Below, piece after piece: positions 1 through 37,913 of a stretch of DNA of 37,913 nucleotides (position 1 is the first letter of the stretch; every line of letters begins with the position of its first letter). The notes below the pieces were generated by a model. That model made no database searches. It saw nothing but the letters and a program-made list of their open reading frames with translations, and had not been told where the DNA came from. The translations under genes and the position numbers were made by a program. The DNA comes from a virus. The DNA lies in IMG/VR virus record IMGVR_UViG_3300002460_000089, positions 1 through 37,913 of that record; one strand, given 5' to 3'.

Positions 1-74
1 TACCGGAATTTCTCCAGCAGGGCGAACTCACCCGGGTCACAGGCCCGGGTGTCGAGGAAGGACAGGTATGGCAT
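1..74 (-). CDS. Partial gene of unknown function, 5' end only
   Basis: Only the first 24 codons are inside the window; the protein begins MPYLSFLDTRACDPGEF. The ATG lies one base after the TGA of the lipoprotein gene, so the two are probably translationally coupled. A GGAGG-like stretch inside the end of the upstream gene could serve as its ribosome binding site. The position next to a holin and a lipoprotein would suit a lysis or late structural gene. The visible residues match nothing I can name, so no function is given. Confidence 0.6.
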   Translation of the reverse strand, partial: MPYLSFLDTRACDPGEFALLEKFR

Positions 75-75
75 A

Positions 76-501
76 TCAGCCTCCTGCCGCTGTAATAACC
101 CACCCCAGGACGGTTCCGACCGTCAGCTTCTGCTCAGGAGAGAGCATACCCGAGCCCACCTTGGCCTCCAGTTCCGCCACCACTGTCAGGATCAGGGCAT
201 CTGCCAGCAGCTGATCGGAAGGGCTCAGGTTCTCATCCGCCAGCCGGGCACGCAGGGCGGCCTCCAGTTGGTTCAGGTTCAGCGCATCGGTCTCAATGAA
301 CTCTCGGGCCTCGGTAGCGATCGACAGCACCTTCTCGGCCCGCTGCTGGGGGTCTGCGCCGTCCTCAATCACTTTCAGGGTCGCGTAGGTGACAGCCAGT
401 CGGGCAGAAGGGTTGGATTGCAGGGTGGTGAGGGCGCAGCCAGAGACTTGCATGCCGACGGCCAGCAGGGTGCTGACCAGAACCAAGGTGCTCAATTTCA
501 T
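76..501 (-). CDS. Phage lipoprotein, 141 aa, lysis region
   Basis: The N-terminus is a lipoprotein signal peptide: MK, a hydrophobic stretch, then the lipobox VSGC with the acylated cysteine at residue 22. The mature part is about 120 residues, mostly helical and rich in Ala, Leu and Glu, with a hydrophobic C-terminal segment ending TAAGG. The start is set by the lipobox and by the ATGA overlap with the upstream gene's stop. Outer-membrane lipoproteins near holins can be outer-membrane spanins, but those are usually shorter and Pro-rich. This one might equally be an exclusion or accessory lipoprotein. The lipoprotein call is firm; the role is open. Confidence 0.75.
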   Translation of the reverse strand: MKLSTLVLVSTLLAVGMQVSGCALTTLQSNPSARLAVTYATLKVIEDGADPQQRAEKVLSIATEAREFIETDALNLNQLEAALRARLADENLSPSDQLLADALILTVVAELEAKVGSGMLSPEQKLTVGTVLGWVITAAGG

Positions 502-824
502 GGGGTGATACCTTTCGTTGGTTGGGGGACAGGGGAACGTTGCTCTCGGGTTTCTGAGTAGGAGTGGAGGATTCCCTGGTACAGAACCCCGTTGAACAGG
601 GTGAACGCTGACATGAAGGAGTCCAGCGGGGAGTGCACCCCCCAACCGTAGACCAAAGCGCAGACCTGGCCTCCCTGAATGGCGATCAGGGCAAGGCTGC
701 CTACCGCCATTGCCGCGACGATGCTGCGGTCAGCGTTGCGGCAGGTGCCGCTCCGAAGGTAACTGATGGCCTGGATCAGCCCTGCCAGGTGGAACACGAT
801 TGCGAGTAATGCGACCAAGATCAT
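498..824 (-). CDS. Small membrane protein, 108 aa, possible second holin or antiholin
   Basis: There are about three hydrophobic segments: residues 2-20, roughly 35-60 (AMAVGSLALIAIQGGQV...), and a weaker one near 68-88. The tail is short, charged and Pro-containing. The gene starts 9 bp after the holin stop, and its own stop overlaps the lipoprotein ATG in an ATGA. The size, topology and position fit a holin partner, an antiholin or an inner-membrane lysis accessory. No specific family is recognised. Confidence 0.6.
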   Translation of the reverse strand: MILVALLAIVFHLAGLIQAISYLRSGTCRNADRSIVAAMAVGSLALIAIQGGQVCALVYGWGVHSPLDSFMSAFTLFNGVLYQGILHSYSETREQRSPVPQPTKGITP

Positions 825-833
825 AGGAGCGCC

Positions 834-1145
834 TCAGACCGTATTGATAAATCGTTTTATGCCTCGCGTAATGCCCAACTCGACGAGGGCCAGGACGGGA
901 AAAGCGCAGTACCCGCTTGCCATGATAATCCCGTCTCGGAATTGGTGGGCGTCCGGCAGGAAGGCCCCTACCATGTTGCCGGTGAAAAATGCGATGAACA
1001 AGTTGGCAAAGAACATCGCCCAGACGAATTTTTTGCCTTGCATCACGGTCACATACAGGTAGTTGGCCGCTGCGCCAAACCCCGCCAGGGAACCGAACTG
1101 CAAAAATTTCAATACTTTATCCGGCAGCTCTTCAAACATGGACAT
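834..1145 (-). CDS. Probable holin, 103 aa
   Basis: A short amphipathic N-terminus (FEELPDKVLKFLQFGSLAG) is followed by three hydrophobic segments at about residues 17-35, 42-62 and 72-92, and a basic C-terminus (RGIKRF). This is the layout of three-segment phage holins, possibly LydA-like. Holins form the inner-membrane lesions that time lysis. Two ATG codons lie six bases apart (1145 and 1139); a GGAG lies upstream. It is the first gene after the tail-tip gene, following a 74-bp gap with a candidate promoter. Confidence 0.65.
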   Translation of the reverse strand: MSMFEELPDKVLKFLQFGSLAGFGAAANYLYVTVMQGKKFVWAMFFANLFIAFFTGNMVGAFLPDAHQFRDGIIMASGYCAFPVLALVELGITRGIKRFINTV

Positions 1146-1176
1146 TCCCTAGCTCCAAAGGAGTTCATCAGGTGGT

Positions 1177-1218
1177 GGGCATGCCCCACAGTATAGCGTG
1201 TGAGGCGGCCCCGATCAG
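1177..1218 (-). promoter_or_regulatory. Candidate lysis-cassette promoter with adjacent palindrome
   Basis: The 74-bp gap between the tail-tip gene and the holin contains TATACT on the minus strand (1190-1195), a good match to a -10 element. The -35 region (around 1212-1218) is poor, so an activator would be needed. Just downstream is the palindrome GGGCATGCCC (1177-1186), which could be an operator or a 5' mRNA hairpin. No U-tract follows it, so it is not a terminator. Confidence 0.35.
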
Positions 1219-1219
1219 C

Positions 1220-3814
1220 TTATAGCCAGCCACCAGTGACGGTGAAATCCCAGACCAGCGGGGGGCTTTCGACGGTAGCCACCACCGTAATTATCTCGAT
1301 CCGCATATCCGCAACATCCCCGTCCTCCTGGGACATCAGAGCGGTGTATTCCAGGGTGTTGCCAGACTGTGAAACAGTTCTCAGAAGCGCGTTGGTGGTC
1401 GAGTTGCGCAGGTTGATGATGTACGACTCCCCGAAGGAAGCCCCGGTCTGGCTGGCGTAGAACAGACTGGCATTGGTTTTGTCCCTTCTCTTCCATGAGA
1501 AGGTGACCGGTACTGTGGTTTCCAATTCCCAAGCAGTACCCTCAAGGGCCAGATCCCCTGGCGGGTAGGGAAGCTCGGCCGTGCCCAGGGTGGTCCCTGT
1601 AATGGCCGTGATGTCCTCCAGAGCCAGGTAACCGCTGTAGCTGTAAGCCCGCAACTTCAGAGCCCAGTCGTCCCCTGCAGCCAGCGGGATGGCGTCCAGG
1701 TACATGGCCTGCCCCACCTTCCAGATCAAGGCTCCTTCCGCATGGGGGGCAGGGAGGGTGCCATACATGCCTCGCAGCACGTGATAGAGCGACCAGACGC
1801 CTTCCTCCTCCTGCGTGAATCCGATGATCCCCACTATCTCATTGTCGATCAGGAACAGGTTCACTTTGCGCTGATCGAGGGTGGTGGCGGAAAGCCCTGT
1901 CACCAGATAGTTGATGTCGATAAATTCCTGCTCGACGGTCTCGGCTTCCGCGTCGTAGATGAAGGCGCTCATGTCCGCACGCCAGGCGCTCAGGGAGCTG
2001 GGGGTGACGTTGAAGAAGGCGCTGGCAGGGACCGCCGCGATCAGGATTCCCACGGGGGAGAACCCGCCGATTTCTTCCAGCCAGGCGTAGCCGGTGGTGT
2101 TGATGTCGGCAGCCACCTCCAGCTCCACCGACGTCTGGTTCGGTTCCTGCGCGATCAGAGCCAGAACGTTGGGCGGGTAGCCACCCAGCAGGGCATAGGG
2201 AACTTCGAACACCTTGGACAGCGTGACCTGACCAGGAACGCCCGAAGGCGGCTCCCACTCCGAATCTCCCGGGGACTGGAATACAGCGTTGCCCAGGGAA
2301 AACACGTCCTGCGAAAAGCCCAGTGAGATCTGGCTGGAGGACAGTTCGGAGTGATCGATCTTGTTCACCATGCAAACCAGGCCCAGGACTGACGATATGT
2401 CGGGGTCCCCGGAATCCCAGTTCAGGACAAACCGGCTACCCAGGCGCATCTCCCAGGCGCGCAGGTCGCACACCATGGTGCCGCTGAACACTGGACTGCA
2501 GAGGGAGTTCAGGTGTGTCTGAGCCCTGCGGTTGGCTGCTGTGGGGTTGTGGAACATGGCCAGATCCAGGCTGGCAGCGGCTTCCGCCCCTGACATGAAG
2601 AGTCCGGAATTGCTGACCACGGCAGCCGTCCTTTCTGGAAAGCCTTCAGTGGTGTCGGTGAAGGTGTAGGTGACCCGGTTCACCATGGCATTGATGGTCT
2701 GCCGCTGCAGGCCCTCCAGCTCCAGGATGTTGGAGCGGTCGAACACCGGCAGCTCACCGACAACAAAGTCCGCACGGAACAGCATCAGCTCCACTTTCCC
2801 TGTGGAAGGATTCTCGCGAAGGGTGCCGTTGATGTGCATCAGGACGTCGTCGATCAGGTCCCGTGGGGGATTGTCCCTCTGCCACTGAAAGCTGATGCCC
2901 ATATCCTCAGTGAAAAGAGTTTCCGCCGCAGAAAGGAAAGAGGCATTGTCCACCTCGTAGGCTTCCAGTCCAGGCACCACACGGGTTCCGGTGTAGGGGA
3001 AGTAGCTTCCAGTGATCAACTCGTACAGCACTGCAGCCGGGTTGGCGCCGGAAGGCAGGATGTGATGTCCTGAGGGAATGCCCAGCGTGTTTGGGTACCG
3101 CTTCAGACGGGCTTTGAAGGCCGTTACTGTGGGGTACTCCCCCACGTACCCGGAACCGTAATTACGGGCTGTCAGTACTGGCTTGGAAGTAAACTCCGGC
3201 GCTCCAGGGGCGGAGTATCCGGTGGGACCTCTGAACACCAGTTTGCAGATGCCGGAGTGGCGGTACCCGTAGGGAGCTGCGTTAAATCCCGCAACCGCCG
3301 CCATGTAGGGAACTACGGATTGGCCTGCAGAACCATTTCGGTAATCCACGTAAAACCGTAGCCCGCCTCCTTTTTTCTTCCCGCCAAACAAGCCCGCCTG
3401 GTTGATCCTGATAACGTCGTTGGTTGTGACGGTGCCTGACCAGGCCAGTTTATCCTCCGCCCAGATTTCGTTTATCTGATCCACCGGTCCAAGGCAGAGA
3501 ACAATTTCAAATCCGACGTAATATTCAAATCCGACAGTTACGTTTTTGTGGTTGCCGAGGACACCGTTCTTGGCCACTTTTTCCGTTATCTTTTTGGTCG
3601 CAAGATCGCCGTACCACGTCAGGTTGGGGCCGGTAACCAGGACGTCACCTACGATGTAGGGAATGGCCCGATCCTCTTCTGCCGTCGGAAAATCGAAATC
3701 ATCCAACCCCTTCGCTTTGAGGTTGGATTTCGGATCTTTGGCAGTCAGAACGATTAGCGCTGCGCTAATCAAAATCTGAATGACGGCATAGATAACGTAA
3801 GCAAGCCAAACCAT
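1220..3814 (-). CDS. Tail tip / central fibre protein, 864 aa (gpJ or GTA gp15-like position)
   Basis: This is the last large tail gene and follows the DUF2163-like hub gene. The N-terminus is hydrophobic (MVWLAYVIYAVIQILISAAL), as in many tail-tip proteins of this type. Residues about 40-560 form the hub-like portion, with repeated Gly/Tyr-rich motifs (GPTGYSAPGAPEFTS). The last 110-120 residues look like a fibronectin III or Ig-type beta sandwich, starting after the Pro-rich linker ELPYPPGDLALEG. A strong ribosome binding site (AAGGGGAAGG) precedes the ATG. By analogy with lambda gpJ and GTA gp15, it should contact the host surface. Position and size are the main evidence. Confidence 0.65.
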   Translation of the reverse strand: MVWLAYVIYAVIQILISAALIVLTAKDPKSNLKAKGLDDFDFPTAEEDRAIPYIVGDVLVTGPNLTWYGDLATKKITEKVAKNGVLGNHKNVTVGFEYYVGFEIVLCLGPVDQINEIWAEDKLAWSGTVTTNDVIRINQAGLFGGKKKGGGLRFYVDYRNGSAGQSVVPYMAAVAGFNAAPYGYRHSGICKLVFRGPTGYSAPGAPEFTSKPVLTARNYGSGYVGEYPTVTAFKARLKRYPNTLGIPSGHHILPSGANPAAVLYELITGSYFPYTGTRVVPGLEAYEVDNASFLSAAETLFTEDMGISFQWQRDNPPRDLIDDVLMHINGTLRENPSTGKVELMLFRADFVVGELPVFDRSNILELEGLQRQTINAMVNRVTYTFTDTTEGFPERTAAVVSNSGLFMSGAEAAASLDLAMFHNPTAANRRAQTHLNSLCSPVFSGTMVCDLRAWEMRLGSRFVLNWDSGDPDISSVLGLVCMVNKIDHSELSSSQISLGFSQDVFSLGNAVFQSPGDSEWEPPSGVPGQVTLSKVFEVPYALLGGYPPNVLALIAQEPNQTSVELEVAADINTTGYAWLEEIGGFSPVGILIAAVPASAFFNVTPSSLSAWRADMSAFIYDAEAETVEQEFIDINYLVTGLSATTLDQRKVNLFLIDNEIVGIIGFTQEEEGVWSLYHVLRGMYGTLPAPHAEGALIWKVGQAMYLDAIPLAAGDDWALKLRAYSYSGYLALEDITAITGTTLGTAELPYPPGDLALEGTAWELETTVPVTFSWKRRDKTNASLFYASQTGASFGESYIINLRNSTTNALLRTVSQSGNTLEYTALMSQEDGDVADMRIEIITVVATVESPPLVWDFTVTGGWL

Positions 3815-3826
3815 GAAGCCTTCCCC

Positions 3827-4645
3827 TTAGTTAAGACCGACATCAAACATATTTTTTGACGGTATGTCGAACTTTAATATTTTGCTGGCGTTGCCCAGCT
3901 CGATGCACCGAGCCAACGTCTTGTTACAGCCCCGGTAAACTTTCACTTGAGACCCCATCACCAGCCCGTCGATGGGAAAGTTAATCGTGACCACGCTCCC
4001 GGAGTGCCCGACTACGTCCCTCCAGTCCCCATCCCCGAAGAGCAGCAACCCGGAATTGAATTCAGTTCCAGTTCCGGCAATACCGGAAAGGGTCAAGCTA
4101 TTTCCTGCGATAGCCTCCACCGTGCACAGAAACTCATGCGAGGCCATGTTGAGGTCACACCCGCCGCGATAAACAGAATGCTGGCAGGTGGAACCGAACC
4201 GGTACGGAAGTCCGTTCCGGTTCAGTACTGCCAACCTCGGCTCGCACACCAGCTTGGCTGTGCGCGACTTTGCCATGGCACTTTCGGAAAATGAGCAAGA
4301 GATAACGTAACCGACCCAGGTAATCTTGAAGTCCTGCGCCAGGTCATCCTGAAACCCCAGCATAATTTCCAGCTTGATCGGGGTGGACGGAAAGAAGGTT
4401 CGGTATATCTGGGCGACTGCGTGGCTGGCAGGGACCTGCACCTCGATGTTATCCGAGATACCGGAGTTTCCTTGCGTCCTTACCGTTCCCATCTGCAGGG
4501 AAGTGTCGTAGCGGTAGGTCACCCCACCATAAACGACAGACCTTCCTGCCGTGCTGTAACCGAAGACAGAAGCCCCACGAGAAAATTTGAAAAGCTGAAC
4601 CAAAGTGGAGGCGTCGCGTTTGGCGACCTCGACGGGAAAACTCAT
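3827..4645 (-). CDS. Tail hub protein, DUF2163 / phage BR0599 family-like, 272 aa
   Basis: The N-terminal half starts with a beta-rich region (LVQLFKFSRGASVFGYS). The C-terminal half carries the cysteine pattern of this family: CQHSVYRGGC, FLC, and YRGCNKTLARC. Hub proteins of this group, including lambda gpL and GTA gp13, bind an iron-sulfur cluster through such cysteines; cluster binding here is inferred. The start at 4645 is preferred over an upstream codon because AGGAG lies just before it and its ATG overlaps the upstream TGA. It sits between the distal-tail-like gene and the tip gene, the same order as GTA gp12-gp13-gp15. Confidence 0.7.
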   Translation of the reverse strand: MSFPVEVAKRDASTLVQLFKFSRGASVFGYSTAGRSVVYGGVTYRYDTSLQMGTVRTQGNSGISDNIEVQVPASHAVAQIYRTFFPSTPIKLEIMLGFQDDLAQDFKITWVGYVISCSFSESAMAKSRTAKLVCEPRLAVLNRNGLPYRFGSTCQHSVYRGGCDLNMASHEFLCTVEAIAGNSLTLSGIAGTGTEFNSGLLLFGDGDWRDVVGHSGSVVTINFPIDGLVMGSQVKVYRGCNKTLARCIELGNASKILKFDIPSKNMFDVGLN

Positions 4646-6363
4646 GAAATCTCCTTGAGAGCTACGCACGGAATAGTAACTTCCGCCACGTCCGCAGTGT
4701 GTCTGGAAATGCTGACCGAATCAGAGTCCAGTCGAGCCAGGTACATATAGGAAATCGATTTCATCTGCACCAGGTTAATGGACTCTGCAAAGTTGGCGTC
4801 AACCTGAAAACGGACTTCATTGGTTTCCAGGATAGTGTAGGCAATGATCGTCAGGTAAATCTTAACCCCGTTGGTTCGGGTGATGACGACGTTCCTGTGG
4901 TTGGCTTGCTCGAATACCATCGGGATTTCCGGGCGGTACTCCACATACAGGTACGCCTCGCCAATTCCAAGGCCCCGAGTCAGTTTCAGATCTTCCCGCT
5001 CACTCGGCAGGTAGAAAGAGCGAAGTCTCCCCTTCCTGCGGTGGATGAACTCGCGGATCTTTCTCAGCTGGTTCCGGTTCTCGGCAAACAGCATGAAGTC
5101 AAAACCGATAGGGGCTGACGGGGATTGGTAACTCAAACTGATGGCGCCGTACCCTTGATTCAGGAACCCTGAGTTCTGCCGAATGTAGGTATTTCGGTTA
5201 TCTCTCCAGTTGTGCTGGAACTGGAAAACTTCCAACCCTTTGTAGGTCACTGCAGGACTTGCCTCCGGCACCCACACCCCGCGCGCAGCTGGGTCTGATT
5301 CCCAAACCGCGTTGAAAGTGTAGATGTAAGGGGAAAGCTCCATCAGGTTGATGTCAGTGAGCAACCGCATGGTCAGACGCGGGATCACCGTAGCGAATAC
5401 GTTCCAGTTACCGGTCAGGTTGGCCTGCAGAAGCAGCTCATCAGTCCCTATCGCAGCGATGGTGACGACTTCGTAGTTTGAGGTGTCCTGGAAAAGAACA
5501 ATCGCACTACCCACCATCCACGGCATATCTGCAGTGGGGACGCTCAACACGTTGGTCCCCGCCAATGCAGGAGCCAGCAGTCGGGTTTCTTCCTGCCATT
5601 GGTAGACGTCGAATGTCTTCGCCATCCATGAAGAAATGATTTCCCGCAGGCGAACAGCATCCATCTCAAAGCAGGTGTACTCCGCTTCGAGGGTTACTCT
5701 CGGATCAGTGCACAGACCGTAGCGGGTTTCCGTTCCGTCCAGGCAAGTGGACACGGAGGTCATGTAGGAAATTTTTTCTACTGCAGGGCCGCGCCCTGAA
5801 ATGGCGAAGGGGAACGCCAGGCTGCGAATACCAATGAACGGCAGATAGAACTCATCACCGCCGATGTAGAAAGTGAACCCGCCCGAAATACTGCTCGGCC
5901 CCAACATTGCAGCCGTCACTTCCATGGTGACAGTAGCCAGCGAGCCGATTACGAACGGCATGGCCGTAGCAGAGGAAAGCGTAATCCCTGCCACTGGAGT
6001 TAGGTCTGCCACCGAAATAATTTTCGGAAGAATACTGGCGTTGTAGATGGTGAAGGTAACTACCTTCTCATCAATGATGGTTCCGAAATCTATCAGGCTT
6101 GGGGTGAAGATCGGATCGCCGTAGAACGGCGCGCTGAACCCTTCACCTTCAATGCTGTAGGCCCCCCAGTTGGTGGTGGCCATCGGCACGTTGGCAGTGA
6201 TGGTGTAGGAGGTGGTGTTGGTAACTTCCGCAGAAGCGTCAACACCGTCTCCCGGTGGCATGTTGGCTTGAGTATCCCACCACGTCGGGTGTTCCGCTCC
6301 AGTCCAGCCGGCGTCTCCGTAGAACTCGGACTCAAACGGATCATAAACCGTTAATACCGCCAT
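4642..6363 (-). CDS. Distal tail-like protein with inserted Ig/ASH-type domain, 573 aa
   Basis: The C-terminal half resembles distal tail proteins found next to DUF2163 hubs: NQLRKIREFIHRRKGRLRSF followed by YLPS near residues 425-450, where an aromatic-rich strand follows a basic helix. Residues about 80-190 have the alternating pattern of ASPM/SPD-2/Hydin or 'choice-of-anchor D' Ig-like domains (PSLIDFGTI...VVTFTIYNAS). The N-terminal 80 residues contain a Trp-rich motif (WTGAEHPTWWDTQ). The gene ends in an ATGA overlap with the hub gene. Role: it should form the ring joining tube to hub, with the extra Ig domain facing outward. The distal-tail call rests on motif and order only. Confidence 0.55.
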   Translation of the reverse strand: MAVLTVYDPFESEFYGDAGWTGAEHPTWWDTQANMPPGDGVDASAEVTNTTSYTITANVPMATTNWGAYSIEGEGFSAPFYGDPIFTPSLIDFGTIIDEKVVTFTIYNASILPKIISVADLTPVAGITLSSATAMPFVIGSLATVTMEVTAAMLGPSSISGGFTFYIGGDEFYLPFIGIRSLAFPFAISGRGPAVEKISYMTSVSTCLDGTETRYGLCTDPRVTLEAEYTCFEMDAVRLREIISSWMAKTFDVYQWQEETRLLAPALAGTNVLSVPTADMPWMVGSAIVLFQDTSNYEVVTIAAIGTDELLLQANLTGNWNVFATVIPRLTMRLLTDINLMELSPYIYTFNAVWESDPAARGVWVPEASPAVTYKGLEVFQFQHNWRDNRNTYIRQNSGFLNQGYGAISLSYQSPSAPIGFDFMLFAENRNQLRKIREFIHRRKGRLRSFYLPSEREDLKLTRGLGIGEAYLYVEYRPEIPMVFEQANHRNVVITRTNGVKIYLTIIAYTILETNEVRFQVDANFAESINLVQMKSISYMYLARLDSDSVSISRHTADVAEVTIPCVALKEIS

Positions 6364-6366
6364 GGA

Positions 6367-7404
6367 TTAAATTTCCCGGTAAGCGATGGCCCAGTTATTG
6401 GAGCCAGGGGCGACCAAACTGGTGTCGGCCGTTTCCCTGGAAAATAAGGGGAACACGCGCCAGTCGGTATGGATCAAACTGGCGTTAGGCATGTCGTCCG
6501 TCATTTTCAGTACTGTAACGCGCGGAACCCGTCCCAAAACATAAACAGAATTTGCCGGTGAGGTCACTCCGCACATCAGCAGAATAGGTAGCATTGGGGT
6601 TCTCCACGTGGAGGTGGAGGGGGCGTACCGCAAAATAGCTCCCATCGGGTGACTAGGACTATAGTCCCCTGCATTCATGTAAGAGCTGACAGACATGAAT
6701 AACGAGCTGGAAGTGATGCTGCTTCCGTAAATTTGTTTAGAGCAGGGCCAAAAGTCAGCGCTGGTACCTGCGTTTGCCATGCGGATGTAGGTCTCCGCCT
6801 GGTACGCCATGTTGCCGGTATACTGACCTCCGAATATGGTCTGGGTTCTGTCGTAGGTTGGGTTGGTGGTGGAGTCCCAGTTGTACCAGTTACCTGAAGC
6901 TGACGAAGCGCAGTTTGCTGATAGGTACTCCCCTCCCGTCCAGGTCCCGTGCTTTGTCAGTACCCCAAAAGAAATGTGCCCGTAAATGCCGGTGGATAGC
7001 TGCAAAATCCCGTGCACACAGGTACCGTCGGTGTACAACCAGTGGCTGGGGTAGGCCCCGTCGAATCCGTAATTCGCCATTACCGTGAAGCGAGTTTGGG
7101 CTGTTGAATTCAATTGTGCTGGAGTCACACTGGTACTGGCTACGTTAACTGCAGCTGTTGGGTTCCCGTAAGCCATGTAAGCACGGAGGCCATACACTCC
7201 TGGGGTAGTTCCCAGCTGCGCAGTACTGGCGTGCATCGTCCAGTACACTCCGCCCTTAGAAACGGTGCGAACGTTAACGCTGCCAGACCCTGCAGAGGAC
7301 TGAACTGTAGTTTGTGCAGTGAAGCCGGCATTTGCTACAGCGAAAGCCAGTAACGAGGTGATGAATGCGTCCAGTGTACTGGAACTACCAACGGCAAAAG
7401 TCAT
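6367..7404 (-). CDS. Tail-associated structural protein, 345 aa
   Basis: The protein is rich in Ser, Thr, Gly, Tyr and Trp, typical of a virion beta structure. It begins with a short helix (STLDAFITSLLAFAVANAGF) and ends with LIHTDWRVFPLFSRE and NNWAIAYREI. Its layout (N-terminal helix, beta-rich body, C-terminal 'VFP' strand and a final Trp/aromatic stretch) parallels the neighbouring 287-aa protein, so the two may be distant paralogues. It is 3 bp from its upstream neighbour. It lies between tape measure and distal-tail genes, which suggests a tail-tip component. No named family is recognised. Confidence 0.6.
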   Translation of the reverse strand: MTFAVGSSSTLDAFITSLLAFAVANAGFTAQTTVQSSAGSGSVNVRTVSKGGVYWTMHASTAQLGTTPGVYGLRAYMAYGNPTAAVNVASTSVTPAQLNSTAQTRFTVMANYGFDGAYPSHWLYTDGTCVHGILQLSTGIYGHISFGVLTKHGTWTGGEYLSANCASSASGNWYNWDSTTNPTYDRTQTIFGGQYTGNMAYQAETYIRMANAGTSADFWPCSKQIYGSSITSSSLFMSVSSYMNAGDYSPSHPMGAILRYAPSTSTWRTPMLPILLMCGVTSPANSVYVLGRVPRVTVLKMTDDMPNASLIHTDWRVFPLFSRETADTSLVAPGSNNWAIAYREI

Positions 7405-7407
7405 GTT

Positions 7408-8271
7408 TTACTCCTGAGTGATTCCGGCATAGGACCATTTTGTAGTCATGTAAACGCTGGGGAACACAGTGTTTGCTTTCCCCCCTAAAGTGAAAGTGTC
7501 CTCCGCTGACACTTCGGTATATTGCAACCCATGAACTCCGTCGAGCACTCCGAAAATATTGGTAGGGGCAGTATTCTTTATCAGGATACAAGGCCAAACA
7601 GCCCTGGAACCGTCTGCATGCGCCGCTTGTAGGATTTCGAAAGCGTAGGGGAAGATCATAGCGTCCCCCGCAAAATTAGCGTCCACCTCAAGCCACGCTC
7701 CCGCAGTGTCGCGAAGATACGCGCAACCTGCTGCCGGCTTCCAGAACGAGCCAACCGCAGCAGTTGCCAGCGTGTAATTCTGAGTCGTCGCATCGACATG
7801 CGACCCGCCTACATAAAGCGGATACGGATATTCCGCTGGCGTCGCCCACGGCAAAATAAATCCACCGTACAAGCTCATGTAGTAGGTTGAAACCTTGGCG
7901 ATAATCATGAACCGCCGGCCGTTGGCCAGGAACCAGTAGGGGATAGTCGCGTTGCGCAGTGCCATCCCCACTACAGGGGAACTGCCAGGCTGAACGTCAT
8001 TCGCAAGCGCTGAGTTGTAGGAGACGAACCCGTTACAGTTCCAGCCATAGTTGCTGCCCGCCTCAGCCGACTGCAGACGCACATGGATCTGGTCGGTGCC
8101 TGCCAGGCCAGGGCCGCGCAGAAGGTGGTCGTTATGGCCGCTGGCGGTGACGGTCCTCAGCACCGACCAATTCTGCCCGCCCGATACCAGACTGGCATTG
8201 GTGGTGATGAAGGTAATGAAATCCGCCAGCATTGTTTTGTAGTCGGTCGCTGTCCCCGTGACTATTGCCAT
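7408..8271 (-). CDS. Tail-associated structural protein, 287 aa
   Basis: The N-terminus (TDYKTMLADFITFITTNASL) is a helix followed by a beta-rich, Trp/Tyr/Gly-rich body. The C-terminal part has NTVFPSVYMTTKWSYAGITQ. The pattern parallels the 345-aa protein immediately downstream. It starts 13 bp after the tape measure stop. Position suggests a tail-tip or tail-tube-end component; the sequence gives no enzymatic motif. Confidence 0.6.
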   Translation of the reverse strand: MAIVTGTATDYKTMLADFITFITTNASLVSGGQNWSVLRTVTASGHNDHLLRGPGLAGTDQIHVRLQSAEAGSNYGWNCNGFVSYNSALANDVQPGSSPVVGMALRNATIPYWFLANGRRFMIIAKVSTYYMSLYGGFILPWATPAEYPYPLYVGGSHVDATTQNYTLATAAVGSFWKPAAGCAYLRDTAGAWLEVDANFAGDAMIFPYAFEILQAAHADGSRAVWPCILIKNTAPTNIFGVLDGVHGLQYTEVSAEDTFTLGGKANTVFPSVYMTTKWSYAGITQE

Positions 8272-8284
8272 TACTTTCCCGTCC

Positions 8285-11200
8285 TCAGTTATTCATCAAA
8301 GTTTGGAACTTGGCCTTGTCATCGCGAATAGCGTTGAAAATTTCTTTTCTGCTGTTCGGTCTCTTCAGGCCGGAGGAAGTTGTCGCGTCGGAGTCTAGCT
8401 GATTGACCACGGTCAGCGCGATAGGGGACTGCTGCATTGCAGTCGCCACCGACTCCCCCTGCTTCTCGGCCGACTTCTGCACCGTGTCCACCATGTTGAC
8501 GCTGCCAGCGGCCGGGCGGGGAGGTACTGCACCACCTTCTGCCATCCTGAACAGGCTTCCGCTGTTGGCTGCATGCACGAAGTTTTCCCCCAGGTTGCGG
8601 GTGGCCTCGGCATTGAGAACCGATTCACCGTTCGAGAGCGCCACGGGCTTTCGCTTGCCGCCCTTCCCGATTATAGCGCCCTTGATCGAATCCGACCTGG
8701 CCGTGCCGGCTCCTTTGATCATCCCGCCGGAGGCCAGCTTGACGATCCCTCCGTCCTTGGCCATCAGGGAGCCTATGGCGCCCATGGCCATACCGCCAAT
8801 CCCGCCGGCAGGCCCGCCACCAATCATACTGAACAGACTGGTGAACGCCTGGTTGGTGGTGGTCTTGATCAGCGACCGGAGCAAATCCTTGCCCATGTTG
8901 CTGAAGGTCTCTTTCATCGTATCGGAGAACGACATGCCCTTGCCTTCCATGTCCAGAAGGCTATCCGATACGTTGTCGCCGATGCTCTCAAAAGCGCCTG
9001 CCACGGTAGCAGCGGTATTGGCTGACCAGTTTTCAAAGGTGTACTGGGAAGCCGCCAGTCTTTCTGACACGGAGTTGAACGTGTCATCCAGTAGGTCGCC
9101 CGCCCCGGCAAATCCTTCCTTCCACTTTTCAGCGGAGAACATATCCCCAAACTTGAACTCTTTGTTGTTCAGGCTTTCTGCCTGATAGTTCAGGTCTGCC
9201 AGTTCCGCGTTAACTCCTGCCAGTTCCACCTTGGTGGCAGAAAGCTGGTCTTGGGTGTCGTACAGCTGAAGATTTAATTCTTTCAGTATCTGGGGGTCGG
9301 TCTCGACGGAAATTTGCTGCTTCAACCGGGACTCCCGCCCCTGCAAAGTCTCCTGCTTAGATTCCAGCTGCCCCTGATACTTGGTGTAGGCTTCTGTCGC
9401 CTGCGTGTTATAGGCTTTCTCGTCCTTGGCAGGGGTGAGACCTTGGCTGCGCAGCATTGCGTCGTAGCGACGGCCGCCCCGGCCTGGAGCGTTAGCCTCC
9501 ACTTCAGAAATCTGATTGTTGATCGCCTGAAGTTTTCGGTCTTCTGCATCGCGCTGCGCGGAGTACACCTTCTCCATGTAGGTGACTTGGTCTTCCGTCT
9601 TTTTAAGCTGCTCCTGTTTGGCAGCGACTTCCGCATCGAACAGCTGGCCGTGGACTCCCTGAACCCGCAGCTCTTCCTTGAACAGCTCCAACAATTCCGC
9701 GTTGATGTCGTCCAGTTCATTCCTAAACTTTTCGATTGCGCCGGTATCCTGGTTGAAAATGGACGAATCTAGGTTTTTCTCCACCTCTTCCTTAACCAGC
9801 TCCAAAGTACGTTGACGACTTTCACGTGTGATCCTTGCTTCCTCAAGCAGGTCATCGCGTTTGGCTTTTTCGTTGTCGGTCTGGATTTTCAGCAGTTCAC
9901 GCTGAGCCCTGCCAATCTTTTCTTTTTGTTTGGTTCCCTCTGGCCCCTGCAATTCAGTGTTGAACTTGGTTCCAAGATCCGCCTTGGCTTCGTCCAATTG
10001 TTTGGTTGCCACCTGGGTTTTCAGTGATGCCTGCTCATCCCGCAGAGCGGAAAGGCCGCTGAAATCCTTGTTGGCTTTTTTCTCGTTGATCTTCTGGTCT
10101 ACTTCCGCCAGACGCTCTTCCAGTGACGCGCGGGATTGCAGCGCATCATTTACTTCTTTCTCTACTGCTAGACGGCGCCGTTCCGAGTTCTGATAGGACT
10201 CGATAATGGCTTCGAAGGCTTTGTACAGTTCAGAATCTTTCTCTGCACCCTGACGGATAGCAGCGGGATTCCCCTGAAAAGTCTTGACAGCCTGACGCTG
10301 AATAGGAGTGAACTGAACTACCTCAGAGTCCAGGTACTTCTGAAAGTTTTCTTCCTTGGTGGCAGGAACAATTACGTCGGAGGCATACGTTTTCCGGTCT
10401 CGGATTTGCTGATCGCCTTGTGCAATCCTGGCACTGGCTTCCCGAGTGGGAGCGCCAGAGAAGGAACGCACAGCCTCAAACCCTTTCATGTCTCCGCGAG
10501 ACCGGAGCTTGTCAGCAGTAGCGTTGATGGTTTTTTCTATTTCCAGGATGCGTGCAACTGATTCCCTACCAACACCATCGATGGAGTTGAACAGGGTTTT
10601 CAAGGCCGCCTGAATCTGCACCTTCGCAGCTTCATTCCCGCCCGACTGCAGGGCACGTTCCATGTCCGCGCCCAGAGCCGCGTTGCGGATCTCATCCACG
10701 CCAGCCATGACAGCCCGGGCAGAGAAGGCACGAATCTCATCAGCGATTGCCTGTTGCGCGTTCTCGAAAATAACCAGCTGGTCTTCTTTACTTTTCCCGC
10801 TGGTCTGCAGGACGACGTTTCGGTAGTCCTCATTATTTTCAAACTGACTGACGAAAGCCCTGGCCTGAATGTCCAGCGCCGTAAGCTGGTCGTCAGTCTT
10901 GTCCTTGGCCTTCAATACGATTTCGTTGTACCGAACCAGAGTGTCAAGAGTGGCAGTGGAAAGACCGTTCAGGTACCCGTTCAGTTTGCTGGCTTCAGTA
11001 GCCAGGGCATTCATCCGAATATCGAACTGAGAGAAGTCCAGCTTCTCGACATTCGGATTCGTTTTCTTCATCTCCTTGAACTTTTCCATCCGCTGAGTGG
11101 ACCCCATCTTGGAGTACTCAGTGGCGGTCTTGATCAGTTCGTCATTCATTTCGGGAAGGGTTTTCCCGAACAACTCCGTGATGCCCAATTCCATTTGACG

Positions 11201-14200
11201 GACAGCAGTACCTGCCTGCAGAACGGCCTCAGCTGCTTTCCCTGCTGCCTGGCCTGCACGCGCAGCGTTGATGTCAAAAGTGCCTGCAGCTTCCTCGAAG
11301 GTCTGCATGCGGGCGCGGGCATTTTCCAGCTGGCTGTTCAGCTCCCGGGACAACTCCACCGACTGGCCCAGGGATTCTGCATTCCGGTCGTCCTCGGTTT
11401 CAGTGGCGGCGCGATACGCCATTCCCAAAGGCCCGCCACCGGTAACGTAATCCACCGCCCCTTTAATTCCGGACATGGCTGTGTTGATGGCCCTGCCCGC
11501 AGTGCTGGCACCCTCACCGACCTGCAGTCCAGTAACGCTCTCGGAACGCGCTGCCCGGATCTGTTCGATCCCGCTGGTAGCCGCATCCACGGCTTCCCCG
11601 ATCCCCTTGACCATGTCCCCTGACAGGCTGGCAGCCAGAGCTGTGATGGCGCCGCCCAGGTTCTCGAACTTGGCAGTCAGCGCTTCCATCTGGACCGCGG
11701 CAGCTTCCGCTGCCGGTGCTCCGAAGGTGATCTTGGCTTCGTTGGCCAGCAGCTGATCGTACTGCTTCACCAAAGCCAGCAACGGGTTGTAGGCCCGAAC
11801 GTCGAAGTTACGGGCAAAGTCCTGCTGAGCCTCACCGGCAAAGCCCAGGCGCTTCAATTCACCCAGGGCCGATACCAAGGGGTTCTCAGTCTCGGTAAAG
11901 CCTGTGAAGCGGCCACGGATCGCCTCGGCCGACATCTCCTCGCCCAGGGCCTGGTACCGGGAACGCATGACCTCCACGGTCTTGGCATCCGGCGAGAACA
12001 CTTCCAGCATTGCCTGCCGCAAGCCGGTCGCTACGGTGGAGGGCTTGATACCGACATTGCGCAGGGTGGACACCGCCGCCAGGAATTGGTCGGAAGTGAT
12101 CTGGTAGGAGTCCGCTACCTGGGCGCCCAAGCTGACGATGGTCTGCAGATCGTCTGCCTGCAGCTTGGAGATGTTGACCGCGCTGGTCAGCTGGTTGGCA
12201 ATGGTGCTGTCCGACAGATCGTCGAACACGGCACGGGTGGACGTGATCAGATCCGCTGCAACCTGCAGGGAAGAGTTCGTGGCAGAAGCGAAGTTGGCTG
12301 TGGCCTGCACCACGCTGTTGATGTCCTCTGCTGCAGTACCTGCCTGCACCAGAGTGCGAACCGCATCCGCAATTTCTTCGTTGGAGAACTTGGTGTTCAG
12401 CGCCACCCGCTCAATGGAGCCGGCCAGGCTTTCCATCTGTTTGTCGGTGGAGAGAGACACGGCCTGGATGGACTTCAGATCCTCGTCCAGCTTGGCGATA
12501 TTGCTGATCAGCGCAGTGATGCCGCCCAGCATTTCGTACAGCGCGCCGTAGCCCAGAGCGTAACGGGTGAACGCCTTGAAGGTGTTGGCCAGGCCGGAGG
12601 ACTTGGCGGTGAGCCCATCCATTTTTTCGCTGACGTTACCCAAAGCCCGGGCATAATTATTCGCCTCGGCTGCCGCCTTTTTGGCTTCCGCCGAATCTTT
12701 TCCAAAGATCGCCGCGTTGCTCTTGGCCATCTGGTTGGCAGCCGTTACCCGCTGCCCCAGATAGGACTTGGTCTGACTCGCGTCCTGAACTGTCTTGATG
12801 GCATCGACATCGCCAGTGGCAGCGTGGGCGGCTCCTTTCGGGAACCGCAGCGCAGCCTGTTGCACCATCTTTTCATACTGCAGAAGAGCAGCTGCAGCTC
12901 TATCGCGGGCGTTAACTTCCTTCTGGGCGGCAGCCTCCAAACCCTTGCGAACCCGGTCGCTGGACTTCTCATCCCGCTCCAGGTCCTTGAGCTTGTTGCG
13001 GGACATCTTGTCCTGCAGCTTGTCCATGGCCTTCTGAGCGTCGGCTGCCTTCTCTTCGCGATCAGCCCGCAGTTTCTGCAGGCGTTGAAAGCGGCCCATC
13101 TCTCTGGCTGCGTCATCCCGGGAGCCAATGCTCAGATCCACTTTACGGGCGGAGTCTTCGTCGCTGTAGCCCCGAGGCCCTACCACCGTTTCGTACTGGG
13201 TTTTGTTTTTCAGGTTGCGCGCGAGGGTGGAGCCCTTCACTGCCTTGGCCTGGCGGGCTTCGTCAGAACGCAGCTGCTTCTTGATGATGTCCTGCTGGGC
13301 CTTCTGCTTGTCGCGCGTCTTGTTCAGGGTCTCCAGCTGCTTGTTCAGCGCAGCCAAAGCCTTGGCGTAGGCTTTGGTATCTGCCGCAGCCTTGCGGGTT
13401 TCCTCAGCCTCCACGCCCAGCGAGCGCGCCATGTCGTGGTGCAGTTTTTTGGATGCGGTCAGCTGGGCGTTCAGGTAGGAACGGGTGTCAGGGATCTGAT
13501 CCCGGTCAACATTCCGGAACTGGGACCCCAGACCTTGCTTCTGAATTACCTCGGCACCTTTCGGGAACCGGGTAGCCGCTGTTCTGCCGGCAGTCTCCCG
13601 GGCAGCACGGATCAGGTCGTCGCCTCTTTGCTTGGAGGTTTGCTTCTCCAGAACAGAGGAGACTTTAGACCCTACCCGTGCCTGCTGCGCAGCAATGCGG
13701 GCTTCGTCTTTCAGAGTCTGGTCGGCGCGGCGGGCGTCCAACTTCTGCTGCAGCCGAACCTTTTTGTCGGCCGCAGTTTCCTGCTGTTTTACGGCGGCCT
13801 TCTCTTTGGCTGGAACGTTGAGGGCTGGCTTTAAGGTACCTACCCGAGCGGCAAGATCGTCGATCCCCTTGCGCAGGCCGACCATGGCAGCGTTGATGTC
13901 CACTCCCGTCTGGGAGGACATCTTGTCAAGTTCACGGTAGAACGAACGAGCCTGTTCCAGCTGGCGGGCCAACTGCCCATAGGCCCGGGCAACCGCCTTC
14001 TGTTGGGTGGCGGTCAGGTCCTCAAACTTGGTTTTGCCGCTGGAAACGTCAGAGGCTTTGGCCTGAGCCTTGCCTCCCACCACCAGACCTTTGGTGGTGG
14101 ACGCTTTTTTCAGGGCAGAAAGATCAAACTGAACCTCAGGCTTCAGGCTTTTTTCGATCAGCTTTTCAAGGTCCTTTATTTGTTTCGGGTCCATCCCGAG

Positions 14201-14239
14201 ACGAAGGGCTGCATCGAAAATAATTTTGTTATCTGCCAT
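8285..14239 (-). CDS. Tape measure protein, 1984 aa
   Basis: This is the longest gene in the window. Residues 1-560 are highly charged coiled coil (long Lys/Ala/Glu/Gln runs). A hydrophobic segment lies near 560-582 (ALGYGALYEMLGGITALI). Residues about 583-800 match the TP901-type tape measure core (KFSNEEIADAVRTLVQAG, and GIKPSTVATGLRQAML). A second long coiled-coil region follows (about 1350-1640). The C-terminus has a Gly/Met-rich hydrophobic stretch (about 1800-1820) and the motif GESVLNAEATRNLG near 1873, as in lambda gpH-type proteins. The protein fixes tail length during tube assembly and exits with the DNA. At about 0.15 nm per residue, it would specify a tail near 300 nm. Confidence 0.93.
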   Translation of the reverse strand: MADNKIIFDAALRLGMDPKQIKDLEKLIEKSLKPEVQFDLSALKKASTTKGLVVGGKAQAKASDVSSGKTKFEDLTATQQKAVARAYGQLARQLEQARSFYRELDKMSSQTGVDINAAMVGLRKGIDDLAARVGTLKPALNVPAKEKAAVKQQETAADKKVRLQQKLDARRADQTLKDEARIAAQQARVGSKVSSVLEKQTSKQRGDDLIRAARETAGRTAATRFPKGAEVIQKQGLGSQFRNVDRDQIPDTRSYLNAQLTASKKLHHDMARSLGVEAEETRKAAADTKAYAKALAALNKQLETLNKTRDKQKAQQDIIKKQLRSDEARQAKAVKGSTLARNLKNKTQYETVVGPRGYSDEDSARKVDLSIGSRDDAAREMGRFQRLQKLRADREEKAADAQKAMDKLQDKMSRNKLKDLERDEKSSDRVRKGLEAAAQKEVNARDRAAAALLQYEKMVQQAALRFPKGAAHAATGDVDAIKTVQDASQTKSYLGQRVTAANQMAKSNAAIFGKDSAEAKKAAAEANNYARALGNVSEKMDGLTAKSSGLANTFKAFTRYALGYGALYEMLGGITALISNIAKLDEDLKSIQAVSLSTDKQMESLAGSIERVALNTKFSNEEIADAVRTLVQAGTAAEDINSVVQATANFASATNSSLQVAADLITSTRAVFDDLSDSTIANQLTSAVNISKLQADDLQTIVSLGAQVADSYQITSDQFLAAVSTLRNVGIKPSTVATGLRQAMLEVFSPDAKTVEVMRSRYQALGEEMSAEAIRGRFTGFTETENPLVSALGELKRLGFAGEAQQDFARNFDVRAYNPLLALVKQYDQLLANEAKITFGAPAAEAAAVQMEALTAKFENLGGAITALAASLSGDMVKGIGEAVDAATSGIEQIRAARSESVTGLQVGEGASTAGRAINTAMSGIKGAVDYVTGGGPLGMAYRAATETEDDRNAESLGQSVELSRELNSQLENARARMQTFEEAAGTFDINAARAGQAAGKAAEAVLQAGTAVRQMELGITELFGKTLPEMNDELIKTATEYSKMGSTQRMEKFKEMKKTNPNVEKLDFSQFDIRMNALATEASKLNGYLNGLSTATLDTLVRYNEIVLKAKDKTDDQLTALDIQARAFVSQFENNEDYRNVVLQTSGKSKEDQLVIFENAQQAIADEIRAFSARAVMAGVDEIRNAALGADMERALQSGGNEAAKVQIQAALKTLFNSIDGVGRESVARILEIEKTINATADKLRSRGDMKGFEAVRSFSGAPTREASARIAQGDQQIRDRKTYASDVIVPATKEENFQKYLDSEVVQFTPIQRQAVKTFQGNPAAIRQGAEKDSELYKAFEAIIESYQNSERRRLAVEKEVNDALQSRASLEERLAEVDQKINEKKANKDFSGLSALRDEQASLKTQVATKQLDEAKADLGTKFNTELQGPEGTKQKEKIGRAQRELLKIQTDNEKAKRDDLLEEARITRESRQRTLELVKEEVEKNLDSSIFNQDTGAIEKFRNELDDINAELLELFKEELRVQGVHGQLFDAEVAAKQEQLKKTEDQVTYMEKVYSAQRDAEDRKLQAINNQISEVEANAPGRGGRRYDAMLRSQGLTPAKDEKAYNTQATEAYTKYQGQLESKQETLQGRESRLKQQISVETDPQILKELNLQLYDTQDQLSATKVELAGVNAELADLNYQAESLNNKEFKFGDMFSAEKWKEGFAGAGDLLDDTFNSVSERLAASQYTFENWSANTAATVAGAFESIGDNVSDSLLDMEGKGMSFSDTMKETFSNMGKDLLRSLIKTTTNQAFTSLFSMIGGGPAGGIGGMAMGAIGSLMAKDGGIVKLASGGMIKGAGTARSDSIKGAIIGKGGKRKPVALSNGESVLNAEATRNLGENFVHAANSGSLFRMAEGGAVPPRPAAGSVNMVDTVQKSAEKQGESVATAMQQSPIALTVVNQLDSDATTSSGLKRPNSRKEIFNAIRDDKAKFQTLMNN

Positions 14240-14242
14240 GAT

Positions 14243-14794
14243 TTAGAACCCCAATGATTTAAGGCGAGCGCGGGCGTCTTCCCGGCCTTGGGTTGAGTTT
14301 AGGTCAATAACCTGAGTATTGGCGTCACCCTTCATTGGGTCCTGCTTATCTTCCTTGTAGTGTCCGCCCATGCCGTACATGACCACTTCCATCTCGTAAC
14401 GCTTTTCTTTCCCGTAGCAGGTAAGGAAGTGGTTCAGGAAGTCATGCACTTCTTCGAAATCCACGGTCTCATACATCTGCAGGGCGGTGTAGTAATCGTG
14501 CTTGTTGGCCAGCAGTAGCAGCTCGGGGATGGACGACTTCTGGCACCACTCGTTGAAGTCGGTGCCGATACTGACACGCGGTCCGGCCTTGGAGGTTTCT
14601 TCCTTCTGCCGGGAGTAGAAGTTTTCCAGTCGCAGAACGGCGGCCAGAGGGTCCACGATTTCCACTCCGCAGTGCTGGGCTGCCGCCATCATCAGCACCA
14701 CGGTATCCTCCCCCTCGGTTTCCGGGGACAGGATCAGGTTTTTGTAGGCGTCGATTACGGCCCAGGGAATAGGTGTTTGGATTCGTTTGAACAT
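14243..14794 (-). CDS. Tail assembly chaperone, 183 aa (gpG position)
   Basis: The gene sits between the tail tube and tape measure genes, the conserved place for tail chaperones, which coat the tape measure before tube polymerisation. It is mostly helical and acidic. The N-terminal sequence MFKRIQTPIPWAVIDAYKN begins at the ATG with AGGTGAG upstream; an in-frame start five codons earlier is less likely. It ends 3 bp before the tape measure ATG, leaving no space for a separate downstream T-type frame. No convincing -1 slippery site is visible. Confidence 0.7.
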   Translation of the reverse strand: MFKRIQTPIPWAVIDAYKNLILSPETEGEDTVVLMMAAAQHCGVEIVDPLAAVLRLENFYSRQKEETSKAGPRVSIGTDFNEWCQKSSIPELLLLANKHDYYTALQMYETVDFEEVHDFLNHFLTCYGKEKRYEMEVVMYGMGGHYKEDKQDPMKGDANTQVIDLNSTQGREDARARLKSLGF

Positions 14795-14807
14795 ACGCTC
14801 ACCTGAC

Positions 14808-14839
14808 AAAAATAAAGCCGGGGGTTGCCCGGCTTTATC
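14808..14839 (-). terminator. Rho-independent terminator after the tail tube gene
   Basis: A perfect 11-bp stem (14812-14822 with 14828-14838) encloses a 5-base loop. On the minus strand it is followed by TATTTTTG-type U-tract bases. It lies 20 bp past the tail tube stop and directly before the chaperone ribosome binding site. It should reduce, not abolish, transcription into the chaperone and tape measure genes, matching the need for many tube subunits and few tape measures. Confidence 0.85.
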
Positions 14840-14858
14840 ATACCACTCAGACCTCGGA

Positions 14859-15653
14859 TTAGATCCGGGCGAAACCTACCGGGTACAGGGCGATTTCAGC
14901 TGCCTGATCTTCCAGAGGACCGCCAACCGCGATGTCGGCTGCAGACGGCTCCAGGGCTTTGATGGTCAGCGTGGTAGACGCGAAGTCATCGGAATTGTTC
15001 GCGTATTCCATGCCGGTGGAGATGGCGCACTTCCAGAAGTTCCAGACGGTGGGAGCACCGGTCGAGAATTCCTGACCCACCACCATCGTGCTGAAGTAGC
15101 TGGTCTTGGTGACCGCGCCGATGGCAACAGGACTCGCCAGCAGAATGGGAGCACCAGAGTTCAGCGTGATCAGTACCGGGGTGGTAGCTTCCAGAGTCAC
15201 GTTCAAGGCCGCGATGGAAGCGATCTTGAGGATCTGAACATCTTCCGGACGGCCCTCGTTGTAGCCGATCAGCAGGTCACCGGCAACGATACCGGTGACG
15301 GAAGTCATTGCCAGGGTGGTAGCAGCAGCAGCAGCCTGCGCGGTCAGGGTAGTGGCAAACGCAGCAGGATCGGCCACGACACCATTACCCAGCATCAGGT
15401 TGATGTTGCGACGTGAGTATTCCCGCAGGACCGCCGACACTTCGGTTGCCTGGCGCACGATGGCAGTCGCCACAGTACGCTTGGGCAGACCGCCTTCGAG
15501 GTCCACGGATTCTTGGGTAACACTCACGGTAGTGGAATCCACCAGACCCATAGAGTTTGCGCCTGTGAGCTTTGCCGCAGAGGCCAGAGCACCGACACGA
15601 ATCTCAGAGGTACCGATGGCGAACTTGTCAGTTTTGGGTGAGCCGACAGCCAT
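14859..15653 (-). CDS. Major tail tube protein, 264 aa (gpV-like)
   Basis: Size, composition (small residues, Thr, Val, Ala) and position between completion genes and the chaperone fit a tube protein. The N-terminal third carries beta strands (STTVSVTQESVDLEGGLPKR) typical of the tube fold. An Ala/Thr-rich stretch at about residues 103-118 and a Gly-rich part in the middle look like an inserted domain. The late region (TSYFSTMVVGQEFSTGAP) resumes the tube-like pattern. A terminator follows the gene, which suggests high expression. Confidence 0.75.
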   Translation of the reverse strand: MAVGSPKTDKFAIGTSEIRVGALASAAKLTGANSMGLVDSTTVSVTQESVDLEGGLPKRTVATAIVRQATEVSAVLREYSRRNINLMLGNGVVADPAAFATTLTAQAAAAATTLAMTSVTGIVAGDLLIGYNEGRPEDVQILKIASIAALNVTLEATTPVLITLNSGAPILLASPVAIGAVTKTSYFSTMVVGQEFSTGAPTVWNFWKCAISTGMEYANNSDDFASTTLTIKALEPSAADIAVGGPLEDQAAEIALYPVGFARI

Positions 15654-15662
15654 AGTTTTCTC

Positions 15663-16385
15663 CTATATTTCCAGGGTTTTACGGAAGTTTTGCAGCGTTA
15701 ACCGGCCCATCCGGTACGCCACGGGTCGGAGCAACGGCCTCTGGTTTTCGGGCCACAAGATGCGATTCAGGCCAAGCCTGGCACGCCTCGACTTGCCGTT
15801 AAACGCAGGAGCTTGAGGAAGCTCTCCACCCTTCGCCCCACTCAGGAATGGTCTACGCACCAGAGCATCGTAGGGGTTGGGCAGTTTCTTCAGCTCCACC
15901 GAAAGAGTCAGGTCAAACTGGGACTGCCCTGACTTCCGGATCATTTTCGTGCTGTATGACGTGAATTTCTTGCGAGTATAGCCGGCAACCACGGAGCTGA
16001 CGAACCTTTGGCGTACCAGACCTTCATCAATCCAGAAAAGGTCGTGACCTTTCAGCAGGCGGTAGCTTTCGGTGAGAGGTCTCCATGAAGTCTTGCCAGC
16101 GCGGTCGGGCGGAAACTTGACGATAACATTCCCTTCCGGAGTAACCACTTTCTGCTGCTTACGGAAAGCGCCTCCTCCGGGAACCCCGACAAGGCTATTG
16201 GCGATTCCTTCCACTCCAGCGCGGAAGTGGCGCTCTACATGCTCTGCGGCTTTTTTGGCGGCGGGCTGGGCCACTTTTTTCGCGGCCTGATCCTGGAACG
16301 CCTTGCTGGACATGACGGCGTTGAGGATCTGGTTTTTGGTTATCTTGCCGGTGGCAATCTTGACCTTGGTCTTTCCCGTCGCCAT
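15663..16385 (-). CDS. Head-tail joining or tail completion protein, 240 aa (gpZ/gp10-like position)
   Basis: The protein is strongly basic, with a Lys/Ala-rich helical N-terminus (ATGKTKVKIATGKITKNQ) and many Arg in the C-terminus (GKSRRARLGLNRILWPENQR). Basic, minor tail-completion proteins of lambda gpZ or HK97 gp10 type occupy this position. Its start overlaps the stop of the tail terminator gene by one base. The family is inferred from order and charge, not from a diagnostic motif. Confidence 0.5.
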   Translation of the reverse strand: MATGKTKVKIATGKITKNQILNAVMSSKAFQDQAAKKVAQPAAKKAAEHVERHFRAGVEGIANSLVGVPGGGAFRKQQKVVTPEGNVIVKFPPDRAGKTSWRPLTESYRLLKGHDLFWIDEGLVRQRFVSSVVAGYTRKKFTSYSTKMIRKSGQSQFDLTLSVELKKLPNPYDALVRRPFLSGAKGGELPQAPAFNGKSRRARLGLNRILWPENQRPLLRPVAYRMGRLTLQNFRKTLEI

Positions 16386-16846
16386 TACACGACCTCACAG
16401 CCACGGGCCGTCACGCCGAACAGGCGGACCCCGGCCATGCGGTCAAACCGCTGGTAGTCCGGAGCCACCGACACGATCATCAGAGTGGCAACCAGCGGAG
16501 CCACGCCGGAAGTCCCGGAGTAGTCCCGGACTTCCATCCGGTAGCCGGGCTGGAACAGGGTCAGCAGGTGGGACACCAGGTCAGCCATCACGTAGTTGGC
16601 TTTGTCCTGCACGGTCTTGGCGCCCACGGCGAAGTCCAGGCTGAACAGAGGGAACCTGGGGGCTGGCGATGGATTGCTGACGCTGTAGATCAGCGCAGGG
16701 GCCTCGGTAGCCAGTTGGTCGGCCACCTGAACCTGATCGTCCACCTCAGCAAACTGGATGCCGGGGAACTGGGCCTGCAGCGCGGCTACCTGATCGGCCA
16801 TGAACCGGTCCAGCGTGGACTTGACGGCGATGAACAGGTCAGACAT
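16385..16846 (-). CDS. Tail terminator protein, 153 aa (gpU-like)
   Basis: The length and alpha/beta layout match tail terminators: an N-terminal helix (LFIAVKSTLDRFMADQVAAL), then strands, then a helix (ANYVMADLVSHLLTLF) and a final strand pair (LMIVSVAPDYQRF). It comes after the connector genes and before the tail tube gene. Proteins of this type cap the tube once it reaches full length and attach it to the head. It overlaps its upstream neighbour by 8 bp. Confidence 0.6.
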   Translation of the reverse strand: MSDLFIAVKSTLDRFMADQVAALQAQFPGIQFAEVDDQVQVADQLATEAPALIYSVSNPSPAPRFPLFSLDFAVGAKTVQDKANYVMADLVSHLLTLFQPGYRMEVRDYSGTSGVAPLVATLMIVSVAPDYQRFDRMAGVRLFGVTARGCEVV

Positions 16847-17429
16847 AGCGGGTCACCTTGGCAGTAGGCAGGTCCAGCTGGGGGTAGATTTCCTCGATCT
16901 TGTACCGTTGGGTGCCCACCTTCAGGTACTGCCCGGGCTTGGCCTGGCTGTGCCGGGGCAGGGTGGCGGTGTAGACGGTGTAATCCACTGCGTCGAACTC
17001 GCGGCTTTCCGCCGGCCCAAACCGCTCCAGATCGATCCAGAGGGTTTCCAGCTCCTGTTCGGTGCCGCCGGTGCTGACGCCGGACAAACGCTGCTGGCCG
17101 GTCTTCTGGCAGAGGACAGCCTGGTACCGGGCGGCGCGGATCGAGTACACCAGCTCATAGGTGACCTCGGCCATGTCCGGGTTCAGGCTCTCCACCAGGA
17201 ACACATCAAGGAAATCACCTACCCGGATCTGGCTGATCGTCTCCGGGATGGGGGTCTCCCGCAAGGTCACCAGCACGCGCTTCTTTTGCCCGAAGGATCT
17301 TTCGGTAATGAACCGGTCGTAGGTTTGCAGGCTGCCGTAAACGCCCAGCTCGACCCAATCCCCAGTGGCCTGATCCAGGCCAAAGACGGGAGTATTACAA
17401 AACTTGCCGGTGACCCGGGATAGCTCCAT
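16839..17429 (-). CDS. Head closure / connector protein, 196 aa
   Basis: The beta-rich sequence includes VTLRETPIPETISQIRVGDF and a C-terminal strand set ending QRYKIEEIYPQLDLPTAKVT. The closing pattern (a glycine-turn strand followed by 'YKIEEI') is frequent in phage head-closure proteins, which extend the portal and seal DNA in the capsid. It follows the adaptor-like gene with a one-base overlap and precedes the tail terminator gene. Confidence 0.5.
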   Translation of the reverse strand: MELSRVTGKFCNTPVFGLDQATGDWVELGVYGSLQTYDRFITERSFGQKKRVLVTLRETPIPETISQIRVGDFLDVFLVESLNPDMAEVTYELVYSIRAARYQAVLCQKTGQQRLSGVSTGGTEQELETLWIDLERFGPAESREFDAVDYTVYTATLPRHSQAKPGQYLKVGTQRYKIEEIYPQLDLPTAKVTRYV

Positions 17430-17905
17430 TAATCAGGAACCTCGGTGATGGGGTCAAGGTCCGGAACGGACGCGGCGGCCAGGCCGAACAGAACCGGACC
17501 TGTGGTGGTGGGTACCAGATCGGTCCCCAGCTCGGTTTTGTATTTCGAGGCCAGCCCTTCGGCCATGACCGCCATGGCGTCGAAGTCCACTTCAAATCGT
17601 TCTGCCCGGTTCTTTCCGTCGGCAGCTACTTGCAGGAACAACAGATGACGGCGGGCTACTTGCGCTGCACAGAACCACTGGGAATACAGAGTCAGCAGGT
17701 TTCCCCTGCGACGGTCCTGGGTGGTGGCGCCTGGCACATTGGCGTTGTTGATCGCGTTATGGGTAGCCACCCAACTGTCCAGGTCCAGCTCCAGTTCCAG
17801 TTCCAGGTTGGAGTCAATCAAAACCCGATCCGGGCAGTCGTTGGAGTCCAGCCCCAAGCATGCCCGGACGGCCTCGCAGCTGGTGTACAGCAGCGGGGTA
17901 GCCAT
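17429..17905 (-). CDS. Head-tail adaptor, 158 aa (HK97 gp6-like)
   Basis: The protein is mainly helical and acidic. It starts with MATPLLYTSCEAVRACLG and has a run of Glu/Leu at residues 34-41. A helix near the middle (LLTLYSQWFCAAQVARRH) fits the helix bundle of portal adaptors. Gene order after the major capsid supports a portal adaptor. Both ends overlap or abut its neighbours by one base, indicating translational coupling. Confidence 0.5.
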   Translation of the reverse strand: MATPLLYTSCEAVRACLGLDSNDCPDRVLIDSNLELELELDLDSWVATHNAINNANVPGATTQDRRRGNLLTLYSQWFCAAQVARRHLLFLQVAADGKNRAERFEVDFDAMAVMAEGLASKYKTELGTDLVPTTTGPVLFGLAAASVPDLDPITEVPD

Positions 17906-18168
17906 TAATCCTCGTCCCCTTCAACCACGATATTGCCGGCGTCCAGCTGGCTGGCCAGCCAGCTACCCTTCTGAGGGGCGATTGCACGTTTGGTAGAGCT
18001 GCCCGGCGAGTAACGAACGGGTTCACTCTCTTCAGTATCAGTGAAACTTCCAGTGCCGGCAGACTTCAGACGGCAGGGGAAAACGATTTCGGTCTTGTCC
18101 GGCAGGACGTAGACGGTTTTCTTCTTGGGCTGCTTTTCAGTTACCGGTGGTTTCTGATCTTCGCTCAT
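17905..18168 (-). CDS. Small charged protein between capsid and connectors, 87 aa
   Basis: The N-terminal 20 residues are Lys/Pro-rich and likely disordered (MSEDQKPPVTEKQPKKKTV). The rest is short and beta-prone, ending in an acidic tail (GDED). An AGGAG precedes the ATG. Its place directly after the major capsid recalls lambda FI, but the sequence shows no FI-type repeat. Function is unknown, probably in head completion. Confidence 0.6.
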   Translation of the reverse strand: MSEDQKPPVTEKQPKKKTVYVLPDKTEIVFPCRLKSAGTGSFTDTEESEPVRYSPGSSTKRAIAPQKGSWLASQLDAGNIVVEGDED

Positions 18169-18190
18169 GGGGTTCTCCTGGGAAAGGGAA

Positions 18191-18212
18191 GAGGCGGGCT
18201 TGCGCCCGCCTC
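18191..18212 (-). terminator. GC-rich hairpin after the major capsid gene
   Basis: A perfect 9-bp stem (18191-18199 with 18204-18212) closes on a GCAA tetraloop on the minus strand. It is 7 bp past the capsid stop codon. The following bases are TTCCCTTTCC, a weak U-tract, so it may terminate only partly or act as a 3' stabiliser of capsid mRNA. Either would raise capsid output relative to the connectors. Confidence 0.6.
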
Positions 18213-18218
18213 AGCTTG

Positions 18219-19445
18219 TTACACGGTCAGGGTCATGCAGTTGAAGGCATCTGCCATCAGCGTGTGGGTGACTTCGCCGAAATCGAAGCGGAAGGCTTTA
18301 CCGCGACGCAGGACGAATTCTTCCATGGCTGAGTAGTTGGCTGCAACGTTAATCACCCGACGCATTGCGAAACGGCTGTCCAGGCCCACCACCTTGTTGG
18401 CCGAGATAACGCCATCGTCCAGGATCAGCAGACGCGGCGGACGGCCTTCCAGGTTCTCCACGGTGAAGGACTGGTCGAAGCCTTCCGGATCGCGCACCAG
18501 GACGGTGTTGGCGGTCGGCTTGTTGGCTCGACGGTTGAACGCCAGCGCGTTGCTCATGCTCATCATCATGTGACTGACGGACATCTTGCGGCGGTACTTG
18601 TGCAGGTACTTGATGTAAGCATCGTGCGAGATAGTACCTGCAGTGGTTACGCCTGCGTCCAGAGACTGAGCGGTGTAGGTGGCCTTGGCAGATTCTCCAC
18701 GATCCACGCTGCCTTCTACGATGGCGTTGATGTCTTCCAACACCATTGCCAGACGCTGACCACGAGCCTGAGAAGTCAGGATAATGTTGATCAGGTCGAT
18801 GGAAGTTGCCGACTGCGCTTCGTCCGACACCAGCAAACCGATGGACTTGGTCGGGATGGTGCGAGTCACTGAGCTGGTAGTGATGGATACCATCACGTTC
18901 GGCTCTTGCAACTGGGCGATAGGCATGGAGCGGATGGATTCCGGAGCCTTCACGTTGATGATGGGCTGCTCGAACTTCGGCAGGTTCACCGTTTCAGTCT
19001 GAGCGATCATGCTGTTCCAGCCACCGAACAGATCCTCGTGCGTTTCACGCAGTTCGGATTCGATGGTGCGCATCACCACTTCCATGTACAGCATGCGGCC
19101 AGCCAGCGTGCGGTCGCTGCCATCGTTGCGGATGATGCCAGCTACCTGCGGCATGTTGGCAGGGCCAACCGGCTTCAGGGTGCCGTTCATCACGTCGCTG
19201 ACGCGCGGGGGGCGGATGCCGTAGGCAGCATCGGTACGGGTGTACAAGCCGGACGACAGCATGAACTGGGCCAGTACATCGCCGTACTTTTCGATGTTGG
19301 TTTTGTCAGCGTGCTTCAGGTTGAGGTACTGGGTCAGGTTCAAACCCACCGAGGCGGCTTCCGCGAAATCCGACAGCTTCAGTTCGACGTCAACTGGATT
19401 GCCGGAGTGGTCGCGGATCTTCAATTTTTCGACTGCATCAGTCAT
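18219..19445 (-). CDS. Major capsid protein, 408 aa
   Basis: Position and size identify it: it follows the protease/scaffold and decoration genes and precedes the connectors. It has a strong ribosome binding site (GGGAG) and a stable hairpin behind it. The middle part contains long helices with surrounding strands (ATSIDLINIILTSQARGQRL), like the spine helix of HK97-fold capsids. The late region has FTVENLEGRPPRLLILDDG. No N-terminal delta-domain is evident, which agrees with the separate scaffold encoded inside the protease gene. Confidence 0.75.
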   Translation of the reverse strand: MTDAVEKLKIRDHSGNPVDVELKLSDFAEAASVGLNLTQYLNLKHADKTNIEKYGDVLAQFMLSSGLYTRTDAAYGIRPPRVSDVMNGTLKPVGPANMPQVAGIIRNDGSDRTLAGRMLYMEVVMRTIESELRETHEDLFGGWNSMIAQTETVNLPKFEQPIINVKAPESIRSMPIAQLQEPNVMVSITTSSVTRTIPTKSIGLLVSDEAQSATSIDLINIILTSQARGQRLAMVLEDINAIVEGSVDRGESAKATYTAQSLDAGVTTAGTISHDAYIKYLHKYRRKMSVSHMMMSMSNALAFNRRANKPTANTVLVRDPEGFDQSFTVENLEGRPPRLLILDDGVISANKVVGLDSRFAMRRVINVAANYSAMEEFVLRRGKAFRFDFGEVTHTLMADAFNCMTLTV

Positions 19446-19489
19446 TGCATTTCTCCCGAGTAAAAGGGGTCAGGGTTGTGGGTGCGCGT

Positions 19490-19948
19490 TTACACGCGCT
19501 CCAGCACAACGACAGAGCCTGCGGTACCGCCACCGGAAACGATCCGGATAACGCGCCATTGGTACAGACCAGCGTTGGAGATGTTAGTGGTTACCGTGTG
19601 AGGGCGAACCAACGCCTTGCCAGCAGTGCCAACCGCAGCCTGAGCAGCCGCCACTACAATGTCACCAACAGCGACAGTGTAAGTGGCTGCTACTTCTGCC
19701 AGATGGCGACCACGACGCTGCACGGAGCCGAAGGCATAGCCGTCGTTCACCGTACCCGCTTCGACCGAGGTAATGAAACCTTCGATAGGGTTGTCGTTGG
19801 CGCAGTGGATGTAGTTCTGGGCAGTGGACAGTTTCACTGCCTTGCCGATTTCTTTCTCGGTGTAAACCGGAGAAGTTGTGCCCAGCGCTGCGTTGGTCGA
19901 ATCGGCCATCGCATCGCTGATACGAACATCAAATTGATGAACAGTCAT
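19490..19948 (-). CDS. Capsid decoration protein, 152 aa
   Basis: This is a small, Ala/Val/Gly-rich beta protein directly upstream of the capsid gene, the place of lambda gpD. The N-terminal third (SPVYTEKEIGKAVKLSTAQN) is followed by beta strands around IEGFITSVEAGTVNDG. An AGGAGACC site precedes the ATG, which suggests high expression. Decoration proteins bind the capsid threefold axes after expansion. The family call rests on gene order and composition. Confidence 0.55.
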   Translation of the reverse strand: MTVHQFDVRISDAMADSTNAALGTTSPVYTEKEIGKAVKLSTAQNYIHCANDNPIEGFITSVEAGTVNDGYAFGSVQRRGRHLAEVAATYTVAVGDIVVAAAQAAVGTAGKALVRPHTVTTNISNAGLYQWRVIRIVSGGGTAGSVVVLERV

Positions 19949-19960
19949 GATGGTCTCCTG

Positions 19961-20554
19961 TTAACGGTTCTGTTTCTTGGCGCCAATACCCACCAGGTTG
20001 GCATTACCGACCGGTGCGTAATTGGCGTTAGAAGTGGGTTGTTGGTCTGCATCAGAAGCTGTGCGGGCGCGGGCCGATCCGGGGAACTTGTTCTGGAAGT
20101 CGGTGTTGATCTTCTCCCAGGTCCCGAACAGAGCGGAGTCCGAAACGCCGGCAAAATCCGACGCGGCGTAGCCGAGTGGGATCTGCATGCGGTTGATGGC
20201 CGAGACGGCAATTTTGCGCAAGCCTTCACGGTCAGCACCAGCCAGACTGATTTGATTGGTAAGGTCAGAAACTTTCTGCTCAGCCAGCGCCAGTTTGGCA
20301 GAAAGGTCCATGAGCTTGCCCATCATGTCCGCATCGACTTTCGGTGCTGCTGGAGGTTCAACAACTGCAGCGGGCGCCGGGTCAGCAGCGGGAGCGGGTT
20401 GGTTCTCGGCTTCAGTCTTCGGTTCCGGTGCTGCGGCAGCAGCTGGGGTTTCCTCGACCTCTTCCGACAGCTGGGGGTCCTTCAGCGCGTCAGCTTCCGG
20501 AACCCCGGAGGCAACGGCTGCGGTACCAGCCTTAGTCAAGATTCGATGCTTCAT
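19961..20554 (-). CDS. Scaffolding protein from an internal start in the protease gene, 197 aa (Nu3-like)
   Basis: An in-frame ATG at 20554 (MKHRILTKAGTAAVASG) has AGGTGAAGATGAT directly upstream, a good Shine-Dalgarno with proper spacing in the middle of the reading frame. The product would have an Ala/Pro/Glu-rich linker, a coiled-coil helix (LMDLSAKLALAEQKVSDL) and a C-terminal segment. This mirrors lambda Nu3 inside C. Independent expression is inferred from the ribosome binding site. Confidence 0.7.
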   Translation of the reverse strand: MKHRILTKAGTAAVASGVPEADALKDPQLSEEVEETPAAAAAPEPKTEAENQPAPAADPAPAAVVEPPAAPKVDADMMGKLMDLSAKLALAEQKVSDLTNQISLAGADREGLRKIAVSAINRMQIPLGYAASDFAGVSDSALFGTWEKINTDFQNKFPGSARARTASDADQQPTSNANYAPVGNANLVGIGAKKQNR

Positions 20555-21481
20555 ATCATCTTCACCTGTGCGATATTGGGGGGAAGAGATGGCTGAGCCG
20601 GGGACTTGAGCTTTCGACGAAACCTGTCCAGAAATGTATTTCAGGACTTTGTCGAATGTCAGTATCCCGTCTGCCAACCCTGCTTCAACCGCTTGCTGGC
20701 CCATAAAAACCCGGCCTTCCGCTGCGGTATCGATTAAGTGCTGCCGTGACAGTTTTCGGAATTCACCTACATGGTCGAGGAACAGGTCGTAGATCCCGCG
20801 CATTCTACCTTCGATGTCTTCCCGTGCCGCCTCAGTTAGCTTTTCGTAGGGAGTCCCGAGAGCTTTGAACTCCCCCATTCGGATCACTGTAGCAGTGATT
20901 CCCAGTTTATCCAAAAGATCCTTCTGGCTGATGTGCACCAGCACGACGCCGATGGAACCAGACAAATTCATCTTTTCGGTAAACACTTTCTTGCCGGAGG
21001 CACCCAACCAGTACCCGCCAGACAGCATCATTGTTTCGCCGTAGGAGTAGGACTCCACTCCCTGCGATTCCAATTCTTTCTGGAACTCCGCCGCTGCGCT
21101 GATTCCGTTCGCCGCGCCGCCGGAGGTCCGGTAAACGTTAAGCAAAACCCGCGCGCCCTTGTTCACCAGATCCACGCTGGCACTGCGAATTTCATCGTAG
21201 GAAACCTGATTCAGGTAGCGGTTGTACCAGGCGTACTCAGTGACCAGGGTACCGTTCACGTAAACAATTCCGACGTCACCAATCAGCTGGGACATATAAC
21301 CGAAAGGATTTTCCTCCTCTTCGTCATCACCGGCGCAAACCTTGGCCTGGGGCCCCTGCAATTCCTGCAGGGTGAACTGCTGCGCCCGCTCCTGGTTCAG
21401 CAGGTACAGATCGAGACTGTTCTGCTCGCCCAGCCAGATCATGTGGTTGGCGGGGGAAATGATTTTCTTGCGATTAGGCAT
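19961..21481 (-). CDS. Head maturation protease, S49 (SppA/lambda gpC) family, fused to scaffold, 506 aa
   Basis: Residues about 65-300 form an S49 protease. The nucleophile is S154 in LSGGYW and the base is K206 in GEFKALGTP; RTSGG (119-122) lies in the ClpP-fold position that supports the oxyanion. Residues 310-506 are Ala/Pro/Glu-rich and then helical, a scaffold. The start at 21481 overlaps the portal stop and has GGAAAAG upstream; longer in-frame starts would lie deep in the portal gene. In lambda the matching gpC also ends in the Nu3 scaffold. The protease removes scaffold and trims proteins during prohead maturation. Confidence 0.85.
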   Translation of the reverse strand: MPNRKKIISPANHMIWLGEQNSLDLYLLNQERAQQFTLQELQGPQAKVCAGDDEEEENPFGYMSQLIGDVGIVYVNGTLVTEYAWYNRYLNQVSYDEIRSASVDLVNKGARVLLNVYRTSGGAANGISAAAEFQKELESQGVESYSYGETMMLSGGYWLGASGKKVFTEKMNLSGSIGVVLVHISQKDLLDKLGITATVIRMGEFKALGTPYEKLTEAAREDIEGRMRGIYDLFLDHVGEFRKLSRQHLIDTAAEGRVFMGQQAVEAGLADGILTFDKVLKYISGQVSSKAQVPGSAISSPQYRTGEDDMKHRILTKAGTAAVASGVPEADALKDPQLSEEVEETPAAAAAPEPKTEAENQPAPAADPAPAAVVEPPAAPKVDADMMGKLMDLSAKLALAEQKVSDLTNQISLAGADREGLRKIAVSAINRMQIPLGYAASDFAGVSDSALFGTWEKINTDFQNKFPGSARARTASDADQQPTSNANYAPVGNANLVGIGAKKQNR

Positions 21482-22922
21482 TGTCTTTTCCGCCTGCACT
21501 GTCAGGTTGGTCGGATTGGAGGGAGCGACCCATCGGGTCATTGTTTGGGCTGGCCTTGCTGGCATCTATTCCGCCATTACCGCGCATGAATCCGGTGCCG
21601 AAAAGTTTCGGGGCGCCTGCGGGCCGTGGCGAGAAGTTAAGGTCCCAGCACGCCTCTTCGTCGGTGATGAACCCCTCGGAAACCTGAGTCAGAATCCTGG
21701 TCTGCTTCATATTTTTGAAGGCTTCGAGTTCGTCCTCTGGACGCAAGTTTATTTCTTCGAACTTGAAATCGACGTAGACATCGATCCCGTAAAGACGAAC
21801 CGCCAGAGTCAGCGCGCGGGACATCACTTCTTCCACTGGCCCCCGGATCGACTTGGCGGTTTTGAGAAAGATAAGAGATTCGGTATTGGACAGGCTTTGC
21901 GATCCGGTAATCCGCAACCCCAGAATGGAGGGGGAGGTTTTCAGTGCGGTGGCGAGCTGGCCGGACAGCGCATTCAACATGGTAACGTAATCGGATTTTT
22001 CGCCCTCGGACTTCAGCAAGTCAAACTTGACCAGGTCGTAAGCGACCAACGCGTCTTCCGGGTTGAGCGTATCCAGCAAGGTCTTGATCTTGTCGAGCTG
22101 GGAGTCCATCGCCTTCTGGAGTTTTTCCGGGTCGTTCTTTATCTCCGCCGGCATGGCTTCCTGAATGGTTTCCGTGATCAGGCTGGCTACCAGACGGGGC
22201 TGGGCCTGGCGCCGGACGGTGCGGCGCATCTCTTCCACAAACCCATTGAACTGCTGGGAGGAAGACATCGCGGCGGCCATCATGGAATCGGTGTAAGCCT
22301 TCACGGCATGCCGGTGAGATTCGCAGAGGAAAAACGTAGCCAGGTCTAGTTTGATAGGGTCTCCCTGCCCGATCTGCTGCGGGAAGCGTCCGCCTTTGGG
22401 TCCCCGGGAAACCCACTCCAGGGTTTCGTAGGCGATCACGTTTATCCTGTCCGGGAACCGTTCCTTCGTCAGTACCAGTTCGGCCGCCAGCGCGCCGGTA
22501 GCAACCACCTCACCCAGCATCTGTTCCAGCAGCATGTCAAAGCTGAGCTTGTCGGCAAAGCCTTTGGTGTAGTCATAGACGGTGTCGATCCGGCTGAGCA
22601 CGCCCATGGCCGCGACCGAACCTTCAAGAGAAAACTGGTGGTCTGCAGTGTTGAAGGCTTTGAACCGGTAGCCGCCGGACTTGGCCACCTCCACCAGACT
22701 GTAAATGGCGGCGGACAAGGTACCGTCGCGCGCAGTCCCGGCGCGCACCGCATCGATAACGGTGTTGCGCTGGCGGACGTAGGAATAGGCTTCGTTGACC
22801 TCGATCCGGTGATCTTTCGGGATCGTCTGGCCGTTCTCCAGGGAACCACCGGGCGGGACCGCCATGGCCTTGTTCACAATCTTGTTGGGAAGAACAACCC
22901 CGCTGGATTTTTTGGTAGCCAA
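21474..22922 (-). CDS. Portal protein, 482 aa, probable TTG start
   Basis: It lies between the large terminase and the protease, the portal position. The N-terminal helical part (AYSYVRQRNTVIDAVRAGTA), a long helix region in the middle and a late conserved-looking stretch (SPSILGLRITGSQSLSNTES) fit portal proteins that form the dodecameric DNA gate. The best start is TTG at 22922 because GAGGGGA lies six bases upstream; it gives MATKKSSGVV. Another TTG at 22940 has no such site. The C-terminal 60 residues are Gly/Ser/Asp-rich and probably disordered. Confidence 0.8.
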   Translation of the reverse strand: MATKKSSGVVLPNKIVNKAMAVPPGGSLENGQTIPKDHRIEVNEAYSYVRQRNTVIDAVRAGTARDGTLSAAIYSLVEVAKSGGYRFKAFNTADHQFSLEGSVAAMGVLSRIDTVYDYTKGFADKLSFDMLLEQMLGEVVATGALAAELVLTKERFPDRINVIAYETLEWVSRGPKGGRFPQQIGQGDPIKLDLATFFLCESHRHAVKAYTDSMMAAAMSSSQQFNGFVEEMRRTVRRQAQPRLVASLITETIQEAMPAEIKNDPEKLQKAMDSQLDKIKTLLDTLNPEDALVAYDLVKFDLLKSEGEKSDYVTMLNALSGQLATALKTSPSILGLRITGSQSLSNTESLIFLKTAKSIRGPVEEVMSRALTLAVRLYGIDVYVDFKFEEINLRPEDELEAFKNMKQTRILTQVSEGFITDEEACWDLNFSPRPAGAPKLFGTGFMRGNGGIDASKASPNNDPMGRSLQSDQPDSAGGKDNA

Positions 22923-22974
22923 GAATTTCCCCTCAATCAAGTTCTGGTCATTGTAGCTGCTAAGTCAAACCTTT

Positions 22975-24774
22975 TCACACTATCCGGGGCCGGTGCCAGA
23001 GGTCCATCATGTCAGCCGGCTTCGGGACTTCGTCCTGGTGGTCCTTCACCTTGGCTTTCGCCACCCCGTAAATAAAGGGGATCACCCCTTCCTTGTGAGG
23101 GCTGCCGGCAATCAGCCGGGCCGCGTACAGGTAGTTTATGGCGTGCCCGTAGTGGTCTTCCCCGTTGGAAATCCACACTTCGTCCCCGCTCAACTCATCA
23201 CTGTCCTCTTTGACCTGGGTAACTTTCTTCATGGCCTTCAGGTGGGCAATCACAATTTCGTAATCGGCAATGGCCCGGTTCAGCTTGATCCCGCCGGAGT
23301 TAACCCGCTTACAGGTTTCGTCCAGGCAGCTGTTGCGCAGCACCTTGCAGATTCCCTCTTCCTCCACCAGGCGGATGATGTCCAGGGTATTGCCCATCCG
23401 CTCCACATACTGAGAGGCCCAGAAAGTTCCGGACTGCCATGTGATGACGGAATCTGCCAGGGTGATGTCAGGGGCTGAGTCCACTACTCCGCAGCGGAAG
23501 TGGAAGGTTTTGTTCAGTACCTTCAGCCGTTCCAGTACCGCGTTGGCTCCGGTCTGCCGGATGCGTTCCGCGTAGATGATGTCGAACCCGTCCTTGGCTG
23601 CCGCGTTTGGAATGCCCACTACCAGGTGACAGATTTTTCCGACGTCCAGCCCAAAGAATGCCGTGGAAAACTGCTGGTTGGGGATTTCAGTTGGCCTCTG
23701 GATCGGCAGGGAAAAGCTATGCGTGCGGATCAGGGCCTCCACGAAAGAGGTTTCGGAGTCCTGGTACGCCTCCCCCAGTTTGAAGTTGGCCCAGTCTTTT
23801 TTGCGGCGGTAATCCCCGATCTGGATGATGGTCTGGGCAATGGGATTTACTTCAGGCACGTCCAACGGATAAATCTGGCGGGAACTGAAATCCTTGGCAC
23901 GGTCTGGGTAGGTGTGAATCCAGCGGCGATTGTCCGGGTCCAGGAAAGCAGTGTAGGGGAGTGGGTTGCTGCAGCAACTGCAGCGCATGAAGGCTTCCTG
24001 AATCCGGTAGTTTGGATTCAACAAGTCATCCCGCTCGAAGGTTTCCAGGTTGCCTTCGTAACCAGGGATTTCAACTTTGCTGAGGTAGTTCAGTTTGCTC
24101 CAGTCACGGCACGAGGGGCAGCGAACGCAGTAGTAGGCTTGCGAGCCCTGCTTGAAAAGCAGGTCAATGCCGTAATCGAAAACAGTCGGAGTCGAGAAAC
24201 TGCGATCAATTTTTTCGGAGGCTTTAACGTGACCCATACGAGAAGCGAACGTTGACAGGATTGCCTGATCACAGAAGTCCACTTCGTCTTTGAACACCGC
24301 CTGCGCGGGAACGGAAATCGCTGCGCTCTTGGAGTAGGAGCCCGACATATACAGAAAGGAATTCAGGATTTGCTTCAAGTCGCTGCTGTTAACTTTTTCG
24401 TTCAGCATCGTCCGTAGTGTAGGGGAGTTTTGGATTACCGGATCAATACGGCCTTTGGAAACCTTACGCACAAACCCGATGGTGGGCAGCACGTAAATCA
24501 AGTTGATGCTCTTGAAGATGGCCATGACGGCCAGCACAGTACGGAACCAGATTTCAGTGGCGCCGACCTGCGAGCATTTCTTGATGGCTGACACCGGCGC
24601 CGGATCGGAAATCATCTCGATCTGGTATTCGTGACCCTTGAAAGAAAACGGAAGATCTGGATCATTCGGCGCGCGGGTGTGCTGCATCAGCCAGCGCGGG
24701 ACCTGGCCCATATCACGGGTGTTGGTTATCTGTGCGCGTAACCGGCTCAGGTACGCGGCATGAGCGTCATCCAT
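22975..24774 (-). CDS. Terminase large subunit, lambda gpA family (GpA-like), 599 aa
   Basis: The ATPase half has a deviant Walker A (KKCSQVGATE, about residues 66-74) and Walker B (VFKDEVD, about 160-166). Zinc-ribbon cysteines follow (CVRCPSC near 217, CSCC near 277). The nuclease half has GLDVGK, VVDSAPD and EDHYGHAINYLYAAR, carrying the metal-binding acids. This architecture is that of gpA-type terminases, which cut DNA at cos-like sites and drive packaging. Its start overlaps the upstream fibre gene (TGATG) with GGTGAAG before it. Confidence 0.93.
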   Translation of the reverse strand: MDDAHAAYLSRLRAQITNTRDMGQVPRWLMQHTRAPNDPDLPFSFKGHEYQIEMISDPAPVSAIKKCSQVGATEIWFRTVLAVMAIFKSINLIYVLPTIGFVRKVSKGRIDPVIQNSPTLRTMLNEKVNSSDLKQILNSFLYMSGSYSKSAAISVPAQAVFKDEVDFCDQAILSTFASRMGHVKASEKIDRSFSTPTVFDYGIDLLFKQGSQAYYCVRCPSCRDWSKLNYLSKVEIPGYEGNLETFERDDLLNPNYRIQEAFMRCSCCSNPLPYTAFLDPDNRRWIHTYPDRAKDFSSRQIYPLDVPEVNPIAQTIIQIGDYRRKKDWANFKLGEAYQDSETSFVEALIRTHSFSLPIQRPTEIPNQQFSTAFFGLDVGKICHLVVGIPNAAAKDGFDIIYAERIRQTGANAVLERLKVLNKTFHFRCGVVDSAPDITLADSVITWQSGTFWASQYVERMGNTLDIIRLVEEEGICKVLRNSCLDETCKRVNSGGIKLNRAIADYEIVIAHLKAMKKVTQVKEDSDELSGDEVWISNGEDHYGHAINYLYAARLIAGSPHKEGVIPFIYGVAKAKVKDHQDEVPKPADMMDLWHRPRIV

Positions 24775-27071
24775 CACTTCACCGAAATCAAAAGTTGGTC
24801 GTTAGCGCCGAACACCAAACCGTTCGGATGAATGCTGCCGTAAAGAATTACCCGGGCCTGGTAGGTGCCTTCTCTAACTCCCTCGGCCTCCAGCAATTCC
24901 CCTAAAGCAAATACCACCTCGTTGCCGTCGGGCAGCCAGGTAATAACTTTATCAATGTCCGTCGCCAGCTGGGAGAATACAAAAACATTACTCAGCTTAA
25001 TATCGACCCGGCTGACCCAAGAGAGCGGCTGTGGGATTACACCGGAAGCGTTCTGTGCAAAGAAGTTCAGCGAGAACGAATTGATTGAACCTTTCGTTAC
25101 TACGTGACGGATTTTGGTTGGCCGCCAGCTGGCCTTCAAGTACCCCGGAAAAATGCTGCCTGCAAACAGCCGCTGAACGCCTCGCGGGATGGAACCTACC
25201 AGACCCTGAATAAAGTCCTGCAGTGTCATGGTCTCGGCCTGGGTGGCGGATTGGGTACCGCCAGCACTCTGCACTTCAGATGCAGATACTGATTCGGAAA
25301 TCAGCCCTCCCATGAAGAGAGTAACGGCCTGGGCCTCGGAAAGGGAAACCACTTCCTCCAGGGATACCTGAATTCCGCCCAGTATTTCCGAGACGTCAGA
25401 AGCGGCTACGGATTCAGAAACGCCTGCCGCCATCACAATCGAGCCCAGCACAGCATCCGCTGAACTGGCTGCTTCAGCCACGGCCGAGGAAATAACGGAG
25501 CCGGTGGTTTGGGAGTCGCCAAGAATTACGGGTTCGGAGACCTGAACCTCGCTGGTTACGATAGAGATTTGACCGTCCGTGGCCGCTACTGCTTCCGTCA
25601 ACAACCCTTGCAACATGGCGATGACCGCCACGGAATCCTGTGCGCTGGCCGTCTCAACGGAGAAAGCTACCTGGACCTGGGAAACGGTAACCGCCTCCCC
25701 TGCGCTGGCGGTTTCCGTCACCGAATCTGTTATCAAGTTTCCGGTGGTGTAGAAATCAGTTGTAGTTACTCCCTCAGAAACCGAAACCCCTGCAGCGTGA
25801 GTGGTCTGTTGAGCATCTGCACTGCTGACCGTTTCCGTTAGAACCGTCGACAGGGTTACCAGGTAACTGACAGCATCCTGCGCAGTCACCGCTTCTGCCA
25901 GGCTCGCTACCAGGCTTCCAGAAGCAGTAGCACTGTCGGCAGAGGAAACGCTTTCCGAGAGCGCCATTGTTGCTGCGTGCTGGCTGGTCTGAGCCTCGCT
26001 CGCAGTTACGGCTTCCGTCAAGGCTCCAGGCTGGGCCAGCGTAATGGAGGATGCCTCCGCCGCTGTCACGGTTTCAGTTACTGCCACAGGCATTGCAGCA
26101 GTGGCGGAAGCTGCATCGGCCGCCGCCATGGCTTCAGTCAGTGCGACGGGGAGCTGAACGCTGCCGCCTATCGATTCCACTGCAGCCACTGCTTCTGACA
26201 AGCTGCCACCCGCCTCCATCACACTGGAAAAAAGTTCAGCGGCAGTCACGGTTTCCGTCACCGAACCTGCGCGAACTATCGCGCAGGATGACGAGTCTGC
26301 GGCTGTGATGGATTCTGTCAGGGTTCCGGTTATTGCGACGGCAATCCCGATTGCCTGTTCGTAAGCGGGCTTTAAAAGTTGGTAGGGGGCGTGACGCAGA
26401 CTCCACAACTCGTCAAGGGATAACACCCTCTGCCATACCATCACCAAATAAAGACGGTCGCCGGATACCAGGTGATCGGCAGTGCCTCTGGCCACTCCAA
26501 GTCGGAATTGTTTTGGCTCAGATCCAGTAAACACTAAGTCAGGACCCACTAAGGACGACTGAGTGTCATTAACCAGAAATTGGTGTCCTGCCTGGGATAC
26601 TGAAACGCCGATGAAGCAAAACCCTGACGGAGTAGCTATTCCCGAGGTAACGTCAGCGCCTACAGTTCCGTGCTTAGTGAAACCTACTTGGTTGGAGTCG
26701 GCCCACTGTTCAGCCTTCAGCGTCCACCCGTTATTTCCGCCATCCTCGTTGGTGTAGGAGCAAATAGCTGAAGTTGAACTGGAAGTGGAGAACTGACCCA
26801 GTGCAACCACCGATAGAGGGTCGTAACCCCCATCCGTATATGCCAGTTCAACGTCAGGCATTAACAGGTAAGAACCATCCCCTGAGGAAAACCAGTAACG
26901 TCCATTTTTGTCTATGCTGAATCCACCGTTGGTCGTCACCACTTCACTGTTGGTGGCGTACTCTTTCTCCCGGAAGTAGCAGACTTTCAAACCTCGGGAT
27001 ATAGGGTTGGTCCAGTCTATTTTTACTTTACGGAACGGCTGGACCAGTGGATTCAGTTTTCTCGGTTGCAT
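24774..27071 (-). CDS. Repeat fibre-like virion protein with LamG-like head, 765 aa
   Basis: Three parts are visible. Residues 1-240 look like a LamG/concanavalin domain, ending in the phage-typical segment SLDELWSLRHAPYQLLKP. Residues 251-630 are 19 consecutive units of exactly 20 residues, consensus (L/V)-(T/S)-E-x-V-(T/S)-A-(A/S)-(D/E). Residues 631-765 form a beta-rich end (ITWLPDGNEVVFALG, GTYQARVILYG) that resembles the C-terminus of the 348-aa fibre gene. The repeats could make a solenoid or rod displaying the LamG head. It overlaps both neighbours by one base. Confidence 0.75.
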   Translation of the reverse strand: MQPRKLNPLVQPFRKVKIDWTNPISRGLKVCYFREKEYATNSEVVTTNGGFSIDKNGRYWFSSGDGSYLLMPDVELAYTDGGYDPLSVVALGQFSTSSSTSAICSYTNEDGGNNGWTLKAEQWADSNQVGFTKHGTVGADVTSGIATPSGFCFIGVSVSQAGHQFLVNDTQSSLVGPDLVFTGSEPKQFRLGVARGTADHLVSGDRLYLVMVWQRVLSLDELWSLRHAPYQLLKPAYEQAIGIAVAITGTLTESITAADSSSCAIVRAGSVTETVTAAELFSSVMEAGGSLSEAVAAVESIGGSVQLPVALTEAMAAADAASATAAMPVAVTETVTAAEASSITLAQPGALTEAVTASEAQTSQHAATMALSESVSSADSATASGSLVASLAEAVTAQDAVSYLVTLSTVLTETVSSADAQQTTHAAGVSVSEGVTTTDFYTTGNLITDSVTETASAGEAVTVSQVQVAFSVETASAQDSVAVIAMLQGLLTEAVAATDGQISIVTSEVQVSEPVILGDSQTTGSVISSAVAEAASSADAVLGSIVMAAGVSESVAASDVSEILGGIQVSLEEVVSLSEAQAVTLFMGGLISESVSASEVQSAGGTQSATQAETMTLQDFIQGLVGSIPRGVQRLFAGSIFPGYLKASWRPTKIRHVVTKGSINSFSLNFFAQNASGVIPQPLSWVSRVDIKLSNVFVFSQLATDIDKVITWLPDGNEVVFALGELLEAEGVREGTYQARVILYGSIHPNGLVFGANDQLLISVK
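25182..26321 (-). repeat. Nineteen in-frame 60-bp repeats (20 aa each)
   Basis: Units begin LTESITAAD, VTETVTAAE, LSEAVAAVE and so on, and all 19 have length 20 with no insertion or deletion. Nucleotide identity between units is moderate, so the array is old and held by selection on the protein. The strongest positions are Glu 3, a hydrophobic residue at 1, and Asp/Glu at 9. Confidence 0.9.
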
Positions 27072-27505
27072 TACGCAGTCTCAGAAATTTTGAAAGGAAT
27101 TACTTCCAGCGTCCAACCTGCTGAAACTGATTGTCCGGTTCCGATATTTCCAAGAGCATACTCCGCGTTCCAGGGAACGTCATAAGCCACAAACTCTGCA
27201 TACTGGGTCGTGGTTACGTTGTCCACTGTCAGGTAACCGATGTGCACGCTCTGCCGAGTAAACTCAGTAGCCTGCGCGTCATTGGTACTGACCAGATCCA
27301 GAGGGCGAGCATATATTGCCAGAACTGTCCCTTCCACAGGGGCTACAGAAAACGCAAAGGAGGCGATGAATTTTGCGTGCGGAAAACTTCCCCCGTCAGC
27401 AGAAATGGAGTAGTTCGCATCGTTCGCGACCTGGATGGAGTTGTTGGTAATTGCCGTGCCGTTGGCTTCCAGGGTTTTTCTGGTACCAGTGATGACCTCT
27501 GACAT
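27071..27505 (-). CDS. Fibre-block structural protein, 144 aa
   Basis: The composition is that of a beta-sandwich virion protein. It begins MSEVITGTRKTLEANGTAI and has ISADGGSFPHAKFIASFAFS and QYAEFVAYDVPWNAEYALG. It is a single domain without signal peptide or membrane segment. It is one base from its neighbours on both sides, in the operon with the 765-aa protein. It is probably a fibre-associated or decoration protein; no family is named. Confidence 0.6.
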   Translation of the reverse strand: MSEVITGTRKTLEANGTAITNNSIQVANDANYSISADGGSFPHAKFIASFAFSVAPVEGTVLAIYARPLDLVSTNDAQATEFTRQSVHIGYLTVDNVTTTQYAEFVAYDVPWNAEYALGNIGTGQSVSAGWTLEVIPFKISETA

Positions 27506-27506
27506 T

Positions 27507-27980
27507 TCAACCTCCGAAATTTTCGATGCCGGAAGCAGAGTTCAAAACCCGGCTGACAGCATTGAAGTTGAGTTTGCTAGGGGAAGTCGCTTTTGCCAGC
27601 AGTGCATTACGGGAAGACTGGGAGAGCAGTCCAGCCCCCTGCAGCTGATCCAGCAATCCTACCGTAGCTGGAAGCGTAAGATTGACCTTTCCGTTTCCCA
27701 GCGTTTTCGCGTCAGACAAGATGGCAAAAGCCATCACTGCCACTGGATTTCCTGACATCTGGGAAGACTTGATTGTCAGCCAATCCCCGCTGGAGAAAAG
27801 CACATCGAATACCTCCTCCACTGTCAGAGAGCGGATCACTGGAGGGAGTAGGGCAGCTAACTGGGCGGCCACCTCGACGTCGTTGCGAACCTCCACTGCA
27901 GGGTCCAGGGAAAGGACTTCGGCAGGGGAAAGCTCCCGCCCCAGGAGGGTTTCAAGAGCGGCTTTATTTTCAGGTGTCAT
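27507..27980 (-). CDS. Fibre-block helical protein, 157 aa
   Basis: The protein is mostly helical, with a leucine-rich first half (TPENKAALETLLGRELSPAE) and a second half containing AVMAFAILSDAKTLGNGKVN and LLDQLQGAGLLSQSSRNALL. It lacks signal and membrane segments. Helical proteins placed between fibre genes are sometimes fibre-assembly chaperones, but no diagnostic motif is present. Function unknown. Confidence 0.6.
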   Translation of the reverse strand: MTPENKAALETLLGRELSPAEVLSLDPAVEVRNDVEVAAQLAALLPPVIRSLTVEEVFDVLFSSGDWLTIKSSQMSGNPVAVMAFAILSDAKTLGNGKVNLTLPATVGLLDQLQGAGLLSQSSRNALLAKATSPSKLNFNAVSRVLNSASGIENFGG

Positions 27981-27990
27981 GGCTCAGTCC

Positions 27991-28629
27991 TTATTTTATG
28001 GTTACGGAAACCACAGCAGACCTTGAGGATACCAGCCCTTTCGTGTCCACGGTTCGTAGGGCGAATCGGTAGGTGCCCGGAATCAGGGTAGTGACCTGAT
28101 ACATCAGCGCAGCGGTATTCCCCAGGAAGGTTTCCTTCTCAGTATCTCCTGAACCGGTGATCGCAAACACCTGGTACACCGAAATTTCACTTTGTGCCAA
28201 GGCGCTGTTGTCAGCCCGGGTTGTCGGTCGATTCCACGTCAACTGAGCATCGCCTGGAAGCACCAGAGGCGGAACCGGAGGCGCTGGCGGACACACCTGA
28301 ACCGGGGGGCATACCTGCGTGGGAGGACACACCTCGACTGGAGGGCACACTACAGGTTCCGTGGGCGGGGCCGTTGCACTGCAGGATACCCGCCAGCGCT
28401 CCCCGGCAACGTGGACAACCTTGACGCCGCCGTACATTTCGATAGGTCCCACCATGGGATTGCGCGCAGTAACCACTTTGACGCGGATACAGTTAATCCC
28501 GCCTTCTGCCACTAAAAGTCGTTGAGCCTCGTTCAACGCCTGACCCAGGTTATTGATGTCAGCTGCAAAAAGGGGCGCAGCCAGCGCCCCGAAAACAAAC
28601 CCAGTAATTGCCAGTATTGTTTTCAACAT
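27991..28629 (-). CDS. Exported protein with CPP repeats and fibronectin III-like domain, 212 aa
   Basis: The N-terminus is a Sec signal peptide (lysine at 3, hydrophobic 5-20, cleavage expected after LFA at about residue 22). Residues 23-84 form a small domain with two cysteines (C47, C83). Residues 95-118 are four CPP-type hexads (CPPVEV, CPPTQV, CPPVQV, CPPAPP). Residues 125-212 resemble a fibronectin III fold (AQLTWNRPTTRAD ... PGTYRFALRTVDTKG). Export to the periplasm or cell surface is unusual for a gene within a virion block. The four repeat cysteines could form disulfides there. Confidence 0.7.
   Translation of the reverse strand: MLKTILAITGFVFGALAAPLFAADINNLGQALNEAQRLLVAEGGINCIRVKVVTARNPMVGPIEMYGGVKVVHVAGERWRVSCSATAPPTEPVVCPPVEVCPPTQVCPPVQVCPPAPPVPPLVLPGDAQLTWNRPTTRADNSALAQSEISVYQVFAITGSGDTEKETFLGNTAALMYQVTTLIPGTYRFALRTVDTKGLVSSRSAVVSVTIK
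28276..28347 (-). repeat. Four 18-bp repeats encoding CPPxxx hexads
   Basis: Four tandem 18-bp units encode Cys-Pro-Pro followed by three variable residues. They form a stiff, proline-rich linker between the N-terminal domain and the fibronectin-like domain of the exported protein. Confidence 0.85.
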
Positions 28630-28636
28630 AAAGAAA

Positions 28637-28852
28637 TTACTCCGGAGCCACAGCGGGTTCTTCGGGAGCCACGGCAGGTTCCAGGGTCAGCTCTTCCGGG
28701 AAGAAGTAGCGTTCCTGCAACTGTTTGTCCGCGTCTTCGTAGGCAACTTTTAGCTTGATCTTCAGACTTTCCTGATCCAGATCAGCACCGGTTACCACGC
28801 CCACGATGTCAGGGATTACTTTACGAACGGTGTCGCCTTTTTTAATGTCCAT
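28637..28852 (-). CDS. Small KOW/SH3-like protein, 71 aa
   Basis: The sequence MDIKKGDTVRKVIPDIVGVV starts a short beta barrel of the KOW/SH3 type: 'KKGD.V' followed by 'G.V', then KLKVAYEDADKQLQERYFFP. The C-terminus carries a duplicated EEPAVAPE-type segment. The ATG at 28852 has a good AGGAG. Small SH3-like proteins occur among virion accessory genes; the function is not known. Confidence 0.6.
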   Translation of the reverse strand: MDIKKGDTVRKVIPDIVGVVTGADLDQESLKIKLKVAYEDADKQLQERYFFPEELTLEPAVAPEEPAVAPE

Positions 28853-28888
28853 GGTTTTCTCCTGCAAACTGAAAGGTGGAGCCAGCGA

Positions 28889-29563
28889 TTACGCGCTGGC
28901 TGTGTAGGTTACGTTCAGGGTGTCACCGTTCACAACGGAACGGTTGCCGCCGCTGAAACTGCCGCAGCTGTACAGGATGCCAGTAGTGCCGCCTTTGGTG
29001 GAAACGGAAATCAGGAAGGCGCCTGCTATGGTGCCGCCGGCGTTGATGTTGAACGCAGTCGCAGTGCTGGCCTTGCTGCCGGCAGCTGCCGCGCCCCAGG
29101 AAGGAGTGGGTCGGTTGGCGTTGGAGTAGCCGGTATTCTCGGTCCAGCCGGCGTGCGAAGCGGAGGTATCGCCTGCAGCGTAGGTGGGAGCAGAACCGCC
29201 ATCGACCAGGCCCAGGTACCAGGCAGCGGTGTAGGCCGAACCCGCCAGGAACTTGTCCAGCAAGTCGTTCTTGCCAACGGTGGTTACCAGGTTGAAGGCT
29301 TCGTCCACCCATTTTTCTTCCATGGGGATCAGCAACAGTTCGGCGCCCAGACGGGCCGCTTCCTGATAGTCACCATTCTCGACGGCCAGGTCGCGGGCGT
29401 CACGCAGCTGAACGTACTCAGCGCGGCGCTCCTCGACCGGACCCATCAGTTGGAATCCGTACTTCCCGTGGACGTCTACGTCCTCGCTGAGGAAGTCATT
29501 TCTGGAAACAGCTGCGGCAGCAGCAGCGCCGGCAGCAATCGTTTCGTATCGGTTCTTGTGCAT
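28889..29563 (-). CDS. Virion structural protein with HAGWTE motif, 224 aa
   Basis: Residues 1-95 are helical (GPVEERRAEYVQLRDARDLA, then LGAELLLIPMEEKW). Residues 96-224 are a Gly/Ala/Ser/Thr-rich beta part with AYTAAWYLGLVDGG and SHAGWTENTGYSNANRPTPS. This two-part layout recurs in phage structural proteins I remember from similar tail-fibre blocks, although no function has been fixed. It has GGAG before its ATG and an 82-bp gap before it, one of the largest in the operon. Confidence 0.65.
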   Translation of the reverse strand: MHKNRYETIAAGAAAAAAVSRNDFLSEDVDVHGKYGFQLMGPVEERRAEYVQLRDARDLAVENGDYQEAARLGAELLLIPMEEKWVDEAFNLVTTVGKNDLLDKFLAGSAYTAAWYLGLVDGGSAPTYAAGDTSASHAGWTENTGYSNANRPTPSWGAAAAGSKASTATAFNINAGGTIAGAFLISVSTKGGTTGILYSCGSFSGGNRSVVNGDTLNVTYTASA

Positions 29564-29600
29564 AGGATTTCTCCGGCTCTGGTGTTGGTAGGGGTCAGGC

Positions 29601-29629
29601 GCTATAAGCGTAATTTAAAACTTGAAAAA
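29601..29629 (-). promoter_or_regulatory. Weak candidate promoter in AT-rich gap
   Basis: The 82-bp space upstream of the 224-aa gene is unusually AT-rich for this genome. On the minus strand it carries TATAGC (29601-29606) 17 bases from TTTTTC (29624-29629). The -35 match is poor. It could be an internal promoter for the lower part of the fibre block and the head genes. Confidence 0.25.
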
Positions 29630-29645
29630 TCTCCATTTACCGACT

Positions 29646-30692
29646 TTAAGCCGGCCGGGGGATTGTCAGGTAACAGTCCGCGTCGGAGGGGAAAACATAG
29701 AAATCATTTTCAGCCACAAACACTTCCAGCTGCATCCGGTAAGTCCCCGGGGAGTAATCCGCTGCGAGCAGCGATTGCGGGTTGATATACACCTCGCCGG
29801 TGGGTAGCCATTCCAGATGTTCCGGCGACACGTTGGCTTGCTGGTCCAGCAAGTATCGAGACCCCAGGCGCAGGCGGATGCGAGTGACGTCCGTCAGGTC
29901 CGCGTCTGCTTCCACGCCGGCGTCCTCCACCAGCAACTGGATCTGGATCTGGTTGGAACTGCCGGGCAGGAACACGCCCAGCATACGGGGGTTTCTCTTC
30001 AGGAAGCGGGAGGCTTCTGCGGGGTCGAACTCCGGCGGCCGGATCAAGAGGATGCTGTTCATGAACGGGTGGACCTCCGCAACGCCTTGGGAGTAAGTCA
30101 TGGAACTGACACCGAGAATACTGGATGTCAGGGTGTATTCATACTCGTTGAGGGCTACCCCGCCCGCATCCCCATCCAGTGCAGTGCCTGAAACCAGCCC
30201 TGAAACCAGGGAGTATTCGTTCTGGTTCAGCGTCCCGACATCCTCCGAGGAGCTGTAGGCTGTCACCAAAACGGCCGTCAGAGAATACTCGTACTGATTG
30301 AAGGCCCCCACCCCGAAATCCACACCGCTCCCCGCGGTGACCTGGATCGCGCTATCGAGCGAGTACTCGTTCTGGTTCATTGTCCCGGTTTCGCCGCCCA
30401 GACTTGTTCCGGTCTGGATCGCGCTATCGAGCGAGTACTCGTAGGTGTTGGTGGCATCCACGATGGTTTGGGTGGCCCAGGCGCCCCACTCCACCCCGTC
30501 GTTAACGCGCCAGTCGAATGCGGTTACCGCCGGCTCAGAAGAGAATCGACCGTCATCCAGCACCTGGACGTCAGCTTCCACCCCTCCCACCACGTTGGCC
30601 CATTCAATGATATGGCCAGTGGCCAGGTCCGGGTCTGGGTGCAGTCGCTGGGAAGGGACGGGGTAGGGAGTGACGATGACGACGGTTGCCAT
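29646..30692 (-). CDS. Fibre-like virion protein with alternating 24/26-residue repeats, 348 aa
   Basis: The N-terminal 80 residues have strand-rich segments (WANVVGGVEADVQVLDDGRF). Residues 85-195 hold about five repeats that begin EYSL and end NQN or NQY/NEY; spacing alternates 24, 26, 24, 26 residues. The C-terminal 130 residues (LEWLPTGEVYINPQSL, then GTYRMQLEVFV) resemble the end of the 765-aa repeat protein. The start overlaps the upstream stop as TGATG. Role inferred: fibre or spike subunit. Confidence 0.65.
   Translation of the reverse strand: MATVVIVTPYPVPSQRLHPDPDLATGHIIEWANVVGGVEADVQVLDDGRFSSEPAVTAFDWRVNDGVEWGAWATQTIVDATNTYEYSLDSAIQTGTSLGGETGTMNQNEYSLDSAIQVTAGSGVDFGVGAFNQYEYSLTAVLVTAYSSSEDVGTLNQNEYSLVSGLVSGTALDGDAGGVALNEYEYTLTSSILGVSSMTYSQGVAEVHPFMNSILLIRPPEFDPAEASRFLKRNPRMLGVFLPGSSNQIQIQLLVEDAGVEADADLTDVTRIRLRLGSRYLLDQQANVSPEHLEWLPTGEVYINPQSLLAADYSPGTYRMQLEVFVAENDFYVFPSDADCYLTIPRPA
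30108..30440 (-). repeat. EYSL repeats, with a 29-bp identical DNA copy pair
   Basis: The protein repeats are old, but two neighbouring units share an identical 29-bp stretch (30342-30370 and 30414-30442), exactly 72 bp apart. That spacing is 24 codons, so the newest duplication kept the frame. Confidence 0.85.
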
Positions 30693-32056
30693 CAGGCAGG
30701 CACTCCAACCAGCTCCAAGGTACCGATGGTGGGAGTGGATACGAACCGGTCAGTCGCCCCGCGCTGGCTGGAGAAATAAACCCGGTTCTGATCTTCCCGG
30801 TAAAAGATACCGTTGATCAGGCTGGAAACCCTCACCGGGTTGCAGAAAGGAAACAGGTCCAGGGGGCCGTACCAGTAAGGCTTAACGGTATTGGCTGCCT
30901 TGGTTCCATTCTTGACGGCAATCAGGTCGTCCACATCATAGGCCCAGCAAAAATTGCAGTAGGCTTCTGGCAGGTAGGCAAAGAATCCGTTGCTCCACGC
31001 CTGCCCGTCTTCGTCCCGACCGACCCCTGTAGGGGTCGTCTGGTCCTTGTAGTAAATCCGGTTGTTGACCGTCGACCCGCCTCGGGTTACCCGGTAATCC
31101 CAGCTCTGGCCAAAGCACAGAATGGTGCGAGTGTTAGGCACAAAAAAGTAACCCCCACAGGATGACAACCAGTTCCACATTTGCGAGGTGTACAAGTCCC
31201 CGTCCATTCCCGCGCCGCCATCGACGGTGTAGTCAGCCAGCACGGTGGCCGATACCACTCCGCCGCCGGTAGCCGCAGCCAAAATATCTGCGGCATTCAC
31301 AGCGTAAAAGGAAATCCCGGAGGGGGCATACGACTCAATAGAAACTCCGCCACCGTACCCCTGCAGGTGAGTGGCGCCCAAGGCAGCCTGGAACACGGCA
31401 GGGATGGGAGTCAGCCAACCTGCGTTATGCCGCGCGCCAGTGACGCGGTGCATGCCCTTCTGGGTGGCGCTGCCGATGGAAGATGCGTTGGCATACACCC
31501 CGTAGTTGCGGGGTTCGTTGCTGTCGGCATACCAGTTGGTGGCCCCCACAATCAGCTGCCCGTCAAGCACGGAAAGCCCATTGATCCTCAGCGAGCTGGG
31601 GATGGGATCGGGCACTGAAAGGAACTTGTAATTCTGCACCATGGTTGCCACGGTGAGGTCGTTAATGTTGGTGCTGGTAGATACCGCCGGGATGGTAATT
31701 TCCGCTACGGCATTGGCCAGGTAACCCGTCATGAAAATCCGGTCGGTCTGACTGCCCTGACAGATCCGAAGGGCCTCAGTGTAGCTGCACTTGCTATCCC
31801 CGTGCTGGTCGCCGTCGGAAGCGATAAAGGCGCCCCGGTAGATGGGGACGCCTCCCACCCGACCACTGGTGGGGGCGGCAGGCATGTACAGCGGCAGGGT
31901 TCCGCTGGTACCGGTATCTGCAGCCATGCCTGAACTGCTCAGCCCTGCTGCTGACAGGATCGGGCCTTCATACCCGTTCTTCACCAGGTTGCTGGACAGA
32001 TGCTTGCCGTTGGCCAGCGACAGGTATGACGTGCGAGGACGGGCACGGGATGCCAT
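30692..32056 (-). CDS. Large virion or receptor-interacting protein, 454 aa
   Basis: The protein is rich in Gly, Ser, Tyr, Asn and Trp, with repeated short strands and loops (INGLSVLDGQLIVGATNWYA, DYTVDGGAGMDGDLYTSQMW). The repeated 'G-L-V-GATNW', 'GVYA', 'SFYAVNAAD' blocks suggest a beta propeller. There is no signal peptide. A cysteine pair appears in CNFCW. It abuts the repeat fibre gene, so it may be an adhesin head or carbohydrate-binding component. This is inference from composition only. Confidence 0.6.
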   Translation of the reverse strand: MASRARPRTSYLSLANGKHLSSNLVKNGYEGPILSAAGLSSSGMAADTGTSGTLPLYMPAAPTSGRVGGVPIYRGAFIASDGDQHGDSKCSYTEALRICQGSQTDRIFMTGYLANAVAEITIPAVSTSTNINDLTVATMVQNYKFLSVPDPIPSSLRINGLSVLDGQLIVGATNWYADSNEPRNYGVYANASSIGSATQKGMHRVTGARHNAGWLTPIPAVFQAALGATHLQGYGGGVSIESYAPSGISFYAVNAADILAAATGGGVVSATVLADYTVDGGAGMDGDLYTSQMWNWLSSCGGYFFVPNTRTILCFGQSWDYRVTRGGSTVNNRIYYKDQTTPTGVGRDEDGQAWSNGFFAYLPEAYCNFCWAYDVDDLIAVKNGTKAANTVKPYWYGPLDLFPFCNPVRVSSLINGIFYREDQNRVYFSSQRGATDRFVSTPTIGTLELVGVPA

Positions 32057-32338
32057 TTACACCCCCAGGTAGCCCAGCACCCGTGCCTGTTCCTCGCTGA
32101 GTGCAGCGCGGCGCGGCTCTGGGATGTCCAAGTAAGCGGCCGGGCTCACTGCCCGGATGTCCACCAAAGCCTCCGCGATGGTTTCCCCTTCCTTGTTCAC
32201 CACATGGAAATCCACCTGCCCCTGGCCAATGGCCTTGCGGAACGGTGGCTGCTCCTGCTGGGGGCCGATGCCGGCAATAACCCCCACCTGCCCTGCGCAA
32301 GTGGCCCACATGCCTTTACGAATCATCCGGAATGCCAT
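32057..32338 (-). CDS. Small fibre-block protein, 93 aa
   Basis: The N-terminal part (GMWATCAGQVGVIAGIGPQQ) has the short-strand pattern of a small SH3-like barrel; the C-terminal part is helical (EPRRAALSEEQARVLGYLG). The ATG with GAGGTCAC upstream is preferred over an earlier in-frame codon. It recalls the 71-aa KOW-like gene, so the block has two such small proteins. Function unknown. Confidence 0.6.
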   Translation of the reverse strand: MAFRMIRKGMWATCAGQVGVIAGIGPQQEQPPFRKAIGQGQVDFHVVNKEGETIAEALVDIRAVSPAAYLDIPEPRRAALSEEQARVLGYLGV

Positions 32339-32345
32339 AGTGACC

Positions 32346-32741
32346 TCAGTCAAAAGTGATCTGGGGAGTGACGCCAACGAAGTCCCCGTTGTTTACGATG
32401 GAGAAAGGCCCGCCGGTAAATCTCTCTGCCAGCGCCAGCCGGCCGCCGGTGGTACGGGTCATATAGGCCCCGTAGACGCTGGCCGACTGCGCGCCGGCGC
32501 TGCTGGTGAATTGCTGGCGGGCATAGGCCGCGCTCGACGGTGCACCCTCGGTGATCGTCCAGTTGGCACCAATCAGCGTGATGGCTGCATACCCGGTGAA
32601 AGCGGATTCGGTGAAGGTGGCCGCTGTATCCGTTTCCGCCGGCGTGATGTTGTTGGAGAACAGCCGCAGGATCAGGTTGGACACGGCCGTGTGGGCGACA
32701 AAAGCGCGGAGTCCGTCCCCCTCGCCATGGTTTGGAATCAT
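32346..32741 (-). CDS. Small structural protein, 131 aa
   Basis: The sequence starts MIPNHGEGDGLRAFVAHTAV and contains a helix, then beta strands with many Thr/Ala/Gly (FTGYAAITLIGANWTITEGA). It has a strong ribosome binding site (CGGAGGAG). It resembles small accessory virion proteins found near fibres. Upstream of it are 43 bp with no gene, the start of the fibre block. Confidence 0.6.
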   Translation of the reverse strand: MIPNHGEGDGLRAFVAHTAVSNLILRLFSNNITPAETDTAATFTESAFTGYAAITLIGANWTITEGAPSSAAYARQQFTSSAGAQSASVYGAYMTRTTGGRLALAERFTGGPFSIVNNGDFVGVTPQITFD

Positions 32742-32784
32742 GAAAAACTCCTCCGGTTGAGGGGTGTGAGAATTGGTGTGAATT

Positions 32785-33429
32785 TTAGCGTAGTTTGCCC
32801 AGCTCTGCTTCCAAAGCTGCCATGAAAGCATCGGCCATCCGGGGGAACTGATCCCGCAGAATCTTTACCGTGGCGCGCTCCACCGCCTGCTGCCGCGCCA
32901 GGGTATAGACCTCCTGCTCGAAGTTGGTGATGGTCTTGAACGCCGAGGCGCAGGCGTTGAATACCTTCTGGGCCTCGGCCACGTCCTTGCCAACCTTGAT
33001 CCGGCCGTTGATGTACACGTCGTTGTACATGGCCCGCACGGCCGTCAGCATTCGTTTGACCTGGCCTTCCATCGTGGTGTTCTGCGCATCCTCGCCTTCG
33101 TACAGCTCCTCCTTGACCCACGCGCTTTGGGGGATGGCACACACCAGCTCGAACAACTGCTCCTCGTCCAGCTGAGGCAGGGTGTCGTGGATGAACTCAT
33201 GCAGCGCCAGCCCTATTGCAGGGTCCCCGGTGCTGGTGGCGGGTGCCGCCTGCTTGGGGGCCTCCTTGGGCGGCCGGCCCCGCTTGCGCGGGGGTTCGTC
33301 TTCCTCCGGCTCATCCTCCGGCGCCGGGCCTTCCCCCAACAGATACCGCTTGTCGGGGGTGCTGGCCTTGCTCAGTGCATCCCAGGAATCCATCTCGGCC
33401 TTCTTGGTTGACAGGTCATTTCGGGCCAT
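32785..33429 (-). CDS. AT-hook protein, candidate terminase small subunit, 214 aa
   Basis: Residues 36-47 are acidic and residues 48-55 read RKRGRPPK, a classic AT-hook that binds the minor groove of AT-rich DNA. Residues 70-214 are helical (QVKRMLTAVRAMYNDVYING, VERATVKILRDQFPRMADAF). DNA binding, the helical oligomer-like body and its place at the head of the late block suggest the small terminase, which recognises the packaging site. The alternative is a nucleoid or transcription factor. The start overlaps the upstream gene by 14 bp. Confidence 0.5.
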   Translation of the reverse strand: MARNDLSTKKAEMDSWDALSKASTPDKRYLLGEGPAPEDEPEEDEPPRKRGRPPKEAPKQAAPATSTGDPAIGLALHEFIHDTLPQLDEEQLFELVCAIPQSAWVKEELYEGEDAQNTTMEGQVKRMLTAVRAMYNDVYINGRIKVGKDVAEAQKVFNACASAFKTITNFEQEVYTLARQQAVERATVKILRDQFPRMADAFMAALEAELGKLR

Positions 33430-33781
33430 CAGCCAGGGCCTCCCTCAGCTTGCGGGTGATGTTCTTCTCCACCCGGCTCTTCTCATACCAGGCCCAGGCC
33501 AGAAACCAGATCGGGGCAAACACCAGCACCAGCAGGAACATCAGCAGGGAAAGCAGCTCGTGACCCCAGGCCAGTAGCGCGCCGATCAGTAGCCGCAGAA
33601 CCTTGGCCGGGATCACGAACAGTCCGAAGAAGACCCCCAGCTTACCCTTGTTGGTGCCGGACATCGCCTGCCGCCAGCTGCCAATGGCAAAGCACAGCAG
33701 GAACGTCTGCCGCGCGATGATTGGCAGGCCCTTCCAATAAACCTGCCACACGGTCAGCCGGCGGGTGTCGATTTCGTCCAT
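33416..33781 (-). CDS. Two-segment membrane protein, 121 aa
   Basis: Two strongly hydrophobic regions are present: about residues 48-70 (GVFFGLFVIPAKVLRLLIGALL) broken by a charged turn, and 75-97 (LLSLLMFLLVLVFAPIWFLA). The C-terminus is basic. The chosen ATG at 33781 has GAGGATTT upstream. Its promoter region faces the plus-strand gene at 33842. No family is recognised. Confidence 0.65.
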   Translation of the reverse strand: MDEIDTRRLTVWQVYWKGLPIIARQTFLLCFAIGSWRQAMSGTNKGKLGVFFGLFVIPAKVLRLLIGALLAWGHELLSLLMFLLVLVFAPIWFLAWAWYEKSRVEKNITRKLREALADGPK

Positions 33782-33795
33782 TTCAAAATCCTCAT

Positions 33796-33827
33796 GTACA
33801 CTGAACAACTCAGTAAATTGAGTGTAC
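33796..33827. promoter_or_regulatory. Inverted repeat in the divergent gap
   Basis: The 60-bp gap between the two divergent genes holds GTACACT (33796-33802) and its exact inverse AGTGTAC (33821-33827). A second, inner pair is ACTCA (33808-33812) with TGAGT (33819-33823). The arms are the size of operator half-sites and lie at the ribosome binding site edge of both genes. No -10/-35 pair is convincing. Confidence 0.5.
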
Positions 33828-33841
33828 CTGAGGAAAAGCGT

Positions 33842-34255
33842 ATGTCCAATGCACAGCAAGCCCTGCTCGAAGTCATCCGCCTGGCCGGCGGTCCTGTGGA
33901 GCCACGATTCCTGTTTCTGGGAGCGGGCCTGTTCCCGGGGGAATCCAACCGCCGCGTCAACTGGTGCGGAATCGGTGCCAGCAAGTATGCTTTCTCGGCC
34001 ATCGTCGAGGCAGCCTGTGAAGTAATGGAGTCCTCCGCTGCGAAGGGAACCAACATCATGAAGCTGGTGCAGAATGCAGAACGAAATGGGTACTTCGCCT
34101 TCGATGGTGCAGTACATACGATGAAACCAGTAAACCAGGAAGAGGCGCAGAAAGGGGAGCAGGGAAGGGTGAGAGAGTCTGGTATGAAGCCGGTCAGCAT
34201 CATCGTGCGCCGGCTCCCGTTCCTAGAAGACTACGAGGTTTTTCGGGTGGTGTAG
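33842..34255 (+). CDS. Only plus-strand gene; unknown, possible regulator, 137 aa
   Basis: ATG at 33842 has TGAGGAAAAGCG upstream. The protein (MSNAQQALLEVIRLAGGPVE...) has an N-terminal helix, a Gly/Phe-rich loop (FLFLGAGLFPGES), a long helix (ASKYAFSAIVEAACEVMESS) and a basic C-terminus. No known DNA-binding motif is clear. The minus-strand frame over the same DNA gives a Ser/Pro/Cys-rich product and is not credible. Its opposite orientation, the operator-like repeat in front and the 33-bp tail-to-tail overlap with the SLOG gene suggest a switch or autoregulator. Confidence 0.65.
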   Translation: MSNAQQALLEVIRLAGGPVEPRFLFLGAGLFPGESNRRVNWCGIGASKYAFSAIVEAACEVMESSAAKGTNIMKLVQNAERNGYFAFDGAVHTMKPVNQEEAQKGEQGRVRESGMKPVSIIVRRLPFLEDYEVFRVV

Positions 34256-34876
34256 GCGTTTAATTTCTTTGGCGTACTCCTCCGCCAAAAACCCATCCAG
34301 CGGATTCATGATATTCAACATCACCGGCAGGGTTGTCAGCAGCTCTGCCTCCTTCCACTTCTGCAACGCAAACAATCCAAAGTTGGTACCGCCTTTAACG
34401 TATTTCTTGACTGTGGTGTGGCCCATCCGCTCATAAAAAATCACCAAGGAAACCGCATCGACGCTGATAAAATTGTTGGCCTCCGACAATTTTATTTTCG
34501 TCGTTGGAAGCTCCTCCACCTGCCTAAAGTCCGCAAGAATATCCAGATTTCGCGCCATCAAAAATCGGTAGCTGGAGTGCATCGTCCACCAGTGAGGATG
34601 AATCATCGACGCCAGCCACATCGCCACCCGACTCGGGTGATCCTGAACATAACAGTTCAGTTTTTCTTTTATGCCGCGAAATTTAGGGTTTGGCAAAAAT
34701 ACCTTCTTTGTCCTCCGGTCCGTGTGCCCTTCCAGAAAATTCTCATCTGCACCTTCTCCACCACCCGTCCTGAGTTTGAACCCCAGAGACGAAAGAAATC
34801 CGGCGATTTGCCGGATTTCTTTTAACGCCTCTTCAGGGGTGTCCCTGTTGCCGATTCCTGCATAGGACAGCTTCAT
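34223..34876 (-). CDS. SLOG / DprA-like Rossmann-fold protein, 217 aa
   Basis: The N-terminus MKLSYAGIGNRDTP is followed by a helix and the second motif RTGGGEGADENFLEG (about residues 35-50), which together form the nucleotide-binding loops of SLOG proteins. Later segments match phage relatives: FLPN, then a helical HP...RFLMARN region, and VKGGTNFGLFALQK, the GGT helix. The expected valine-rich strand between them is replaced by an acidic insert (ELPTTKIKLSEANNFISV). Start 34876 has GAGGTC upstream. Such proteins bind nucleotides or NAD-derived ligands, or load RecA-like proteins; which applies here is unknown. Confidence 0.75.
   Translation of the reverse strand: MKLSYAGIGNRDTPEEALKEIRQIAGFLSSLGFKLRTGGGEGADENFLEGHTDRRTKKVFLPNPKFRGIKEKLNCYVQDHPSRVAMWLASMIHPHWWTMHSSYRFLMARNLDILADFRQVEELPTTKIKLSEANNFISVDAVSLVIFYERMGHTTVKKYVKGGTNFGLFALQKWKEAELLTTLPVMLNIMNPLDGFLAEEYAKEIKRLHHPKNLVVF
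34792..34822. terminator. 13-bp perfect hairpin inside the SLOG gene, terminator-like on both strands
   Basis: The arms 34792-34804 and 34810-34822 are perfectly complementary, with a 5-base loop. On the plus strand the right arm ends in TTTCTTTT, giving a usable U-tract for transcripts leaving the plus-strand gene. On the minus strand the U-tract (TTTCTTT) is also present. It encodes KEIRQIAGFLS in the SLOG protein, so it sits inside coding DNA. Confidence 0.55.
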
Positions 34877-34883
34877 GCCGACC

Positions 34884-35207
34884 TCAGTCGTTACTGAAGA
34901 TGTCAGGGGTTTTCTCAGAAACATCCGCCGGCATCGAAGGAACCGCTACTGCCGGAATCGCTGCAATGGCTGCTTTGACTTTCTCCGCCTTGCGGCGCGC
35001 ATCCAGAATCATCCAGTCGGCTGCTTCCGTGAGTGCTGTCACTGCCCGTGCATACTGATGGTTGTACGGTTCGGCCTGCATCTTCTCGTGAACCAGATCC
35101 CGCAATACCAGAATCCGGGACTCCACGGTTGAGGCTTCTGTCGAGGGGATTTCTTGCTTCATATCCATCGTCTTCGCTTCCTTTGGTTTGGTGGGTTTCT
35201 TTGCCAT
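34884..35207 (-). CDS. Small helical protein, 107 aa, overlapping the upstream gene
   Basis: ATG at 35207 has GGAGAGAGAA directly upstream, a strong site. The protein starts MAKKPTKPKEAKTMDMKQ (disordered, Lys-rich) and then forms helices (LRDLVHEKMQAEPYNHQYAR, DWMILDARRKAEKVKAAIAA). It ends 7 bp before the SLOG ATG. Its first 293 bp lie inside the end of the 230-aa gene in another frame. Function unknown. Confidence 0.65.
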   Translation of the reverse strand: MAKKPTKPKEAKTMDMKQEIPSTEASTVESRILVLRDLVHEKMQAEPYNHQYARAVTALTEAADWMILDARRKAEKVKAAIAAIPAVAVPSMPADVSEKTPDIFSND

Positions 35208-35607
35208 TTCTCTCTCCGGTAGTGACCGAACTAATTTCACGGTACAGCAGATTCAACCTTTCCCTGAATTCCAGGGTTTTCTCATCCAGTGATTTAAGGG
35301 CTTCCTCGCACTCCGCCAGGTGATCCTCAACATGCAGTTCCTGGTCCTCATCATACTCGCAAAACAGGCAACGATGCTTCCCGTGGCTTTTCAGTTCCAG
35401 ATCCCAGACATGATTGCACCGGCTGTATGCCGTCCTGCGCATCTGAATGGTACCTCTGGAGCTTTGCAGTTGCCTGACGCCGTAGTTTATCTCCAGTGCG
35501 TTAACCTGCAAGGCGACCTCAAGTCCTCTGGCCTGCTGCGCCCTTGGATCTGTCTTGGCGTTGTGCGTAATCCACTGCTGTACGGCTCCCAAGTCGATGT
35601 CAGTCAT
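34915..35607 (-). CDS. Cys/His-containing protein, 230 aa, with out-of-frame overlap
   Basis: Residues 1-60 are helical. Residues 60-90 carry CNHVW and CLFCEYDED, together a possible zinc site (C-x-H and CxxC). Residues 92-128 are a charged helix (AECEEALKSLDEKTLEFRER). From about residue 133 the sequence becomes Ser/Gly/Asp-rich with no secondary structure, exactly where the 107-aa gene is encoded in another frame. The 3' part is probably a byproduct of overprinting that is still translated. The start at 35607 overlaps the previous gene by 8 bp. Confidence 0.6.
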   Translation of the reverse strand: MTDIDLGAVQQWITHNAKTDPRAQQARGLEVALQVNALEINYGVRQLQSSRGTIQMRRTAYSRCNHVWDLELKSHGKHRCLFCEYDEDQELHVEDHLAECEEALKSLDEKTLEFRERLNLLYREISSVTTGERNGKETHQTKGSEDDGYEARNPLDRSLNRGVPDSGIAGSGSREDAGRTVQPSVCTGSDSTHGSSRLDDSGCAPQGGESQSSHCSDSGSSGSFDAGGCF

Positions 35608-35854
35608 GCGGGTCTATCTCCTCAGGGTACCAGCCTTTAACCTGGTCAAAGTTCGGATCTCCTTCCAGCTCCTCTTCGCAGAACGCAGCCAACTGACCGG
35701 ATACCGGGTGTCGGCAAACAACTGTAATGCTACCGTCCAGGTTAAAGGTGATAGCCACTACCTTCAACAACAGCTCGTGCTCAACCTGTTTTAGATTGCT
35801 TTTGGTGCGGCAAATAACTACTTCACCAACACCGAGTCTTGATGCAAATTTCAT
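35600..35854 (-). CDS. Small beta-rich protein, 84 aa
   Basis: The sequence begins MKFASRLGVGEVVICRTK and contains strands (LLLKVVAITFNLDGSITVVC) followed by an acidic helix-prone tail (CEEELEGDP). GAGGAAAAC precedes the ATG. It is coupled to the 230-aa gene. It has no membrane segment and no known motif. Confidence 0.6.
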   Translation of the reverse strand: MKFASRLGVGEVVICRTKSNLKQVEHELLLKVVAITFNLDGSITVVCRHPVSGQLAAFCEEELEGDPNFDQVKGWYPEEIDPHD

Positions 35855-35880
35855 TTTTGTTTTCCTCAGTAAAATTTCGA

Positions 35881-36225
35881 TTAGCAGTGGAAAGGGTCAA
35901 CCAGGTCAGAGGTTTCGTTTTCTCTTTTCCTTGGGTACCAGATTATTTCTTTTGAGCGGCCTGGGATAGGGCGTAGGCGTAACTGCACCTGCAGCCGCGC
36001 TTCCTTCAACGCCTTCAGTCTGCGATTTCCCATTTCAATGCGGAACGCAATCGCTGCACGCGCCAGATCATCCTTCAGCGTTTTCAGTTGCCGACGCTTG
36101 CGCGCTTCCCTGCACTCATACTTGAACTCCCGCCACGCATCTTTCAGAAGCACCAACAGCGTGAGGATAACCACGGCGAAGAAAAACAGGGTGGCAATAT
36201 TTTTGGTGATGATGTCCAGGGTCAT
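35881..36225 (-). CDS. Membrane-anchored basic coiled-coil protein, 114 aa
   Basis: One N-terminal hydrophobic segment (residues 8-27, NIATLFFFAVVILTLLVLLK) is followed by a strongly basic helix (EFKYECREARKRRQLKTLK, then further Arg/Ala/Lys-rich sequence). The topology suggests an inner-membrane anchor with a basic helix inside the cell. Its ATG overlaps the stop of the 31-aa gene (ATGA). Confidence 0.65.
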   Translation of the reverse strand: MTLDIITKNIATLFFFAVVILTLLVLLKDAWREFKYECREARKRRQLKTLKDDLARAAIAFRIEMGNRRLKALKEARLQVQLRLRPIPGRSKEIIWYPRKRENETSDLVDPFHC

Positions 36226-36317
36226 GGAAAAACCCTCCTCATCACTGCGTAGGTTGCCAGGGCAAAAAAGATCGACCAGGCTGCCTGGGCAGCGTAAGCG
36301 TAAAGATCTGCGTGCAT
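36222..36317 (-). CDS. Tiny membrane protein, 31 aa
   Basis: The protein has acid-bearing ends and a hydrophobic core (AYAAQAAWSIFFALATYAVM), then MRRVFP. The stop TGA overlaps the next ATG in ATGA, a coupling sign. The ATG is 12 bp after the stop of the 42-aa gene; that gap (GGAGACGAGTAAC) has a GGAG. Length is below usual gene-calling limits. Confidence 0.6.
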   Translation of the reverse strand: MHADLYAYAAQAAWSIFFALATYAVMRRVFP

Positions 36318-36329
36318 GTTACTCGTCTC

Positions 36330-36458
36330 CTATTTTTTATACCGCTTTATTACCAGGTCCAAAACAACCACCAACGCTACATACATCAGCAGAGAGGAAC
36401 AAAGTGCCCAGGCTACTGCTGACTGGTTTTCATAGATGAACGTGCTAACTGTTTCCAT
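36330..36458 (-). CDS. Tiny membrane protein, 42 aa
   Basis: The sequence starts METVSTFIYENQSAVAW and continues with one hydrophobic segment (LCSSLLMYVALVVVLDLVI), ending in KRYKK. A GGAGACGAAT site precedes the ATG by three bases. It is followed directly by the 31-aa gene. Confidence 0.65.
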   Translation of the reverse strand: METVSTFIYENQSAVAWALCSSLLMYVALVVVLDLVIKRYKK

Positions 36459-36459
36459 A

Positions 36460-36759
36460 TTATTCGTCTCCGGGCGGGGGAGTAGGATTTGGGTTTTTCG
36501 GAACAAATCCGCCGGACTTACCCTTTTCCGTGTAGGTCCTGGTGACTGTTGGAGTCACCCCCTCCACTTCCTGTGGCGACATCAGCCGGGAATAGTCCGG
36601 GTTGGACTTGATGAACCGCACCATCGCCTGAATTTCTTCGTTGGGGATCATGCGGATTTCCAGTTTTCCCTGCAGCGCCTGGATGCAGACGGCGAGAACT
36701 GCCGTGGAGACCAGCAGGACGGACAGCAGAAGGGCGATCAGGATGTTTTCGGTGGTCAT
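36460..36759 (-). CDS. Single-span membrane protein with Pro-rich tail, 99 aa
   Basis: Residues 6-28 form a hydrophobic segment (ILIALLLSVLLVSTAVLAVC). The rest is a soluble, mixed region (IRMIPNEEIQAMVRFIKSNP) ending in PNPTPPPGDE. It abuts its neighbours. The topology suggests one membrane anchor with an exposed C-terminal domain. Confidence 0.6.
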   Translation of the reverse strand: MTTENILIALLLSVLLVSTAVLAVCIQALQGKLEIRMIPNEEIQAMVRFIKSNPDYSRLMSPQEVEGVTPTVTRTYTEKGKSGGFVPKNPNPTPPPGDE

Positions 36760-37038
36760 TCAGGTTTGCTCCTCTTCGTTTTCACGTTCGTCTTCCAGGG
36801 TTATACGCCAGTCGAACTTCTTAACCTCCAGGCCCATGAACTGCAATTCGCGGCTTAGTGCCCGGTGCAGGATGTGCATCATCAGCTGGACGTCCTCCAA
36901 ATTCTTGACGTCCAGATCTTCGATGGCCATCCCATTGCAGTGCAGGCGGAAGCGCAGGCTTTCACGACCTGGGATGGTGTTCAGGCGGGGGAGGCGGACT
37001 TCAAAGTTGGGATCTTGTTTGGGTGGTGTGTCGGTCAT
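36760..37038 (-). CDS. Small soluble protein, 92 aa
   Basis: A Pro-rich start (MTDTPPKQDPNFEVRLPRLN) is followed by a mixed alpha/beta segment with a helix (DVQLMMHILHRALSRELQF) and a charged acidic tail (EDERENEEEQT). The start overlaps the upstream stop as ATGA. No function recognised. Confidence 0.55.
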   Translation of the reverse strand: MTDTPPKQDPNFEVRLPRLNTIPGRESLRFRLHCNGMAIEDLDVKNLEDVQLMMHILHRALSRELQFMGLEVKKFDWRITLEDERENEEEQT

Positions 37039-37406
37039 GGCTGTTTTCCTTCGTCCTGCTGGGCGGCCTCGCGCAGCACGTACATGCGGTTGAACATTTC
37101 CTTGGCATGCTCCCGGGCCATGACGGCCAGAGTATTCGACAGCTGGCTGCGGCCGTAACCGTTGACGTTGTTGTCGATGATTTTCAGGGCGGCCTTCTCC
37201 AGAAACTCCGGTGTCAGGATCTGGTTGAGTTTGGCTTCCACAGTGGCTGCCACGATCTGTTCCATCTGCTGGCGAACGGCTTCCCGGGTCAGGCCCAGTT
37301 CGTTCATCAGTACCTGACGGACCGAGTTGATGGTGGACTTGGTGGGTTGTTGAGGGGCTGCCTCTGGGGGAGTCCCCTTGTATTCACGTTCCTGTATCTC
37401 AGACAT
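37035..37406 (-). CDS. Helical protein, 123 aa
   Basis: The first 25 residues are polar. The rest is nearly all helix, with VLMNELGLTREAVRQQMEQI and LNQILTPEFLEKAALKI, repeated amphipathic patterns suited to oligomers. AAGGAC upstream marks the ATG at 37406. DNA from this gene also appears as a rearranged copy at 37639-37691, so it has been duplicated at least once. Confidence 0.6.
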   Translation of the reverse strand: MSEIQEREYKGTPPEAAPQQPTKSTINSVRQVLMNELGLTREAVRQQMEQIVAATVEAKLNQILTPEFLEKAALKIIDNNVNGYGRSQLSNTLAVMAREHAKEMFNRMYVLREAAQQDEGKQP

Positions 37407-37659
37407 GGTGGTCGTCCTTCTGGCGGGTGGTGGAGTCCTCAAGACCCGGGTTAGGCAGGATGATCTTTTCATTGCGAAGGGCTTCGTATGCCTGTTCGTA
37501 TGCTTGGTAGTTCTGCGCCTGCTCGATCAGGAAGTCGATGTCCGAGGGGGACAGGGCCAGGGTGCCGTAGGGTCCCCGGCGGGCTTGTTGGATGTGCATC
37601 AGGCGTTCCTGGTCTGTCGGGGGTGGGGTGTTGGTTGCGGTCAGGCCGAGTTCGTTCAT
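37399..37659 (-). CDS. Helical protein, 86 aa, chimeric 5' end
   Basis: The first seven residues (MNELGLT) equal a segment of the 123-aa protein. The rest (DFLIEQAQNYQAYEQAYEAL) is helical and unrelated. The GGAG before the ATG comes from repeat copy A' (37661-37691), which in the donor gene is coding sequence. It overlaps the 123-aa gene by 8 bp. Function unknown. Confidence 0.5.
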   Translation of the reverse strand: MNELGLTATNTPPPTDQERLMHIQQARRGPYGTLALSPSDIDFLIEQAQNYQAYEQAYEALRNEKIILPNPGLEDSTTRQKDDHHV

Positions 37660-37691
37660 CAGAAACTCCAGTGTCAGGATCTGGTTGAGTT
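37639..37691 (-). repeat. Mosaic of two repeats from the 123-aa gene
   Basis: 37661-37691 matches 37201-37231 at 30 of 31 positions; 37639-37662 matches 37287-37310 at 23 of 24. In the mosaic the two segments lie side by side (2-bp shared) in the reverse of their order in the donor gene. Tandem duplication followed by deletion explains this. Confidence 0.85.
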
Positions 37692-37709
37692 AAGTTGGTT
37701 GTCGGTCAT
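37674..37709 (-). pseudogene. Truncated gene remnant, 11 codons
   Basis: An ATG two bases after the stop of the partial gene to its right opens MTDNQLNSTRS and then meets a stop, because it runs out of frame into the repeat from the 123-aa gene. It looks like the surviving start of a paralogue of that gene whose body was deleted at the mosaic junction. Confidence 0.35.
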
Positions 37710-37711
37710 GG

Positions 37712-37913
37712 TTACTCGACTCCCTGTGCAGCGGCGCTCATGGCCAGGGAAAGCTGGATGGCGCGATCGATGGCGTCGCGGGCCTCCTTCAGGTCCTGCA
37801 GCTCGCTGCCTTTGCTGCGCAGGCCGGCGCACAGGATCTTCTTCAGGGCATGCTGACGGGCAGGACAGGTGACCTCGAAGGCCAGGAGGACGGCATAGAC
37901 ATCGACCTTTCCG
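37712..37913 (-). CDS. Partial conserved phage-type protein, last 66 aa
   Basis: The visible end reads DVYAVLLAFEVTCPARQHAL, then KKILCAG and QDLKEARDAIDRAIQLS. The segment with 'TCPARQHALKKILCAGLR' and a following helix recalls small conserved phage proteins that I know only as unnamed. The start is outside the window. The stop lies two bases before the ATG of the remnant. Confidence 0.6.
   Translation of the reverse strand, partial: GKVDVYAVLLAFEVTCPARQHALKKILCAGLRSKGSELQDLKEARDAIDRAIQLSLAMSAAAQGVE

Follow-up and report, generated by a model that had tools for sequence, protein, structure and literature searches.

The term moron is usually applied to temperate phages. In PMC6469090, it designates phage accessory genes. 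In phage T4, the leader of gene e contains a hairpin that sequesters the Shine-Dalgarno sequence (SD) and that is avoided by late transcripts, and in soc, 49 and I-TevI the SD or the start codon likewise lies inside an inhibitory helix (PMC3014915). According to PMC4207663, pLS20 carries a divergent regulatory switch with overlapping divergent promoters. The locus described here, a lone plus-strand gene that diverges from a membrane-protein gene across a 60-nt gap, shares features with each of these systems.

The DNA that we analyzed (referred to as 'the window') spans an entire IMG/VR virus record (37,913 bases), which has no end repeats and represents a phage fragment. It encodes a large terminase of the gpA type, an S49-peptidase protein and a protein of the phage tail tape-measure type. 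Relatives of its portal and terminase are present in viral contigs, several of them 73–79 kb long, while a host and prophage scan with a portal alignment found no portal relatives in bacterial genomes. The window is therefore probably about half of a lytic-type phage, and the lack of portal relatives in the bacterial genomes searched sets it apart from the temperate phages for which the term moron is usually used. A codon-use gene map of the whole window placed all chosen genes on the minus strand except one, at 33842–34255 (+). A preliminary description of this DNA had called that gene the only one to run rightward in more than 37 kb. The gene map and the codon score agree with this for the window itself, but its scope is roughly half a genome, given the missing end repeats and the greater length of several relatives.

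The plus-strand gene encodes 137 amino acids. It starts with an ATG at 33842 (position 33796 of the preliminary description belongs to a repeat arm, see below) and is preceded by an SD, TGAGGA, 7 nt before the ATG. Its 3' end overlaps by 33 bp the end of a convergent DprA-like gene (34223–34876 (−); phrog_768, 2.4e-22). The per-codon coding score of the gene was 0.29 bits, compared with 0.36 ± 0.14 for 64 segments of known genes of the same length, which places it at the 30th percentile. In the controls, mirror-strand segments scored at most 0.10 and every other frame at most 0.23. By codon statistics, 33842–34255 is thus a real coding frame. Its codon usage matches that of the phage's own genes, with no sign of recent acquisition. 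It is hardly credible that this frame is spurious and that the leftward membrane protein instead extends N-terminally through the stretch. The minus-strand ORF at 33416–34117 does stay open through two thirds of the plus-strand gene; however, the codon score of the extension is negative, as are those of all three minus frames across that gene (−0.08, −0.09 and −0.65), whereas the plus frame has a gene-like score, and the membrane-protein gene has a good SD and an ATG of its own at 33781.

The 137-aa protein is a clean orphan. Comparison with Pfam, PHROGs, NCBIfam, PADLOC and PDB sequences returned no family, no HTH and no DNA-binding domain. No homologues were found by tblastn in phages and plasmids, by 8-mer scans of viral and genome contigs, or by tblastn and phmmer in about 170 loci and the whole records of eight relatives. 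AlphaFold2 models built from one and from two sequences were of too low confidence to interpret (pLDDT 39 and 42). TerS-family proteins ranked faintly against the 137-aa protein, a lead that was dropped after a TerS profile gave a best domain of −0.1 bits. There is a faint collinear likeness to a 141-aa protein from one relative, L011, with 26% identity over a gapped alignment. This protein ranked second of 538 and gave p values of 0.002–0.006 in semi-global shuffle tests, while the local alignment was marginal (p = 0.034) and the HMMER E value of 7.8 was not significant. On these comparisons, homology between the two proteins is suggestive only.

Next, we compared the position of the gene among relatives. 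It occupies a slot immediately upstream of the genes for the membrane protein and the TerS-like protein, and in most relatives the same slot holds a non-homologous counter-strand gene or gene pair. G002/L003 carry an 89-aa gene and an EcoRI-type adenine methyltransferase (PF13651, 3e-130; L003:1492–2454 (−)), G003/L011/L094 carry a 107-aa HTH protein followed by the 141-aa protein mentioned above, and G006/L024 carry a 99-aa gene. The HTH protein of L011 (L011:6517–6837 (−)), the first of its pair, matches phrog_323, 'transcriptional regulator, D5-like' (2e-10), and is a candidate late-module regulator. Small counter-strand genes likewise adjoin the module on its upstream side in L064, L045 and L018, and genes of 74 and 227 aa are found among the slot contents of relatives. 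Both flanks of the slot are in the main orientation in the window, G002, G003 and G006; the slot genes of L045 are the first of a longer cluster in the opposite orientation, and the sequences of L064 and L018 do not reach the far flank. In L016, 3.3 kb of upstream sequence contained no counter-strand gene in the slot. The position of the slot is conserved and its contents are not. Separately, L071 encodes a 376-aa counter-strand protein directly upstream of its TerS-like gene (L071:484–1614 (−)) that by eye resembles proteins of the TnpB/IS200-IS605 type.

The preliminary description had offered two readings of this layout, a self-controlling switch or a moron inserted against the operon. The varied counter-strand genes in the same slot of most relatives support the accessory sense of the second, which we favor over the switch. 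Like morons, the 137-aa gene is single and out of step with its surroundings, the content of its slot varies among relatives, and it probably has its own expression signals. Unlike morons, it shows no atypical codon use, its promoters are candidates only, and no terminator-like site was found. A check for insertion scars found no direct repeats flanking the gene. Since one relative has an EcoRI-type methyltransferase in this slot, our guess is that the 137-aa protein has a host-takeover or defence-related accessory function. More generally, the border of the packaging module in these little-described phages with gpA-type TerL appears to be a recurrent cargo slot and hence a place to seek new accessory genes; the cargo seen consists of methyltransferases, HTH proteins and orphans.

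On the left of the gap, the first gene (33416–33781 (−)) encodes a 121-aa membrane protein with two predicted transmembrane segments. Positional counterparts precede the TerS-like gene in L003, L011, L064, L024 and L045. The end of the membrane-protein gene is overlapped by a gene for a 214-aa protein (32785–33429 (−)). A profile made from this protein and its relatives matches the gene immediately upstream of TerL in many relatives, and the protein is probably the small terminase subunit, a name based on position and conservation. The DprA-like gene on the other side has a relative in L011 that lies about 7 kb upstream of the packaging module; the module has thus changed its place with respect to this gene. 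Further left in the window, a 224-aa protein (28889–29563 (−); phrog_8123) has relatives in many viral contigs and belongs to a widely shared module. Scanning with this protein reached many contigs (the best 80 of 169 related stretches) and gave no new carrier of the slot; among these best 80, some match only from about residue 84, with 66–79% identity.

We then turned to the gap itself. A 7-bp inverted repeat with an 18-base spacer had been reported there, placed in the region before both the plus-strand gene and the leftward membrane-protein gene. The repeat is present exactly as reported (GTACACT at 33796–33802 and AGTGTAC at 33821–33827). Taken alone the 7-bp pair is weak, as the window has 140 such pairs and one also turns up in about 6% of shuffled versions of the 60-nt gap. 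However, a repeat search showed that it forms the core of a larger two-fold symmetric element (33789–33834) with a 12-nt spacer and 17-nt arms (33789–33805 and 33818–33834), in which 15 of 17 positions are paired (88% complementary). This element is the sole repeat of such quality in the window, and one of 20 whole-window shuffles has any. When it was folded as RNA in the two directions, the z scores were −5.3 and −5.0, and none of 200 shuffles was equally stable. An Rfam search gave no match.

The center of symmetry, 33811.5, is the exact midpoint of the start codons at 33781 (−) and 33842 (+), and both genes therefore carry a near-identical leader, TTSAGTGTACMTGAGGA-N7-ATG. In the sense direction, this leader reads TTCAGTGTACATGAGGA-TTTTGAA-ATG for the membrane-protein gene and TTGAGTGTACCTGAGGA-AAAGCGT-ATG for the plus-strand gene. 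On each strand of the gap a candidate −10 hexamer (TACACT), the center, the SD (TGAGGA) and the ATG follow one another at equal distances. The SD of the plus-strand gene is in the right arm (33829–33834 (+)) and that of the membrane-protein gene in the left arm (33789–33794 (−)), such that each arm combines the SD of one gene with, on the opposite strand, the candidate −10 of the other. The SDs account for 6 of the 17 arm positions, and the two arm mismatches spare both the SD and TACACT. A two-fold symmetric leader shared by the two genes, each with its candidate promoter and SD, describes the repeat better than a simple operator does. The leader motif was absent elsewhere in the window, which counts against a phage-wide promoter.

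The promoters within this leader are candidates. For the membrane-protein gene, the consensus match comprises TACACT at 33821–33826 (−) and a −35 TGGACA at 33843–33848; for the plus-strand gene, TACACT at 33797–33802 (+) is a weak match (4/6) with a poor −35 and was identified by consensus alone. Promoter matches in the gap are no better than the number expected by chance. The gap could instead hold a single bidirectional sigma-70 promoter serving both genes, whose shared −10 would lie in the AT-rich center (CAGTAAATTGAG). Such promoters have been described in bacteria by Warman, Grainger and colleagues. As in these promoters, the window has pseudo-symmetric DNA between divergent genes, and the center of the gap is its AT-rich part. 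In bacteria, bidirectional promoters are pseudo-symmetric and lie mostly between divergent genes on chromosomes (PMC10268837, PMC12825309). Their start sites are 7–25 bp apart on opposite strands around a shared −10, with a typical spacing of 18 bp. However, that spacing needs a shared −10, and the central hexamer of the gap is weak on the plus strand (TAAATT) and absent on the minus strand. The TACACT pair would give overlapping start sites instead. In addition, the symmetry in the window reaches the SDs and start codons, unlike that of bidirectional promoters, and the best −10 candidates are unshared. We consider this arrangement very unlikely.

Another possibility is a self-controlling switch, in which the 137-aa protein would bind the palindrome as a repressor or activator of both its own gene and the packaging-module genes. 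The divergent layout with a palindrome between the genes would suit such a protein, an HTH protein occupies the same slot in L011, and the 137-aa protein faintly resembles the second gene product of that HTH pair. This likeness, however, is to the non-HTH partner and does not reach significance with HMMER (E = 7.8) and is marginal by local alignment (p = 0.034), no HTH or DNA-binding family was recognized in the 137-aa protein itself, although a novel domain is conceivable, and the AlphaFold2 models, with pLDDT of 39 and 42, are too poor to help. A pair of SDs and a pair of −10-like boxes also account for the positions of the repeat. The window resembles the pLS20 switch in its candidate overlapping divergent promoters and differs from it in that a recognized DNA-binding protein is absent from the gene pair. 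Of the switch proposed in the preliminary description, then, the palindrome between divergent genes is there and the DNA-binding protein was not recognized, and we regard it as unlikely. A real if minor possibility is that the symmetry is a scar, left when a promoter and RBS cassette underwent inverted duplication as the gene was acquired, with no function as hairpin or operator. The two leaders, in sense orientation, are almost the same (TTSAGTGTACMTGAGGA-N7-ATG) and equally spaced, and a motif restricted to this one site within the window is what a local duplication predicts. On the other hand, the match ends at the SD without extending into the coding sequences, and the arm mismatches leave SD and TACACT intact, which is compatible with selection but is not proof of it.

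In the explanation that we favor, to which we give about an even chance, the 137-aa gene belongs to the accessory cargo that recurrently occupies the border of the packaging module, and it is expressed divergently from the symmetric leader. The gene would stand outside the late operon, lodged at the head of a module that starts with the membrane-protein and TerS-like genes, and both it and the membrane-protein gene would be expressed divergently from the two-fold symmetric 60-nt gap. Initiation inside the repeat would yield RNAs that lack the 5' arm and have freer SDs. Leftward read-through from the upstream co-oriented genes, which is plausible because the stretch from the DprA-like to the membrane-protein gene showed no terminator-like site, would give RNA that contains the complete hairpin and in which the membrane-protein gene has its SD buried; the overlapping TerS-like gene would perhaps be silenced as well. 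RNA polymerase cannot serve both overlapping promoters simultaneously, so the two directions may compete. The predicted accessibility of the SD in read-through RNA was 0.14 for the plus-strand gene and 0.15 for the membrane-protein gene, the second and third lowest of 45 genes, compared with 0.40–0.76 for RNAs starting 40–30 nt before the ATG; this burial is an automatic consequence of the repeat and thus gives no evidence of its own. There is no known rightward transcript upstream of the plus-strand gene, and burial of its SD may have no role.

More specifically, one palindrome might act as a two-way post-transcriptional gate, with read-through RNA hiding and internally started RNA exposing the ribosome-binding site in either direction. 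We propose this tentatively and consider it rather doubtful. Like T4 gene e, the window has an SD that falls in a long predicted helix when the RNA starts upstream, and the 5' arm of its repeat holds a candidate promoter, such that locally started RNA would lack the arm. Unlike gene e, the repeat would act on two divergent genes, its promoters and the read-through are candidates only, and its targets would be an orphan gene on one side and the membrane-protein and TerS genes on the other rather than a lysozyme gene. If such a gate operates, the accessory gene and the membrane-protein and TerS-like genes would be on together, or competing, only when the local promoters fire. If the leader acts as proposed, it would extend the timing control of the T4 lysozyme type to a divergent gene pair.

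Against the favored explanation, relatives do not share the symmetric leader, whose pattern was absent from all other loci. An inverted repeat unrelated in sequence to that of the window, and with no T-run directly after it, is found at L003:2759–2824 (G002), where its 30-nt arms, 97% complementary, fill the divergent gap upstream of the module.
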